DNA of 64,000 nt from Fischerella sp. JS2 (GTDB lineage: Bacteria > Cyanobacteriota > Cyanobacteriia > Cyanobacteriales > Nostocaceae), in NCBI RefSeq assembly GCF_032393985.1, contig NZ_CP135918.1:4340001-4404000 (forward strand), in the 5' to 3' direction. Position numbers and translations under genes: made by a program. The notes beneath the pieces were generated by a model. It saw only the letters and a program-made list of their open reading frames with translations. It was not told the DNA's origin and did not search any database. Shown piece by piece: positions 1 through 64,000 of the stretch; position 1 is the stretch's first letter; each line of letters starts with the position of its first letter.

Positions 1-248
1 AGGTTGAAGCAAATCTTGCCATCTCAAGATTGGACTGTTACTAAACCTATAATGAATGCACAGAGCGGAATTCATGATATCGATATTATGGTAAAGCATC
101 ATCAGACAGGTAAAATTATATCGATTGAATGTAAATTAGCAAGCAAGGGAAGTTTTAAGGTTGCTAAAAGAAATCTATCTGGAGTTACTACAAAAGGCGA
201 TTATCTGATTGCAGTTAAATGTATGCGATCGCGTACTACTAAAACACC

Positions 249-1004
249 GGCGTTGCATAATAGCGGTATGAATTGAGGTCAATTAATCATGGAATGTCCA
301 CGCTGTGGATCTTGTCATAACCGTAAGAATGGAAAGAAAAGAGGTAAACAGAATCACATTTGCTGTGATTGTGGTCGTCAATTCATTGATGTCTATAAAC
401 CACCCAGGGGCTACTCGGATGAAATCAAACAAGAATGCCTAAAAATGTACGTCAATGGTATGGGATTTCGTGGAATTGAAAGGGTGAAAAACGTTCATCA
501 TACTACCATTATTCATTGGGTTAAACGAGTGGGTACACAATTGGCGGATACACCAAATTCAAAGGAAATTCCGCAGGTGGGAGAACTAGATGAATTAGAA
601 ACATTTATTGGTTCAAAAAAAATAAAATCTGGTTGTGGACGGCGGTAAATCACTTTACTCAAGGTATTCTTGCTTGGGTTTTAGGTGATCGTAGTTCGAC
701 TACTTTCCAACAGTTATGGAACATTGTCCAGTGTTGGCAGAGTTATTTTTACGTCACAGATGGATACCCTGTTTACCCTTGTTTTGTTCCTGATGGTGAC
801 CAAATTGTGAGTAAGACCTACATGACACGAGTCGAAAATGAAAACACAAGGCTTAGACATTATTTGGCTCGTCTTCATCGTAAAACTTTATGTTATTCCA
901 AAACCGAGGAAATGCTGAGATACTCTGTTCGATTGTTATTGCACTACCTCAAATATCGTTCTGTTCCCTTACCTGCCTAAAACATACCTTTATTCAGCAA
1001 CGCC
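249..1004 (+). mobile_element. IS1-family insertion sequence, copy 1 (756 bp)
   Basis: The element is bounded by imperfect terminal inverted repeats. The left end reads GGCGTTGCATAATAGCGGTA and the reverse complement of the right end reads GGCGTTGCTGAATAAAGGTA. It is flanked by the 8-bp direct repeat AAAACACC, a duplication size typical of the IS1 family. Two overlapping frames inside encode the InsA-like and InsB-like parts of the transposase. A second copy of the same length and with identical proteins lies at 8990-9745 in the opposite orientation. The intact frames and clean duplication point to a recent insertion. Confidence 0.95.
289..980 (+). CDS. IS1-family transposase InsAB', made by -1 frameshifting
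   Basis: The first frame (289-648, 119 aa) starts with a zinc-finger-like CPRCGS...CCDCGRQF segment and an HTH region, as in InsA. The second frame (633-980) carries the catalytic part, with TDGYPVYPCF and an E-N-x-x-x-R...ARLHRKT...SKT segment typical of IS1 DDE transposases. The frames overlap at a run of eight A residues (615-622). A -1 slip on A-AAA-AAA gives a fused product of about 230 residues reading ...FIGSKKNKIWLWTAVNHF, close to the InsAB' length of IS1. The unshifted product would be the InsA-like repressor. The fusion is inferred from the frames and family knowledge. Confidence 0.9.
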
Positions 1005-1165
1005 AAAACACCTGCAAAGGTTGAATCAGCTGCAAGACTTATTGGTATTAGTCCAGAAGTATTTCTTGTCCACAGTGATCAATATCGCGCATCACATTTC
1101 AATGTAGTTGCCACATCTATTGGTAATGCTTTTTATCAAACTTGGGAAGATGAAGTGGTAATCTA

Positions 1166-1375
1166 ATGTATAAATTTCAGCCTACTGAAGCAGGAAAGAA
1201 ATTTTTAATTAAGTTAAACCCCTCTTCCAACACAGAAAAAGCTTTACAGGAGTTTGTTTATAACAAAGTTTATCTTGCAAGTTCGCAAGATTTAGCTGTA
1301 TCGAGGAAAAGCGGTGTTTTTTGTGGTAAACAAAATTGCCTAAATCTCTCTAATAATCAAATATGTATTTATTAA
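1166..1375 (+). CDS. Small ORF after the broken nuclease gene (69 aa), likely a remnant
   Basis: Its ATG overlaps the stop of the interrupted nuclease gene (TAATG), which suggests former translational coupling. The N-terminal part (MYKFQPTEAGKKFLI) reads like ordinary protein. The last 20 or so codons run into the 3' end of the opposing truncated methyltransferase (1340-1561), so the original C-terminus was probably lost in the same deletion. I recognise no family. It may be a second piece of the restriction system or an unrelated gene. Confidence 0.4.
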   Translation: MYKFQPTEAGKKFLIKLNPSSNTEKALQEFVYNKVYLASSQDLAVSRKSGVFCGKQNCLNLSNNQICIY

Positions 1376-1561
1376 TGCTTGATCAATATCATTTAACCAG
1401 TTGTTTTTTACCTTTTGTTTTGCAAAGAATATAGAGCCTCCTCCAGCAAAAGGTTCTGCATAATATAAGTGGGGAGGAATGTGTTTGAGGATGAGATTAC
1501 GAGCATAAAACTTACCACCAGCATACCGGAATGGCGAGTTAATAGACTGATTTACGGTCAT
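1340..1561 (-). pseudogene. Truncated DNA adenine methyltransferase (Dam/D12 class), N-terminal 73 aa
   Basis: The product starts with the SAM-binding signature of D12-class N6-adenine methyltransferases: FRYAGGK near residue 10, then EPFAGGGSIFFAK and NDID. Members of the family are usually 250-300 residues and carry a DPPY catalytic motif, but here the frame stops after 73 residues and no DPPY follows. The start at 1561 is preceded by a GAGG ribosome-binding site. It converges on the broken nuclease gene, so the two look like halves of a decayed restriction-modification system. Confidence 0.8.
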
Positions 1562-1618
1562 TCATCCTCAAAAATAGTATCATCAGGTTGCTAACTATAG
1601 TATACAGACGAAATAATG

Positions 1619-3874
1619 TCAATGTTCCGGCTTTTGCTCCTTTTCCAATCGCACCACAGCATTATAATCTGGTACACCTTCGCGCGATCGCTTGCTTTTA
1701 TCTAGCAACACATTTCCCTCTGGCCAATGAATCTGTAAATTACCAGGCTGAATCGGCGCAACATATACTCTACCCTGAAACTCTCCCAACTCATTTTTGA
1801 GAATCACCGCATCACCTGCTTTCAACCCCAATCTATTTGCATCCGCAGCATTCATTAACACCGCTTCCCGGAATGCACCAGTAATAGCATCTTTGCGTTC
1901 TTGTACCATACTGTTGAATTGTTTACCCCGGCGGGTTGCGACTAAAAAACAATCTGCTGGTAAAGGTGCATTGCCATGTAATCCTACATTTGGAGACAAT
2001 GGTGCAAAATGTGCTTTGCCATCTGCTGTAGGGAAATTCCAGCCAAAGCACAGATGCGAACCCCCATACTGAAATTGGTCGCCTGCTTGCTGCAAGTGTT
2101 GTATACCAGCATACTGAGGGATAACTTGGGCAATTTCTTGCCGCATCACAGCCGTATTCTCAAAATGTAAAGACGCGACATGTCGCGTCTCTACAACGCG
2201 CCTTGCTAATTCCATAAACACTTCCCACTCCGGACGTGCTTCACCAATTCTAGGGCCGGGGATTTCTGGGCTAAAAATGACTCGGCGTTCAGTGCTAGTC
2301 TCTGTTACGCCTCCAGGAATCTCGTAGCGAGTTGTAGCAGGTAAAAGCACCACAGTATCACTTGGTTCCACTAACATTTGACTAGACAGAACAATATCCA
2401 TATGAACTCGCAACGGTACACGCTGGAGGGCTTCTTCTACATAGTCAGGTTCTGGTAACACTTCCAAGAAATTCCCACCTACAGAGAACAAAACATCTAA
2501 TTGCCTATTGTATGCAGCGTCAATCATCTCTGGGGCTATTAAACCCTGACTTGTAGGCACTTCAAACCCCCAAAGCTGGCTTAACTGGGCAGCATTTTCG
2601 GGAGTAATGAGTTTACCACCTGGAAACACAGTTGCGTAACATCCCATTTCCGCACCACCCTGCACCCCAGAGTGGCCGCGAATTGGCATCAAACCACATC
2701 CTTCTCGACCAACAAAGCCCTTAGTAAGTGCCAGATTAATAATAGCTCTAACATTATCTTCACCGTATTCATGCTGGGTGATGCCCATACTCCAAACAAA
2801 CACAGCTTTTTGGGCTTTCCCCACCATTTTGGCAAAGGCGTACATTTGCTCGCGAGTACTACCTGAAAGTCTCTCTAACTCTTCCCAAGATTGATTTGCA
2901 AGAATTGCTTCCAGTTCTGCAAAACCAGTGGTGTAGTAGTTAATAAACGACTCGTCTACCCAACCGTTGGCAATCATATGCTTGATGGTGCCATTTAAAA
3001 ATGCCGTGTCACCACCCATGTTTACCAAAAAGAAATCTTCGGCGAATTTAGTACCAAATAAAGCACTTTCAGGAATAGAGGGAACCCAGTAGCGTTCCAT
3101 TCCTGGTTCGCGGTAGGTGTTAATCACAACAATCTTTGTACCTGCTTTCTTGGCATAATGCAAATACTTGACGGTTACAGGCTGGTTATTAGCTACATTT
3201 GAGCCAATGAAGACTAATAAATCAGTACCCACCCAGTCTTTGTAAGAACAGGTAGTCGCACCCACACCCAATGCTGATTTCAGCCCGGCGGTACTGGGAG
3301 AATGGCAAATACGGGCAGCATTATCAATATTATTTGTTCCCATCGCCCGTACAGCTTTTTGGGTAGCGTAGTAAGTTTCGTTAACAGTGCCGCGACTAGT
3401 AATGTAGAAACTAAGGTGGTCTGGTGTAGTAGCACGGATACGGATAGCAATTATATCTAAAGCTTCATCCCAGCTAATCCGACGAAACCCTTTTTCGCCA
3501 CATCGGCGGAGCATGGGATAAGGGAGACGTCCTAATTCCCTTAGTTCAGCACTTTTGTACATCTGTAACTGTCCGACATCTGCCAATAACTTGGGGTCAA
3601 AAGCTGGCATTGTGTTCATACGTAATAACCGCAGACGGACATTACATATATGTATTCCTTCTAACGTCCAATCTTTCATTCCGGTTGTACCTAAAGCACA
3701 ACCGTCACAAACTCCCTGATTAAGAATATTCCAAGCGTAGGGTAAGCGATCGCGCGACAACCAGATAGCTCGAAATACCTCCCAGTAATTATTTGGATAC
3801 TGCTCCCCAATGCCAAATGGCTTCCAACTTGCCCAGTTCGACGGTGTCCAACGCTTTTTCGGTTTCCGCAACAT
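1619..3874 (-). CDS. FdhF/YdeP-type molybdopterin oxidoreductase
   Basis: A 751-residue protein of the large molybdopterin-guanine-dinucleotide oxidoreductase superfamily, closest by eye to the FdhF/YdeP group. The N-terminus has the CDGCALGTTGMKDW segment rather than a full Cys4 [4Fe-4S] motif, followed by RISWDEALD, a CHSPSTAGLKSALG segment, and a C-terminal dinucleotide-binding domain (residues about 620-745). The substrate cannot be told from sequence. It stands alone, with a promoter presumably between 3875 and 4034. A 20-bp perfect palindrome (2171-2190) lies in frame inside the coding region and encodes part of VETRHVASLHFE, which looks like a repeat inserted between two domains. Confidence 0.88.
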   Translation of the reverse strand: MLRKPKKRWTPSNWASWKPFGIGEQYPNNYWEVFRAIWLSRDRLPYAWNILNQGVCDGCALGTTGMKDWTLEGIHICNVRLRLLRMNTMPAFDPKLLADVGQLQMYKSAELRELGRLPYPMLRRCGEKGFRRISWDEALDIIAIRIRATTPDHLSFYITSRGTVNETYYATQKAVRAMGTNNIDNAARICHSPSTAGLKSALGVGATTCSYKDWVGTDLLVFIGSNVANNQPVTVKYLHYAKKAGTKIVVINTYREPGMERYWVPSIPESALFGTKFAEDFFLVNMGGDTAFLNGTIKHMIANGWVDESFINYYTTGFAELEAILANQSWEELERLSGSTREQMYAFAKMVGKAQKAVFVWSMGITQHEYGEDNVRAIINLALTKGFVGREGCGLMPIRGHSGVQGGAEMGCYATVFPGGKLITPENAAQLSQLWGFEVPTSQGLIAPEMIDAAYNRQLDVLFSVGGNFLEVLPEPDYVEEALQRVPLRVHMDIVLSSQMLVEPSDTVVLLPATTRYEIPGGVTETSTERRVIFSPEIPGPRIGEARPEWEVFMELARRVVETRHVASLHFENTAVMRQEIAQVIPQYAGIQHLQQAGDQFQYGGSHLCFGWNFPTADGKAHFAPLSPNVGLHGNAPLPADCFLVATRRGKQFNSMVQERKDAITGAFREAVLMNAADANRLGLKAGDAVILKNELGEFQGRVYVAPIQPGNLQIHWPEGNVLLDKSKRSREGVPDYNAVVRLEKEQKPEH
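2167..2194. repeat. Palindromic repeat inside the oxidoreductase gene
   Basis: The core AGACGCGACATGTCGCGTCT (2171-2190) is a perfect 20-bp palindrome flanked by GTAA and CTAC. A relative with the same GTAGAGACGCG...CGCGTCT arms lies at 34451-34480. Here it is read in frame as protein. Confidence 0.8.
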
Positions 3875-4034
3875 AACCCTGGATGCAGTAATAATTCATT
3901 TGATATAAATTTAATCTGCCATCTGATTTCAAAAATCGCTATCAGTCTGCTAAAAGTTAAATAATAATTTATGCCTACTGATCAATAGCTCAAGCTGTGT
4001 CTTCTCTATTTGCCTCCTTGCTAGGATACTTGGT

Positions 4035-4433
4035 CTAGGTTTGCTGTAAACTCGCTTGAACTTGAGCTAACAGAGTCTCAGGGTCAACAGGTTTACGAAT
4101 AATTCCATCCACCTTTACTTTACATTCTTCTTCGACAAGCCCTTGTTCGTGTGCTGTAATCAGTATAATAGGCAGAGATTGGCTATCAGGGTTTTGTTGA
4201 ACACGAAAAGCGACTTCGTATCCATTCATCCCTGGCATCATCACATCCAATAGAAGCAAATCAAAAGTTTCTACTTTAAGTTTGGCAAGCACCGCCTCTC
4301 CAGAATTTACTGTGTCAACGGTATAACCCTCTAGTTCCAAAATCATTTGCAGGAAATAGCAGTTGTCCTCAACATCATCACAGACAAGAATGTGCTTATT
4401 AGCACTGTTTTGCAATGCTCCTCTATCAACCAT
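4035..4433 (-). CDS. Single-domain response regulator (REC)
   Basis: A 132-residue CheY-like receiver. The acidic pair is in LVCDDVEDN, the phospho-acceptor Asp is in LLLLDVMMPGMNGYE, the conserved Thr in ILITAHE and the Lys in GIIRKPVDPE. There is no output domain, so it would act through protein contacts or as a phosphotransfer intermediate. No kinase is adjacent. A second lone receiver lies 145 bp upstream on the same strand, and the two may be co-transcribed. The partner kinase is unknown. Confidence 0.92.
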   Translation of the reverse strand: MVDRGALQNSANKHILVCDDVEDNCYFLQMILELEGYTVDTVNSGEAVLAKLKVETFDLLLLDVMMPGMNGYEVAFRVQQNPDSQSLPIILITAHEQGLVEEECKVKVDGIIRKPVDPETLLAQVQASLQQT

Positions 4434-4578
4434 AAGGCAATTAACACCATAACTATTCTCTTGTCATGTGTACATAGCCAACTACTTTCTTTTCTTCCTA
4501 CTAAGGATTTACTTGCTGTCTTCCACTTGCGGAATTAACATAATATTAAGTTTGTTTGTAAACCTGACGACAGGATAT

Positions 4579-4971
4579 TTATTGCAGCAACAGGTTGGAG
4601 ATCACTTTCACCAACTGATCAGGATCAAACGGTTTCACTATACAAGTAGAGAACCCCGCCTGCAAAGCAACAGCAACTGCTTCCTGCTTCACAAGTGCTG
4701 TTAAAGCAATGGCTGGAATCTGTCCCATCTCCCCTTCAAGATTTCTGACGTTGCGAATGAATGAATAACCATCCTCATCAGGCATAGCAATATCGCTAAT
4801 TAAAATATCTGGTTTCCATAGCCGGATCACCTGAAGGGCTTCACAGGTTGATGCTGTCGAACTCACTTGAGCATGATATTGCTCAAGAATGAACCTTACT
4901 AACTCAAGAGAATCGGCATCGTCATCTACCAGCAGTACCCGCAAACCATCTAGGACTTGTAGGGTCTTCAT
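4579..4971 (-). CDS. Single-domain response regulator (REC)
   Basis: A 130-residue receiver domain. The metal-binding acids are in VLLVDDDADS, the phospho-acceptor Asp in ILISDIAMPDEDGYSF, the conserved Thr in ALTALV and the Lys in CIVKPFDPDQ. This is the style of receiver often attached to cyanobacterial hybrid kinases, here as a separate protein without an output domain. It sits just upstream of the similar receiver at 4035-4433, in the same direction. Its 5' side faces the long AT-rich region ahead of patS, so its promoter must lie between 4972 and about 5100. Confidence 0.92.
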   Translation of the reverse strand: MKTLQVLDGLRVLLVDDDADSLELVRFILEQYHAQVSSTASTCEALQVIRLWKPDILISDIAMPDEDGYSFIRNVRNLEGEMGQIPAIALTALVKQEAVAVALQAGFSTCIVKPFDPDQLVKVISNLLLQ

Positions 4972-5852
4972 TTATTCTGAACAGTTTGTACCACTCTAAA
5001 ATGGTCGCATAAATTGAACAGCCAATTGCAATAGCCTTTGAAGGTTAGAGCGATCGCTCAACATATTTAATTCTTCTAGACTGAGAATCTAGCAGGGTTT
5101 TTATATGAACTCAACAAGTGAGCTTTATTTTCACCGCCATACTTGCTACTAATCTTTGATTTAAAAAAGCTTTATTTCTACGTTTTATGATGAGTTTATC
5201 TTATCAGAGATAGTTTTATTGTATCTATGTATAAATTGTGAACTTTAGTTGGGAAATATAAGCCTGTGCATAAGCTAAATGACTTATGCAACATGACATA
5301 GTTGTTTAACTTTTATCAGCTAAATTTCGGTGTTTCGCTATCCGGATTTATTGTCTGAGTTTGGTAGAGAATGAATACGTATAAATCGAGATGGTAAGAA
5401 CCACAAACATTAGGTTATTAGTTTATGAAAAATAGTATGAGTTGAATTATGTTAATTTTAAACACCGTATTGTTCACATTAAAATATAGTTTGATTTTTT
5501 CAATTTCTTTAATTGGAATTACTAAAATTATTAGATAAAAGCTACCCACATAAGTAGAAAATACAGAGAATTACCAACACTTCAGAGTCATTATCAAGCT
5601 GCTAACAACTCCTAAAAACATTATGAAAAGTGATTTTTATATAAATTAAACCAAATATAAAGCAACCAACATGATACAAAATCACTGTTTAAATAAACAC
5701 ATTAGTAAAAATATTACGTTGTGATGTATTTACTAAATTTTCATTGGCGACAAGTAGTCAAATTTAACATGAATGTCAAAAAATGTATTTGTTAATGCTG
5801 GATTAACTATTTTTGAAAAAATTGTAAATAAATTTAGATAAGAGAGATAACA
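4972..5852. promoter_or_regulatory. Long AT-rich upstream region of patS
   Basis: About 880 bp with no gene I can support. It holds an inverted repeat TGCATAAG-8 nt-CTTATGCA (5267-5290), and a TCCGGA hexamer (5341-5346) followed 18 nt later by TAGAGA (5365-5370). TCCGGA is the -35-like motif reported for heterocyst-development (DIF) promoters in Anabaena. Such a long leader fits a developmentally regulated patS. I did not find a canonical GTA-N8-TAC NtcA site. That these elements drive patS is inference. Confidence 0.45.
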
Positions 5853-5894
5853 ATGCTATTTGATCCTTCTAGTGAACGTGGTAGTGGTAGATAA
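5853..5894 (+). CDS. patS: PatS heterocyst-inhibition peptide (13 aa)
   Basis: The frame reads MLFDPSSERGSGR followed by TAA. It ends in the RGSGR pentapeptide, the active portion of Anabaena PatS, preceded by the same Glu as in the DERGSGR ending. Its 13 residues match the Met5-initiated form of Anabaena PatS. PatS is made in differentiating cells, is processed, moves to neighbouring cells and binds HetR, which lowers HetR DNA binding and so sets heterocyst spacing. A purine-rich AAGAGAGA stretch lies 5-12 nt upstream of the ATG. The gene converges on a hetY/tsaE homologue (5908-6384), with 13 nt between the stops. In Anabaena PCC 7120, hetY lies next to patS. The peptide is far too short for ordinary gene callers. 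I am very confident of its identity. Confidence 0.93.
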   Translation: MLFDPSSERGSGR

Positions 5895-5907
5895 AAATAT
5901 TAATGCC

Positions 5908-6384
5908 TCAGCTACCAACAAATTCTTTAAAAACAGCTAAAATTTCTGGGTTAATGGTGAAATTACATGAAGTAATCTTAACGTAACGATATCCTTGATC
6001 TTCATGACTCAAATGCAGACTGAGATAACTATATGGCTGATAGGGCATTCTGTCCGCCCATTCAATCGCCACTATTCCTGGCATAACCTCAACACCTTCC
6101 CAGTAGGTTTCTAAAGTTAAAGCTGCTACTTCTTGCGGTTCTAGCCGATACAGGTCTAGATGATAGAGAGGAAGCCGCCCTGTTGTATATTCATTAATGA
6201 GAGTAAAAGTAGGACTGACAATAGGTTCCGTGATGCCCAAGCCTTCGCCAATACCTTGTACTAGAGTAGTTTTACCAGCACCTAAATCGCCTTCTAACAA
6301 AATCACAGTATTAGGACTTAGGTATTGGCCCAGAGTCATACCAAGCGATCGCGTTACCTCTGCATCAGCAAGAAAAATTTTCAT
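5908..6384 (-). CDS. tsaE: TsaE/YjeE-family ATPase, HetY homologue
   Basis: A 158-residue P-loop protein of normal TsaE length. Walker A is GDLGAGKTT (residues 32-40), followed by SPTFTLINEY, the YHLDLYRL segment and IVAIEWADRMP, all family hallmarks. TsaE works with TsaB and TsaD in making the t6A modification of ANN-decoding tRNAs. In Anabaena the family member next to patS is HetY, whose overexpression suppresses heterocyst formation. The convergent position next to patS supports calling it the hetY orthologue. Whether its developmental effect is separate from tRNA modification cannot be told from sequence. Confidence 0.9.
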   Translation of the reverse strand: MKIFLADAEVTRSLGMTLGQYLSPNTVILLEGDLGAGKTTLVQGIGEGLGITEPIVSPTFTLINEYTTGRLPLYHLDLYRLEPQEVAALTLETYWEGVEVMPGIVAIEWADRMPYQPYSYLSLHLSHEDQGYRYVKITSCNFTINPEILAVFKEFVGS

Positions 6385-6406
6385 AATGATTAGTCAACAA
6401 TTATTG

Positions 6407-6444
6407 GTTAGTAGTTAGTAGTTAGTAGTTAGTAGTTAGTAGTT
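6407..6444. repeat. Heptameric short tandem repeat (GTTAGTA)n
   Basis: Five perfect copies of GTTAGTA (6407-6441) plus a partial copy, between hetY and the YvcK-like gene. It belongs to the short tandemly repeated class known from filamentous cyanobacteria. A short related run lies near 34480-34498. Confidence 0.9.
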
Positions 6445-6470
6445 GCTTGTTCACTACTCCCCACACTCCC

Positions 6471-7841
6471 TCATCTCGCGTGATGGGCTCCACTGTACCA
6501 CCGCAATAACACCTTTGCTAATCTTTGGGGATCATGGCGCACACAACCTGTGTCATCTTCGTACATGACATTAGCTAAAACAATTCTTCGTCCTAATTTG
6601 GTGACATCTTCGCGATCTAAAAAGACAGGATGGGAGTGTTGTTGTGCGTAACGTATCAGGGCGCGTTCTGAAGGAGATTTTTTGTGTACCAGCACAGCAT
6701 TAAATAAACGTCTATCACCGCAAGCAGCATCAATTGCCCGAATATGGTCAGCAACACTAAATCCTTGGGTTTCTCCTGGTTGAGTCATGATATTGCAGAC
6801 ATAAATACAAGGTGCAACTGACGCGGCGATCGCATCAGCAATTTCTGGTACTAAGAGATTAGGAATAACGCTAGTATACAGACTACCAGGCCCCATAATT
6901 ATATAGTTAGCTTCCTTAATCGCCTTAATTGCCGCAGGCAAAGCAGGCGGATTCACAGGCAGACAGCCAATCTTAACAATATTACCTCCTGCTTCGGTAA
7001 TTTTAGACTCCCCTTCTATGCGACGACCATCAGCCAATTCCGCCCACAAGCGCACATCACTAAGAGTTGCTGGTAAAACTTGTCCTCGGATGGCGAGTAC
7101 TTTAGAACTAGCAGCAACTGCCCGTTCCAAATCGCCAGTAATTTCGCTCATCGCGGTTAAGAACAAATTACCAAAGCTGTGACCAGTTAAACCATCGCCG
7201 ACTTGAAAACGATATTGAAACAGTTCTGTGAGTAATTTTTCTTCGTCCGCTAGGGCTGCCAAACAATTGCGAATGTCCCCAGGTGGTAAAACACCAAATT
7301 CTCGACGCAAGCGCCCAGAAGATCCGCCATCATCAGCGACAGTAACAATAGCAGTAATATTAGCGCTGTAATGTTTGAGTCCTCTTAGTAAAGTAGAAAG
7401 TCCCGTACCGCCTCCAATCACAACTATTTTCGGCCCTCGGTACAGTCGGCGATAGGCTAACAGCACATCCACTAATTCTTCGTCACTATCAGGTCGTAGG
7501 ACTTCAGTAATTGAACCAACTGTGCGGGTTTGTCCCCAAAGTAGCAACAACAACCCACCTAGCAAAACAAGAGGCCCACTAATATAGTTGGGTATGATCT
7601 CAGTAATTGCTCCCAGAAAACCCCTCACTAATTCCAGCGCCCAGAAAATCGGCGTTAGCTTAATCCAAATTGCCAACCCCAGAGATGCTAGTAACACACC
7701 CCCAATGCTAATCAACAACCAACGTTTCACCGATAGTCCTGGTGATAACCATTTGAACCACTGATTAACTCGGTGGGGAGTGCGGCGGCGCGACTGCTTT
7801 TGCAAAGCGTTAAGGGCTTGTCTGAAAAAACCAATTGACAT
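6471..7841 (-). CDS. YvcK/CofD-like (gluconeogenesis factor family) protein
   Basis: I place the start at the ATG at 7841 (456 aa, [11 protein letters not shown]), because the longer frame to 7910 adds an unlikely leader. The first 120 residues hold membrane segments ([19 protein letters not shown] and [15 protein letters not shown]). The CofD/YvcK fold follows, with [18 protein letters not shown], the [12 protein letters not shown] motif and [12 protein letters not shown]. The family includes YvcK, a UDP-sugar-binding morphology and central-carbon regulator, and CofD transferases. The membrane N-terminus and gene context favour the YvcK type. It is followed by hetY after an 86-bp repeat-bearing gap. 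The exact ligand is unknown. Confidence 0.88.
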
Positions 7842-8102
7842 ACCTAAAAAGAAGCGTTGATAAAAACTAATGATTAACAGAAAATTTACACTACCTGGTT
7901 TATACCTCAAATGTCGGATTATTACATTTGTGATTACACGAAAGGGTGTAAGGATTGAAAGAAGGGTAAAGTTTAAAGGACTTAGTATTTTCCTTTTCCC
8001 CCTTACCCTACACTTCTATACCCCTAATAGATTAAAAGCACCCTGTCAAAGTTGCCGATTTACCCGATAAAACAATATTTTGGTTGAGTTAATTTGAAAT
8101 TA

Positions 8103-8594
8103 ATGGAAAAGCGAATTTTAGGATTAGATCCAGGTTTAGCAACTTTAGGATTTGGAACAATTATCTGCAATTCAAGCCAAGCTCAGCAGCGAGATACCAC
8201 AGTAGATATGCTAGATTTTGGTGTGATTACCACAGCAGCCGACGCGGAAATGGGCCAGAGGCTACGTACATTGTACGAAGATTTACACACTTTGATCGAA
8301 GATTTACAACCAGACTTGGTAGCAATTGAAAAACTATTTTTCTATCGTATGGGAAATACTATCTTAGTTGCTCAAGCCCGGGGTGTCATCATGCTAGTTT
8401 TGGCACAACACAATCTTCCGTATTTAGAGTTTACCCCTGCTCAAATTAAACAAGCATTAACAGGGTACGGCAATGCAGAAAAATACGAAGTTCAACAAGC
8501 CGTAGCGCGAGAGTTAAATTTAGATTATGTTCCTCGTCCAGATGATGCCGCAGATGCTTTAGCAGTAGCTTTGACAGCCTTGTTTCAGTATTGA
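8103..8594 (+). CDS. ruvC: Holliday junction endonuclease RuvC
   Basis: A 163-residue protein of normal RuvC length when started at the ATG at 8103; a TTG nine bases upstream would add only three residues. Catalytic acids are visible in [15 protein letters not shown] (first Asp), in [14 protein letters not shown] (Glu) and in the C-terminal [14 protein letters not shown] (Asp pair). RuvC resolves four-way junctions with RuvAB during recombinational repair. It is divergent from the YvcK-like gene across about 260 bp, which would hold both promoters. No ruvAB gene is nearby, which is usual for cyanobacteria. Confidence 0.95.
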
Positions 8595-8989
8595 TGATAG
8601 TGGATTGCTCTCAAAAGCGATCGCTGTTAACTAAAAATGTAAATATCGCTTTTTGGATAAAAGATAATTTTTAGAGAATTGCTGCTAAAAATCAACAAAT
8701 AATATTTTATTCTTAGGACTTACGCAAAATCTCTCTGAAAACCTCTTTCTTCGTGTTCTTTGTGTCCTACTCTACGGGTAGACAGAAGTGGCTTCTGTTC
8801 CCTGAAAGGGTTCCCAAAGGGTAAGTAGCCTATGAGCGTGTCTATGTGGTTCGTTTTTCCGTTACTACTACGTAAGTCCTAATTCTCGCACTGAGAGAAT
8901 AGTGAGTATTTGATCTGTAATTTCTCTTATTAAGAATAGCCCAAGGAAGACAATTAACGGGTCTAAAGTTCATTTGTAGCAAAATATTT
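8595..8989. other. Intergenic region between ruvC and IS1 copy 2
   Basis: 395 bp without a supportable gene. Most of it is the MITE-like element at 8713-8882; the remainder is AT-rich sequence. Confidence 0.7.
8713..8882. mobile_element. MITE-like element with 12-bp terminal inverted repeats
   Basis: The 170-bp segment starts with TTAGGACTTACG and ends with its exact complement CGTAAGTCCTAA. Inside is a CTACGGGTAGACAGAAG run related to pieces near 13533-13565 and 34510-34580. There is no coding capacity, so it would depend on a transposase in trans. I could not define a clear target duplication. Confidence 0.7.
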
Positions 8990-9745
8990 GGCGTTGCTGA
9001 ATAAAGGTATGTTTTAGGCAGGTAAGGGAACAGAACGATATTTGAGGTAGTGCAATAACAATCGAACAGAGTATCTCAGCATTTCCTCGGTTTTGGAATA
9101 ACATAAAGTTTTACGATGAAGACGAGCCAAATAATGTCTAAGCCTTGTGTTTTCATTTTCGACTCGTGTCATGTAGGTCTTACTCACAATTTGGTCACCA
9201 TCAGGAACAAAACAAGGGTAAACAGGGTATCCATCTGTGACGTAAAAATAACTCTGCCAACACTGGACAATGTTCCATAACTGTTGGAAAGTAGTCGAAC
9301 TACGATCACCTAAAACCCAAGCAAGAATACCTTGAGTAAAGTGATTTACCGCCGTCCACAACCAGATTTTATTTTTTTTGAACCAATAAATGTTTCTAAT
9401 TCATCTAGTTCTCCCACCTGCGGAATTTCCTTTGAATTTGGTGTATCCGCCAATTGTGTACCCACTCGTTTAACCCAATGAATAATGGTAGTATGATGAA
9501 CGTTTTTCACCCTTTCAATTCCACGAAATCCCATACCATTGACGTACATTTTTAGGCATTCTTGTTTGATTTCATCCGAGTAGCCCCTGGGTGGTTTATA
9601 GACATCAATGAATTGACGACCACAATCACAGCAAATGTGATTCTGTTTACCTCTTTTCTTTCCATTCTTACGGTTATGACAAGATCCACAGCGTGGACAT
9701 TCCATGATTAATTGACCTCAATTCATACCGCTATTATGCAACGCC
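8990..9745 (-). mobile_element. IS1-family insertion sequence, copy 2 (756 bp)
   Basis: It has the same length and ends as the copy at 249-1004 but is inverted. It is flanked by a different 8-bp duplication, AAATATTT (8982-8989 and 9746-9753), so it is an independent insertion and not the second half of a transposed unit. Both transposase frames encode proteins identical to those of copy 1. Together the copies bracket about 8 kb that includes patS and ruvC. Confidence 0.95.
9014..9705 (-). CDS. IS1-family transposase InsAB', copy 2
   Basis: The InsA-like frame occupies 9346-9705 and the InsB-like frame 9014-9361, overlapping at the same A8 run as in copy 1. A -1 slip there yields the same fused transposase of about 230 residues, with zinc finger, HTH and DDE domains. 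Both frames are intact, so this copy could be active and could mobilise both elements. Confidence 0.9.
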
Positions 9746-10023
9746 AAATATTTAAATATATTGCAAGTATTCAATAGTGGAAAAATTAAATCTCAAGCCA
9801 GACTATATCTCAAATAAGCAGTTAGTATACGTCAGATTTTTCTAAATTCTTTGCACGGTTTAATTTTTTGGAATAATCTACTTAACTGGCTTAACTGTCA
9901 TTGAAACCAACTGTATAAATTGACAAATTTAACGATAGTTAAGACTCAAGATACAAGCTAAAAATCGTAAAAAATTTCTCAGTGCTTAACTTATTTGCAG
10001 TTTGTTGATTAAGCAGGGAGCTA

Positions 10024-10818
10024 ATGATGGTGTCACTTTTTACGCGGTGTCTTGCAGAATTTATCGGCACTTTTGTGCTAGTTCTTGGTGGGTGTGGCAG
10101 TGCAGTTTTTGCAGCAGCATTTCCTAATATCACAACAAATGAATTAGGAATTGGCTTTGTAGGTGTTGCTTTAGCATTTGGTCTAACAGTGCTGATTATG
10201 GCCTATGCCGTTGGTCACATCTCAGGTTGCCACCTTAACCCAGCTGTATCATTTGGACTTTGGTCAGGAAAGCGTTTTCCTGCCTCTGAGTTACTTCCAT
10301 ATATCATTGCTCAAGTATTGGGAGCAACAGTAGCCGCAGGCTTAATTTATTTTATTGCTACTGGTAAACCAGGATTTACACTTTCTGGTTCCAATCCACT
10401 AGCAACCAATGGTTTTGGAGTGCATTCTCCTGGGGGTTATTCATTGATTGCCTGTTTCATAACAGAGATTGTACTTACCTTTGTTTTTTTAATTGTCATC
10501 TTAGGTGCAACTGATGGTCGCGCTCCTAAAGGTTTTGCACCGATTGCCATTGGTATGGCACTGACACTAATTCATTTGATTAGCATTCCCATAACTAATA
10601 CATCGGTGAATCCTGCTCGTAGTACTGGTCCTGCACTTTTTGCTGGTGTAGAAATGTTTAGGCAAGTATGGATGTTTTGGGTAGCTCCTATTTTAGGCGC
10701 AATCTTGGCAGGCTTGTTTTATTCAAGCGCTTTAGGTGAATCAGGAGTGCAAGTTGTAGGTGAGGCAGAATCTGGCTCTTCACGAGATATAAGTAAGGGG
10801 GGTTATTCGCGGCGATAG
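10024..10818 (+). CDS. aqpZ: Aquaporin (MIP family, AqpZ-like)
   Basis: A 264-residue six-helix channel. The two half-helix NPA motifs are in [11 protein letters not shown] (Asn about 72) and [13 protein letters not shown] (Asn about 196). The N-terminal [20 protein letters not shown] matches AqpZ. The Arg after the second NPA and the narrow-filter pattern point to a water channel rather than a glycerol facilitator. GGGAG sits 3 nt before the first ATG (10024) and 6 nt before the second (10027), so the second may be used. The polar C-terminal tail of about 25 residues is longer than usual. Confidence 0.93.
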
Positions 10819-10887
10819 TTCGTGAAGTGGAGTCAGAAGGATAAACAGTAAATTGCGTACACCAGAATATATGAAAACTCTTTGTGT

Positions 10888-10941
10888 CTTGGTGTCTTTG
10901 TGGTTCAAAAATTTTTACCAATAAGACACAAAGCCACCAAG
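10888..10941. terminator. Repeat-derived inverted repeat after the aquaporin gene
   Basis: The arms CTTGGTGTCTTTGTGG (10888-10903) and ACACAAAGCCACCAAG (10926-10941) can pair with few mismatches, leaving a loop of about 22 nt. The arms belong to a GTGTCTTGGTGTCTTTGTGG repeat. It may end aquaporin transcription but has no T tract. Confidence 0.4.
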
Positions 10942-10999
10942 TATTTTCAAGACAGCGTAAATGGCATTAAACGTATAAAGGTATGAGGGTGCATTTGCT

Positions 11000-11206
11000 A
11001 TGAATAAATCTGTTGATGAGAAATATCTGGAATACCTTGACCAAGTATTTGATCTTTTACACAATGGTCGGTGGAATGAACAGAATATGCAAGAACAAAT
11101 TTCTCTTTTACTAGAAGCTGGATATTTAAGATATTTTCAATGGAACGACATGAGGGATTTAATATCAAATCTCGAAGATGTTACTGGATTAAAGTGCGAA
11201 GTTTGA
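11000..11206 (+). CDS. Small hypothetical protein (68 aa)
   Basis: An acidic 68-residue protein, MNKSVDEKYLEYLDQ..., rich in Leu, Asp and Glu and probably mostly helical, with no Cys and no signal peptide. I do not recognise the family. Its composition is that of a real soluble protein and a hairpin terminator follows 43 bp after the stop, which supports a genuine gene. It is probably transcribed alone. Confidence 0.55.
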   Translation: MNKSVDEKYLEYLDQVFDLLHNGRWNEQNMQEQISLLLEAGYLRYFQWNDMRDLISNLEDVTGLKCEV

Positions 11207-11249
11207 ATATAGTATTCAGAATCTGATTTGTGAGAATCGCAAAGCCCAA

Positions 11250-11278
11250 ATCCCCGGCTTCTCCAAAAAGTCGGGGAT
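11250..11278. terminator. Hairpin between convergent genes
   Basis: ATCCCCGGCTT (11250-11260) pairs with AAGTCGGGGAT (11268-11278), giving 11 pairs with one G-T. It lies between the stops of 11000-11206 (+) and 11298-11786 (-), so it may terminate both. It also resembles a dispersed repeat. Confidence 0.6.
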
Positions 11279-11297
11279 CTTGTCTCTCACGGATGAT

Positions 11298-11786
11298 TTA
11301 CCTAGATAGCGATCGCTCTAGCACTGCGTCCTTAGGCTGCTGACGCATGATTTCGGCTCCTGGTTTCGTCAGGGTATAAACCAGTTCTCCAACCCATTGA
11401 GGTTCAATAATGGCAACGATGGCAGAACTACCAGGAGCCATAGAGTTCCCAAATTCTCTAAGTTCTCGATCATCAAACCCTAAATTGATCACTGTTCCGC
11501 TAAAAGCACCAGGTGCGGTATCTAACACTATGCCTGCAATTGGGCCACCTGCAACAATGCCGATAATGGCCCCTAAAATGCCACAAATACCCGCACCGCT
11601 TTTGATTCCTACTGTTTGGGCTGTTTGTTTCAGAGACAGCTTACCGTTTTGATTCTTAGTAATGACTGCTGCATTCCAAAGACCGAAAATCTTTTCTTTT
11701 TTGAGTAGCTTTAGCTCCTCAAGTACTTCGGCAGCCTCTTTTTGGTCTCTAAAACAAGCAATGATTAGGTTAATAGGATTTTCCAT
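11298..11786 (-). CDS. DUF1269-like glycine-rich membrane-associated protein
   Basis: I favour the ATG at 11786 (162 aa, MENPINLIIACFRDQ), which has AGGA a few bases upstream; the longer frame to 11828 has no visible ribosome-binding site. An N-terminal alpha/beta part (residues 1-65) is followed by a Gly/Ile-rich hydrophobic segment (GILGAIIGIVAGGPIAGIV) and a second alpha/beta part. This resembles the DUF1269 / general-stress 'transmembrane' family. The function is unknown. Confidence 0.7.
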   Translation of the reverse strand: MENPINLIIACFRDQKEAAEVLEELKLLKKEKIFGLWNAAVITKNQNGKLSLKQTAQTVGIKSGAGICGILGAIIGIVAGGPIAGIVLDTAPGAFSGTVINLGFDDRELREFGNSMAPGSSAIVAIIEPQWVGELVYTLTKPGAEIMRQQPKDAVLERSLSR

Positions 11787-11828
11787 GGAATCTGTCCTAC
11801 TGTATGACTCTGTTTTCAAAGTGTTCAT

Positions 11829-13130
11829 TGGCTAGTGCAATTGCTTTAAAGAGATATTCATACCGATACTTTCCATACCCCAAGGGTGCTGTCGTTGTCG
11901 AAGGTGGTAATGCAACTGTCTAGGTGATTGTTGCCTGCTTGTTTGATGATGTAATCTAGCGGGAACAAAAATGATTGTCACCACAATTACTTTGCTTGCA
12001 TGGATAAATTGCATGTGCGATTTATCATACTTTGCTTTTATAGATAAAACCTTTAACAGGGGTCTAGCAACTGTTTGTTGATAAGGCATGGTACTTCAAG
12101 ATTTTTGATGACACCAAAAGCGTAAAATTGAAGCTTGGTTATAGTTATTTAGTCAAACAAATTGTTAATAAATAAGACTAGCAACATTAAAAATCCTAGC
12201 TAACAAGTTTAAAATTATAATTTCTATACAGATTTAAATATGATAATTGGAGGAACTAATTAGCTAGAAAAGCCAAATTGTCAAAGAAATTCACTACTGA
12301 ATCAGGACACTTATAAGATATACTATTTTGGATTAAGGTAAATCTAAAATTATAAATCTCAAATCCAAAATATGTTGAAATTATCTCTGGTTAGATGTAA
12401 ATACATCTTTGAAAAGTGGTGTTTGTTGGAAATTTAAAAATTTTCATTTCATAGAACTCCTTTATTAATATATATTTTGATGAATTTCAGTTTATTGTCT
12501 GTGTCATTTTAACTCATAAAGATAAGTACTTAATAAGAACTTTATAAGAAATAAATAATAAAATTAAATCAAAAAATCAAGAATATAAAATTATATAAAA
12601 TTCAATTGTAAATCAGAAATTTATAAATTTAATATCTATTTCTGGTACATTTTCTGTACTATAATATAGTGAAGTTTGAATGTTTGATTACGAAAGCTCT
12701 ACTGGATAAAACTTTAATTTCACACATCTATGGCAATCATTTTTGAATCTGGTATTATTAATTGATAGGAGTAGAAATTCCACTGACTTTCTGAGAAAAA
12801 CTTCCTCCTTATCTTTGCCTTGTGGAGAAATCAAATGAGATTTCTATAGATATATGGTTATGCTGAAAGTTAATTTATAGAGAAAATCTTATGCTTCATG
12901 CTCTGAGTTGACAAGTAATTCCGAACACCTTGCCACTCAGTGGGCAACCGAAGCCGACTTATACAAGACGGCATAGCCTTAGGGAAGTAGTGAGGATGAA
13001 CCATATGCCAGAAATTGTCATTTTTTCGTGTTGAAAATTCGTGTGAAAATGACAAAAAAAACATCTGATACACCTCATGATTTTGCTACTAGATGCTGCT
13101 ATATCCTTTACTCATAACTATTTGCAGCGC
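11829..13130. other. Gene-poor AT-rich region
   Basis: About 1.3 kb with no gene I can support. Short minus-strand frames at 11832-12089 and 12870-13073 have no recognisable content. The stretch 12890-13010 is more GC-rich than its surroundings and contains a TTGCCACTCAGTGGGCAA hairpin. Confidence 0.5.
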
Positions 13131-13135
13131 TAACC

Positions 13136-13275
13136 CAGAATTAACCCCGGTCGTACCGGGGTTAACTTTTACCCAATTTCATGGGTGAGATTCACTGTTT
13201 CGGAATCGCCATCATGTGACTATAGTGACATAGGAAACGTTCAACCCAGCCCCAGTTCCACTGGGGTTTTCCTTA
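13136..13275 (+). ncRNA. Candidate small structured RNA with terminator
   Basis: Several hairpins lie in a row: TTAACCCCGG-TCGTA-CCGGGGTTAA (13141-13165), ACCCA-6 nt-TGGGT (13171-13186), and CCCCAGT-TCC-ACTGGGG followed by TTTT (13250-13270), a good intrinsic terminator. No gene ends just upstream of any of them. I infer one or two small plus-strand transcripts. I cannot assign an RNA family. Confidence 0.35.
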
Positions 13276-13797
13276 TGAAAGCATCAATCCTAGCGTCAAT
13301 TTGTCATAACGTCAATCTGTCATCTTGTCTAATAAATTCTACTTCACAGTAATTTCAGGTTCAGAGTTTGCTAAGCAATAGCATTTTGCTTCTAGATAAA
13401 TTATTGCTTGTTATTAAAATATTTACTAGTGAATATCTTCATTTTAAGATTTGACTTAAGTTTTTTATTATCAGTATTCCACCACACTAATTTTGATAGG
13501 TTTGTAGTGTAGCTGCTCTTACGAGCTTCTACTTTCAGAAGCCACTTTGTGTCTACCCGTAGGGTGAGTTTTAGCCTCATTTAAGCACGCATATTGCTGA
13601 GTGGTAACTCCCTTAGCCTTTAAAATATTTGTGGCAGAATATGAGAATATTTATAGCAAATATGATCGCAAAATCATACAGCAAATATTATGTATGATAC
13701 TTGATGTTTTAGCCGATGCTTTGCAGATGTTGTATCGCCTAGCGTGGATGAGGAGAAGTGAGAGAATTTGTATTAAGAATTTTGTGAAATTGGTATA

Positions 13798-13926
13798 ATA
13801 TCAAGTTCGCATGATTACTTACAATTCCCTTTTACCTCACCCCGCCTTCGGCACCCCTGTTCTTAGCAAGGAGAGGGGCTGTTCTTGTGAGGTTTTTTAT
13901 TCTAAGTGATTAACCAAACTTGATAT
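13798..13926. mobile_element. MITE-like repeat, copy A
   Basis: The element starts ATATCAAGTTCG and ends AAACTTGATAT, with inner CTCACC...GGTGAGG-like arms rich in CCCCTC/GAGGGG. It is one of at least four related non-coding copies (14136-14265, 15026-15224, 24628-24757). Confidence 0.75.
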
Positions 13927-14135
13927 AATATTATGTTCATTGGAACACTTATATCATCCGCCTAAATTGCTAATTGGTAATGAGAAAACCAATCACATAA
14001 ACTCAATGACTAAGCTTTATATCTTAAGCAGTTAGCCAGACTTGATATTATATATGAGAAAAATTTAGCTTTAAAAAGTAAGTAGAAAATAATAAATTTA
14101 TAAAACAAAGCTAAAAATAATTCTTGAAATCTTTT

Positions 14136-14265
14136 ATATCAAGTTCGCATAATTACTTATAATTCTCGTTTAACCTCAGCCCGCCTCCGGCACCCCTCTC
14201 TGCGAGTTCACCAGAGGGGCTGTTCTTGTGAGGTTTTATAACAAGTGATTAACAGAACTTGATAT
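14136..14265. mobile_element. MITE-like repeat, copy B
   Basis: It has the same ends (ATATCAAGTTCG...GAACTTGATAT) and length as copy A, with inner differences. An isolated end-like piece (CCAGACTTGATAT) lies near 14035-14055, between copies A and B. Confidence 0.75.
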
Positions 14266-14368
14266 TAGACTAAATTGGGAGAGTTATTATTGTTTGAGAT
14301 TTCTAATATAGCCTTTTAGCAAAAACTTCCAATTCAAAATCTAAAATCCAAAATTGTTATTAGCTTAG

Positions 14369-14839
14369 TTATGATTCCCAATTAAGTATGTCAGTAATTT
14401 GTTTGGGCAGTTTAATTGGGTTGAAAGGCTTGGCGATCGCTCCAACAATTCTCATATGTTTAAGCTGTTGATCTGAAAACCAGCTGGCTTTTGCGGTGAT
14501 CAAAACAATTGGAATAGGTTGGATGAGTGGATGATTTCTAAATTCTTGCATAACCCCAAGACCATCTGTTGCTAGCATCGGCATATCCAGAAGAATCACA
14601 TCAGGTCTTTTGAGCAATAATGCTTCTTTAAGCATTAAAACTTCCAGCCCTTGACTGAGAGAGGAAACTGACAGCACATTCCAGCCACCAAGACGACTTA
14701 AACAAACTTGCAAAATCGTTCGGACAGAAGCTTCGTGATCGATGAGCAAAATCAGCTTACCAGACATGACTAAATTTACTTTGGGTCGTTCAACAGCGCC
14801 CCCAAAGAGGGATTTTGAAGATGGACTAAACTCTGTCAC
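14369..14839 (-). CDS. Response regulator receiver with atypical acidic pocket
   Basis: A 156-residue receiver with a poorly conserved N-terminal extension; Met25 (14767) could be the true start. The phospho-acceptor Asp is in VILLDMPMLATDGLG, the Thr in VLITAKAS and the Lys in AIAKPFNP. The first motif reads LLIDHEAS, so one of the two metal-binding acids is His. This could alter Mg2+ binding and phosphorylation. No output domain follows. It lies downstream of the large kinase and its receiver on the same strand, but terminator-like repeats separate them. Confidence 0.85.
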   Translation of the reverse strand: MTEFSPSSKSLFGGAVERPKVNLVMSGKLILLIDHEASVRTILQVCLSRLGGWNVLSVSSLSQGLEVLMLKEALLLKRPDVILLDMPMLATDGLGVMQEFRNHPLIQPIPIVLITAKASWFSDQQLKHMRIVGAIAKPFNPIKLPKQITDILNWES

Positions 14840-15025
14840 TGGGTTTTTCTAGAATTGAATCACTCTACACAGAAGAATAAAGCCAAAAACTAAGATATTT
14901 GTAAGCAATTTCTAAAACGAGTTGATAATCATTATTCCTTGAAGAAGGCATAAAGCACCTGGCGTGGCAGAAGGGATAAGAATTTTCATGGCAAGATTAG
15001 TGTACCAACGTTCATGAATGGCTGA

Positions 15026-15224
15026 GATCAAGTTCGGTTAATCACTTAGAATAAAAAACCTCACAAGAACAGCCCCTTCACCCCTAATCCCCACTCCCTT
15101 AGGGGAGTGGGGCCCCCGAGTTCCCCAGAGGGGACCCCCCCATCCCCTCTCCTTAGCAAGAACAGGGGTGCCGAAGGCGGGGTGAGGTAAAAGGGAATTG
15201 TAAGTAATCATGCGAACTTGATAT
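15026..15224. mobile_element. MITE-like repeat, copy C (expanded, inverted)
   Basis: The ends are GATCAAGTTCGG and CGAACTTGATAT. The orientation is opposite to copies A and B. The middle is about 70 bp longer, with extra CCCCT/AGGGG-rich sequence that can pair. Confidence 0.75.
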
Positions 15225-15235
15225 GAGTTGAAAGT

Positions 15236-15305
15236 AACCTCACCCCCAATCCCCTCTGGTGAACCCGCAAAGAGGGATGTTCTCTCTTGACGGGGTGAGG
15301 TTTTT
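15236..15305. terminator. Long hairpin downstream of the kinase-receiver operon
   Basis: AACCTCACCCC (15236-15246) pairs perfectly with GGGGTGAGGTT (15292-15302), followed by a T run. The same module, with TGCTTAATGGTGAAA after it, recurs near 24770-24860. It would serve as a terminator for 15398-21993. Confidence 0.55.
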
Positions 15306-15397
15306 CATGCTTAATGGTGAAATTTTTTCATCGCGACTGCCCTCCGCCTTCTGCTTTGCCTGAAGGGCAGATAATTATCTGTTTTTCCTTTCTCAAC

Positions 15398-15772
15398 CTA
15401 CCAGCCCAAAATTGTATTCACCTGATTCCAAACTGTCATGGGGTCAAACGGTTTGGTAATCACACCAGCAACTCCCATCTTGGCAAAGCGTTGGCGATCG
15501 CTCGGCAATACTTTAGCTGTAAGCAGTATAACTGGAATGGATCGTGTCGCTACATCCGAACGAAGGCGATCATATACCTGAAATCCATCCATATCTGGCA
15601 TCGACACATCTAAGAGAATAGCGTCTAGGGGTTTTTCAGTTTTTGCTTTGAGTAATCCTTCCTCACCTGACTCAGCTAGAAAAGCTTGCCAGCCTGCAAA
15701 TTTTTCCAGGGAGACTTGAACTACTCTACGAATGTCTTTTTCGTCGTCTACAACTAATATACGTTTGATCAT
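15398..15772 (-). CDS. Response regulator receiver coupled to the multi-PAS kinase
   Basis: A 124-residue CheY-like protein with VVDDEKD, the phospho-acceptor Asp in AILLDVSMPDMDGF, Thr in ILLTAK and Lys in VITKPFDP. Its ATG overlaps the stop of the kinase gene (ATGA, 15769-15772), so the two are translationally coupled. It is the obvious phospho-acceptor for that kinase. It has no output domain and must signal through protein contacts or a further relay. Confidence 0.93.
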   Translation of the reverse strand: MIKRILVVDDEKDIRRVVQVSLEKFAGWQAFLAESGEEGLLKAKTEKPLDAILLDVSMPDMDGFQVYDRLRSDVATRSIPVILLTAKVLPSDRQRFAKMGVAGVITKPFDPMTVWNQVNTILGW

Positions 15773-18700
15773 GCCTCTCCCCTCCTGAGTGGCAATGTGA
15801 AATAAAACGTACTTCCTTCTCCCAGCACACTCTCCACCCAGATATGTCCACCATGTTGTTCAACAATGCTCTTGCAGATGGACAATCCTAACCCGGTTCC
15901 CCCTTTTTGACGAGAATCAGAAGCATCAACTTGCTGAAAGCGTCCAAAAATGCTTTCGAGCTTTTCTGGAGGAATACCACGTCCTTGATCTTTAATAGCA
16001 AAGAGGATATAGGAATTAGGCAAGTGGGGAGATGGGGTGGTGGGGTCTGTGTGGTGGGGTGAAACCTTTCTCCCCATCTCCCTATCCCCCCATTTCCTTA
16101 TCTCCTGATTTAATACTTCGGTACTTAACCAAACTGTACCACCCACAGGTGAGAACTTGATAGCGTTACTTAACAAATTGATCAATGTTTGCACGATCGC
16201 ATGTGGGGCTGCCCAAATTTGCATGTTTGTAATCATGAGGGAAATTTGCACCCCGGCTTCCTTAGCGATCGCCTGCACTGTTTCAATTGCTTGCTGTACC
16301 AGATCAGCTATTTCGCATGTTTCTATCACAAGTTGGGTTTTGCCAGACTCTAGTCGTTCGAGATCGAGAATGTCGTTCACTAAACGCACAAGGCGATCGC
16401 TGTTATTAAAAGCTATTTGCAGCATTTCTTTCGCTTGTTCGGGTTCATAATCGAAGACACCCGTTTCTAAAATTCCCAGAGAACCGCGAATGGCAGTTAA
16501 TGGCGTGCGGAGTTCGTGACTCACAATCGAAATAAATTCATTTTTCATGCGATCAACTTTATAGCGATCGCTAATATCTTCAATTTGAGCAATAAAATAA
16601 AGCGGTTGTCTATGTTGATCTTTGACAAGCGACACATTTAAGAGAATATAGATCACATCTCCTCGCTTATGCAAATATCGTTTCTCCGCCTGATAGACAC
16701 GAATCTCATTTGCCAACATGCGTTGCATGGCTTCTAAACTAGCCTCAAGATCATCAGCATGGGTGACATCCATAAAAGTGAGAGCGAGCATTTCTGCTTC
16801 GCTGTATCCGGCAATGTCACATAGGGAACGATTAACCTTGAGAAATTGTCCCTGCGGTGAAACTAATGCCATACCGATAGGCGCAGCATCAAACGCCTTA
16901 CGGAATCGCTCTTCGCTCTCGCGCAGGGCTTCTTCGGTTTGCTTGCGATCAGTGATATCCAACGATGTACCGATCAGTTTTATTACCTGTCCTTGGGCAT
17001 TCACTAGTGGTTCTGCACGAGAATCCAGGTAACGAATTGAACCATCCGGCAGCACAATTCGTAGATCAAAGGCGTAGGGAATTCCCTGGGTAATTGCCCG
17101 TTCAACATGTTGTTGTAGCACCTGTCGATCCTCAGGATGAACCCTTTCAAGCAGTTCAGCAAAGCTTGGTTCACCTTGAGTTGGTTCTATTCCCCAGTGA
17201 TGGAACGTTGTTTGTGACCAATTAATCTTCTGGCTTTGGAGATCAAATTCCCAACTACCGATTTGAGCAACTTTTTGAGCCATTGCCAAATGTGCTTCAC
17301 TTCGGCGCAATGCATCTTCAGTCTGTTTGATATCGGTGATGTCTGTGCCGACGCCATCCCAAACTGTCCGACTATCCCGCAAACGCCGGGGTGTTGAGCG
17401 CACGTCTAACCAGATAATGTTTCCTCGTAAGGTGCGAAACCGCATCTGCATCTCAAAAATGCACAGCGTTTTTAGAGATTTCTGGGCTAACTTTTGTCGG
17501 ACAACTTTGTCTTCTTCATAAATTAAGCTTCTGAGAACATTCGCATCCTGGATAATTGCTTCTGGCTTCAGCCCGATCAGGTCTTCAATTCCAGCACTAA
17601 TGTAGGAGAAGTAAACTCCTTGGTCTGGAACATGAACAAGTTGGAAAATGAACCCTTTAGGCAAATTGTCCCCGATCGCCCGTAGTATTGCTTGGCGTTC
17701 CTGCAACACTAATTGCATCTGTTTGCGTTCAGCTAGTTCAATTTGTAACTGCTGATATAGATCTGCTTGATGAATGGCGATCGCTAGCTGGTCACTGATT
17801 TGCTGCAAAAACTCTGCCTCAGATGCTTTCCAATGGAGGTAGTGGGAGCAGGCGTGAACTATGAGTAATCCCCAAACCTTGGTCGAAGAATCTTCCAAGT
17901 TTTGAACAATGGGTGCAACCACTTTTGATTTCACCCCAATTTGCTGCATGAACTCAATCAGACACGCCGCCCACTCATCCTTGGCCACATCTGGTAAAAT
18001 GCGAGGATTCCCTTGGCGATAGTACTCATAACACTCATCAGGGAAACATTCATCGACCCAACGCATTTTATATGTCATGGGATACTCTGGAACCACGGCT
18101 TCCTCGATTATCTGTCCCGAACCATCTTGATTTAAGCGGGAGATCAATACGCGGTCGGCTTGAAGAGTTTGCTGTACCTCGACTACTGTAGTTTTCAAAA
18201 TTTGTTCCAGATCGAGTGATTGACGGATGTGCTGAGTAATGGTACGAATCAAGCGTTCCTGTTCTGCTTGTAATTGCAAGGACTGCTCCAGTTTTTTCCG
18301 TCTTGTAATGTTGAAGCAACTGCCAATCAAACGATAAATTCGCCCATCCTCGCTTTGCAGTGGACTCAGGTTAGTAATCCACCAGCTTTCTTTGCCTTTA
18401 ATTACTAGACGCTCTTCATTAGTGATTCGTTTTCTTGCTATGACGCAGGCACGATAACGAGCAGTCACAGCCTCTGCATCTTCTGGTGACAACACTTGTG
18501 CTGGGGTTTTGCCAGCAACTTCTGCTGATAGAAGTCCAGATATGCGCTCGTGGGCAGGGTTAATGCCAACATAGCGAAAGCTGCCATCTTCTAGCACATC
18601 AACGATAAAAATCGCAGCTGCAATGCCTTCATAGATACTGCGTAAAAACTGCTCACTTTCTCGTAATGCTTCCTCTGCACGTTTACGATTAGTAATATTT

Positions 18701-21700
18701 CGCCCAATGCTTAGAACTGTTGCAACGGAACCATCCTCAGCCAACTCCGGAACCAGACGACAAAGCCAATAATTTATTCCTTCAAGGCAGGGAAACTCAG
18801 CTTCATAGACCTGCTCCTGTCCGGTTTCAAAGACATGCTCTAAGGCCGCGTGCCAAGGGTTGACAACAGTTTCAGGAAAACCCATTTCTAACTCGGTCTT
18901 ACCAATCCACTGGGTTGGCGGAATGCCTGTTTCGCTCTCGACACGAGGATTGATATAGCGGAAGCGATATTCTCGATCAACTCGAGAAATCACATCCGGG
19001 GCATTTTCCACTAATGCCCGAAATTCATGCTCCCGTAGGCGCAGAGCTTCTTCCGCACGTTTACGCTCAGTGATATCTTCTGTTAATCCGATGTAGCGTA
19101 AGAGGTTTCCTGCTTGATCAAAAATTGGAAACACTTCGGCAAACATCCAGCGAATTGTGCCATCCGATGTTATAATCCGATATTCTCGCTGGGCATGTTT
19201 GCCTTGATACTGTTGCTCGAGAGATTGCAATACAAATCCACGATCATCTGGATGTACCACTTCTAGCCAGGATCTGGGATTTTGATAAAGGCTCTCACAA
19301 CTTAGTCCGTAAATCTTTTCGTACCCAGGACTAATATAGAGAAACTGTTGAGAATCAGCAGACCAGACAAATAAAAGTTGGTTGATATTTTCTGCAATCT
19401 CACGAAATCGCTCTTCACTTTCTCGCAGGGCTGTTTCAGCTTGTTTACGCTCAGTAATATCTCGAATCAGCCAACGTAGGGCAATGAGTTTTCGGGCATC
19501 ACGCACAGGAGCAACTGTAATTTCAACCGGAAAAGGCTCACCATTTTTGGGTTGCAGGCTTAGTTCCCAGGTTTGTTTGTCTGGCAGCGATGATAAATTA
19601 CTTAATTGCGTACGAAATACCTGACGAGCAGATTCTGGAATAAAACTAACTAAGAGTTTGCCAGCTAAAAATCCCAATTCTACAGAAAGTAGCGTTGCGA
19701 TCGCATGGTTTGCTTCTAAAATTTCCCCTTTAGCATCTGTAACTAGGTATCCATCCGGAGCAAAGTTAAACAAATCTTCATAGCGCTGTTGCTCGATCAG
19801 CAAACGGCAATTCTGCTCTTGCCGTTCTTCCTCAAGCACTTGTAAATCCTCAAGAGTGTGTTGCAACTCTTGATTTACTGCTTCTTGATTTGTGCTGTAT
19901 TCTTCTAATTGCTTGTAAGCTTTCTGTAATGCTTCCTCTGCCTGCTTACGAGCAGTGATATCAACTCCAACCATAGTCACAACCCAGCAACCCCTTGTTT
20001 GCTCCCAACGAGAGGTTAAGGTTTCTGCAATCCATCGGAGAGAGCCATTTTTGTGATGAAAGCGATACTCTACTGTAATCGTTTGTCCTTGGGGGATCGC
20101 TGCCAACGCTTGTTCATTAATAGCTGCCACATCTTCGGCAGGAACCCGTGATGACCAAACTGTCCCAGTTAATTCTTGGGGAGTATAACCAAAAACTTTT
20201 TCACAACCTATGGAACGATAGTCATCTTCCCAAGTATGATCAGGGTAAAGGCGGAAACTGGCAATTGAGGCTTCTGCGGAGTTGAGAATGTCATTGAGTT
20301 TCGCTTGTGATGCTTTCAACGCCTCTTCCAGTCGCTTGCGATCACTAATATCTTTGCCAATTCCGACTGTCCAACCATTACTAAGTCGAATATTTGCCCA
20401 GGTTGTATCTACGTAGCGGTCGTCTCGACACCTGGTTTTAAAGTCCTGCCATTTTCCGGTTGCAGCTTGAATATGTTCCTCAACCTTTTGACGTTGTTCC
20501 AAATCGGGATAGCATTTTGCTAACCAGTCACTCTCTCGAAGTTCGCTTAAAGACCAACCCAGAACACACTCATATTCCCGGTTAATGAATACAGTTTGAC
20601 CTGCTTGATCACGAATTTTCAACATCACAGGCATGTGGTCAAACAGGGTTTGCAAAATTTCGTGTTGCTGTTGTAGTGTTTCTGTGCGTTCGGCAATTTG
20701 AGCTTCTAGAGTCTGGTGATAGTTGGCTAAGAGTTTCTGTGCTTGTTTGCGTTCGGTAATGTCACTAAAAGCTGCGATCGCATAAATAACTGTGCCTGTC
20801 TCATCAAAGATGGGAGTTGTCAAAACTTCCAAAGGTACAGTTTTATCGGCTTGACGTAACTCCATATCATCGACCTGAACCGATTCACCCGCTAAAGCGC
20901 GCACGATGGGCAGTTGGTCGATGGGGTAAAGCTGGTTGGTTTGGGCTTGATAAGCTTGAAAAAATTGTGATATCTGCTCGGATTTAAGTTCTAATTGAGC
21001 GTTGATACCCAGTAACTGCCGTGCCTTCTGATTGCTATAAATGAATTCACCATTGGTATTGTGTGCTGTCACTCCAATCGGTATTGCCTCGAGAATCTGA
21101 GTTAACTGACGCTCTCTGGCGCGTAATTGTTGTTCACTTTCGCGCAACTGGGTGTACAATTTGGCATTGTGAAGCGAAATTGCTGCCTGTGCAGATAGTA
21201 GTTTTAATGCTTGAAATCGTTCTTTTGTAAATACTCCATTAGTAACATTATTTTCTAGGTATACTATCCCGAGCAATTTTTCTTGATGAAGCAGTGGCAG
21301 ACACAAAATTGATTTAGTTTGATGTTGATCAATATAAGTATCATTAATAAAATTGCCCTCACGGGTAGCATCATCCACAACTACACTTTCTAAAGTCTGG
21401 ATCACATAATTAATTACCGATACAGGTAGGCGATCAATGATCGGCAAAGATTGCAACACAATGATTTGCTCGTTTGTGGCAATATCTCTTGTGCCAGAAG
21501 CTGCGATCGCCCATTTTTCTGTGCTTGTTGATGCTGTTTGGCAAGGCAAAATTAAATAACCCGTTTGTGCTTCAGCATTCTCAATCAAAATTTTCATTAA
21601 GACACTGAGCGATCGCTCGAGTTCAATTTCACTCGCAATTGCCTGATTTGCTCTGATAACAGCTTCTAAATCCGTTGAAGTGCGGCTGTTAGCTAGTGAT

Positions 21701-21993
21701 AGTTCAGATAGTAGCTGGGGATATTGTGTTTCTAACTGTTTTATTTTTGCTGTTGCATCTAAGCGTCTGTAAGCATAGTATGCCTCTGTTATGTAATTGT
21801 GAGCAAACCTCAACCTACCGCGCTCCAGATAAAACTTAGCAGCTAATTCATACGCTAAAGCTTCTGCTTGCAGAGATCCATTTACTTTTGCTGTGTCAAT
21901 CGCTTGCTCATAATATTCTTCTGCTTCAGTGACTTGACCCAGAACTTGCGCTTTCTCTGCCTCAGCCAGTAAGTGTGATGGGGATTTGGTCAT
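15769..21993 (-). CDS. Multi-PAS/GAF sensor histidine kinase (2074 aa)
   Basis: Domains in order, by eye: TPR-like helices (1-98), GAF (about 115-275), seven PAS/PAC units (about 300-1230), GAF (1250-1410), three more PAS/PAC units (1438-1808), HisKA with SHELRTPL (His about 1825) and HATPase_c (N box NLLSNAIKF about 1942, DQGRGIPPE about 2001, GGTGLGLSICKS about 2035). The PAC ends are marked by ten DITERK-like motifs. There is no membrane segment, so it should be cytoplasmic and sense small ligands or redox state. The N-terminal helices look like the TPR end of the larger Ser/Thr-kinase-ATPase-GAF-kinase proteins of cyanobacteria. About 34 residues of repeat origin interrupt the ATPase domain near residue 1965. 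It is translationally coupled to the receiver at 15398. Confidence 0.93.
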   Translation of the reverse strand: MTKSPSHLLAEAEKAQVLGQVTEAEEYYEQAIDTAKVNGSLQAEALAYELAAKFYLERGRLRFAHNYITEAYYAYRRLDATAKIKQLETQYPQLLSELSLANSRTSTDLEAVIRANQAIASEIELERSLSVLMKILIENAEAQTGYLILPCQTASTSTEKWAIAASGTRDIATNEQIIVLQSLPIIDRLPVSVINYVIQTLESVVVDDATREGNFINDTYIDQHQTKSILCLPLLHQEKLLGIVYLENNVTNGVFTKERFQALKLLSAQAAISLHNAKLYTQLRESEQQLRARERQLTQILEAIPIGVTAHNTNGEFIYSNQKARQLLGINAQLELKSEQISQFFQAYQAQTNQLYPIDQLPIVRALAGESVQVDDMELRQADKTVPLEVLTTPIFDETGTVIYAIAAFSDITERKQAQKLLANYHQTLEAQIAERTETLQQQHEILQTLFDHMPVMLKIRDQAGQTVFINREYECVLGWSLSELRESDWLAKCYPDLEQRQKVEEHIQAATGKWQDFKTRCRDDRYVDTTWANIRLSNGWTVGIGKDISDRKRLEEALKASQAKLNDILNSAEASIASFRLYPDHTWEDDYRSIGCEKVFGYTPQELTGTVWSSRVPAEDVAAINEQALAAIPQGQTITVEYRFHHKNGSLRWIAETLTSRWEQTRGCWVVTMVGVDITARKQAEEALQKAYKQLEEYSTNQEAVNQELQHTLEDLQVLEEERQEQNCRLLIEQQRYEDLFNFAPDGYLVTDAKGEILEANHAIATLLSVELGFLAGKLLVSFIPESARQVFRTQLSNLSSLPDKQTWELSLQPKNGEPFPVEITVAPVRDARKLIALRWLIRDITERKQAETALRESEERFREIAENINQLLFVWSADSQQFLYISPGYEKIYGLSCESLYQNPRSWLEVVHPDDRGFVLQSLEQQYQGKHAQREYRIITSDGTIRWMFAEVFPIFDQAGNLLRYIGLTEDITERKRAEEALRLREHEFRALVENAPDVISRVDREYRFRYINPRVESETGIPPTQWIGKTELEMGFPETVVNPWHAALEHVFETGQEQVYEAEFPCLEGINYWLCRLVPELAEDGSVATVLSIGRNITNRKRAEEALRESEQFLRSIYEGIAAAIFIVDVLEDGSFRYVGINPAHERISGLLSAEVAGKTPAQVLSPEDAEAVTARYRACVIARKRITNEERLVIKGKESWWITNLSPLQSEDGRIYRLIGSCFNITRRKKLEQSLQLQAEQERLIRTITQHIRQSLDLEQILKTTVVEVQQTLQADRVLISRLNQDGSGQIIEEAVVPEYPMTYKMRWVDECFPDECYEYYRQGNPRILPDVAKDEWAACLIEFMQQIGVKSKVVAPIVQNLEDSSTKVWGLLIVHACSHYLHWKASEAEFLQQISDQLAIAIHQADLYQQLQIELAERKQMQLVLQERQAILRAIGDNLPKGFIFQLVHVPDQGVYFSYISAGIEDLIGLKPEAIIQDANVLRSLIYEEDKVVRQKLAQKSLKTLCIFEMQMRFRTLRGNIIWLDVRSTPRRLRDSRTVWDGVGTDITDIKQTEDALRRSEAHLAMAQKVAQIGSWEFDLQSQKINWSQTTFHHWGIEPTQGEPSFAELLERVHPEDRQVLQQHVERAITQGIPYAFDLRIVLPDGSIRYLDSRAEPLVNAQGQVIKLIGTSLDITDRKQTEEALRESEERFRKAFDAAPIGMALVSPQGQFLKVNRSLCDIAGYSEAEMLALTFMDVTHADDLEASLEAMQRMLANEIRVYQAEKRYLHKRGDVIYILLNVSLVKDQHRQPLYFIAQIEDISDRYKVDRMKNEFISIVSHELRTPLTAIRGSLGILETGVFDYEPEQAKEMLQIAFNNSDRLVRLVNDILDLERLESGKTQLVIETCEIADLVQQAIETVQAIAKEAGVQISLMITNMQIWAAPHAIVQTLINLLSNAIKFSPVGGTVWLSTEVLNQEIRKWGDREMGRKVSPHHTDPTTPSPHLPNSYILFAIKDQGRGIPPEKLESIFGRFQQVDASDSRQKGGTGLGLSICKSIVEQHGGHIWVESVLGEGSTFYFTLPLRRGEA
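16012..16108. repeat. GC-rich repeat inserted in the kinase ATPase domain
   Basis: Plus-strand GGGGAGATGGGG/GGTGGGG units and their complements form an inverted low-complexity block that reads in frame as KWGDREMGRKVSPHHTDPTT and so on. It lies between the N box and the G1 box of the HATPase domain, where typical family members have only a short loop. Confidence 0.6.
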
Positions 21994-22088
21994 GTTCTCC
22001 TACACTTGGATACACAAGAAAAATCGGACTTGCGGAGATTTGAGTTGGAATAGCCATGTCAAATAGGGAAACTATACGGTGAATTTAT

Positions 22089-24479
22089 TTACAAAGGATA
22101 CAAACAGTAGGTATTACACCCTCTTGCCTTTGCAGTATAAAGTGCTTGATTAGCAGTCACAATCAAATTTTTATAAGATTTTTCTGGGGTTGGTATAGAA
22201 CCTGTGATACCGAAACTTAAGGTGATGTTGCTATTTGTGGTCAAGGAGGGATGGGAAATTTGCACAGTAGCGATCGCCTGCTGAATTCGCTCTACGACCT
22301 GCAATGCACCATCCAAAGACTTATCTGGCAAACCAATCATAAATTCATCTGCACCAGATCGGGCGACTAAATCGCGGCTAGGGTCAATGCATTGGCAAAT
22401 CGCTTGGGCTACTTGTTGCAAACAAGTATTTCCAGTTTGATAGTTGTAGTGATCATTATAAGCCTGGAAATGATCGATATCACAAATAATTAAACAAAGC
22501 CAACTTTGTTTGTGGATGAGACGTTGCCATTCCCGCTCCAGGAATTGATCAAAATAGTGGCGATTTGCCACTTGAGTTAATGAATCAATTTTTGTTTCTT
22601 TTGGAGATACTTGCAATTGCTGTTGCTGGCAGCGTAGCAGTTGTTGTTGCATTCGAGTTCGTTCAACCCGACTTAGCACACGAGTCACTAGTTCTGGGCC
22701 AACAACAGGCTTAGCAATAAATTCATCGGCTCCGGCTGCAAACACTAGCCCAATAGAGCTAGCATCAGTATGAGCAGTAACAACTATTATGGGTAAATCT
22801 GCGTATCTTGAGTCTTGTCGCACAACCCGACACAGTTCAAATCCATTAAATGTAGGCATTTCCAAATCTAACAGCAGCACATCTGGTTCGGTAGAGATTA
22901 GCACTTGCCAAAACTGCTGCGGATTGCGAACACATGTCACCTGAACTCCCCAAGGTTGCAACAAAGCTGTTAAAGTTTTCAGTTCTACTGGGTCATCATC
23001 AACAATCATCACTTTGGCATTGGAGATGGTAGGTGATGGCAGAATTTTAGCGATCGCCTCAAATATTTCATCTGTAGTGGTGGGTTTGAGAAGATAACGA
23101 CCATTTCCCCAACGAGCAACGGTAATTCGAGTGTCTAAACGATCTTCCTCAGCTAGGGTAAGTACTGGAATTGCCGGAAAATGTACTTTCAACTTTTCCA
23201 GTAAAGTTAACCTCGCTGGTATGGAAGTACGATCAAAACTAACTAAAATCACACTCGGAGGATTGTTGGCGATTTGATGCAATGGAGTTGACTTGTCAGC
23301 AACCTCGACTTGCAGTCCTCGCATGGGTGCGGCTTGTCGTAGTGATTCACACAACAGATGGTCATCGTCAATCACCAATACTAAAGGCATGATTCCCGCT
23401 TGTGGCTGGGAGATTGTAGCAGAGACTGGTGGCTGCTCGATTTCTTGCTGTAACTGTGCTATCTGTTGCAGAATTTGGTTCAATTCTTGCTTACCAAGTT
23501 CGGATTTCTCTCTCAATAGGTGTTCAATGGCCCGTGCTAACTCTGAGCCTCTAGTATAGCCAAACGTCCCTAAACCACCTGCCAACCTATGTGCTTCTTC
23601 AATGACACGTTCTCGTTGTCCAGAGTCGAAATTGTCAAACTGGAGCGATCGCACGGCTTTTTCCAAAACTTCGATTCTTTCTGGTAACGAAGCCTGAAAA
23701 TCCTGTGCTACCTCCTCAATCAGCTTTAAGCCTTCTGCCTCTAGATTAATCTCCTCTTGTTCCGGTTCTGTTTTCTCTTGTTTGTCTTGTATATCTGTGT
23801 TTGGCGCAACCTTTAATCGGTATCCCAACCGATACACTGTCTCAATTAGCTCCTCCATCATGCCTGCTGCTTTTAGTTTACGCCGCAGGTCTTTAATCAA
23901 GTTCGTCACCGCAGCATCTGTAGGTGATTCATCAATTGACCACAGGTGATCAATAATGGCGCTACGGCTGAAAATGCGTTGAGGATACCGTAAAAAAAGC
24001 TCTAGTAAGCTATATTCCTTGGGGCTAAGAGTAATAAGTTGTTGCTGATAAGTTACTTGAATCAAGTTTGGATCGAGACACAATTTTCCCCATGTTAGGA
24101 CTGAAGAAGATATTGCAGTTGCTTGACGACGCAACAAAGCACGAATTCGCGCTATCAGCTGAGATGGTTCGCAAGGCTTTGTGACATAATCGTCTGCTCC
24201 CATATCTAAACCGACAACAACATCCTCGTCTGAGTCTTTTGCTGTTAGCATGAGGATTGGGGTTTGGCATCCCTGCTCACGTAACTTACGACATATGCTC
24301 AACCCATCGAGTTTGGGAAGCATAACATCCAGCACGATGACGGCGTACTCTCCTTGGATAGCTAATTCCAATCCAAGTTCACCGTCCGTAGCAAGATCGA
24401 CGGTATATCGATAGGCAGTCAGTGTGCTTAAGAGAAATTCACCTATAGATAGATCGTCTTCGACTAACAAAATTTTCAT
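22089..24479 (-). CDS. Hybrid regulator REC-wHTH-HPt-REC-REC-GGDEF (796 aa)
   Basis: Six domains are readable. First comes a receiver (1-118, Asp in VIVLDVMLP, Lys in YVTKPCEP), then an OmpR-type winged helix (130-222, ending YRLGYRLK) and an HPt domain (about 255-345, His298 in EEAHRLAGGLG). A degenerate receiver (370-485) has ILVSFDR at the phospho-site, and an intact receiver follows (493-612, Asp in LLLDLEMP). A GGDEF domain (630-796) has GADEF in place of GGDEF and no RxxD inhibitory site. It probably joins a phosphorelay with DNA binding and possibly c-di-GMP output. It lies 95 bp upstream of the giant kinase on the same strand and could be co-transcribed with it. Confidence 0.92.
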   Translation of the reverse strand: MKILLVEDDLSIGEFLLSTLTAYRYTVDLATDGELGLELAIQGEYAVIVLDVMLPKLDGLSICRKLREQGCQTPILMLTAKDSDEDVVVGLDMGADDYVTKPCEPSQLIARIRALLRRQATAISSSVLTWGKLCLDPNLIQVTYQQQLITLSPKEYSLLELFLRYPQRIFSRSAIIDHLWSIDESPTDAAVTNLIKDLRRKLKAAGMMEELIETVYRLGYRLKVAPNTDIQDKQEKTEPEQEEINLEAEGLKLIEEVAQDFQASLPERIEVLEKAVRSLQFDNFDSGQRERVIEEAHRLAGGLGTFGYTRGSELARAIEHLLREKSELGKQELNQILQQIAQLQQEIEQPPVSATISQPQAGIMPLVLVIDDDHLLCESLRQAAPMRGLQVEVADKSTPLHQIANNPPSVILVSFDRTSIPARLTLLEKLKVHFPAIPVLTLAEEDRLDTRITVARWGNGRYLLKPTTTDEIFEAIAKILPSPTISNAKVMIVDDDPVELKTLTALLQPWGVQVTCVRNPQQFWQVLISTEPDVLLLDLEMPTFNGFELCRVVRQDSRYADLPIIVVTAHTDASSIGLVFAAGADEFIAKPVVGPELVTRVLSRVERTRMQQQLLRCQQQQLQVSPKETKIDSLTQVANRHYFDQFLEREWQRLIHKQSWLCLIICDIDHFQAYNDHYNYQTGNTCLQQVAQAICQCIDPSRDLVARSGADEFMIGLPDKSLDGALQVVERIQQAIATVQISHPSLTTNSNITLSFGITGSIPTPEKSYKNLIVTANQALYTAKARGCNTYCLYPL

Positions 24480-25336
24480 GAAGGACTAACCTTCACTTAT
24501 AAGGAATATAAAAACTCCTTAGCAATTTATCTAAAAAATCCTACGAACGTGAATCTATCTACAGAGTTATTTTTATTGGTATTTATAAATACATTTCGAG
24601 CAAAAAAGCTGAATTGAAACTAACCTCATATCATGTCCGGATGAACACTTGTAAAAAAACGAAGAACCTCACCGCAATCCTCTCCGAACTCGCACAGAGG
24701 GTGCCGAAGGCGGGTGAGGTAATGCAGAAATTATAAGTAATTAGCCGAACATCATATTACTCTCTCAAGAGAGGACACCCCTCTGTTTGCTAAGAAGAGG
24801 GGTTAGGAGTGAGTTTTTTTATGCTTAGTGGTGAAAGTTGTTTCATTTGGACTGCCCTCTACCTTTCTTTCATAAACCATAAAGCTTTCTTATGATGAAG
24901 ATATAAAAATACCAATGAATTTGCCATATTATATCAGAGCAAAAAATCAAAGATAATTTAATGAGCAAAGCTGGATAAAAATCATAATGTTTTTAACACT
25001 AAATATATCTATTTGTTTAATATATTTGCTGTTCTGGAGTTACAGATTATTGTTTGAGGAGAGAAAAATATTATTGATTTATTGTCTGACAATGAAATTG
25101 TTATTTTTCCCTAATGATATATCTGAGTATCTTAAATGAATCAGATATAAATGAATTTGATAAGGAAGTTTGTAGAATGGGAATTTGATAATTTGAATCA
25201 TAACTAAGATTATTAATTGTTTAACTTTAAGTTTCTCTAAACAGAGCAGTTGAAGTTAGAATGAGCGTGGAAGTAAAAATGAATTAATCTAGACAGATAT
25301 ATCAATTTAAGTAGATACGCATCTATCTACAGATAT
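24480..25336. other. Intergenic region with MITE and hairpin module
   Basis: 857 bp between divergent genes. It holds MITE copy D (24628-24757) and, after it, a degenerate copy of the hairpin module seen at 15236-15305. From about 24900 on it is plain AT-rich sequence that presumably carries the promoter of 25337. I see no gene. Confidence 0.65.
24628..24757. mobile_element. MITE-like repeat, copy D
   Basis: A 130-bp relative of copies A-C with diverged ends (ATATCATGTCCGG...CCGAACATCATAT) and the same CTCACC...GGTGAGG interior. A TCCGGA hexamer in its left end is part of the repeat. Confidence 0.65.
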
Positions 25337-26848
25337 ATGGAAAACCAAAAAACCAAACGTATTCGTGGTGTCATCTTAACTGCCGTAGGGCTGAAGCGTT
25401 TACAAGCTGCGATTGAGTTAGCAGAAATACAAGAAAACAATGGAGAACGTTTTACTCAAGAAAAACTTAGTGAGCGGATGAAAGTATCTACAAAAACTAT
25501 CAGCCGCTTGTGGTCTCTGACTACTGGACTAGATCAGCGCACTTTGAAATTTTGCTTCAGTGCCTTTAATCTTGATTTAAGAAAAGAAGATTACACTTGT
25601 TCAGATAAAAGTGGTGAATTTTATAGATCACTTGACTATATTCATCTTTTGGATAAAGAAGACGTAAATATTTATTCTAGTCAGCATCATGTGGTTGAAA
25701 CAGAACGGCGACAAATACAAAATTCAACAAAAGATTGTAGTATTTACCAATCTCTGGCTACTGTTCTGAAATATCCTAGTGGTCCTGTACCTTTAGATTC
25801 AATATATTACATTCCTCGTCCTCCAATTGAAGAACTGGCTTATCGAGAAATCACTCAACCAGGATGCGTGATTCGCATCAAAGCTCCCAAAGAAATGGGC
25901 AAAACTTCCCTCATGTTCAGGATTTTGGCACGCTCCAAAGCTTTGGGTTATCGGATTGTCAGTTTAAATTTCAATCAAGTTGATGTCGCCATTCTCAGCA
26001 ACCTTGATAGATTCTTACGATGGTTATGTAAAAGTGTCTCTGTGCAACTGAAATTGGAACCCAAGCTAGATGAATATTGGGATCAAGAAACTGGTAGCAA
26101 GGTAAGCTGTAGCTTATACTTCAAAAACTATCTACTGAAGTCTGTTGATACTCCTGTGGTTTTAGCATTAAATGAACTAAACCAAGTTTTTGAATACTCT
26201 GAATTAGCTCAAGAATTTATACCTCTGTTACGTTCCTGGCATGAAGAAGCCCAACAAGAAGAGATATGGCAAAAACTAAGGCTCGTCATGACTTACTCTA
26301 CAGAGTTTTACATACCCCTAAATCTGTGCCAATCTCCATGCAACGTGGGGCTACCATTACAGTTACCTGAATTTACTCACTCACAAATCGAGGAATTGGC
26401 AAAACGTCATGGACTCAGTTGGCAGCAGAGCAAGGAAACTGAACAATTGATGGCAATGGTTGGTGGACATCCAGCCTTAGTGCGGATTGCTTTTTACTAC
26501 CTTTGCCGTCAAGAAATTTCATTATCGCAACTGTTGCAACAAGCAGCTACAGAAGTAGGTATTTATCGCACTCACTTACGGCGGCTACTGGTTATGCTGC
26601 AAGAAAATCCTTACTTAGCTGAAGCTTTTGCAGCTTTAGTCAGTTCAGAACGCAGTATTTATCTAGAATCAATGATTGCTCATCAATTAGAGAGTATGGG
26701 GTTGGTGAAGTTTCAGACGGATGGTGGAATAAGCATCAGTCGTGAATTGTATCGCATTTACTTTAGTAAGCACTTGTCTAACGGCAGGCTTCGGGTTATC
26801 CACTCCAGCAATTCCAGACACAAAACTTTTACCTCAAGTTTAATTTAG
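25337..26848 (+). CDS. HTH plus AAA-like ATPase domain protein (503 aa)
   Basis: An N-terminal helical/HTH part (residues 1-85, with FTQEKLSERMKVSTKTISRL) is followed by an AAA-like domain (about 155-430) of the kind abundant in filamentous cyanobacteria. Walker A is KAPKEMGKTSL near residue 190. The Walker B region reads LALNELNQVF near 275, where relatives usually have LDEVDRVF, so the metal-binding Asp is replaced by Asn. It ends with a helical winged-helix-like region. No catalytic or WD40 domain is fused, unlike many relatives. It may be a regulatory or sensor ATPase with weak hydrolysis. The target is unknown. Confidence 0.8.
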   Translation: MENQKTKRIRGVILTAVGLKRLQAAIELAEIQENNGERFTQEKLSERMKVSTKTISRLWSLTTGLDQRTLKFCFSAFNLDLRKEDYTCSDKSGEFYRSLDYIHLLDKEDVNIYSSQHHVVETERRQIQNSTKDCSIYQSLATVLKYPSGPVPLDSIYYIPRPPIEELAYREITQPGCVIRIKAPKEMGKTSLMFRILARSKALGYRIVSLNFNQVDVAILSNLDRFLRWLCKSVSVQLKLEPKLDEYWDQETGSKVSCSLYFKNYLLKSVDTPVVLALNELNQVFEYSELAQEFIPLLRSWHEEAQQEEIWQKLRLVMTYSTEFYIPLNLCQSPCNVGLPLQLPEFTHSQIEELAKRHGLSWQQSKETEQLMAMVGGHPALVRIAFYYLCRQEISLSQLLQQAATEVGIYRTHLRRLLVMLQENPYLAEAFAALVSSERSIYLESMIAHQLESMGLVKFQTDGGISISRELYRIYFSKHLSNGRLRVIHSSNSRHKTFTSSLI

Positions 26849-26958
26849 TTGTTTGTCTCGCACCGCCTTACTACTGCAAACATCCCCGAGTGGGGATTAA
26901 GAATTGCACCAATCGCATTTTGGTGTGAGGATGCGATTTCTTATCGCCGGGATAATTA

Positions 26959-27630
26959 CTATAAAATCACATCCTGTAACTTCGCCACCATCTCTGCCCG
27001 TGCTGAAACCCCCAGCTTGCGAAACATTCTTTTCAACGCTTGCTTCACCGAATTTTGGGTAATAAAAAGCTTTTCCCCAATTTCCCCATTGGTTAACCCC
27101 TGGGCTACCAACTCAGCAATTTCTAACTCTCGGGGTGTCAGGCGACCAACCAAGGGGGAATTGAAGGCTTTTGGTTTCGCCCTCAAAGTCGCAAGTTTGG
27201 CTGACAAATGTAAACACAAAGCACTCAAGTCAGCTAAATCGTTGGCGTCAAAAGGAGGATGACCGTCAGCGCGGGCGAGGTTGAGGGTTCCTACCAGACG
27301 ACCATCACAAACAATCGGCCCACTCATAACGTGGGCGTGATCTTGGCGTGGGCAAATATCTTGCCAGTCTCCGGGGGCTAAAATCAGTTGTTCATGGGTG
27401 GGTGCATGGCGTTCAACCACATAGCGTCCGACTGGATTTCCCTCTAAACACACCTCCGGAATCTTGTGTACCTCAACGTTTTCTGCTGTAGACAGATCAT
27501 CACAGAGATATAAACCCCAACGTTCGACACCAAAATGTTTGCCGACTGTGTTCATCACAGCGAGGCGTAGTTCTTGTTCATTATTAGCTTTGGCGATCGC
27601 ATCAAGTAAACTGTGGAGAGAACTAACCAT
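26959..27630 (-). CDS. GAF-domain LuxR-type transcriptional regulator
   Basis: A 223-residue protein. The first 140 residues form a GAF-like sensor domain (GPIVCDGRLVGTLNLAR). The last 65 carry a LuxR/FixJ-type HTH, LTPRELEIAELVAQGLTNGE, with the usual E-I-A-x-x-L spacing. There is no receiver domain, so the GAF domain would sense a small molecule directly. It is divergent from the DUF3386 gene, with starts 108 bp apart, so it could control that gene. The ligand is unknown. Confidence 0.9.
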   Translation of the reverse strand: MVSSLHSLLDAIAKANNEQELRLAVMNTVGKHFGVERWGLYLCDDLSTAENVEVHKIPEVCLEGNPVGRYVVERHAPTHEQLILAPGDWQDICPRQDHAHVMSGPIVCDGRLVGTLNLARADGHPPFDANDLADLSALCLHLSAKLATLRAKPKAFNSPLVGRLTPRELEIAELVAQGLTNGEIGEKLFITQNSVKQALKRMFRKLGVSARAEMVAKLQDVIL

Positions 27631-27737
27631 AGAGTGTACCCACTTGGGGACTAGGCGGGCTTGAGAATTACTTCTATGCTAGCTAATAGTAGCAAAGCTA
27701 AAAAACTAACATAAACTAACAAATATAGGAGAAACCA

Positions 27738-28394
27738 GTGACTGCAACACAAGTATCTGCTCAAGAACTCTTCCGCGCTGCCTACCAGAACCGTTACACT
27801 TGGGATCATAATTTCCCTGGATACACCGCAGATATTACCTACAAACAAGATGGGCAGGTATTTACAGGTAAAATTCGTGTCACCGCCAATCTCAAAGCAG
27901 AAGTGTTTGAAGTAGAAGATGACCAAGCCAAGCAGGCGATTAATCATCAAGCTTGGGAAATAGCTGTTCATCGTATCCGTCGCAGCTTTGAAGAAACTCA
28001 CGGTGCCAATACTTTTAGCTATGGCGATACCGATGAGACAGGCGCTGTTGAAATTATCGTTGGTGGTAAGTCCGCAGGTGATAAATACAAAGTCCGCAAT
28101 AATATAGTCAGCCTCGTTCACCGTCATATCCACGGCGTTGTTGTCACAATTAATACCTTTAGTGTGCATGACACTGGAGAAGGCTACCTCTCTCACACTT
28201 ATGACTCCGTATACCATGACCCGCAAACAGGCGAACAAAAAGGTGGTAGGAGTGAATTTGAAGATCAATACGAAAAGGTTGGTAATTACTTTATTTTGAA
28301 TCGTCGGTTCATCAGCACCGATACCAAAGACCAACCCTCTGTTCAGGAATTCATCTTTTCCAACATCCAATTGTTGGAACCTGCTGCTGCTTAA
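27738..28394 (+). CDS. DUF3386 family protein
   Basis: A 218-residue protein starting with GTG at 27738, preceded by AGGAG (27728-27732). The pattern FRAAYQNRYTWDHNFPGY...VRITANLKAEV and the C-terminal NYFILNRRFI match the cyanobacterial DUF3386 family, which is soluble, has no signal peptide and has no known biochemical role. It has a strong terminator downstream and a divergent GAF-LuxR regulator upstream. Confidence 0.88.
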   Translation: MTATQVSAQELFRAAYQNRYTWDHNFPGYTADITYKQDGQVFTGKIRVTANLKAEVFEVEDDQAKQAINHQAWEIAVHRIRRSFEETHGANTFSYGDTDETGAVEIIVGGKSAGDKYKVRNNIVSLVHRHIHGVVVTINTFSVHDTGEGYLSHTYDSVYHDPQTGEQKGGRSEFEDQYEKVGNYFILNRRFISTDTKDQPSVQEFIFSNIQLLEPAAA

Positions 28395-28445
28395 GTCATT
28401 TCATCAACTGTATCTGTATTTAAGATAATTGAAGAAGGCAGAAGG

Positions 28446-28478
28446 CAATGAGTGGGGGTCTGAATTCCCCACTCATTG
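28446..28478. terminator. Perfect hairpin between convergent genes
   Basis: CAATGAGTGGGG (28446-28457) pairs fully with CCCCACTCATTG (28467-28478), loop 9 nt. It lies between the stops of the DUF3386 gene (+) and the PhyH-like gene (-) and may serve both. Confidence 0.75.
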
Positions 28479-28497
28479 AGTTTAGTTGTTTATCTAG

Positions 28498-29403
28498 TTA
28501 TGGTATTGTTTCATAATTATGCAGGGTAAATTTTACTTCTAAGATTAATCTATTTCTTTGAATAGGAATAGTTCCCTTATGAAAACAAAATGGATCTTCT
28601 ACAAATCCAACTCCTGCTTGTTCGCAAATAGTGATAACATTTTCCGAGCCATAATAGCTAATAATATCGTTGTCATCTGTTTCTCTGAGTAAGGAAAACT
28701 GATGGCTAAGCTTTTTTCTCTTATGGCTACTTTTAACACAGACATGAGGACCACTATGTAGATCAACATTTGTTAAATAAAACATAAATTTTAGACACCA
28801 ATAGTCTTCCAAGTCATAATGGAAGCAAAAAAAACCTTTGACACGCTCCTCCACTTCTTTTTTTTGAGGAAACGTCCACCAAATTTTGCTTATAACATTT
28901 GTAGGTTTTTTTTCAAAGTATTTAGTGGCAATTGACCATAATTTTGGGTCATTTTCCAGTTTTTTGACAGCCGGACAAAGTGAAGATATATCAAAATTAT
29001 AACCAGTTATAAAGTCTTTTCCGTGTTTCTTTTCTGCTTTTTGTTTGTCAGTAAGAGAAAAACTGAATTGTAAATTAGCATTACCGAAGTAAGTTATATT
29101 TTTAGAGCAGTCTATTATTTCCTTTAAAAGATATTCGGGTAAGTTAAGACCCAAATATATACCCTCTTGTTTGAGGGTATCAACAATATGATTTACTTCA
29201 ATATCTGCAAAAACAGAATTACCTTCATATTTTATTATCGTTTTTTCTTTGAAAAGAAATTGCACAAAATAACGTATAAGATGAATACGGGTAAAGCAAA
29301 ACATGAAAATATAATCAGGCTTTTTTATTGCCAAGTTTAAATAATAGAAAAACCTACGCTGCAATTTTAACAACAGTTTTTGATAAAGACTTTTTGTTGT
29401 CAT
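28498..29403 (-). CDS. PhyH-like Fe(II)/2-oxoglutarate dioxygenase
   Basis: A 301-residue protein. The C-terminal half shows the dioxygenase pattern: FHYDLEDYW (HxD, about residue 194), SGPHVCVKSSH, a distal His in FCFHKGT (about 275) and an Arg in RNRLILEV that would bind 2-oxoglutarate. This resembles the phytanoyl-CoA dioxygenase group. The N-terminal 60 residues are basic and aromatic and may associate with membranes. The start is preceded by AGAGG. There is no biosynthetic neighbour, so the substrate is unknown. AT-rich codon use suggests possible horizontal origin. Confidence 0.75.
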   Translation of the reverse strand: MTTKSLYQKLLLKLQRRFFYYLNLAIKKPDYIFMFCFTRIHLIRYFVQFLFKEKTIIKYEGNSVFADIEVNHIVDTLKQEGIYLGLNLPEYLLKEIIDCSKNITYFGNANLQFSFSLTDKQKAEKKHGKDFITGYNFDISSLCPAVKKLENDPKLWSIATKYFEKKPTNVISKIWWTFPQKKEVEERVKGFFCFHYDLEDYWCLKFMFYLTNVDLHSGPHVCVKSSHKRKKLSHQFSLLRETDDNDIISYYGSENVITICEQAGVGFVEDPFCFHKGTIPIQRNRLILEVKFTLHNYETIP

Positions 29404-29980
29404 ATTGCCTCTTGTATTTTAGGTAGTTTTAATTTTAAGCAATCCTAAGAGGTCATTTATAAAGTAAATATTAAGTAGCGTGGGTTACGGCTGTGTCAGA
29501 ATTAGCCGTAACCCACCACTGGCGTGGCGATAGGTTACGAACTGCTTTAACGCACCCTGTAATTTAAGGTTTACTTTATGAATCATCTCTAATATAGTTT
29601 TTGAAAAAGCATCCTATATTAATGCCTTTACACAAGATAAAAATCGTTGGCGAATATAAATCTCAAAGAAAATACTTGATAACCGCAAATGATTTACACA
29701 GCATGTCAAAATTGTGAATGACATGCTTGCTACACAGCCTAACATTTAGGAATCATAAACATTTATACCAACTAATTATTGAATTAGAAGATATATAATG
29801 TTAAAAATCCCATAGTAAATTTACAGTAAATACATAAGAATCATATAAGGAATTTATAAGAGAAAATAAAAAACTACAGAGGCTTTCATACTTGCGGAAG
29901 AGGTAATGTATGACCAGGACTATTGTCATTATGGTAATAGCGTAATATACAAACGCTGTTTGTAGCGCTTTGGGATAGTT
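29404..29980. other. Intergenic region with hairpin repeat
   Basis: 577 bp without a convincing gene. The main feature is the hairpin repeat at 29480-29516, followed by TTAACGCACCCTGTAA-type repeat sequence. A 73-codon minus-strand frame (29801-30022) overlaps the next gene and looks like noise. Confidence 0.6.
29480..29516. repeat. Hairpin repeat GTGGGTTACGGCT
   Basis: GTGGGTTACGGCT (29480-29492) and AGCCGTAACCCAC (29504-29516) are perfectly complementary, with an 11-nt loop. It is typical of dispersed palindromic repeats in Nostocales and may also terminate transcripts. Confidence 0.8.
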
Positions 29981-30223
29981 ATGAAAGAAACTGACATGCC
30001 TTATAGAAATAGAAATACCCAAACAAAAACAACAAGTGAGAATAAATCTGGCTCTGGGATGACTGATGAAGATTGGTTTAATTTAGGAAAATCTGATGCT
30101 TGGGTTGGACAACCTAAAGTGCCACCACAAGAAAATTCTCAAGCTGCCAGCATGTACGAACTAGGTTATTGTGAAGGAGAGATTAAACGTGCGCCAATTG
30201 AAACTAGAGCAGCAGATCAGTAG
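29981..30223 (+). CDS. Small hypothetical protein (80 aa)
   Basis: An 80-residue hydrophilic protein with a Thr/Asn/Lys-rich start and a more conserved-looking part, TDEDWFNLGKSDAWVGQPKV, ending in ELGYCEGEIKRAP. The start could also be Met6 (29996). The two-part pattern DWFxLGxxDAWxG...YxxGYxEG reads like a real small domain. I do not know the family. It stands alone. Confidence 0.6.
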   Translation: MKETDMPYRNRNTQTKTTSENKSGSGMTDEDWFNLGKSDAWVGQPKVPPQENSQAASMYELGYCEGEIKRAPIETRAADQ

Positions 30224-30354
30224 TTAGAAATCGTCAAGCCATGCTGCATTCGTCTACACTAAATCATTCATCTCTACTCGCCAACACTCCCATGAACTAC
30301 CTACGCCAGCACGCATGAAAATACCTTTTCCTTTCCTTGTGCCATCTGCCTTGT

Positions 30355-31050
30355 TTATAAGCTTGTCATTGCTTGTACTAACTCATCAGATAAATCAACT
30401 TTAACTTCTTGACATTTTTTAAATAAAACCCCAGCTAAGAAGTAATAATTGCCAGAGTAAAAGGCCATTTTGTGTTTGCGTAATTCTTCGATGTGTTTTT
30501 TGACTTTGGGTTCAGAGCTATAGTAGCCAAATTGTAAGGGTAAAATCAGAAAACTACTCACACAATAACCGTTATCTTTGGCATGGTCAATTGTACTTTT
30601 GGGATTGGAAAAGCTTGAGATTAACAGTACAACATTTTCATAGCCGAGTGATAAAAGATTATTAGTAATACTAGCTCCATCTACACCACCAAATAATAAG
30701 GGCATGTAAATATCATTATCTGGTGCAGGAATATAGGGCGGATTGGCAACAAGATACTCGGCTTGTGGTTGAGAAGACTCAAATAAACATGAGTTGTGAA
30801 TGACGTATTTGTGACCAAGATTATATTCGTCAATGGTTAAATTGGCTGCTTTCCAAGCAGAGGTATTTAATTCAAATCCCTGTATGAGACCATCGAATTT
30901 ATTTCTTAATAAAGAATTGATGACCGGACTACCATCTCCTGAGCCAAACTCAACAATACATTCGGATTTTTGGCAATTTCTAAGAGCAAAATTTTCTAAG
31001 CAATTTGAGTAGAAGTTAGATTCTTCTGGGCAAAAAAATATGTCTTTCAT
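30355..31050 (-). CDS. SAM-dependent methyltransferase with NPPY motif
   Basis: A 231-residue class I methyltransferase. Motif I is VEFGSGDGSPV (about residue 33), followed by an acidic GFELN and the catalytic NPPYIPAP (about 103), as in enzymes that methylate planar amide or amino nitrogens (HemK/PrmC and N6-adenine groups). The length is short for PrmC and there is no N-terminal PrmC helical domain. The substrate is open: protein glutamine, nucleic acid or a small molecule. It is monocistronic and lies downstream of the iron-containing redox enzyme gene on the same strand. Confidence 0.8.
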   Translation of the reverse strand: MKDIFFCPEESNFYSNCLENFALRNCQKSECIVEFGSGDGSPVINSLLRNKFDGLIQGFELNTSAWKAANLTIDEYNLGHKYVIHNSCLFESSQPQAEYLVANPPYIPAPDNDIYMPLLFGGVDGASITNNLLSLGYENVVLLISSFSNPKSTIDHAKDNGYCVSSFLILPLQFGYYSSEPKVKKHIEELRKHKMAFYSGNYYFLAGVLFKKCQEVKVDLSDELVQAMTSL

Positions 31051-31156
31051 TGGAGTAGAAGAGTATGTGCAATAGAGTAGTTGTAGGTAAGGCGTATGCT
31101 TTACCTACTTGCAAAAATTTGATTGAAAGTATTATGAGTTTTCGCAAAGGTGAAGT

Positions 31157-32266
31157 TTAAGAAGCTGTTTCCTCTGCTTGACGGATGGCTTGTACAACAG
31201 CTTTAGCAGCGCGATCGCTCATGATTTTTTCTTGGTCGTACCCTAAGACTATTTCCCACGCATGATTAGGGTACATATCTGCTAAAGGTAATGCCACATC
31301 ATCTAACATCCAGCGACCATGACGTTCATCCTCACGGATATGCAGTTCCCAATAACCCATTGCTGCGTCAGATAATCCCAGTCGTTGGGCTGCTGTCAGA
31401 TAATTTCTGTAAGCCGCAGGGCCAGCCACTTCAAAATAAGTTAGTCCACCAGCGTAACGCAGATAATGACGCTTGCATTCTGTCATCAAAAAGTTGTGGT
31501 TGGCACAAGCTAGTACTTGCCAAGGTACTAAGTCAAAATATGCTTCTGGTTCGGTGTTCATGCCAAACTCATTAAGCATTTGAGCGAAAAACGTCGAATG
31601 CTTGCGAGAGAAGCGACCATTGCCATACTCTTCTAGAAGTACCCGCACAAGTGTACATTGCACTTCATTGGCAGCACCACCAAGGATGCGGGAAAGGCGA
31701 CTACCTTCAACTAGGCCGTCAAATGAACCAATCGCCAACAAATGCTGATAGCCAGCCTTACTCATTTGTTCACGAAGATAACGGCTTTCTGGAGACAGTG
31801 GGGGATCTAAATCTTCAGCTGCACGGTCAATGAGTGCTTGCTTCACATCCAGTTGTTGCAATCCTACTACGTCGATTTGAGCAATTTCCCACTCTTGCCA
31901 AGCTGCTTCTATTTGATTGCGTACTTGATATAAATAGAGCGATCGCTCATTCGTATAATGCCGTAAATCATCATACCAAAATAAATTTAAGCGATTTATT
32001 CTGTATAGTATACGTTGGAGAAAGCGATGAGCTGCATCATCACCAGAAGCATTTTGGTAAGCTGCACTAATTGCTATAGAAAGTGCATCTTCAAACTCAC
32101 TCCTGAGTGAGGGTTCTTTCTCCAGTTTTTTGTCTAAATTATCTATTGCTAACAGTTGTGTTAATTGCTGTTCAGCAGCTTGATAATTAGTACCTTTTAT
32201 TACCCCTACATGATCAAATTCTCCCACTACAAAAGCGAGAGGAAATTTAACTAACTTGCTCTGCAT
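31157..32266 (-). CDS. Iron-containing redox enzyme family protein (haem-oxygenase-like fold)
   Basis: A 369-residue, largely helical protein. The C-terminal half holds carboxylate/His clusters such as MGYWELHIREDERHGRWML, typical of the haem-oxygenase-like diiron oxidase (HDO) families annotated as iron-containing redox enzymes. Members act on fatty acids or amino-acid-derived substrates. There is no signal peptide. Neighbouring genes give no hint of a pathway. Confidence 0.78.
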   Translation of the reverse strand: MQSKLVKFPLAFVVGEFDHVGVIKGTNYQAAEQQLTQLLAIDNLDKKLEKEPSLRSEFEDALSIAISAAYQNASGDDAAHRFLQRILYRINRLNLFWYDDLRHYTNERSLYLYQVRNQIEAAWQEWEIAQIDVVGLQQLDVKQALIDRAAEDLDPPLSPESRYLREQMSKAGYQHLLAIGSFDGLVEGSRLSRILGGAANEVQCTLVRVLLEEYGNGRFSRKHSTFFAQMLNEFGMNTEPEAYFDLVPWQVLACANHNFLMTECKRHYLRYAGGLTYFEVAGPAAYRNYLTAAQRLGLSDAAMGYWELHIREDERHGRWMLDDVALPLADMYPNHAWEIVLGYDQEKIMSDRAAKAVVQAIRQAEETAS

Positions 32267-32607
32267 AGATGATTTATAGCTTTGCCATCAGTGCGGATAA
32301 TTCACACTTCATATACATACTTAGGTTCTCATTTTGTAGCTTTGTGTACCTCTCTCTGCGGTCATAAAGAAAATATAAAGTAGTAGTTCAAATATTCTAC
32401 TCAAGGGGGAGTGGTTCAGTTATCACTTATCAGTTATCAGTTTTCAAATTTTATAACTCATATCAAGTTCGGCTAATTGCTTACGATATTATGCTTGTTT
32501 GGGTGTCATTGGTAATTGGTTTTTCCCATTACCCATTACCTATTACTAGCCTACGCGACAGCATAAGTATTCAAGCGAACATAATATCACTGTTAACTGT
32601 TAACTGT
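32267..32607. other. Repeat-rich intergenic region
   Basis: 341 bp with no gene. It contains a heptamer-type run (TTATCACTTATCAGTTATCAG), a possible fifth MITE relative starting ATATCAAGTTCGG (32460) and ending near GCGAACATAATATC (32588), and a CCCATTACCCATTACCTATTAC block. Confidence 0.6.
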
Positions 32608-34434
32608 TCACTGTTTAATTGTCTGGCTTGGTGGGAGTTGTTCTATGGTAATTAATGCTTCCATGACTGATTTGACAATTGGTGCGGCGACAGTACTACC
32701 ATATGCATTTGCACCTTTTGGTTCATCTACTAAGGCTAGTACTACATACCTGGGTGCATCTACTGGCAATATGCCTACAAAGCTAGTGATTCTCGCACCA
32801 CTAATATAACCACCAGAACTACTAGCTTTTTGGGCTGTACCAGTTTTACCAGCAATGCGATAACCTGGAATTTGTGATGCTTTGCCACTGCCGTCAGCAA
32901 CAACAGTTTCCATCATTTCTACTACTTGTTGGGCAGTGACAGGTGAAAAAATTTGCCGTGGTGCGGGCCTGGTTGGTGTATAGTGCATCTGATTTTTGCT
33001 ATCAACCAGACCCTTAATTACATGGGGTGTGACTAATTTACCACCATTAGCTAAAGCTCCGTGCATTTGTACCAGTTGCAACGGTGTTAAGGAAAAGCCT
33101 TGACCAAAGGAAGTTGTTGCTGGTTCAATCGGTAAGTTAATAAATTTTTCTTGACTTTTGAGTTGACTGGCTACAACAAAGGGTAAGTCTGTAGACACAG
33201 CTTGTCCTAGTCCTAGTTTTTCTAACCAACCGTAGTAGATAGAAGGCTGCAAACGTTGGATAATCTGCACCATGCCGATGTTACTGGAATGTTGGAGAAT
33301 CTGGGCAATATTAATACGTCCGTAACTTTTGTTTTCAGCATTTTTGATCGTGCGATCGCCTACTTGAATATAACCAGGGTCATTAAAAGTATCATTGGCT
33401 GTAATAACACCATTTTCCAGAGCGATCGCTACATTGAGAGGTTTAAACGTAGAACCGGGTTCATAGAGATCTGCTACAGTCCAGTTTTTAAACAGCGAAA
33501 TATCAGCTTTGGAATACTCATTGGGATTATAGGTAGGCAAAGAAGCTAATGCCAATAAGGAACCATCCCAAGCATCCATAACAATTACCGCCCCCCGCTT
33601 GGCACTGTACTTGTCCATCTGTTGTTTGAGTGCAGTGCGAGCAATTCGTTGCAAGCGGCTATCAATAGTCAATTGTAGTTGTAGATCATCAGAATAGGGA
33701 AAACCATCCGGAGCATAATCTGGCATCAAAGAACCGTTACCAGTTCGACTCAACCGTACTGCTTGGATGGAACGTTCAAGTAACTTTTCCTGACTATATT
33801 CCACACCTGCCTGACCCCGACGGTCAAGATTAACATACCCCACTACTTCCGCTACTAAATCTTGTTGTGGATAAAATCGAGAGTATTTTTGAATCAACTC
33901 TAAACCATTGAGGCGCAATGCAAAAATACGATTGGCTATTTCTTCAGGCATTGCCGATGCCAGTAAAATACCACTTTTTTTATTGTCAAATTTATTCTTT
34001 AATTCAGTAACATCCTTGTCTACAATTGGAGCTAGTAATTTTGCAATTTCTTGATTAGATTTGCTAAATAATTTGGGATGGGCGTAAACAGTATACACGG
34101 GTCGGTCGATAGCCAGTACGGCTCGATTGCGGTCTATTACTTGACGACGAGGTACAAAAGGCCGCAAATTTACCATTTGTTGGTTTCGTGCTTTTTCCTT
34201 TAGCTTTGGCCCTTGTACAATTTGTAGATTATACAAATTCATACCTAGCCCTAATCCGGCAATAACTAATACACCCCAAACTATCAAAAGCCGAGTTTTA
34301 ATGTTGGGTGTTTGCGGTTGGCTATTAAAGTTAAACGAGGGTAGAAACCTTTGTCTTTTTCTTTGACCCTCTCGCTTGAGTGATTCTGCCTTCTGAGACT
34401 TTCTCAATCTTCTTCTGCTTGGTAATTTTTGCAT
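32608..34434 (-). CDS. ftsI: Septal peptidoglycan transpeptidase FtsI (PBP3)
   Basis: A 608-residue class B penicillin-binding protein. The basic N-terminal tail (1-45) is followed by one membrane anchor (LLIVWGVLVIAGLGLGMNLY), the dimerisation domain (RRQVIDRNRAVLA) and the transpeptidase domain. Active-site motifs are STFK in YEPGSTFKPLN (about 328), SSN (about 381) and KTGTAQ (about 532). It cross-links septal wall with FtsW. The ftsL-like gene lies upstream on the same strand, separated by 220 bp of repeats. Confidence 0.95.
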   Translation of the reverse strand: MQKLPSRRRLRKSQKAESLKREGQRKRQRFLPSFNFNSQPQTPNIKTRLLIVWGVLVIAGLGLGMNLYNLQIVQGPKLKEKARNQQMVNLRPFVPRRQVIDRNRAVLAIDRPVYTVYAHPKLFSKSNQEIAKLLAPIVDKDVTELKNKFDNKKSGILLASAMPEEIANRIFALRLNGLELIQKYSRFYPQQDLVAEVVGYVNLDRRGQAGVEYSQEKLLERSIQAVRLSRTGNGSLMPDYAPDGFPYSDDLQLQLTIDSRLQRIARTALKQQMDKYSAKRGAVIVMDAWDGSLLALASLPTYNPNEYSKADISLFKNWTVADLYEPGSTFKPLNVAIALENGVITANDTFNDPGYIQVGDRTIKNAENKSYGRINIAQILQHSSNIGMVQIIQRLQPSIYYGWLEKLGLGQAVSTDLPFVVASQLKSQEKFINLPIEPATTSFGQGFSLTPLQLVQMHGALANGGKLVTPHVIKGLVDSKNQMHYTPTRPAPRQIFSPVTAQQVVEMMETVVADGSGKASQIPGYRIAGKTGTAQKASSSGGYISGARITSFVGILPVDAPRYVVLALVDEPKGANAYGSTVAAPIVKSVMEALITIEQLPPSQTIKQ

Positions 34435-34450
34435 ATTTTTTTGTTAGTGG

Positions 34451-34654
34451 GTAGAGACGCGATGTTCCTCGCGTCTGTACATTAGTAGTTAGTAGTTGTT
34501 TAATACTTACTCCACCCTACGGGAAGCCACTTGCGTGTCTACACACTCCACCCTACGGGAAGCCGCTACGCGTCTACACACTCCTCACACTCCCCACACT
34601 CCTCACACTCCCCACACTCCTCACCCACTAACCACCAACCAAAAACTATTGACT
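34451..34654. repeat. Repeat array between ftsL-like gene and ftsI
   Basis: The gap holds a GTAGAGACGCG palindromic repeat (34451-34480), short TTAGTAG units, two direct copies of a 35-36-bp unit beginning CTCCACCCTACGGGAAGCC (34510-34545, 34546-34580), and then alternating CACACTCCT/CACACTCCC units to about 34624. Confidence 0.85.
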
Positions 34655-35248
34655 TTAATACCCAATGGGTGCAGAGTTCTGCTGTTGTAGTTGAAAGTTG
34701 GATTCAGAAGATGTGGTAGACGGTAACGAGTTAGAATCCTCTGGTGCTGGAGGCAAAAAAATTGCCGATGCGGGAGATGGTGATACGAGTCCTGCTGCTG
34801 GTGTTTGTGCTTCCTGAGCCATTTTGTTTTTTAATACTTCGATAGTTGTCGTTAACTGTCGTTCATCGCGCTGTAAGGTTTGCAGTTTGCGATACGACTG
34901 ACTCCAAAGTTGTTGAGAATATACCGTCCAACCATAAATGACCAGTGTTGTTGCTACTAACACAAACGCCATAATTCCTGAATGGCGATGTATGGCATAC
35001 AAGCGTAACAACCAAACCGGAGTTGTTCCTTGTTGGTTTAAATCTGGGACAGGTGTCGAAGTGGATACTGGTATTGTGGCAGACGAGCGCCTGTATCTTC
35101 TAGAAGAAACTGGAGGAGATAAGGTTTTGTCTGCGATCATTCCTACTGAACTAGAGTGCTTGAGTGTGGAAGAATTTTTTGTTCTCAGAGAATTTCGCTG
35201 GAACCAACTACGCTTTGTAAAAACATCTGATTTGCGAGCAACAGCCAT
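34655..35248 (-). CDS. FtsL-like cell division protein
   Basis: A 197-residue bitopic protein with a long basic, Ser/Thr-rich cytoplasmic part (1-90), one transmembrane helix (IMAFVLVATTLVIYGWTVYS) and a short coiled coil (KLQTLQRDERQLTTTIEVLK), followed by a low-complexity Pro/Ser/Gln tail. This topology and the place directly upstream of ftsI fit FtsL, which links FtsB/FtsQ to the FtsWI synthase. The assignment rests on topology and synteny, because FtsL is poorly conserved. Confidence 0.75.
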   Translation of the reverse strand: MAVARKSDVFTKRSWFQRNSLRTKNSSTLKHSSSVGMIADKTLSPPVSSRRYRRSSATIPVSTSTPVPDLNQQGTTPVWLLRLYAIHRHSGIMAFVLVATTLVIYGWTVYSQQLWSQSYRKLQTLQRDERQLTTTIEVLKNKMAQEAQTPAAGLVSPSPASAIFLPPAPEDSNSLPSTTSSESNFQLQQQNSAPIGY

Positions 35249-35593
35249 AAATTTTTTTGGAAATATATTAATATCCAGTAGCTAATATCGCATCTAAGTA
35301 TGGCAATGCAAAATAGCAAGAGCAAGAGATTGTCAAAAATCTCTTTATCTGGTATAGTGCCATACTTTATCAAAAAAATATAATCGTTGTAGTGCAGTTA
35401 GAAATTACAGCTAAGTTGTCTGTTTAACAGTAAAATCTATATGCTCTAGTGCTAGTATTTAAAGTAGACTAAAAACTAAGAAAATCATCTTTATAAAGAT
35501 ATAATCTAAAAATTATTAAAATTAAGCAACAAATGCGGTATCTTATTCAACAGGCCTAAAATAGTTTTTGCCGCATTTGGTGACAGAGGAGTT
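35249..35593. promoter_or_regulatory. Upstream region and leader of the lipoprotein gene
   Basis: 345 bp. A TATAAT-like -10 lies at 35500-35505. Further down, CAAATGCGG (35530-35538) pairs with CCGCATTTG (35571-35579) just before the GAGGAG ribosome-binding site, so the leader could fold over a 32-nt loop. No gene is seen. Confidence 0.45.
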
Positions 35594-35800
35594 ATGAAAA
35601 TAAAAATCTTTGGTTTTGCTCTCTTACTTGGTCTAGCTGCTGCTCTTGGAGCTTGCGAAGGTGGTAATGAGACTCCCAACACTACCACTACTACTCCAGG
35701 TGAACCCGCTGATACTGGCGCAACCACTGCACCTGCACCTGGCGCTACTACACCCGCTACCACTACCACTACTCCTGCTACTCCTGCTACTACTCCCTAG
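35594..35800 (+). CDS. Small Thr/Pro-rich lipoprotein
   Basis: A 68-residue protein. The signal peptide MKIKIFGFALLLGLAAALG ends in a lipobox (LGAC), so cleavage before Cys21 would leave a lipid-anchored peptide of 48 residues made almost only of Thr, Pro, Ala and Gly. GAGGAG lies 2-8 nt before the ATG. Such peptides are common in cyanobacteria and have no known function. A hairpin terminator follows at 35869-35895. Confidence 0.8.
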   Translation: MKIKIFGFALLLGLAAALGACEGGNETPNTTTTTPGEPADTGATTAPAPGATTPATTTTTPATPATTP

Positions 35801-35868
35801 CTGGTAGTATCACGTTAGTTCATTAAGGGCGTTTGACTTCGCTCCTCACTACATCACTACACTGATAA

Positions 35869-35895
35869 TTCATTCTCTGCTGCCAAGAGAATGAA
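35869..35895 (+). terminator. Hairpin after the lipoprotein gene
   Basis: TTCATTCTCT (35869-35878) pairs with AGAGAATGAA (35886-35895), loop 7 nt, 68 bp after the lipoprotein stop. It has no strong T tract. Confidence 0.5.
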
Positions 35896-36064
35896 CGATT
35901 TAGTTGAGTAAGGCTAAGCTTTAGCTTGCGTTACTCAAAATTTTTTGTTTTTAGTTTGCATATCTAAAAGTTAAAATGAACAAACGATCGCCCACCATAG
36001 CCAAAAATATAGCCCAAAGATGAAAGCGATCGCTGTTTACAAAAGTTGCTAGCACTAAACCCCT

Positions 36065-36412
36065 TTATGATTGAACTTGAATCTGTTGATCTAAAGCTGG
36101 TTGAATTTCGCAAACAAGTTCATAATAAGAGGTGGCAGGAGCATGAGCAAACAAGTGGCTCATCTTTTTTAAGATATTTTGGTAAGCTTCGCTGTGATTA
36201 GCTTCCATATCACCGATATTTTCCCAAAAAATGATTGCGATACCTTTGTCAGTTCCTGGTTGCTGCAAGAGATATGCTTTTTGAAAGCCTTTAGTATACA
36301 TTGAGACAGCTTGTTCATAAAGTTGCTTGGCTTCTTCAAACTTACCTGGTTTAAACTCTCCCGTCGCTACATAGACGTATTGATGTCTGAGAAAATCTTG
36401 AAAGTCTGACAT
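36065..36412 (-). CDS. ABM-like ferredoxin-fold protein
   Basis: I place the start at the ATG at 36412 (115 aa, MSDFQDFLRHQYVYVATGEF) because GAAGGAG lies just upstream; the longer frame lacks a site. The beta-alpha pattern (VYVATGEFKPGKFEEAKQL...GIAIIFWEN) resembles dimeric alpha-beta barrel proteins of the antibiotic biosynthesis monooxygenase group. It has no obvious haem ligand. The role is unknown. Confidence 0.65.
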   Translation of the reverse strand: MSDFQDFLRHQYVYVATGEFKPGKFEEAKQLYEQAVSMYTKGFQKAYLLQQPGTDKGIAIIFWENIGDMEANHSEAYQNILKKMSHLFAHAPATSYYELVCEIQPALDQQIQVQS

Positions 36413-36611
36413 TTTTTCTCCTTCGCAACATAGTAATTGGTCAATAGTCAATAGTGAAAATTTTAGACACTTGACACTTGACTATCGACTTTGGACTCCT
36501 CTAAGGGTTTTTTCTGCTTGTTGCAGTTTATAGGTTTGGTGTACCTCGACTTTCCTTTTTTTATTTTTTATTTTGAATTGAAGATTACCAAACTAACCTA
36601 CAAAAGATAAG

Positions 36612-36632
36612 GACGCACATTATTTGTGCGTC
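36612..36632. terminator. Hairpin after the AMIN/beta-lactamase-like gene
   Basis: GACGCACA and TGTGCGTC pair perfectly around a 5-nt loop, about 60 bp beyond the stop of the minus-strand gene at 36693. Confidence 0.5.
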
Positions 36633-36692
36633 TTTAAAAGAGTTATCAGGCATATAGTAAACAATTAAGTGATAACTGATAACTGATAACTG

Positions 36693-38036
36693 TTAAAGTT
36701 GCTGTGGTGGAATACTAGATGCGTTAATGCTGTTTTGTTCTATGTAGCTATAGACTAGTCGGGAAACTTGATTAATAAAAGACTTTGCTCTTTTATCACC
36801 AAAGGGTCTGCGAACCATGATACCAGCTAGGTAGCGCTTACCTGTTGATGTTTGAATAATACCTGCATCTCCAAGAATAATCCCAAGTGTACCTGTTTTG
36901 TGAGCTATTACCGCACCTTTACCAAGACCTGCTGGTAATAAACTTCTGTTCTCTACACGACGCATAATATCTAAAGCCTTGGAACGACTTGTGTCACTTA
37001 ACAATTGATTATTAGTTAGCAAAGCACCTAGTCTCACTAAGTCTTTTGCACTAGTTGTGTTAGTTCCCTTAAAGTCACCCAATAAATTACGAATAACTGT
37101 ATTTTGCAGTCCCCAACTCTGAAACCGCTGATTTAATTTCGCTTTACCACCCAAACGATCAATAATCATATTGGTTGCAGTATTGTCACTGATGGTAATC
37201 ATCTTAGTAGCGGTTTCTAAAAGACTCAGTTTAGTTCCTGGGCGTTTGTACTGTAATGTTCCCGACCCTCCAGTCATCAAGTCACGTCGCATGACCAAAG
37301 TTTCATTCAGTTTGATTCTACCTGCGTCTACTTCCTCAAACAAAGCCACCAAAATAGGAAATTTAATGGTACTAGCAGCAGGAAATATCTTTTCTCCATT
37401 CAAATCTAGATAGTTACCTGTATCTAGATCTAGAAAGAACATCCCAGGTTGAAGATAGCTGTAGCGAGCCATTAATGCTTTAACTTGAGTATTTAACTGA
37501 GATATATCTTTACCTAAACGAATTCCTCCTACAAAAGAAGAAGCATCACCAATCTGGATGGGAAATTGTTCTTCGTTAGACTTGTTGCTTGCACCTTGCT
37601 CAAATGAATTGTTAGCAGTTACACGTTCAATTGATGAAAAGTTTACTATCCAGTGAGAGGAAGAATCTCCTTTGATCAGTAATTTATCTGGAGAAACTGT
37701 ATAACCTGGTGCTAATTCAATTACCATTCTGGTAGTTTTCGAGTCAACCTGTCCAATCCGAATTTCTTTGATGGCTGACCCAAATCTTTGGCGAACTGTA
37801 TCACGATTGAGATTAGTTCCAGGTAAATCTAGTACAAGTCTTGTGGGATTTTTAATTAAAAAAGCTCTTGGTTGAACTCCAGAATCAGTAGTTAAATGTA
37901 GTTGATTGCGCGCCTGATCAAAGCTCCAAGATTGCAATCGAGCTGCTTTGATTGGAGAAGATAGCAGCACAATACTGACAACGCTAAGTAATAAAAAGCG
38001 TAATCTCATCTTGTTATTCATATAATTTACTTGCAC
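36693..38036 (-). CDS. AMIN domain fused to class A beta-lactamase-like serine hydrolase
   Basis: A 447-residue exported protein. The signal segment (RLRFLLLSVVSIVLLSSPIKA) is followed by an AMIN domain (about 35-140), which targets peptidoglycan, and a class A beta-lactamase-like domain (about 175-440). Active-site motifs are STIK in FPAASTIKFPI (about 222), SDN in ISDNTATNM (about 283) and KTG in AHKTGTLG (about 382). The three motifs suggest a competent serine enzyme. The AMIN fusion suggests a wall-bound carboxypeptidase or transpeptidase-like role rather than a secreted drug-resistance enzyme. The start could also be Met6. Confidence 0.85.
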   Translation of the reverse strand: MQVNYMNNKMRLRFLLLSVVSIVLLSSPIKAARLQSWSFDQARNQLHLTTDSGVQPRAFLIKNPTRLVLDLPGTNLNRDTVRQRFGSAIKEIRIGQVDSKTTRMVIELAPGYTVSPDKLLIKGDSSSHWIVNFSSIERVTANNSFEQGASNKSNEEQFPIQIGDASSFVGGIRLGKDISQLNTQVKALMARYSYLQPGMFFLDLDTGNYLDLNGEKIFPAASTIKFPILVALFEEVDAGRIKLNETLVMRRDLMTGGSGTLQYKRPGTKLSLLETATKMITISDNTATNMIIDRLGGKAKLNQRFQSWGLQNTVIRNLLGDFKGTNTTSAKDLVRLGALLTNNQLLSDTSRSKALDIMRRVENRSLLPAGLGKGAVIAHKTGTLGIILGDAGIIQTSTGKRYLAGIMVRRPFGDKRAKSFINQVSRLVYSYIEQNSINASSIPPQQL

Positions 38037-38602
38037 AGATTTTCAGATTTATCTCAGTAGATCCGGAATAAATCTCAGTATTATCCGAAAAATCTAAAAG
38101 AGTTAGTAGCCTTTTTATGAGCCAAATTAAGACGGTTAAATAATTAAATAGTTCCTATTTTTTTAAGAAAGACTTTTAACACCTGCAACGAAAGTTGTCA
38201 AATAGCAAAATTTACTATCTTGGGAAATCCTAAGCTTGGTCAATAGGCTCTACTTTGCAACGTTGATTGCGATCGCACGTTTAATTTTGCATAAAAACCA
38301 ACGATATGAAATTTACGTGAAACTGCTTATTCATTTTATTAGCATGTAGACATCATATCAGTATTTTTAAAATTTTAAGAAAACTTTAAATTTGGATTTC
38401 CCCAAAACTTTTTTGGCAAATTTTTTATACTACCAAACTTTTAATTCCAAGCCAATCACTAGCAGTCGTGAAAGACAAAATCCTCGACTTTTTCAAAAAT
38501 AGAGGATGTAGGTTTGATGAAACTATTTCAATAATCCCTACTAAAGCTGCTCAGGTCAGTATTTGTGCTGTACAACATCTCAACACAAAAAATTTGCAAA
38601 AC
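38037..38602. other. Intergenic region
   Basis: About 570 bp between the beta-lactamase-like gene and the tRNA promoter. It is AT-rich with one HIP1-like site. I see no gene or clear repeat. Confidence 0.6.
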
Positions 38603-38632
38603 TTGTTGCAAAATCAAAAAATATAGTATAAT
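38603..38632 (+). promoter_or_regulatory. Probable sigma-70-type promoter of tRNA-Leu
   Basis: TTGTTG (38603-38608) and a perfect TATAAT (38627-38632) are 18 bp apart. Transcription would start about 10 bp upstream of the tRNA (38651). Confidence 0.65.
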
Positions 38633-38650
38633 GATAAAGTTGCAAATTAA

Positions 38651-38734
38651 GGGCGGGTGGCGAAACTGGTAGACGCACCACACTCAAAATGTGGCGAGCT
38701 TGCGCTCATAGGAGTTCGATTCTCCTCCTGCCCA
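38651..38734 (+). tRNA. tRNA-Leu(CAA)
   Basis: The 84-nt sequence folds as a class II tRNA. GGGCGGG pairs with CCTGCCC in the acceptor stem (one G-T). The anticodon stem is CCACA/TGTGG with loop CTCAAAA (anticodon CAA), a long variable arm GCGAGCTTGCGCTC follows, and the T arm is AGGAG-TTCGATT-CTCCT. The discriminator is A, as required for leucine. CCA is not encoded. Confidence 0.97.
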
Positions 38735-39370
38735 CTATTGTAGTTACAGTCAATAAATCATCGCTACGGATAGATGTTGTAGTAGCTATTTGTGAAAGTA
38801 TAGTTTATTGAAAATTTTACCCTATAGAAAGGTGTTTTTGCACCACCATAGAGTGTCAATTAATTGACATACTATTCATAAATCTTATCTGAGATTAGTT
38901 AATTATTCAGATCAACCCATAATCCTAGCCTAAATTTATAGCTTTTTTCCGGGTTATGCCTGCAAAATTATGAATACTGCTTATGGCAGATAACAAATAT
39001 GTATTCTTTACTATAATTTTAGAGCATGTGTAACATTTTACACTTTGATTTGGGTATTTAAAATTGACTGTGTAATTCTCTCCGAATTAAAGAGTCGGCA
39101 TAAGTAAACTTCATGTAATAACCCAATCCAAGATATATATAACTGCTTTTAGCTTGTTGACTACTGATATTTCTCGCTTTATATATTTCAGCAAAACAGT
39201 ATATTTTTAGTCTAAAAACTTTGATTATTAATTTAACACATTAGATAAAAATGAATTACAATATATATAGTAATACAAACTGTTAACCTAAGTTATAGAA
39301 ACATCACAACTAACATCTTGGTTTTGTAATCCAAATATTGGATTTATAGCTAACTCAAAGGACAATCACT
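38735..39370. other. Intergenic region downstream of tRNA-Leu
   Basis: 636 bp of AT-rich sequence. I see no gene, tRNA or repeat that I can support. Confidence 0.6.
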
Positions 39371-39580
39371 ATGAGACTAAAAAGATGGGAGTCTCCTCGA
39401 CGTCAGGGCAGAAATCATAAAGGTAAAGGCGGCTCAGCAAGAAAACGACAACTGAAGAAACAGCAGCAAATGCTAAGGCACAGGCTGAAGACAGACAAAG
39501 AAACTAATAAAAAGAACAATCAGGGAACGGGGGAAGAAAATTTTAGCTTCCCCCTTTTTTTTGGGCTTTTTCTAGGATGA
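39371..39580 (+). CDS. Possible small basic protein (69 aa)
   Basis: The frame has an AAGGA ribosome-binding site 9 nt before the ATG and a very basic N-terminal part (MRLKRWESPRRQGRNHKGKG...KRQLKKQQQ), as in nucleic-acid-binding peptides. However, its last 17 or so codons run through a strong hairpin and T8 run (39529-39562), so either the C-terminus is accidental or the transcript usually ends inside the gene. I do not recognise it. Confidence 0.4.
   Translation: MRLKRWESPRRQGRNHKGKGGSARKRQLKKQQQMLRHRLKTDKETNKKNNQGTGEENFSFPLFFGLFLG
39529..39562 (+). terminator. Strong intrinsic terminator
   Basis: GGGGGAAG (39529-39536) pairs with CTTCCCCC (39547-39554), loop 10 nt, followed by eight T residues. 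It overlaps the end of the small basic ORF. Confidence 0.85.
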
Positions 39581-40097
39581 TAAAAAATAAAGCTGTTAGT
39601 TTTACGCTACCAAGTGACAGTTATTTCACTAGCACAGTACCGATAATCAAGTAGTTGAAATTTTGCTCGACAAGAAAAATTACCGGTTAAGATAAATTAC
39701 CTATGACAAAATCCATAAGACAGCTAGTGTATCCACCCAAAATATTGTTGTCATTGCATAAGTAATAGTTTTTACATAAAGAATATATTTTTTGACTTAT
39801 GGAATTCATTTAATATTCATAAAAAAACATTAAAGTCAATATAAAGAAAATATGAAGTTTACTAAAAAGCTACTGACATGGTACGAATGTGGAGTAAGGT
39901 AGGATACAGGTGGCTTGATTAAATTATTACCAGGGAAGCAGTAATTTACTGTAAAAGACAAATTGCATCTCCATGTGTTAACTGCCTACCGTTTCCTAAG
40001 TGCTTAATAAGTCAAAGTTTAGTCTAAGCTTGAGTTTTGACGTATTGGCAATAGTTTTGCGGTTCTTTGATTTTATCTGTGACACAAGGAGTGACTT
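39581..40097. other. Upstream region of the polysaccharide cluster
   Basis: 517 bp of AT-rich sequence before the first glycan gene, with AAGGAG at 40086-40091 serving that gene. The cluster promoter probably lies here; I could not fix its -35/-10 boxes. Confidence 0.5.
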
Positions 40098-40913
40098 ATG
40101 GTAGGAAGAACTTTTCTACCTACTCAGAAAGTGCTAGAGTTTCCAATTACTGCCTTACGTTTTGATGAACAAATACAGACGATACTGAGGTGGGCGATCG
40201 CGCGCGAGAGCAAGACTGTATGTGTAGCCAATGTGCATATGCTCATGGAAGCTCATTGGAATCCAGAGTTTGCTAGCATATTGCAGAATGCAGATTTAGT
40301 CACTCCTGATGGAATGCCTTTGGTTTGGATGATGAGGCTTCAAGGAGCGCGATACCAAAACCGTGTAGCGGGAATGGATATTTTATTAGCATCATGTCAG
40401 CTAGCTCAAACACTTGGCGTAAGTGTTTTTTTTGTGGGTTCTCAAACAGAAATTTTGTCTCGTATGAGAACAAGGCTAGCGACTGAATTCCCGGACTTGA
40501 AGGTTGCTGCAATGGAACCCTTACCGTTTCGTCCCTTAACCAGTAAAGAAGACGAAGCCCTCATAGAAAAGATCAACGCCAGTGGTGCTGGTATTGTCTT
40601 TGTCTCCTTAGGATGTCCCAAACAAGAAAAGTGGATGCAGCAACATCAAGGTAAAATCCAGGCAGTAATGATAGGGTTAGGTGGGGTATTTCCCGTATAC
40701 GCAGGGATTCACAAAAGAGCGCCTCGTATGGTGCGAGATCTAGGTTTTGAATGGTTATATAGATGGGTTCAAGAACCCCGTCGTCTTTGGAATCGCTATG
40801 TTACTACAATTCCACCCTTTTTATTGTTAGCTTTTAAGCAAATATTGATGTCCAGTTCATTTAGTACTCCATTTCATATTCGCGAACGTTACTTGGGATG
40901 GAGAGTTGAGTAG
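40098..40913 (+). CDS. WecG/TagA/CpsF-family glycosyltransferase
   Basis: A 271-residue GT26-type protein. It shows the family pattern: VANVHMLMEA, ADLVTPDGMPLVW, RVAGMDILLA, SVFFVGSQ, FVSLGCPKQEKWM and the C-terminal RAPRMVRDLGFEWLYR with the basic EPRRLWNRY tail. These enzymes add ManNAc-type sugars to a lipid-linked first sugar, working at the membrane face early in chain assembly. It is the first gene of the cluster, with AAGGAG before its ATG and 367 bp to the exporter genes. Confidence 0.92.
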   Translation: MVGRTFLPTQKVLEFPITALRFDEQIQTILRWAIARESKTVCVANVHMLMEAHWNPEFASILQNADLVTPDGMPLVWMMRLQGARYQNRVAGMDILLASCQLAQTLGVSVFFVGSQTEILSRMRTRLATEFPDLKVAAMEPLPFRPLTSKEDEALIEKINASGAGIVFVSLGCPKQEKWMQQHQGKIQAVMIGLGGVFPVYAGIHKRAPRMVRDLGFEWLYRWVQEPRRLWNRYVTTIPPFLLLAFKQILMSSSFSTPFHIRERYLGWRVE

Positions 40914-40973
40914 TTGTGAGTAACTAATATTTTCTATTCTTGTCAGAAAAATTCCTATTCCAAGGGAGGTTGT

Positions 40974-41084
40974 ATGACCAGATCAAAGTTTTACCCTGGA
41001 TTTACTGTTCAACCTCCACTAGGATGTCCCCGAAAAATCTGTCACTTTTGTCACTATTTATTTCGTGTTGTTGTACTGAATTAA
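40974..41084 (+). CDS. Possible 36-aa peptide with Cys motif
   Basis: A short frame, MTRSKFYPGFTVQPPLGCPR and on to CHFCHYLFRVVVLN, lies between the WecG-like and permease genes. It has a strong AAGGGAGG site (40962-40969) 4 nt before the ATG and a C-x5-C-x2-C pattern. It may be a leader peptide, a small metal-binding protein or a fragment of a lost gene. There is no supporting homologue I can name. Confidence 0.3.
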   Translation: MTRSKFYPGFTVQPPLGCPRKICHFCHYLFRVVVLN

Positions 41085-41280
41085 TTGGTTAAAATCTGCT
41101 TCAGTAGATTTTTTTCGGAAATACTCTAGATACAGATTATAAAATATTTCCTGATATGAGAATTACTGAGAGAAGTAACTGAAGGAGCAAGTTAATACAG
41201 TATTTTCTCTGAGATGTTAAGTCGCCTTAGCTGCAAACTAGAAACCTTTGTCCAAGTTGATGTAACACACGGATAAGTAG

Positions 41281-42108
41281 ATGAAGACAAACGAACTAAT
41301 AATTGAGGCGGGTCGCACTGAAAGACAGTACTGGCAAGATCTGTGGAAATACAGGGAACTTTTCTACTTTCTCGCGTGGCGTGATATTTTGGTGCGTTAT
41401 AAGCAAACTGTCATTGGCATGGCTTGGGCTTTGATTCGCCCATTTTTAACAATGGTAGTGTTCACTGTTGTGTTTGGAAATTTAGCAAAGTTACCCAGTG
41501 AAGGTGATACACCTTACCCAATTTTAGTTTATGCGGCAATGTTACCTTGGCAGTTTTTCTCTGGCGCACTTAGCGAATGCAGCAATAGCTTAATCAACAA
41601 TGCTAATCTACTTTCTAAAGTCTACTTTCCGCGTTTGATTGTGCCAACTTCTGCGGTGATCGTTAGTTTTGTAGACTTCATGATTTCTGGCATGATCTTG
41701 CTGGGGTTAATGGCTTGGTATAACTTTGTGCCTGATTGGCGCATTCTCATACTACCACTATTTATTTTGATTGCCTTTGCAGCATCGATGGGTGCGGGAT
41801 TATGGCTAGCGGCTTTAACCGTCGAGTATCGGGACTTCCGCTATGTAGTACCTTTTATCGTCCAGTTCGGTTTGTACATTTCTCCAGTAGGTTTTAGTAG
41901 CAAGATTGTTCCAGAACAATGGCGCTTGCTTTATTCCCTCAATCCAATGGTCGCAGTCATTGATGGTTTCCGTTGGGCAATATTAGGTGGTGAATCGCAG
42001 ATATATTTACCTGGCTTTGCACTGTCTCTGGTGATTGTAGTTCTACTTTTGGGGAGCGGTATTTGGTACTTCCGCAAGATGGAACGTACTTTTGCTGATG
42101 TGATTTAG
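41281..42108 (+). CDS. ABC-2 type polysaccharide export permease (Wzm-like)
   Basis: A 275-residue membrane protein with six hydrophobic segments and the N-terminal pattern LWKYRELFYFLAWRDILVRYKQTVIGMAW typical of TagG/Wzm/KpsM permeases. The C-terminal ends ERTFADVI, also typical. It would pair with the ATPase starting 28 bp later to export a finished lipid-linked glycan across the inner membrane. Confidence 0.94.
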   Translation: MKTNELIIEAGRTERQYWQDLWKYRELFYFLAWRDILVRYKQTVIGMAWALIRPFLTMVVFTVVFGNLAKLPSEGDTPYPILVYAAMLPWQFFSGALSECSNSLINNANLLSKVYFPRLIVPTSAVIVSFVDFMISGMILLGLMAWYNFVPDWRILILPLFILIAFAASMGAGLWLAALTVEYRDFRYVVPFIVQFGLYISPVGFSSKIVPEQWRLLYSLNPMVAVIDGFRWAILGGESQIYLPGFALSLVIVVLLLGSGIWYFRKMERTFADVI

Positions 42109-42136
42109 ATATGTGGTTAAAGTAGGAGTTAGGCAA

Positions 42137-43417
42137 ATGTCAGATACTGTAATCCGGGTAGAAAACTTAAGTAAGAAGTACGTCCTGAGTCACCAGCAAG
42201 AAGGGCAAAGCAGATACAAATCTTTGCGGGAAGTTCTTAGTAATGGGGCAAAATCATTAGGTAAAAATTTGCTCAAGCCTTCTGGCAAGGAAGCATATAG
42301 TCCCAGTCGTGAAGAGTTTTGGGCTTTAAAGGATGTGTCGTTTGAGATTAAGCAGGGCGATCGCGTTGGTTTTATTGGACGTAACGGGGCAGGTAAGTCA
42401 ACGCTACTAAAAGTACTCAGCAGAATTACGGAACCAAGCAGTGGATCTATCCGGATCAAAGGGAGAGTTGCCAGTTTATTAGAAGTGGGAACGGGTTTTC
42501 ATCCAGAACTTACTGGTAGAGAGAATATTTTTCTTAACGGTGCAATTCTGGGGATGAGCAAGGCGGAGATTAAACGCAAGTTCGATGAAATTGTTGCCTT
42601 TGCAGAAATTGAAAAGTTCTTGGATACGCCGGTGAAGCGCTACTCTTCGGGGATGTATGTGCGGTTGGCATTTGCAGTGGCAGCACATTTGGAACCCGAG
42701 ATTTTGATTGTAGATGAAGTATTAGCAGTAGGAGATGCAACGTTTCAAAAGAAGTGTTTGGGCAAAATGGAGGATGTGGGTAAGGAAGGAAGAACGGTTT
42801 TATTTGTCAGTCACAATATGCAAGCCATCAGGCGTTTGTGTTCTCAGGCAATTTACCTTGAGCGAGGAGTCACCAAGAACGTCAAAAGTGTTGAAGATGC
42901 AATCCAACGCTATTCTGCTCAATCATCTATGTCAACCTTTGATGTTGACCTAGATTCTATACGTAGAAATAGTCAATTTGGAGAGAAAGCTCGTTTACTT
43001 CGTCTTCAAGTTGATCGAGATTATAGTTTTAGTTATGGGCAACCCTTGAAATTAACCTTTACTATTCAATGTTTTCACAAAATAGCAGATTTATCAGTTG
43101 GTATTGGCTTTGAAACATTAGATGGTAATCGAGTTATGACACTTGATTCAGACCATGATCAACCACCCTTACAGATGCCAATCGGTATTCATGAAATCGA
43201 TTTTTATTTAGACAGAAATCCACTTAGTCCGGGTCTATATTCAATATCTACAGCTATACTTTCAAATACCTTTCTTTTAGATTTTATTCCCGGTATGTTG
43301 ACTTGGGAGGTTAGTTCAGGAGCTACTGATTTAGTTGGTGATAGAGGTTATGGTGCCTGTCGGTTGCCAGTTATAGTAACACTTAGAAAACAATTGCAAG
43401 AGTCACATATTATATAG
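42137..43417 (+). CDS. Polysaccharide export ABC ATPase with C-terminal carbohydrate-binding domain (Wzt-like)
   Basis: I start it at the ATG at 42137 (426 aa), since TAGGAG lies 8 nt upstream; a GTG at 42113 would add eight residues. The ATPase has Walker A GRNGAGKST, signature YSSGMYVRLAF, Walker B ILIVDEVLAVGD and a switch His in FVSHNMQ. Residues about 260-426 form the Wzt-type C-terminal domain that recognises a capped O-polysaccharide end. This implies ABC-dependent export of a chain finished in the cytoplasm. Confidence 0.93.
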   Translation: MSDTVIRVENLSKKYVLSHQQEGQSRYKSLREVLSNGAKSLGKNLLKPSGKEAYSPSREEFWALKDVSFEIKQGDRVGFIGRNGAGKSTLLKVLSRITEPSSGSIRIKGRVASLLEVGTGFHPELTGRENIFLNGAILGMSKAEIKRKFDEIVAFAEIEKFLDTPVKRYSSGMYVRLAFAVAAHLEPEILIVDEVLAVGDATFQKKCLGKMEDVGKEGRTVLFVSHNMQAIRRLCSQAIYLERGVTKNVKSVEDAIQRYSAQSSMSTFDVDLDSIRRNSQFGEKARLLRLQVDRDYSFSYGQPLKLTFTIQCFHKIADLSVGIGFETLDGNRVMTLDSDHDQPPLQMPIGIHEIDFYLDRNPLSPGLYSISTAILSNTFLLDFIPGMLTWEVSSGATDLVGDRGYGACRLPVIVTLRKQLQESHII

Positions 43418-43513
43418 TCTTTGATAGCTCGCTTTTTGCAGTGCTATTTTAATAACTTAATGAGCAAATAATAGAAAAAATAAATGTATTAAACTCAAAA
43501 TTAAATCAAGATA

Positions 43514-44863
43514 ATGATACATAATTCAATCAAAATCCAAATTATTAGTAGGAAGCTCCCAATAAATCAAATTGGTTGTGATGCATATGTGCTTGATTTT
43601 CTTAGCTATTTACGGCAATTCGGCTGTGAGGTTGAGTACGTATCGCTTGATCCATCACCTAATACCAAATTTCCTTGGTGCGTGATTCCGCCTACATTGA
43701 ATGCCCTTGCTAACATACAAGTTCGCAATAACTTGCGCGTTGATTCTGTACTATTTAGATTTAAGCCATTATCAAATTGGCTTACTATATTACTTCGTCT
43801 GATTTATTATCTGTTGCCTCAGCATCTACGAACTGTTTATCTTTCCCATATCACCCAACAGCTAAAAAATATTGCGTATCTAAAGTTAACAACAAAAAAA
43901 AGGCATGAAAAACAGGTTACTACAAATACCTCTGTTCAAGATCTAAGAGCAATTCTAGCAACACCAGAAGAAATAGCTTTTGCTAAAACTCTATTTCATA
44001 AGTTCAAACCAGATATTGTGATTGTTAATTATGCCTATTTAGCGAATATTTTAGATGCTCTTCCTAACAATGGAACTGTTTTAAAAGTTATTCTTACTCA
44101 TGATGTATGTCATCAAAGAACTGCTCATCTCAGAAAAATAGGTGCTGGCTCATATGAAACTGACTGGACTTGGGAGAACGAAAGCAAAATGCTCTGCAAA
44201 GCACAGGTTCTGTTAGCTATTCAGCAAGAGGATGCTAAGGTCTTTAAGGAAATGGCACCTAAGTGTGAAGTGATTTGCATGCCCATATCTGCCGTGTGTC
44301 ATTCTCATACTGTTAAGCCAGTACCTGGTCGTTGCTTGTTCGTCGGTAGTGGCACAAATCATAACTACTACGGTTTACAGTGGTTTCTAGATAATGTTTG
44401 GTCAAGACTTATAATACAGCAAAGTCCAGGCTGTAGCCTCCACGTATGCGGTAGTGTTTGTGATTGGATTAAAGGAGACTTTCCGAATGTTCATTTTCTA
44501 GGCAGAGTTGATGATTTGCAACCTGAATATAGCGCAGCTCAAGTTTGTTTGATTCCTTTGTTGGCAGGTAGTGGGCTTAAAATCAAGCTTGTGGAGGCTA
44601 TGTCCTACGGTCGTGCTTGTGTTTCAACCAGTGTAGGCGTTCAAGGACTGTGCGAGATTGTAGGTAGTGCTGTGCTTGTAGCGGACACTGCTGAAGATTT
44701 TGCAGCAGCAATTTATACACTCCTAAATAATTCAGAAAAGCGCCAATGGATGGAAGCGCAAGCTCATAAGTATGTGACAGAGAAACTTTCCCCTAAAGCA
44801 GTATATCAACCATTTGTTGACCGAATTGAGCAGCACTTACAGCGACTAGCGAACAGACTATAG
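43514..44863 (+). CDS. GT4-family glycosyltransferase
   Basis: A 449-residue two-lobed glycosyltransferase. The C-terminal lobe has RCLFVGSGTNHNYYGLQWFL, LHVCGS, VHFLGRVDDL and the donor-binding KIKLVEAMSYG near residue 359. The N-terminal lobe includes VIVNYAYLANILDAL and the acceptor-side LTHDVCHQR. The donor sugar is not predictable. It lies 96 bp after the exporter ATPase and probably belongs to the same operon. Confidence 0.88.
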   Translation: MIHNSIKIQIISRKLPINQIGCDAYVLDFLSYLRQFGCEVEYVSLDPSPNTKFPWCVIPPTLNALANIQVRNNLRVDSVLFRFKPLSNWLTILLRLIYYLLPQHLRTVYLSHITQQLKNIAYLKLTTKKRHEKQVTTNTSVQDLRAILATPEEIAFAKTLFHKFKPDIVIVNYAYLANILDALPNNGTVLKVILTHDVCHQRTAHLRKIGAGSYETDWTWENESKMLCKAQVLLAIQQEDAKVFKEMAPKCEVICMPISAVCHSHTVKPVPGRCLFVGSGTNHNYYGLQWFLDNVWSRLIIQQSPGCSLHVCGSVCDWIKGDFPNVHFLGRVDDLQPEYSAAQVCLIPLLAGSGLKIKLVEAMSYGRACVSTSVGVQGLCEIVGSAVLVADTAEDFAAAIYTLLNNSEKRQWMEAQAHKYVTEKLSPKAVYQPFVDRIEQHLQRLANRL

Positions 44864-44953
44864 ATGTATCCATCTACTATTTATCTTATAAACTATGACA
44901 AAAATTTAAAGGCAGACAAGGCGCTTTCAACTTAACTTTATATTAGGAGTGTA

Positions 44954-45895
44954 ATGATGAAGATTCACAGTATATGCTTGGTTAAAAATGAATCTGATAT
45001 TATTGCTCAGACATTAAAATCTGCTGTAAGGTGGTCTGACTTTATCTATGTTTATGACAACGGTAGCACCGACGGAACCTGGGAAAAGGTTATAGAACTG
45101 GCTAAAGACTATAAACAAATAATTCCTTATAAGCAGGACAATCAGCCATTCGCAGACAGTCTTCGCAGTGAACCTTTTAACTATTATCGAGCAAAAAGTG
45201 TTCAAGGAGATTGGTGGTGTAAGTTAGACGCTGATGAAATATATATTGACAATCCACGAGTATTTTTATCGAAGATCCCAAAAAAATACGAAGTTGTTTG
45301 GGCTGCGAGTTTTGAATATTATTTTACAGATAAAGATTTAGCTCTGTATGAGCAGAATCCGTCCTTATATGCAGATGATGTACCCGTGGAAGAGAAATGC
45401 CGCTATTACATAAATAACTGGTCTGAACCACGGTTTTTTAGATATAAAGAAAGCTTAGTGTGGGAAAAAAGTCTAGCAAAAAATGAAGCACCAATGCCAT
45501 CTGGAAGCGGTGAATCTTATAACAAAAGGATAAGGCTAAAACACTTTCAATATCGTTCACCGCAACAAATACAAAAAAGAATAGATACTCGAATTGAGGC
45601 AATGAAAAATGGATCTTTCCTTCATGAAAAGCAGAAAAATTGGAAAGGAAAGATAGAGAATTGTATAGATATTGATGTTAAAAATTTTTCCTATGATAAA
45701 GATTATATTCCGCAATCTTGGAAAGAAAGAGTAGTCGAAGCATCTAAATTCTTGTATGATGCTCATGATGGAAAATATGTCATAAATGAAGAGGCAATCC
45801 CAAAAATTCCAACTAGTCCATCAATTCTGTCTAAATCAATAAACCGAATCTTAAGAATACCCAATCAAGTAAAAAAAATTGTGCTGTCCTTCTAA
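44954..45895 (+). CDS. GT2-family glycosyltransferase
   Basis: A 313-residue GT-A enzyme. It starts KIHSICLVKNESDIIAQTL, has the nucleotide-binding YVYDNGSTDGTW and a DxD in CKLDADEIY (about residue 90). The C-terminal region is basic and hydrophilic with no membrane segment. This matches the Glyco_tranf_2_4 group of small inverting transferases. The following gene starts 12 bp after its stop, indicating tight coupling. Confidence 0.88.
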   Translation: MMKIHSICLVKNESDIIAQTLKSAVRWSDFIYVYDNGSTDGTWEKVIELAKDYKQIIPYKQDNQPFADSLRSEPFNYYRAKSVQGDWWCKLDADEIYIDNPRVFLSKIPKKYEVVWAASFEYYFTDKDLALYEQNPSLYADDVPVEEKCRYYINNWSEPRFFRYKESLVWEKSLAKNEAPMPSGSGESYNKRIRLKHFQYRSPQQIQKRIDTRIEAMKNGSFLHEKQKNWKGKIENCIDIDVKNFSYDKDYIPQSWKERVVEASKFLYDAHDGKYVINEEAIPKIPTSPSILSKSINRILRIPNQVKKIVLSF

Positions 45896-45907
45896 TTATT
45901 AAATGCT

Positions 45908-46951
45908 ATGAAGTCAAAACTCTCCCAAAAAATAGAATACCCTCAAATTACTCCTGTACCCGAAGGAGTTCATAGACCTTTCTGGTCAGTAATGATTCCC
46001 ACTTACAATTGCGCTAATTACCTTGCCCAAACTCTTGAGAGTGTTCTGTCCCAAGACCCTGGCCCAGAACACATGCAGATTGAGATTGTGGATGATTGCT
46101 CAACAAAAGATGACCCAGAAGCAGTAGTTAGAGAAATTGGTAAAGGACGAGTATCTTTCTATCGTCAACCTCAAAATGTAGGCGCAATTCGTAACTTTAA
46201 TACGTGTGTTCAGCGTAGTGTAGGTCAGTTTGTCCATATCCTTCATGGTGATGATTTTGTTGCACCGGGTTTTTACTCGTCCTACGCAGAGGTTTTGCAG
46301 TTACACCCAGACGCAACCTTAATAATTAGCCCTTCTATTTCTATTGATGAAAATAATCGTCACATCCATATTGAGTCGCCATTGGCAAATAAAAATGGAG
46401 TCATAATAGACTTTCCAAAAATACAAGCTGTTAAAAATACAATTCATACACCCACTGCGGTTGTACCTCGCAGAGTTTACGAGGAAATTGGTGGTTATTA
46501 TTTGCCACTTAGCCATACTGCTGATTGGGAAATGTTTTTTAGAGCAGGTCTTTATGGTAAGGCGGTTACTTTAGATAGGCAGGTTGCTTATTATCGTGTT
46601 CATTCAGGAAGTGATACAAGCCGTTTAGCACTTACAGGTAAAAATATTTGGGAAGCCAAATATACAGTTGATATGTGTATATATCAATTACCTGAGAAAG
46701 TTCGCGCAGAAATTTTTAAAAACAAATATTCTCATATTGCAGGTTTAGCTCATTACTTCTACTCAGAGTTAGCCAAGAAAGAAATATGGAAAAGTAGTTT
46801 AATTCATGCTGGCTGGAATCTTAAATTATCTCCTAGTAAAAATGCCCTTAAAGTTTATTTAACTGCTGCGGCTAGGTATATATTATATGGAACTTTTAAT
46901 TTTGACAAACAATTACTCAAACTTAAAAAAGATATACCTACTGCGAGCTAG
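45908..46951 (+). CDS. GT2-family glycosyltransferase
   Basis: A 347-residue GT-A enzyme with SVMIPTYNCANYLAQTLESV, EIVDDCSTKDD, an HGDDFV metal-binding segment near residue 114, and HTADWEMFFRAGLYG, where the catalytic-base Asp is expected. No transmembrane segments. It lies 12 bp after the previous transferase. Confidence 0.9.
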   Translation: MKSKLSQKIEYPQITPVPEGVHRPFWSVMIPTYNCANYLAQTLESVLSQDPGPEHMQIEIVDDCSTKDDPEAVVREIGKGRVSFYRQPQNVGAIRNFNTCVQRSVGQFVHILHGDDFVAPGFYSSYAEVLQLHPDATLIISPSISIDENNRHIHIESPLANKNGVIIDFPKIQAVKNTIHTPTAVVPRRVYEEIGGYYLPLSHTADWEMFFRAGLYGKAVTLDRQVAYYRVHSGSDTSRLALTGKNIWEAKYTVDMCIYQLPEKVRAEIFKNKYSHIAGLAHYFYSELAKKEIWKSSLIHAGWNLKLSPSKNALKVYLTAAARYILYGTFNFDKQLLKLKKDIPTAS

Positions 46952-46991
46952 ATAAGTTTAATTTAAATATAGTAACAACTATTCCTAATAT

Positions 46992-48230
46992 ATGAAAGTA
47001 GCTATTATTAGCAAATCTGATAGAAAAGGAGGTGGGGCAAGCAGAGTTGCTGAGGATCTCGCAATTTGGTTAAACGATGTGGGGCATCCAACCGATCATT
47101 TTATTGCCTTTAATTTCCAAGAACCTCTTTCATTCCAATACCGTCTTTACGGAGAAGGTCTTAAATTCAAATTATGTAAAACTATTCATAAAAAAACGAA
47201 TGGATATGGTTTTCGAGAGTTACTGCCTGTTGAGTACTGGTTTAACCTCAACACAATTGTTGATGATTACGATATAGTCCATTTTCATGATTTATATACT
47301 GCTATATCTCCAGTTACTTTAGCTCTAGCTTCTCGACGTAAACCGACATTTTTTACGGTACATGATTGTTCTGCATTTACTGGCGGTTGTCTATACCCAA
47401 TGGGGTGTGAAAAATTTATTAGCTACTGTCACAATTGCCCCCAATTACCTCAAGATGGATGGAAGAATCAACTGTGCGATCGCACACGAGAAGTTCAAGC
47501 AATCAAAAGATGGGTTGCGGGAAAATTTAATATTCGCTATATCTTTCCCAGCCACTGGATGCTTCAGGAGGCTCAAAAAGCTCTCAAGTTTCAATCTTTA
47601 CCTGTGGTCATCCCTAATGGTCTGGATTTAAGTTTTTTCCCGATAGTGAAAAAAGTAGAAGCAAAAATTAGTTTAGGCATTCCAGAAAATCGCCGAGTAG
47701 TTGCAATTTCTGCCCATGTTCTTGATGATCCTCGTAAAGGTGTGAAGTATGCGATCGCAGCACTTCAAAGTATAGGTGATTTATCTCCATTTGTAATAGT
47801 TGTCGGACTTTGTAACGATGAGTTAAAGCACTCACTTAAGGGACTTGAATACAAAGAGATGGGTTATATTTCCGACCCTCACTTATTAGCAAAAGTCTAC
47901 TCAGCAGCAGACGTTATGCTTTTTTGTACCCTTGCTGATAACCTACCACTTACTGTTCTAGAAGCAATGGCTGCATCTACTCCAGTTGTTGGTTTTTCTA
48001 CAGGAGGTGTACCAGAGATCATCCAAAATGGACACAACGGTATTTTGGTTGAACCTACTAATCAGCAAGCCCTAAATCAAGCCTTACGCCAAGTATTATT
48101 GGCTTCTGATTTAGAAGCAATTGGTCAGCAAGCAAGAAGGGATGTTGAAAATAAATTTTCAAGAACTGTTTTTCTGGAAAAGCATCTGCAACTTTATCAG
48201 AATTTTGAGCATTTTTTTGTCGAAAATTGA
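46992..48230 (+). CDS. GT4-family glycosyltransferase
   Basis: A 412-residue GT-B enzyme: N-terminal KSDRKGGGASRVAEDLAIWL, acceptor-side HDLYTAISPV and HDCSAFTGGC, then PNGLDLSFF, and the donor-site VLEAMAASTPVVGFSTGGV near residue 322. The CHNCPQ pattern with two further Cys is common in this WcaC-like subgroup. The donor is unknown. Confidence 0.92.
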   Translation: MKVAIISKSDRKGGGASRVAEDLAIWLNDVGHPTDHFIAFNFQEPLSFQYRLYGEGLKFKLCKTIHKKTNGYGFRELLPVEYWFNLNTIVDDYDIVHFHDLYTAISPVTLALASRRKPTFFTVHDCSAFTGGCLYPMGCEKFISYCHNCPQLPQDGWKNQLCDRTREVQAIKRWVAGKFNIRYIFPSHWMLQEAQKALKFQSLPVVIPNGLDLSFFPIVKKVEAKISLGIPENRRVVAISAHVLDDPRKGVKYAIAALQSIGDLSPFVIVVGLCNDELKHSLKGLEYKEMGYISDPHLLAKVYSAADVMLFCTLADNLPLTVLEAMAASTPVVGFSTGGVPEIIQNGHNGILVEPTNQQALNQALRQVLLASDLEAIGQQARRDVENKFSRTVFLEKHLQLYQNFEHFFVEN

Positions 48231-48325
48231 CCAACAGTTCTTCATCTTAAAAGAACCTGCAATAAATCTATAAGTCAAGCCTTGTATTTTTTGTTGAATC
48301 CTTTAGCAGCATTGGTGAGACTCCC

Positions 48326-50359
48326 ATGAAAAAGATTGTTTACTCCTTTGACGTGTTTGATACATCCATAACCCGGATTTGGGCAAAACCAACTGATCTA
48401 TTCTGGGAATTAGGTGATCAACTCCGACAAGAAAATTTAATTCAAATTTCACCTGAATCTTGGTCTCACCTGAGAATGGAGGCTGAAAGAATTGTCAGAG
48501 AAACAGGGCCTGTTTATGAAGTCAAACTAGACGAAATATATGAACACATCGCTCGTTCCTTAAACTGGTCAACCGATGAAGTCGAAAGAGCAAAACAAAA
48601 AGAAATAGAAATTGAGCTATTGAGTTTGCGTCCAGTACCTACCATCCAAAAGCGCATTCAGTCGCTCTATCAAGCAAATGAACGAGTAATTTATATTTCG
48701 GATATGTATCTGCCGGAAGAAGTTATTCGGAATTTCTTAAAAGAAAACAAAGTGTGGACTCCAGGCAGTACTTTATACGTTTCATCGGAAACAAGAATTA
48801 ATAAAGGAAGTGGTGAGTTATTTAAATACTGTTTAGCACAAGAAGCAGTCAAGCGATCGCAACTGAAACATGTCGGAGATAACCGAGATGCAGATGTAAA
48901 AGTTCCAAAAAAACTTGGTATTCCAGTTGAATTTTTTACTCAGACTCATCTTAATCGTTATGAACAAAAAATTGCTGAAGCAACTCAATTTCCTTTAAAG
49001 TTTAGATCCCTACTTGCTGGTGCAAGTAGGCTGACTCGTTTGCAGTCTCAAGAAACAAGTCCTCATAAAAAAGTTATTTGGGAGACGACAGCAAGTGCGA
49101 TCGCTCCAATGTTGTTCGGTTTCGTTTACTGGTGCTTAGTCGAAGCGCAAAAAAAAGGAATTCAAAGACTATACTTTGTCGCTAGAGATGGGCAGATCTT
49201 ACATAAAATTGCTCAGGTGATCTGTCAAAATTGGGGATTTGCCATCGATTGCCGCTACTTATATGGTTCGCGTCAAGCATGGCATATGCCTGCTACTCAA
49301 GGTATTAGTGAATCTGAATTTGATTGGATTTTGCTTCAGACTGAGGTTCTCACTCAGTTTACATCAATTCGTTCTATCTGTGATCGGGTTCACATATTAC
49401 CAGAACAAATTCAAGATGTACTCAGCCGCTATGGTTTTCCAGCCAAAAAATGGGATCTCAACCTTCAGCAGCACGAACGTAAATTATTGAAGCAGATTTT
49501 TACTGAGAAAGAAGTTACTGAACTGATAATCGCCAATGCTGCTCACTATCGCGAGAAAGCTATTGGCTATTTTCATCAAGAAGGTATAGGTGATGGAGTT
49601 CCTTTTGCTTTAGTAGATGTTGGCTGGAGTGGAAAAACACAATCATCTTTTAGTAATTTATTGAACATCGCTGGTATTTATCCTGAATCTGGCGTTTATG
49701 GTTTTTACTTTGCATTAGAAAACCGGGTTAAACCATTTAAGGATGATAAATTGTTTGCTTATTTTTATGATGTAGAGGAAAAACGTAGCGATCGCTATTT
49801 TCTCTGCAAGTATAGATGCTTGTTTGAACTTTTCATGGCAGCAGATCACGGTAGCACTAAGTGCTACGATTCACATGATAACAAGTATATCCCAGTTCTT
49901 CGTCGGCAAAAAAACGAAGAAGCAATTGCTTGGGGGTTACACGTATTACAAAATGCTGCGGTTGAATTTGCAAAGCAATTTACTACCAATCTGAGCGCGC
50001 AAGAATGTACAACTAATCTTTTAGTTGAGGCGACTGAAATTTTATCACGAGAATTTGTTTTACATCCTTCATATCAGGAAGCAAAAGTATTTGGATCTTT
50101 CCTTATATCTGGGGATATAACTGAAAATTCTTTCTATGAACTAGCACCAATTTACAGTTTAGTTGATTGGTGGCGACTGCTGGTTTCTAGCAAGCATCCG
50201 CATGTAGATGCTTGGTTTCCTGCCTCAGTTGCCAGAGCTAACCCGATTATGGGAAGTGTCCTTGGAGTAAAGATTGTGAACAAAATTCGTCAAATTAGGA
50301 GGAAATTTATCAAGCCGAAGCTCACTAATTCAACAGAACAAATCAGTCAACCTACTTAA
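48326..50359 (+). CDS. HAD-like hydrolase with large C-terminal domain (677 aa)
   Basis: The N-terminal 215 residues form a HAD domain: motif I SFDVFDTS, motif II Ser in VIYISDMYLP, and motif III GDNRDADVKVPKKLGIP. The rest (about 215-677) is a second domain with RLYFVARDGQI, YLYGSRQAWHMPA and LVDVGWSGKTQSS, seen in large HAD proteins of polysaccharide loci. The reaction is not known. It could dephosphorylate a sugar phosphate or lipid intermediate. It lies between GT4 and glf genes. Confidence 0.82.
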   Translation: MKKIVYSFDVFDTSITRIWAKPTDLFWELGDQLRQENLIQISPESWSHLRMEAERIVRETGPVYEVKLDEIYEHIARSLNWSTDEVERAKQKEIEIELLSLRPVPTIQKRIQSLYQANERVIYISDMYLPEEVIRNFLKENKVWTPGSTLYVSSETRINKGSGELFKYCLAQEAVKRSQLKHVGDNRDADVKVPKKLGIPVEFFTQTHLNRYEQKIAEATQFPLKFRSLLAGASRLTRLQSQETSPHKKVIWETTASAIAPMLFGFVYWCLVEAQKKGIQRLYFVARDGQILHKIAQVICQNWGFAIDCRYLYGSRQAWHMPATQGISESEFDWILLQTEVLTQFTSIRSICDRVHILPEQIQDVLSRYGFPAKKWDLNLQQHERKLLKQIFTEKEVTELIIANAAHYREKAIGYFHQEGIGDGVPFALVDVGWSGKTQSSFSNLLNIAGIYPESGVYGFYFALENRVKPFKDDKLFAYFYDVEEKRSDRYFLCKYRCLFELFMAADHGSTKCYDSHDNKYIPVLRRQKNEEAIAWGLHVLQNAAVEFAKQFTTNLSAQECTTNLLVEATEILSREFVLHPSYQEAKVFGSFLISGDITENSFYELAPIYSLVDWWRLLVSSKHPHVDAWFPASVARANPIMGSVLGVKIVNKIRQIRRKFIKPKLTNSTEQISQPT

Positions 50360-50427
50360 ACTCAGCTTTGACTATCGTTTTCTCTAGACATCAATCTACC
50401 CCACCTTAGTTCTTAAGAGCATACAGC

Positions 50428-50817
50428 ATGTACATCAATACAGAGCTGAAACAACAAGGAAATAATTTGAGGTTAGAAACTATTGCACTGAAAGTTTATT
50501 CAGAAGCAAAAAATTGCCAGGGCAATAGTTTAGCACTACTTGCATTGCTACGGTTGCTAGAGGGTTTACATCGAGAAATTCGAGATAGTCTATTTCTGGA
50601 ATCTTTACCAAGCAACCGTCAGGCTCTTTACACCCTTTTGAAAAATATTGAGGAGGAAGGTGGTTGGCCATACATTCATCGTCTGAAATTGCAATCTCTA
50701 CTAGAAAATTTAGCAGAAAACACTTTTACTGAGTTAGAAATTGAAAAAAATACACAATCTTTAGTTGAGTGTGAAAGTTCACAACCTCTTAGTCTCAAGC
50801 AAGGAGAAATTCTGTGA
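50428..50817 (+). CDS. Hypothetical protein coupled to glf (129 aa)
   Basis: A mostly helical 129-residue protein (LALLALLRLLEGLHREI, LESLPSNRQALYTLLKNIEE) with no signal peptide or membrane segment. Its stop overlaps the GTG start of glf by 4 bp, so translation is coupled. I do not recognise a family. The coupling suggests a role with the UDP-galactopyranose mutase or with the preceding HAD-like protein, but this is inference. Confidence 0.75.
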   Translation: MYINTELKQQGNNLRLETIALKVYSEAKNCQGNSLALLALLRLLEGLHREIRDSLFLESLPSNRQALYTLLKNIEEEGGWPYIHRLKLQSLLENLAENTFTELEIEKNTQSLVECESSQPLSLKQGEIL

Positions 50818-51941
50818 AATTTGATTGGTTAATAATAGGGGCTGGATATTCTGCCTGTGTGCTGGCTGAGAGAATTGCCACTCAACTTGCACAAAGAGTG
50901 TTGATTGTCGAACGACGAGATCACATTGGTGGTAATGCCTATGATTACTACAATGAACATGGCATTTTAGTACATAAATACGGCCCCCATATTTTTCACA
51001 CCAAATCTAAAAAAGTTTGGGATTATCTGTCTCAATTTACAGAGTGGAGACATTATTATCACCATGTGCTTGGAGTGTTAGAAGGTAAAAAAGTCCCTAT
51101 CCCTTTTAATCTAAACTCCCTCTATGCTCTTTTCCCACCAAAATATGCAGAAAAGTTGGAAAACTTGCTTCTAGAAAACTTTGGTTTTGGAGTCAAAGTA
51201 CCCATTCTCAAACTACGTGAAAGCGCTAGTGGAGACCTGACTTTCTTAGCTAACTACATCTATGAAAATGTCTTCCTTCGCTACACAATGAAGCAGTGGG
51301 GAGTCAAACCAGAAGAACTTGATCGGGGAGTTACAGGACGTGTTCCAGTCTATATCAGTCGGGATAATCGTTATTTTCAAGACCCCTATCAAGCTATGCC
51401 CAAGCTTGGCTACACTGAGATGTTTCGCCGAATGTTAGCTCATCCCAACATCAAGGTACTTCTCAACACAGATTACCGCGAAATTATCAACGACGTTCAA
51501 TTCAATCGGATAATCTGCACTGGTCCAATTGATACATTCTTTGATTATATGTATGGTGAATTGCCATACCGTAGCATACATTTCGAGTTTCAGACATTAG
51601 ACCAGGAGTGGTATCAAGAAGTTGGAACAGTCAATTACCCCAACGACTACGATATCACCCGCATTACCGAACAGAAATATTTGTCAGGACAAACCTCACC
51701 TAAAACTACCTTGGTGATGGAATATCCTCAAGCTTATATACCTGGAAAAAATGACCCTTATTATCCTATTCTTAACGAAGAAAATCGTGAGCGCCTCGAC
51801 CTTTACCTTAAAGAAGTAGAGAAATTAAACGGAACAGTAATTTTTGCAGGAAGGCTTGCAGATTATAAGTACTACGATATGGATCAAGCGGTGGTACGAG
51901 CGCTAGGTATTTTTGAAAAAGAGATAGCTAATTCAATGTAA
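50814..51941 (+). CDS. glf: UDP-galactopyranose mutase
   Basis: A 375-residue FAD enzyme of normal length. The FAD-binding start is IIGAGYSACVLAERIA, then RRDHIGGNAYD, GPHIFHTKS, RVPVYISRDNRYFQDPYQAM and the C-terminal RLADYKYYDMDQ. It interconverts UDP-galactopyranose and UDP-galactofuranose. It starts with GTG after AAGGAG. The GlfT2-like transferase follows after 143 bp, so donor production and use are genetically linked. Confidence 0.97.
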   Translation: MKFDWLIIGAGYSACVLAERIATQLAQRVLIVERRDHIGGNAYDYYNEHGILVHKYGPHIFHTKSKKVWDYLSQFTEWRHYYHHVLGVLEGKKVPIPFNLNSLYALFPPKYAEKLENLLLENFGFGVKVPILKLRESASGDLTFLANYIYENVFLRYTMKQWGVKPEELDRGVTGRVPVYISRDNRYFQDPYQAMPKLGYTEMFRRMLAHPNIKVLLNTDYREIINDVQFNRIICTGPIDTFFDYMYGELPYRSIHFEFQTLDQEWYQEVGTVNYPNDYDITRITEQKYLSGQTSPKTTLVMEYPQAYIPGKNDPYYPILNEENRERLDLYLKEVEKLNGTVIFAGRLADYKYYDMDQAVVRALGIFEKEIANSM

Positions 51942-52084
51942 AAATAATAAATAATATTCAGATATAGCAAGGTAATAGCCTTCTATTGTCTGAATGAATG
52001 TCTGAAAGTCAAAACTTTATTGTATATAAGTGCTACATCTACCAAAAAAAAGAAATCAAGTAAAAACTCAACAGTAGTAACCAG

Positions 52085-53938
52085 ATGAATGTAATAAGCA
52101 GAATTCGATTTCCTAGTACACTAGAAACCTCTAGCTTGTACATTAAATGTAATGAGAATGCATCCTTAAATTTAAATCCACAAAATGTAGAGGTTGTTCT
52201 CAAAAAAAATGGTGTTTTGTCCTTTAACACTTACTTTAATTCGTTTTATGAAAAGTTCTATACTAAATATACTAATCTTTCCTCGTTGTATTACTTGTTA
52301 AAACTTGAGGGTGATTTTCAAGTATCTCTTTATAGAGAGCATTATCAAAAAGATGGTAGAGAAATAATCTACATTAAAAACTTTAATAGATGTCAACCAT
52401 CAGAACCTGTACAAATATCACTACCAGATTCTTGGCACAGTGAAGATGCAGGCAGAAGTTATCTAGAATTAACATGCTTAAGTGAGCATGGTTTATTCTT
52501 AGGAGGATTGATTGCAACTGAACAACCTAAAATAAGGGAAGTCTCTTTGGGTATTGTTACTTGCACTTTCAAGAAGGAAGCTTATGTAAAAAACACAGTA
52601 AACTCCATTTTAAAAGATGAGTTTTTGCAAGACAATAATTTGAAAATATTTGTTGTTGATAATGGGAAAACACTAAAAAAGGATGAATTAGATCATCCAA
52701 GAGTTGAATTAATTCCTAATAGGAATGTAGGTGGTTCTGGTGGATTTACTCGAGGATTAATCGCAGCTCTTCAGGATAATGCTCATACACACTTTCTGTT
52801 CATGGATGATGATATTGAGATAGATAGCGAATCTATTTACAGATTATTTGCTTTATATGAGTATACACATCATGAATTTGCCGTGGCTAGCAGTATGTTA
52901 GATCTTTATAAAAAGCATATAGTTCATGAAGCAGGAGCACTTTATAGTAAGTACCGAGATGATCAGGGCAAATACCACTTCAATCCATTTACAATTGCCT
53001 CTTTGAAGCACAACTTAAACCTAGAAAATTCTAATTCTATAAATAGTTTACTATTAGATGAAAAACCTGATTATGGAGGATTTTGGTTTTTTGCATTTTC
53101 TAAAAATATTCTTGAAGAAATAGGTTTAATAATGCCTTTTTTCATTAAAGGAGACGATATTGAATTTTGTCTTAGAATTAAAGACAATTTGGGTTTAGTA
53201 GTTTTTCCGGGAATAGCCGTTTGGCATGAACCCTTTTATTCAAAAAATCCATTTTGGGATGCATATTATGGAACCAGAAACAATTTAGTTACACATTCTA
53301 TTCATGGTTCATTGAAGTATACAGATGTTATTAAGTTCGTAACTAAAGGTTTACTACAGTGTATATTCTTCTTTGACTATAATACTGCCAGAATGTTAAT
53401 AGAAGGCTTTGAAGATTACATGAAAGGACCATCGTTTATAGAAAACATCGATCCAGAGGAACTCCATAATAGTATCGTTTCACTTAGCAAAAGCTACAAA
53501 AGTCAAAGTATAAAACCTTATCATCATAATCATTTTAATAATCATCAATTATCGCAAAAATCAGGTAATTCAATTTTAAATAAATTAATCAAGGCCTTCA
53601 CTCTCAATGGTCATCTGCTTCCAGATTTCTTCTTGAGTAAGGATGATGCATTATTGAAGATGGGACTTGGCTATGGTGAGTCATGGACTAAGGCGTTTAC
53701 GAAAAAGCGAATTGTAATTTATAGAGATGGAAATAGTTCTATGTATGAACACGAGATGAATCGGCAAGTAGTTTTTGAACTTCTAATAAGATGGTTCAAA
53801 GTCGTTATAAAGAGTGCTACTAGATGGTCATCTGTAAAAGCAGAATGGAGAAACGCCTTTAATCATCTCACCTCTGTTAATTTCTGGAATAAATATCTCA
53901 AGCTTAATGAACAAGTAGAACAATCTGTACACAGGTAA
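52085..53938 (+). CDS. GlfT2-like galactofuranosyltransferase (617 aa)
   Basis: The plan resembles mycobacterial GlfT2: an N-terminal beta-rich domain (1-150), a GT-A domain with FVVDNG, NVGGSGGFTRG, MDDDIEID (Asp241-243), GGFWFFAF, a GDDIEF acid pair (about 357-358) and WHEPF (His381), and a helical C-terminal domain. GlfT2 uses UDP-galactofuranose to build galactan, and the adjacent glf would supply it. AT-rich codon use distinguishes it from nearby genes. The exact linkage and acceptor cannot be predicted. Confidence 0.88.
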   Translation: MNVISRIRFPSTLETSSLYIKCNENASLNLNPQNVEVVLKKNGVLSFNTYFNSFYEKFYTKYTNLSSLYYLLKLEGDFQVSLYREHYQKDGREIIYIKNFNRCQPSEPVQISLPDSWHSEDAGRSYLELTCLSEHGLFLGGLIATEQPKIREVSLGIVTCTFKKEAYVKNTVNSILKDEFLQDNNLKIFVVDNGKTLKKDELDHPRVELIPNRNVGGSGGFTRGLIAALQDNAHTHFLFMDDDIEIDSESIYRLFALYEYTHHEFAVASSMLDLYKKHIVHEAGALYSKYRDDQGKYHFNPFTIASLKHNLNLENSNSINSLLLDEKPDYGGFWFFAFSKNILEEIGLIMPFFIKGDDIEFCLRIKDNLGLVVFPGIAVWHEPFYSKNPFWDAYYGTRNNLVTHSIHGSLKYTDVIKFVTKGLLQCIFFFDYNTARMLIEGFEDYMKGPSFIENIDPEELHNSIVSLSKSYKSQSIKPYHHNHFNNHQLSQKSGNSILNKLIKAFTLNGHLLPDFFLSKDDALLKMGLGYGESWTKAFTKKRIVIYRDGNSSMYEHEMNRQVVFELLIRWFKVVIKSATRWSSVKAEWRNAFNHLTSVNFWNKYLKLNEQVEQSVHR

Positions 53939-53967
53939 ATGGTAAATATAACTGCAAGGATAAACTC

Positions 53968-55104
53968 ATGCAAGAACTGCAAACTGAGACACTGCAACCA
54001 ATTCAAATGTCCCGGCTTCCTGACAGCCCACTAGTTTCTGTATTAGTTGCCAACTACAACTATGACAGATACATCAGTGAGACTTTAGAAAGTGTCCTTA
54101 GTCAGTCATATCAAAACTTTGAAATCATTGTTTGTGATGATGGTTCCACTGATAACTCCTGTGACGTCATTGCCAACTACGTTCGTAAGGACTCTAGGAT
54201 TAAACTAATCAGCAAACAAAATGGCGGTGTTGCTAGCGCTTTAAATGCAGCCTACCAGAAGAGTCAAGGTCAAATCATTTGCTTACTAGATGCAGATGAT
54301 GTCTGGATGGATAGGAAGTTAGAAAAGGTTGTGGAGGCTTTTAAGTCCGATCCTCAATATGGCTTTGTCATTCACAATGTCATGCAAATTGATGGGCAAG
54401 GAAACTTTCTCAGACCGACTCCTATGTTTAAGCATTTATCTTCGGGGTGGGTTGCACTTCATGCTTTAGAAAATGGTGGTTTTCCGCAAGATGTACCTCC
54501 AGCATCTGCATTAAGTGTGCGGCGAGAAGTCGCTGAATTTATTTTTCCTCTCAATGAAACGTTTCGGCGTAATGCAGATAGTTTAGTCTCCTTTTTAGCA
54601 CCATTTATTACTGTAATTAAATCTATCCCAGAAGCGTTAAGTCAATTTCGCTTTCATGGAGGAAATACAACCAGTCAGGTAAATTTGACAGTAGATACTC
54701 TAGAAAGGGGGCAAAGTGTTGGTGAAGCAATTCACAAAGAACAAAAACAGTTTTTAAGACGTATTTATGGTGAGGTAGTTGCCCAAAGACTAACAAATTT
54801 GAGCTGCAACTTACTATGCTGCCACGATCGCTACTTGATTGCCCGTCTCAAAGGTCTACCAAAGGCACAGACAAAAGAACTTCATCGTCAGCTGGTGAAT
54901 CATCCACAATTTTATACCTGTAATAGCACTCCCCATCAAAAGTGGTTTTTGCAGTGGGGTGAGTATATACCAGATCCTCTTTTTCCCCTTATATTCAAAT
55001 TTGTTTACGGTTCTGGTAGACTTAAACGTTGGGCAAGGAACCTGCTGGCGCGAAGACTCACAACACAATACACACAAGGGCAGTTGTTGATGCAAACAAA
55101 ATAA
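53968..55104 (+). CDS. GT2-family glycosyltransferase
   Basis: A 378-residue GT-A enzyme with SVLVANYNYDRYISETLESV, IVCDDGSTDNS, a DADD metal site near residue 107 (CLLDADDVW) and an FRRNADSL segment at the expected acceptor-base position. There is no membrane anchor. It starts 29 bp after the GlfT2-like gene. Confidence 0.92.
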   Translation: MQELQTETLQPIQMSRLPDSPLVSVLVANYNYDRYISETLESVLSQSYQNFEIIVCDDGSTDNSCDVIANYVRKDSRIKLISKQNGGVASALNAAYQKSQGQIICLLDADDVWMDRKLEKVVEAFKSDPQYGFVIHNVMQIDGQGNFLRPTPMFKHLSSGWVALHALENGGFPQDVPPASALSVRREVAEFIFPLNETFRRNADSLVSFLAPFITVIKSIPEALSQFRFHGGNTTSQVNLTVDTLERGQSVGEAIHKEQKQFLRRIYGEVVAQRLTNLSCNLLCCHDRYLIARLKGLPKAQTKELHRQLVNHPQFYTCNSTPHQKWFLQWGEYIPDPLFPLIFKFVYGSGRLKRWARNLLARRLTTQYTQGQLLMQTK

Positions 55105-55273
55105 CAAACTCTAGCTAGCATTTACTTTGTGTAATGCGAAATACTACAAACGAAACTTTGACATCTTGACAGAAGAAAGTAAATACCAGCCAACCTTTTT
55201 ATATATTTAGTTAGCTAAATGCGATCGCCACAAGCGCAATTTAGCTCAAAGCAGTCGCTCAAGAGGATAAAAG

Positions 55274-56545
55274 ATGACAACATCTTATAAGCTAACAGAG
55301 CCACAGTTGCAGCACAAAGCACTCAATAGCCGTCGGATAATGCTGTTTGATATGTCTTGTGGTGGTCATCATGGTGCTTTCATCCAACATTTGATTCGCT
55401 ACTGGGGTGAACATGACTTACCAGGATACATGGATATTGTAGTTATGCCCCAGTTTATAAAGCAACATCAAGACGTAGTGGATTTAGCTGCAACTTATAG
55501 AAGCGATCGCCTGCGTTTTGTCCCGATTACTACCGAAGAAGAGGCTGAACTGGCTCCCTGCTCTACCTTTGCGCGACGTAAAATGCGTGCTTTGCGTGAG
55601 TGGAGTTTAATGAGTCGGTATGCCAAAAAACTAGGTACTACAGAATGCTTGTTAATGTATTTTGATACCTTTCAGTTATCAGTCGTGTTAGGTCGCAAGC
55701 TCCCTTGTACTTTTTCTGGTATCTACTTCCGACCAAGATTTCACTATGGAGATTTTCAAGCAATTACTCTTTCGCAAAAAGAGCGCATCCGCCATTTGCA
55801 AGAACGTGTTCACATTTCTTTAGCTCTGCGCCATCCCCAATTTAAAACTCTATTTAGCCTAGATCAGTTTTCAGTCAAGCTCCTCAACCAATCTAGTAGC
55901 AACACTCAAGTAGTCTATTTACCCGATCCAGTACAAACTTATCCCGATAGTAAATTTCAGGCTAATTCTCTCAAAGCGAATTTAGGAATTGAACCAGGTC
56001 GCCTGGTATTTCTGATGTTTGGCATTATAGATGAGCGCAAAGGCATTCATCAAATTCTAGATGCAATTGCTATGCTACCGCCACATCTGTGCCAGAAACT
56101 TTGTTTGCTGCTAGTTGGTTGTATCAGTAGCGCCGACAAACCAAAGGTAAAAGCTCAAATCATTAAACTCTCTCAGCTTCAATCAGTACAAGTCATCACT
56201 CGCGATCGGTTTGTGATGGAGAGGGAAATTCAGTCTTATTTCCGTATATCAGATGTTGTATTGACTACCCATCAACGTCATGTAGGGACAAGCAATACTC
56301 TGATTCGGGCTGCTGCTGCTCAAAAACCTGTTTTATGTAGTGATTACGGACTGATGGGTGAGTGGACACGCCACTACAAATTAGGTCTAAGTGTAAATTC
56401 GACAGTAGTAAGTGAAATTGCCCAAGGTTTAACTCGGTTTTTGCAGGAGTTGCCAGAAAAATTTTTCGATTCGATTAGTGCTAGAAAGTTTGCCCGACAA
56501 CACTCTGCTGAAAAGTATGCCGAAACAATTTTCAGCTATATGTAG
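55274..56545 (+). CDS. GT4-like glycosyltransferase
   Basis: A 423-residue GT-B protein. The N-terminal MLFDMSCGGHHGAFIQHLIR is followed by a C-terminal lobe with FLMFGIIDERKGIHQILDAI and TLIRAAAAQKPVLCSDYG, where the usual ExxxxxxxE is degenerate. This variation means the retaining mechanism or donor may differ. It lies 169 bp after the preceding GT2 gene, so an internal promoter is possible. Confidence 0.83.
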   Translation: MTTSYKLTEPQLQHKALNSRRIMLFDMSCGGHHGAFIQHLIRYWGEHDLPGYMDIVVMPQFIKQHQDVVDLAATYRSDRLRFVPITTEEEAELAPCSTFARRKMRALREWSLMSRYAKKLGTTECLLMYFDTFQLSVVLGRKLPCTFSGIYFRPRFHYGDFQAITLSQKERIRHLQERVHISLALRHPQFKTLFSLDQFSVKLLNQSSSNTQVVYLPDPVQTYPDSKFQANSLKANLGIEPGRLVFLMFGIIDERKGIHQILDAIAMLPPHLCQKLCLLLVGCISSADKPKVKAQIIKLSQLQSVQVITRDRFVMEREIQSYFRISDVVLTTHQRHVGTSNTLIRAAAAQKPVLCSDYGLMGEWTRHYKLGLSVNSTVVSEIAQGLTRFLQELPEKFFDSISARKFARQHSAEKYAETIFSYM

Positions 56546-56573
56546 CCGTAGTATTGTATAAAACAACAAATTC

Positions 56574-57746
56574 ATGGCGAACTCACACCTACGCGTACTT
56601 TTTATCAGTCACACCTATGTAGTAGGAGTGAATCAGGGAAAATTAAATGCGATCGCAGAAACTGGCAAAGTAGAAGTAGGCTTGCTAACTCCTAGTAACT
56701 GGAAAGCTCTGGAGTGGAATCGCCTGTTTGAAGTAGAAACACCCTACCCCACAATTAAAGTTTATACAGCGCCTGTGTTGTTTACAGGTAGAGGTGGCGC
56801 TTACATCTATGCACCTTGGAAAATCTGGCAAGTAGTCAATGACTTTAAACCTGATTTGGTGCAGGTTGAGGAAGAAGTATTCTCTGTTTGTGCCTTAGAA
56901 CTTGCAGTTTGGAGTCGACTCACAGGTAAGCCACTAGTGGTATTTGGTTGGGAGAACATGAATAGAATCTTACCAATGCCACGTAGTTGGGTACGTAAAT
57001 TTGTCTTGAACACAGCACAACTCATGCTTCCTGGTAATCAAGACGGAGCTGATTTACTCCAGCACTGGGGTTACACCGGATTGATGGAGGTCATGCCACA
57101 AATGGGAGTAGATACTCATTTATTCAGTCCGCGATTATCCCAGGAACGCAAAAATGAAGAGTTTCGCATCGGTTTTCTAGGAAGATTAGTACCAGAAAAA
57201 GGTATTGACACTATACTGGCAGCCGCTCGCTTACTTCGAGAACGCGGACTTAACTGTCAGGTTGTTCTTTGTGGTTCAGGTTCCCATGAAGAAGCGCTGC
57301 GACAAGAGGCTCACCAGCAGCAAATAGCTGATTCAGTAATCTGGCGGGGGTCAGTACGTCACAACCAAGCGCCTGAGGAAATTAGCAACTTTGATGTATT
57401 GGTTCTGCCCTCACGTACCACAGATACTTGGAAAGAGCAATTTGGTCATGTACTGATAGAAGCAATGGCAATGGGAGTTCCGGTAGTTGGCTCTAACAGT
57501 GGAGAAATTCCTAACGTTATAGGGCGTACTGATTTAGTTTTTCCAGAAGCAGATGCACTAGCTTTAGCAGCTATCCTAGAGCGAATGATCACTGAACCAA
57601 GCTGGAGGCAAGAGTTAGGATGCTACTGCATCACCAGAGTAGCTCAAAATTATACCCACGAACGAATTGCCGAACGCTTAATCAACCTTTGGAACATAGT
57701 TCTGAATCAGAAAACAGAAGAGTATGCCTTGAGCGTAGATAGCTAA
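56574..57746 (+). CDS. GT4-family glycosyltransferase
   Basis: A 390-residue GT-B enzyme with RVLFISHTYVVGVNQGKL, RIGFLGRLVPEKGIDTIL, CGSGSHEEAL and a complete EX7E donor site (LIEAMAMGVPVVGSNSGEIP, about residue 295). The start ATG lies 28 bp after the preceding gene. The donor is unknown. Confidence 0.93.
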   Translation: MANSHLRVLFISHTYVVGVNQGKLNAIAETGKVEVGLLTPSNWKALEWNRLFEVETPYPTIKVYTAPVLFTGRGGAYIYAPWKIWQVVNDFKPDLVQVEEEVFSVCALELAVWSRLTGKPLVVFGWENMNRILPMPRSWVRKFVLNTAQLMLPGNQDGADLLQHWGYTGLMEVMPQMGVDTHLFSPRLSQERKNEEFRIGFLGRLVPEKGIDTILAAARLLRERGLNCQVVLCGSGSHEEALRQEAHQQQIADSVIWRGSVRHNQAPEEISNFDVLVLPSRTTDTWKEQFGHVLIEAMAMGVPVVGSNSGEIPNVIGRTDLVFPEADALALAAILERMITEPSWRQELGCYCITRVAQNYTHERIAERLINLWNIVLNQKTEEYALSVDS

Positions 57747-57807
57747 TTATGATCAACCGTTCAGCTCAACTTTTAGTCAAGCTCTGTAATGCACAAATGA
57801 GGTAACA

Positions 57808-58944
57808 ATGCGTGTAGCGATTGTGCGTTCAATGCCCAATTTTAGTATGGATGTTTATGCGGATGGTGTAATTTCAGGATTGAGAAATGTGCGATCGCAT
57901 TGGGAAATAGTTGAACTCGCACCTCGTCCTATAGATAGAAATAACCCCTCTTTATTTCTCAGAGCTAGAAAATACTATGAGCGTTTCTGGCGCTTCCCTA
58001 ATTTTGTCAAATCTCAAACAGTAGACATATTTCATATCATTGACCATAGCGAAGGTCATATTGTTAATTGGTTAAAAAATCAGAACAAACCTATAGTAGT
58101 TACTTGTCACGATTTAATTAATTATTTCTATCAAGATAATCTGCGTGGTGCAGTGCAAGTACCTATCGTTAGTAGTAACCTTTGGCTGCGCTCCGTGCAA
58201 GCTATGCAGCACGCCAACCACATTATTACTGTTTCCTCTGTAACAGCCAAAGATACAAATAAAATACTAAATATTGAGCCAAAACGTATTAGTGTAATTC
58301 CTAACGCTGTTGAACCTATATTTCAGCCGTTGTCAGAAAATCAGTATGATGACTTGCGTCAAAAATATGGGATTTCATCCGAAAAATTTTGTCTGCTTAA
58401 TGTCGGGAATGACCATCCACGTAAAAATATTTCTACTATTCTTAAAGTCATAAAAATCTTAAAAGAAAAAGGGCTACCTATACATTTTTGGAAAGCAGGT
58501 TCGCCACTTACAGATGATAATCAAAAATTTATCCAAACTCACGGACTTGAACAGTATATCAGCTATCTTGGAAAACCAGATAAACAAACTTTAGTCAAAA
58601 TTTATAATGCTGCTGATATTTTAATAGCACCCTCATTCCATGAGGGCTTTGGAATCACAATCCTAGAAGCAATGGCGTGTAAAACACCAGTAATTACCTC
58701 AAATGTGTCAGCTATGCCCGAAGTAGTAGGAGATGCAGGAGTTCTGGTTGATCCAAACAATGCTGAGGAAATAGCACAAGCAGTGTGTCATCTCTACACT
58801 GACCCTATATCTTATCAAAAATTAGCTGAAAAAGGTTTAGCGAGAGTAAAATATTTTACCTGGGAAAAAACCGCAGAGCAAATTGCTCAAAAATATGAGG
58901 AATTAGTACAAACAAAGGCAGAGGGCAGAAGGCAGCTATGCTGA
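57808..58944 (+). CDS. GT4-family glycosyltransferase
   Basis: A 378-residue GT-B enzyme: CHDLINYF, ITVSSVTAKD, VIPNAVEPIFQPL, LLNVGNDHPRKN, PSFHEGFGITILEAMACKTP (donor site about 287) and MPEVVGDAGVLVDP, as in mannosyl- or other hexosyl-transferases. The last residues (TKAEGRRQLC) come from a GGCAGAGGGCAGAAGGCAG-type dispersed repeat overlapping the stop. Confidence 0.93.
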   Translation: MRVAIVRSMPNFSMDVYADGVISGLRNVRSHWEIVELAPRPIDRNNPSLFLRARKYYERFWRFPNFVKSQTVDIFHIIDHSEGHIVNWLKNQNKPIVVTCHDLINYFYQDNLRGAVQVPIVSSNLWLRSVQAMQHANHIITVSSVTAKDTNKILNIEPKRISVIPNAVEPIFQPLSENQYDDLRQKYGISSEKFCLLNVGNDHPRKNISTILKVIKILKEKGLPIHFWKAGSPLTDDNQKFIQTHGLEQYISYLGKPDKQTLVKIYNAADILIAPSFHEGFGITILEAMACKTPVITSNVSAMPEVVGDAGVLVDPNNAEEIAQAVCHLYTDPISYQKLAEKGLARVKYFTWEKTAEQIAQKYEELVQTKAEGRRQLC

Positions 58945-59001
58945 AGGAACAAAATAAGCTGGGCATTGGGAATGGGAAAATTATCACTATCTTAATTACC
59001 C

Positions 59002-59043
59002 ATTACCAATTACCAATTACCAATTACCAATTACCAATTACCA
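59002..59043. repeat. Heptamer repeat (ATTACCA)6 abutting a start codon
   Basis: Six perfect ATTACCA units (59002-59043) end exactly at the base before the ATG at 59044. The array replaces any Shine-Dalgarno sequence there. Confidence 0.9.
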
Positions 59044-60318
59044 ATGTCCAAGATGAAAATCCTCATATCCGCCTACTCCTGTGAACCAGGCAGGGGTTCT
59101 GAACCTGGTGTGGGCTGGAACGTAGCGCGAGAAGTCGCAAAATACCATGAGGTCTGGGTATTAACTAGACCTGATGAAAGTAGTGAAATTATTGAAGCAG
59201 AATTAGCTCGCAATCCAGTCCCCAACTTGCACTTTGTGTATTTCAATTTACCCTTCTTGGGTAGCCTCTGGCGTTGGAACCAATCAGGGGCGATGCAAAT
59301 TCACTACTATCTTTGGCAAATTCAAGCATATTTTGTTGCCCGTCGCCTGCATCGTCAGATTGGCTTTGATGCGATTCACCATGTTACTTTTGTGAAATAT
59401 TCCAATCCTAGTTTCCTTTCGTTGTTACCTGTTCCTTTTATTTGGGGTCCGGTTGGTGGCGGAGAATCTGCACCAAAAGCCTTTTGGCAAGATTTTAGTT
59501 GGCGTGCCAAAGCTTACGAAACTGCACGCAGCTTGGTTCGTTGGCTAGGTGAACTTGATCCATTTGTCCACATGACTGCCAAAAAAAGTGCCATAGTTAG
59601 AGCTACAACAGAGGATACAGCTAAGCGCATTCGCAAAATGGGTGTCAATCAGGTAGAGGTGATTTGCGAATCAGGTTTACCCAAGGAAGAAATTCTTAGT
59701 CTTGCTCAATGTTCAATGCCTACCGACTCTACCGTTAGGTTTATTAGTATGGGTAGGCTACTACATTGGAAAGGTTTTCACCTGGGAATACGTGCCTTTG
59801 CTAAAGCTAATCTGCCAAATTCCGAGTACTGGATTTTAGGTGATGGACCTGAACGCCAAAGGCTGCAAAATCTGGCTGAAGAACTAGGAGTTGCAGAAAA
59901 GGTGAAATTTTGGGGTAGGCTACCAAGAGAGCAAAGCTTAGAAAAATTAAGTAAGTGTATCGCACTGGTTCATCCCAGCCTCCATGACTCTGGTGGTTGG
60001 GTTTGTCTGGAAGCTATGGCAGCAGGTCGTCCAGTACTGTGCCTTGATTTAGGAGGACCCGCAGTCCAGGTAACATCTGAAACTGGTTTTAAAGTTTCTG
60101 CCCATACACCCCAACAAGCAGTAGAGGATTTAGCTATAGCAATGACCCGCTTAGCAGAAGACTCAGAACTGAGAACCCACATGGGCAAAGCAGCACAAAC
60201 AAGAGTTAGAGAAGTCTTTGACCGAGAAGTTATGGGTTTAGCTTTGGCTCAACTTTATGAGGAAATCGCAGCACCAAATAGCAATCAGTCTAAGCCGATG
60301 TTGCTTCACTCAAACTAG
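59044..60318 (+). CDS. GT4-family glycosyltransferase
   Basis: A 424-residue GT-B enzyme: ISAYSCEPGRGSEPGVGWNV, WGPVGGGESAP, RFISMGRLLHWKGFHLGI, ILGDGPERQRL and the donor site CLEAMAAGRPVLCLDLGG (about 322). The first ATG follows directly on the ATTACCA array, so the start may instead be Met4 (59053). The N-terminal EPGxGSEPGxGW pattern defines a subgroup frequent in exopolysaccharide loci. Confidence 0.93.
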   Translation: MSKMKILISAYSCEPGRGSEPGVGWNVAREVAKYHEVWVLTRPDESSEIIEAELARNPVPNLHFVYFNLPFLGSLWRWNQSGAMQIHYYLWQIQAYFVARRLHRQIGFDAIHHVTFVKYSNPSFLSLLPVPFIWGPVGGGESAPKAFWQDFSWRAKAYETARSLVRWLGELDPFVHMTAKKSAIVRATTEDTAKRIRKMGVNQVEVICESGLPKEEILSLAQCSMPTDSTVRFISMGRLLHWKGFHLGIRAFAKANLPNSEYWILGDGPERQRLQNLAEELGVAEKVKFWGRLPREQSLEKLSKCIALVHPSLHDSGGWVCLEAMAAGRPVLCLDLGGPAVQVTSETGFKVSAHTPQQAVEDLAIAMTRLAEDSELRTHMGKAAQTRVREVFDREVMGLALAQLYEEIAAPNSNQSKPMLLHSN

Positions 60319-60623
60319 TCTTCTTGCATAACTCTGGAGAAATAAAAATACTAACCCTACTCAAAACCTCAGAAAATATCTTGATTTTGATTGTGCAATT
60401 CTCCCAAAGGGAAGAACTTTGCTAACACATTTCTGCTTTATCATTTAAACTTTGTTAGTTGCGAAAGTTAAGTGCAAACAAGATTTCAAGATTATTCTCT
60501 ACACAGAGAGATATAGAGGTATAATAACGTATTGCTAAGTGAAAAGCTAAGTAAGACTGCGAGAACAGCTTAACTTTGATGAACTTTATCAATACATTGG
60601 CAGTATTTTTATAAACAGAGAAT
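60319..60623. promoter_or_regulatory. Intergenic region, probable internal promoter
   Basis: 305 bp with no gene. A TATAAT hexamer lies at 60520-60525, about 100 bp before the acyltransferase start, and could drive the second part of the cluster. No clear -35 box is seen. Confidence 0.4.
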
Positions 60624-61712
60624 ATGCAAAAACCAAGATTGGTGGGTGTAGACCTATGTCGAGGAATTGCAGCGTATGCTGTTGTTTTATTACATTCTGG
60701 TGATCAAAGTTGGGGTTATATCAGCCCTTTAGCATCAGAATTTAGAAGCTTCTTTTATTTTGCAGTTCCCTTTTTCTTAGCTACATCTTTTCATTTCTCA
60801 ATGGGCAAAGTATATACAGGATTGACTGTTAATTTTTGGAAGCAAAGATTTCAGCGTATTATCATGCCATACATTATCTGGACAATATTTTATTTATTTT
60901 CTAAAATACTAATATTTACTATCAACAAACAACCAGATAAAATTAAAGAAATATTTTTAGACCCAGTTTCAATTATTTTTTTTGGAGGAGCATCGCTGCA
61001 ATTATACTACTTACCTATTTTGATAGTAGGTACTTGTTCATTAATAATTGCAGAGTATTTAGTTAAGCGGCACACTAGAGTTAGTGTACTAGCTTTATTG
61101 AGTATTGTCAGTACGTTTATTTACAATTTATTTTTAGTGTCTGGAAATGATTTTCAGCTGGGCCCTAACGTCGCTTTTCAAAATATAGTTAAATTAATAG
61201 CACCTAATGCGAATGAAATTCCTCTTTTGAGAATCATATTTGTTCAAATAGCATTTCTCATCAGATGTCTTCCATACCTTTTCATTGCAATGGTTTTTCA
61301 GCCATTAATTACCAGAAAAGAATATACTAAACATATTAACTTTCTAACCCTCTGTTTATTTGTTTTTTTTATTGTTGTTTGTAGTTATGGTAAACTATTC
61401 TTACCTATTGCCGTACAGGAATTATTCTTAGGATATTCACTCCTAATTTTGGGTATTTATTTATCAAAGTATATTAAAAATAATAATTTAATTACTAGCT
61501 TGGGATTCTGTTCTTTTGGGATTTACTTAATCCATACAATATTTATAAACATATTTCAAATAATAATAGGGAAAAATCTACCAGTTTTGATGAATCAAGT
61601 AACGGTATTTTCCATACTAATGATTTCTATTTGCAGCTTTTTATTAAGCTGGATAGCTGTATATCTCATGGTCAAAAACAAATTTATTGCTAAATATGTG
61701 TTTGGTACTTAG
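60624..61712 (+). CDS. Acyltransferase family 3 membrane protein
   Basis: A 362-residue multi-span protein of the acyltransferase-3/OafA group. The family start VGVDLCRGIAAYAVVLLHSG carries the catalytic-type His, and about ten hydrophobic segments follow. Such enzymes add acetyl or other acyl groups to sugars during glycan export. It is very AT-rich. It lies 3 bp upstream of the next GT4 gene. Confidence 0.87.
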   Translation: MQKPRLVGVDLCRGIAAYAVVLLHSGDQSWGYISPLASEFRSFFYFAVPFFLATSFHFSMGKVYTGLTVNFWKQRFQRIIMPYIIWTIFYLFSKILIFTINKQPDKIKEIFLDPVSIIFFGGASLQLYYLPILIVGTCSLIIAEYLVKRHTRVSVLALLSIVSTFIYNLFLVSGNDFQLGPNVAFQNIVKLIAPNANEIPLLRIIFVQIAFLIRCLPYLFIAMVFQPLITRKEYTKHINFLTLCLFVFFIVVCSYGKLFLPIAVQELFLGYSLLILGIYLSKYIKNNNLITSLGFCSFGIYLIHTIFINIFQIIIGKNLPVLMNQVTVFSILMISICSFLLSWIAVYLMVKNKFIAKYVFGT

Positions 61713-61715
61713 ATA

Positions 61716-62906
61716 ATGCATATCTTAACTATTCATAACTACTATCAGATTCGAGGAGGGGAGGATGAGTGTCATGAAGCTGAAGTAAGACTATTACGCG
61801 AGAGAGGGCATCATGTTGAAGTGCATGAGGAAAATAATGATCATATGGCAGCCTTGAGTAACTTCAGCAAGGTTACGAAAACAATTTGGTCTCAGGAAAC
61901 TTATCAAACACTCAAGCATCTATTAAAGGAACAACCTTATGATGTGGTGCATGTACAGAACTTTTTTCCCCTAATTTCTCCATCAGTGTACTATGCAGCA
62001 AAAGCAGAAGGAGTACCTGTAGTCCAGACCTTACACAATTACCGTCTTTTGTGTCCCAACGCTTTATTTTTCCGTAATGGAAACATTTGTGAAGACTGCT
62101 TGGGACAAGTTATACCTTATCCAGGAGTGTTGCATGGTTGTTACCGCAACAGCCAAGTTGCAAGTGGAGGTGTAGCAACGATGCTGGCGGTGCATTGGGC
62201 AATAAATACCTGGACAAAAATGGTAGATATATACATCGCTTTGACTGAGTTTGCCCGACAGAAATTTATTGCTGGTGGTCTGCCAGCAGAGAAAATTGTA
62301 GTTAAACCAAACTTTGTCAGTCCCGAACCTGCTGTTGGCAACGGCAGTGGTGGCTACGCCCTTTATGTAGGTAGACTTTCTGTGGAAAAGGGTATAGATA
62401 CTCTCTTAAAAGCTTGGGAACATCTCAGTCCACAAATTCCTCTGAAAATTGTAGGTGATGGCCCTTTAGCTGAGCAAGTGGTAGAAGCTGCAAAACGACA
62501 TTCTGGTGTGGAATGGCTGGGACGCAAACCAATGTCACAAGTACATGATTTGATGGGAGAAGCGAGGTTTTTGGTTTTTCCCTCAAAGTGGTATGAAACT
62601 TTTGGTCGGGTTGCAGTTGAGGCATTTGCAAAAGGAACTCCAGTCATTGCTGCTAATATCGGTGCGATCGCAGAGTTAGTAGATTCCGGTCGAACTGGCC
62701 TGCATTTCCGTCCAGGTGATCCAGATGACTTAACAGCTAAAGTAGAGTGGATGTTAGCCAACCCAGTCAAGCTTGCTTCCATGCGCCAGGAAGCACGGGC
62801 AGAGTTTGAAGCTAAATACACCGCAGAGCAAAATTATCAAAAACTAATGGAAATTTATACTAAGATGCAAAAACTTGTTCCGAATAATAAATTACGACAT
62901 CATTGA
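61716..62906 (+). CDS. GT4-family glycosyltransferase
   Basis: A 396-residue GT-B enzyme: HNYYQIRGGEDECHEAEVRL, HVQNFFPLISPSVYYAAKA, HNYRLLCPNALFF, GRLSVEKGIDTLLKAW and donor site VEAFAKGTPVIAANIGAIAE (about 301). It has the GGED N-terminal motif and CxxC pair of a well-known exopolysaccharide GT4 subgroup. It starts 3 bp after the acyltransferase stop, so the two are co-transcribed. Confidence 0.94.
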   Translation: MHILTIHNYYQIRGGEDECHEAEVRLLRERGHHVEVHEENNDHMAALSNFSKVTKTIWSQETYQTLKHLLKEQPYDVVHVQNFFPLISPSVYYAAKAEGVPVVQTLHNYRLLCPNALFFRNGNICEDCLGQVIPYPGVLHGCYRNSQVASGGVATMLAVHWAINTWTKMVDIYIALTEFARQKFIAGGLPAEKIVVKPNFVSPEPAVGNGSGGYALYVGRLSVEKGIDTLLKAWEHLSPQIPLKIVGDGPLAEQVVEAAKRHSGVEWLGRKPMSQVHDLMGEARFLVFPSKWYETFGRVAVEAFAKGTPVIAANIGAIAELVDSGRTGLHFRPGDPDDLTAKVEWMLANPVKLASMRQEARAEFEAKYTAEQNYQKLMEIYTKMQKLVPNNKLRHH

Positions 62907-62934
62907 ATCATCAAATCAAAACTTAGGGGGATAG

Positions 62935-64000
62935 ATGAACGCCGGGATAGGAATTTATAGAAAAAAAGCAGCGTACATTAAAAATTCTTTACTCATACCA
63001 TTTGCATTTGCTACCGCTTTTTTCCCCCGGATTCTCTATTCTTTAGGTTTTCCCTCATTTATCAATTTTTTTCACTTTTTCATAGTTCCACTGGCTTGCG
63101 GCATTATCATAATAAAAACAAAAATTAAAGATAAAAAGCAAATTTCTCTTTCTCAAACTCTCATAGTTGCTCTTTTCATCTTACTAGGAGTCATGACTGC
63201 TAGTGCCCTTCTTAATCGGGCTGGAGTGATTAACGTTTTTCTCTCATTGATGTTGCTTGGCGAGCCTTTTTTACTGCTACTGGCAATAACTTGTATTACT
63301 AATTCTCCGGAAACTCTCAAAAGAATTAGAACTTGGATATTAAGGTTTGCCTTTGTACACCTATTTTTGGCTTTTCTTCAGTATTTTCTTCTCAGTATTG
63401 GCAGACCTTTACCTGCACGTATCGTTATAGCAGGACCAGACAGTATCCAAGGAGTGTTTTTTGTCTCAGGTTCTGGTCATGTTGTGGGTGTTTCTGTGTC
63501 TATGGCATTTGGTCTATATTATTTCGTCAGTGCCAAGACTGCTCCTATGTGGCTGCGAATTTCTGTTTTCTTTGCTGCTTTTTATCACCTTTTAATTGCG
63601 GATGCCAAACAGGTACTGCTCGTATGGCTCATGGCCTGGGTACTATTGATATTTATTAAATTAAACGATATTAAAGCTACCATACAGTATTTAATAGCCG
63701 CAATCTTAATTGGTTATGCCCTAAATTGGTGCTTACAAAATCTAGAAATCTTTAGTGCTTTCAAAGTTTGGATGAGACCAGAACTTTACGGTCCTGACGG
63801 TTTAGCTACTCAACTGAAGACAGAACCATTGAAAATTATTCCCTCATTCTATAAATCACCCTTAAATTGGTTATTTGGTCTTGGACCGGGTCATACTATT
63901 GGACGATTAGGAGGGTGGATGTTAAAAGACTATTCAGCTTTGTTAAGTCCATTGGGTGCTACTATTCATCCCGCCAGTCAGGCTGTTTGGGATGCTTGGA
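62935..64000 (+). CDS. O-antigen ligase/polymerase-like membrane protein (3' end outside window)
   Basis: An open frame of 355 codons from the ATG at 62935 to the window end. It is strongly hydrophobic with about ten likely membrane spans, plus a large extracytoplasmic loop near residues 245-330 (TIGRLGGWMLKDYSALLSPL). This topology fits Wzy/WaaL-type proteins of glycan clusters. In an ABC-exporter cluster a ligase-like role is more likely than a polymerase. The family call rests on topology and context. GGGGGATAG precedes the start. Confidence 0.75.
   Translation, partial: MNAGIGIYRKKAAYIKNSLLIPFAFATAFFPRILYSLGFPSFINFFHFFIVPLACGIIIIKTKIKDKKQISLSQTLIVALFILLGVMTASALLNRAGVINVFLSLMLLGEPFLLLLAITCITNSPETLKRIRTWILRFAFVHLFLAFLQYFLLSIGRPLPARIVIAGPDSIQGVFFVSGSGHVVGVSVSMAFGLYYFVSAKTAPMWLRISVFFAAFYHLLIADAKQVLLVWLMAWVLLIFIKLNDIKATIQYLIAAILIGYALNWCLQNLEIFSAFKVWMRPELYGPDGLATQLKTEPLKIIPSFYKSPLNWLFGLGPGHTIGRLGGWMLKDYSALLSPLGATIHPASQAVWDAW

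Follow-up and report, generated by a model that had tools for sequence, protein, structure and literature searches.

Does a 13-codon frame in the genome of Fischerella sp. JS2 encode PatS, and is it the only gene of its kind there? Heterocyst spacing is a leading bacterial example of reaction-diffusion patterning, and its diffusible inhibitor has been reported missing in many species. The frame lies in the window, the whole 64,000-nt stretch of DNA analysed here, which spans positions 4,340,001-4,404,000 of a genome consisting of a single contig of 7,020,691 bp. For Fischerella-type strains the literature, cited throughout from the available portions of each paper, disagrees on PatS. Within its available text, PMC9284123 did not find PatS in UU774, PCC 9339 and NIES-3754, mentions 'ERGS' matches for no more than a few F. 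thermalis, reports that HetN of the same three strains does not contain RGSGR, and explains the irregular heterocyst spacing of Fischerella-type strains by the absence of PatS, whereas the corresponding part of PMC5812504 reports PatS and 'alternative PatS' in most Section V strains, so that some PatS in Section V would not be new. Inhibition of HetR and of heterocyst formation by added RGSGR peptide is known in M. laminosus (PMC5812504, same portion), and PMC12756182 (in part) states that conservation of patS and hetN does not extend to all heterocyst formers and infers that other inhibitors exist. The frame and its surroundings comprise the following elements, in window coordinates.

5341-5346, forward strand: DIF1 motif TCCGGA, with the start codon of patS 512 bp downstream
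5363-5369, forward strand: -10-like GGTAGAG, at a TCC-to-GTAGA distance of 23 nt
5378-5852, forward strand: predicted 5' leader of the patS transcript, its start placed about 35 nt past DIF1 by analogy with PMC7377430 (available part)
5841-5847, forward strand: weak Shine-Dalgarno-like AGAGAGA, identified by eye and similar in close relatives
5853-5894, forward strand: patS, 13 codons, MLFDPSSERGSGR, assigned from sequence, synteny and relatives
5877-5891, forward strand: RGSGR codons of patS, read from the sequence; RGSGR is the HetR-binding pentapeptide according to the available parts of PMC12756182 and PMC4649674
5908-6384, reverse strand: tsaE (hetY homologue), convergent with patS, the two stops lying 13 bp apart

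The codons from 5853 to 5894 on the forward strand (ATG CTA TTT GAT CCT TCT AGT GAA CGT GGT AGT GGT AGA TAA) specify MLFDPSSERGSGR and a stop, bearing out the statement of the sequence-only reading that this 42-bp frame ends in RGSGR. The same reading was correct in that the frame faces a TsaE/HetY homologue, since the ORF beyond the 13-bp gap, at 5908-6384 on the reverse strand, matches PF02367 with an E-value of 5.2e-36. We take HetY to be the name of the tsaE neighbour of Anabaena patS, and in Anabaena PCC 7120 patS is presumably convergent with hetY, just as the window patS is with tsaE. Like the 17-residue PatS of Anabaena/Nostoc PCC 7120, which ends in ERGSGR, the window gene is tiny, has an ERGSGR end and carries TCCGGA several hundred bp upstream; it differs in having 13 codons and MLFDPSS in place of MLVNFCD. 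A short tandem repeat, TTAGTAG, occupies about 6412-6444, in the gap that separates tsaE from its neighbour.

Taken by itself, the motif is weak support, because the two strands of the 7.02-Mb genome contain 16 copies of a loose RG(S/T/C/W)GR-stop pattern and a reversed control contains 12. Recurrent synteny with tsaE provides strong evidence for a patS ortholog. TsaE was found in 143 of the 145 genomes of the family, and a convergent ORF ending in RGSGR-stop lies within 1600 nt 3' of tsaE, at a median of 199 nt, in 67 of these 143 loci; the 3' region was read at all 143, two being shortened by a contig end. The tsaE-linked set includes the Anabaena-type 17-residue PatS (L135) together with many N-terminal variants, and the N-termini vary widely between genera. 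RGSGR and the tsaE synteny thus recur in the comparison with patS loci of other heterocystous genomes that had been proposed from the sequence. Because sequence, place and promoter motif agree, the window ORF is on these grounds a patS ortholog, as first suggested, with the DIF1 motif as an added argument; what is new here is its place as a further member of the known patS.

A short tsaE-linked patS, encoding MLFDPSSERGSGR or a one-residue variant of it, exists in six of the seven genomes that represent the genus and its sister genus, in the form M(L/Q/V)(F/Y)DPSSERGSGR, and the same six genomes retain almost unchanged codons as well as TCCGGA and GTAGAGAATGA. The difference between LFDPSS and the LVNFCD of Anabaena, on which the sequence-only reading had remarked, is real, but a special processing route is not implied by it, because LFDPSS is ordinary for this lineage and N-termini vary between genera. 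Absence of conservation in close relatives, which would have counted against patS, is refuted by the six genomes, with the qualification that one of the two congeners, described below, has a broken copy.

TCCGGA is present within 1100 nt upstream in 42 of the 67 tsaE-linked patS loci and absent from that interval in 25, one of which offers only 335 nt, and these counts should be read against a rough estimate that the hexamer occurs by chance in about a quarter of 1100-nt stretches. The window patS qualifies as a DIF1 gene by motif and -10 spacing alone. In Anabaena, the patS start at -580 is preceded by DIF1 at a distance of 35 bp, and patS expression requires DIF1 and depends on HetZ (PMC7377430, in part); DIF+ promoters are described as having TCCGGA at -35, with one mismatch allowed, and an unusual extended -10 (PMC6133370, in part). 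HetR is present in the genome, its best PDB match being the solved HetR 3qod (E 5.4e-204). On the model that these elements suggest, nitrogen step-down would switch on the DIF1 promoter about 510 bp upstream of patS in differentiating cells, where the 13-residue PatS would be made and trimmed to (E)RGSGR; this product would move to neighbouring cells and block DNA binding by HetR, spacing the heterocysts. The window patS would in this manner inhibit HetR and suppress heterocysts.

A scan for further RGSGR-stop frames recovered MKFASDDRGSGR, which each of the three genomes of the genus carries at a site distant from tsaE, and the roughly 90 bp upstream of it are strongly conserved into other genera. 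A second locus of the JS2 genome, before MKLQGFGQYITNIDSDGRGSGR, carries the same leader as MKFASDDRGSGR, and a third member was also recognised (coordinates on contig G000:C1).

1867132-1867170, forward strand: MKFASDDRGSGR with the conserved leader (L215, L026), kept in the genus and the sister genus
4166373-4166441, reverse strand: MKLQGFGQYITNIDSDGRGSGR with the same leader (L016), assigned by leader match
5935119-5935166, reverse strand: MKNNEGDRGSGRFDC with the same leader (L260), with similar loci in sister genera

At 1.87, 4.17 and 5.94 Mb, as against 4.35 Mb for tsaE, none of the three is convergent with tsaE. Another intact patS elsewhere in the genome, coupled with silence of the copy in the window, had been named as a potential objection to the window gene; three other RGSGR mini-genes do exist, and none of them is tsaE-linked. 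Their leaders consist of TCCTGTT, then TGTANA at the spacing of the patS DIF1 promoter, a Shine-Dalgarno site and the start codon, and the TCC-to-GTAGA distance is 23 nt in the window patS and in all three paralogs. Compared with Anabaena PatS, the second family is not linked to tsaE in its own genome, has TCCTGTT for TCCGGAT and a leader inferred to measure some tens of nt, against about 500, and its peptides often continue beyond RGSGR. Expressed from a variant DIF1 promoter (TCCTGTT, same spacing), MKFASDDRGSGR, MKLQGFGQYITNIDSDGRGSGR and MKNNEGDRGSGRFDC would be three further mini-genes yielding the same pentapeptide, which would add to the inhibition of HetR in the cells that make PatS and could take its place where the tsaE-linked patS has been lost; their peptides, like PatS of this genome, would be transcribed, processed and transferred and would inhibit HetR. 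The MKFASDDRGSGR mini-gene is convergent with a psbA gene, and that of MKLQGFGQYITNIDSDGRGSGR adjoins an apparent CRISPR array. An ORF upstream of MKFASDDRGSGR, MPDDVQLLLLVLLLFVEGINR, is not coding by inspection, being broken in the sister-genus loci and part of the leader. In L255-L260, L262 and L263, TTTTGGCATTTTGGCA downstream of the ORF is the reverse complement of the TGCCAAAATGCCA block, which sits at the 5' end of the other leaders.

Among the 143 genomes with tsaE, both types of gene occur in 18, a tsaE-linked patS by itself in 49 and the leader type by itself in 23, and 53 have neither; a frameshifted patS in F. thermalis PCC 7521 was counted as present. The leader-only genera include Chlorogloeopsis and relatives of Scytonema and Brasilonema. 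A DERGSGR frame exists at another place in some of the genomes that have no patS beside tsaE, and 'no tsaE-linked patS' is therefore not 'no patS'. In F. thermalis PCC 7521 itself (G002; L033/L038), a one-base insertion converts the tsaE-linked patS into MLFDPY-stop, and several hundred bases after TCCGGA are deleted, the -10-like element among them, a lesion read in one assembly and possibly an assembly error; because patS is broken in this strain, it can be dispensable in the genus. All three leader-type mini-genes of the strain are intact although its patS is broken, which, together with the 23 genomes that have the leader type without a tsaE-linked patS, is what one would expect if the window patS were an intact but silent relic and the leader-type mini-genes and PatX had taken over patterning in the genus. 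The retention of codons, TCCGGA and GTAGAGAATGA by the six remaining genomes of the two genera argues against such a takeover, which we regard as unlikely.

In a tally of 85 leader-type loci, training loci included, RGSGR lies within 110 nt in every case; its codons are invariant at positions 1 and 2, all five third positions vary, and 27 synonymous spellings are found. A start codon follows a Shine-Dalgarno-like site in 83 of the 85 (40 GTG, 28 ATG, 15 TTG), and in 70 of these 83 peptides it stands 6 or 7 residues ahead of RGSGR. Immediately before the pentapeptide stands D (39 peptides), G (27), E (16) or N (one). RGSGR forms the C-terminus in 21 of the 83 and is followed by a tail in 62 (up to 12 residues in 45, longer in 17), because of which a C-terminal cut would also be needed. 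The 67 distinct peptides include 49 of 11-24 aa and 15 of more than 40 aa, some of the latter with hydrophobic stretches after RGSGR. In the Scytonema/Brasilonema-type members (L268, L271, L289, L309, L315, L380-L390), RGSGR is near the N-terminus of an ORF of 65-125 aa whose C-terminus is also similar between loci in most.

If the RGSGR codons are set aside, conservation is higher in the leader than in the ORF, and DIF+ promoters also drive a non-coding RNA, nsiR1 (PMC6133370, in part), two observations that would suit conserved leaders acting as small regulatory RNAs with incidental RGSGR frames. Variation of the RGSGR codons solely at third positions in 85/85 loci and the start codons behind Shine-Dalgarno-like sites in 83/85 speak against this, as does the absence of covarying base pairs in the leader, where none of 13 predicted pairs has both sides changed; we consider an RNA function very unlikely. 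The idea of the leader as a structured RNA was dropped, lacking covariation support.

Rather than TCCGGA, by which the leaders would not be classed as DIF1, all 85 contain TCCTGTT, and in the 66 where both boxes were found the gap between it and TGTANA measures 15 or 16 bases. We infer a variant DIF+ promoter, the wording being kept at that level because TCCTGT departs from TCCGGA at two positions. Taken by itself, the promoter string lacks specificity, with eight occurrences in the JS2 genome (three being the mini-genes) and four in the reversed control, only a twofold difference.

The complete leader is far more informative. R1, a sequence-only model of 10 leaders that begin with the first conserved block and run up to the start codon, without the RGSGR codons, produced 42 matches at E<5e-4 over 145 genomes, 10 of them training loci, and RGSGR follows in all 32 non-training matches, one of which shares its leader sequence exactly with a training locus. 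The third JS2 paralog, MKNNEGDRGSGRFDC, is a weaker match (E 9.1e-4). Nine matches between E 5e-4 and 0.005 were examined, G070:C74 being left out, and three have RGSGR (L260, L261, L262); L244, L245, L246, L264, L265 and L266, without it, were dropped. A broader leader-only model, R2, built from 31 leaders picked with RGSGR downstream, has matches at E<=0.001 in 82 of 217 family genomes and exactly three in the JS2 genome. RGSGR was found at 37 of 40 further R2 loci read; the three weakest matches, in G212, G025 and G138 (E 5.2e-4 to 8.1e-4), are without it, and these also fall in genera absent from training. At E<=1.8e-4, 27 matches in such genera were examined, 26 with RGSGR and one (G186) cut by a contig end. 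The largest untrained genus, g7, two genomes of which match Nostoc sphaeroides and Nostoc sp. ATCC 53789 through plasmids, has 42 R2 matches: reading showed RGSGR in 18, the truncated G186 match is one more, and 23 are unread. In an order-wide sample of 388 genomes, family included, five R2 matches outside the family are partial and without RGSGR (E 2.4e-4 to 4.6e-4), and in genus g39, which has an Anabaena-type PatS and includes Nostoc sp. UHCC 0870 and TCL26-01 (no genome of the set was recognised as PCC 7120), the two marginal R2 matches both lack RGSGR. A pattern scan of named genomes gave 64 matches, 32 of them cyanobacterial (Fischerella, Westiellopsis, Pelatocladus, Chlorogloeopsis, Scytonema, Brasilonema, Tolypothrix, Iningainema and others); the other 32, in non-cyanobacterial genomes, were taken as chance by organism. 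As for the RGSGR ORFs being chance frames altogether, the 16 loose motifs against 12 in the reversed control and an ERGSGR-stop frame at G000:C1:3309131 (L015) that is a CRISPR spacer by inspection indicate that such frames occur, but conservation, in the form of tsaE synteny in 67/143 loci and RGSGR behind 32/32 non-training R1 matches, already refutes this explanation and leaves it a negligible probability.

Taken jointly, the window ORF is very probably the patS of a Fischerella-type branching cyanobacterium, with the leader-type mini-genes most likely representing additional HetR inhibitors. It is also probable that the second family consists of widespread, often multi-copy RGSGR mini-genes of heterocystous cyanobacteria, unlinked to hetY and served by a variant DIF1 promoter, which would supply the HetR inhibitor in Scytonema, Brasilonema and Chlorogloeopsis lacking a tsaE-linked patS and bring the RGSGR peptides of this Fischerella, PatS and PatX included, to five. 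These genes are concrete candidates for the missing heterocyst inhibitors, and they suggest how easily a developmental gene of only 11-24 codons escapes notice. The family of equally tiny RGSGR genes is apparently undescribed so far: no description of it was recognised in the literature searched, which did not cover Elhai and Khudyakov 2018. It may have gone unseen because, in this sample, the genus group closest to Anabaena PCC 7120 yielded no member. According to its available text, PMC5812504 searched proteins for nearly all strains and would presumably have missed unannotated ORFs of 11-24 aa; its classic and alternative PatS number 38 together, most of 65-115 aa. The classic PatS of that study has ERGSGR, as does the window PatS, and the long Scytonema/Brasilonema members (VNMDDERGSGRFC..., 65-125 aa) may be among them.

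HetN carries RGSGR in Anabaena and is annotated as a ketoacyl reductase; a HetN-type short-chain dehydrogenase domain is absent from the leader-type ORFs, judging by their length (11 to about 125 aa) and by inspection. PatX, or 'alternative PatS', is characterised by a signal peptide, a proline-rich region and Y/HRGSGR or HRGTGR, and is exported (PMC12756182, in part). The second family resembles it in combining RGSGR with a putative promoter of the DIF1 class, but the 49 of 67 peptides that measure 11-24 aa have no hydrophobic leader by eye, and inspection found the leader-type mini-genes to be without a PatX-type signal peptide and proline-rich stretch before RGSGR. The pattern search for the HRGSGR form of PatX gave three matches, none with HRG(S/T)GR. 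The JS2 genome does contain a PatX-like ORF with YRGSGR and a hydrophobic N-terminus (L438, G000:C1:4995588 region), in which TCCGGA stands, by inspection, 63 bp upstream of the ATG. This ORF is located about 15 kb from hetR.
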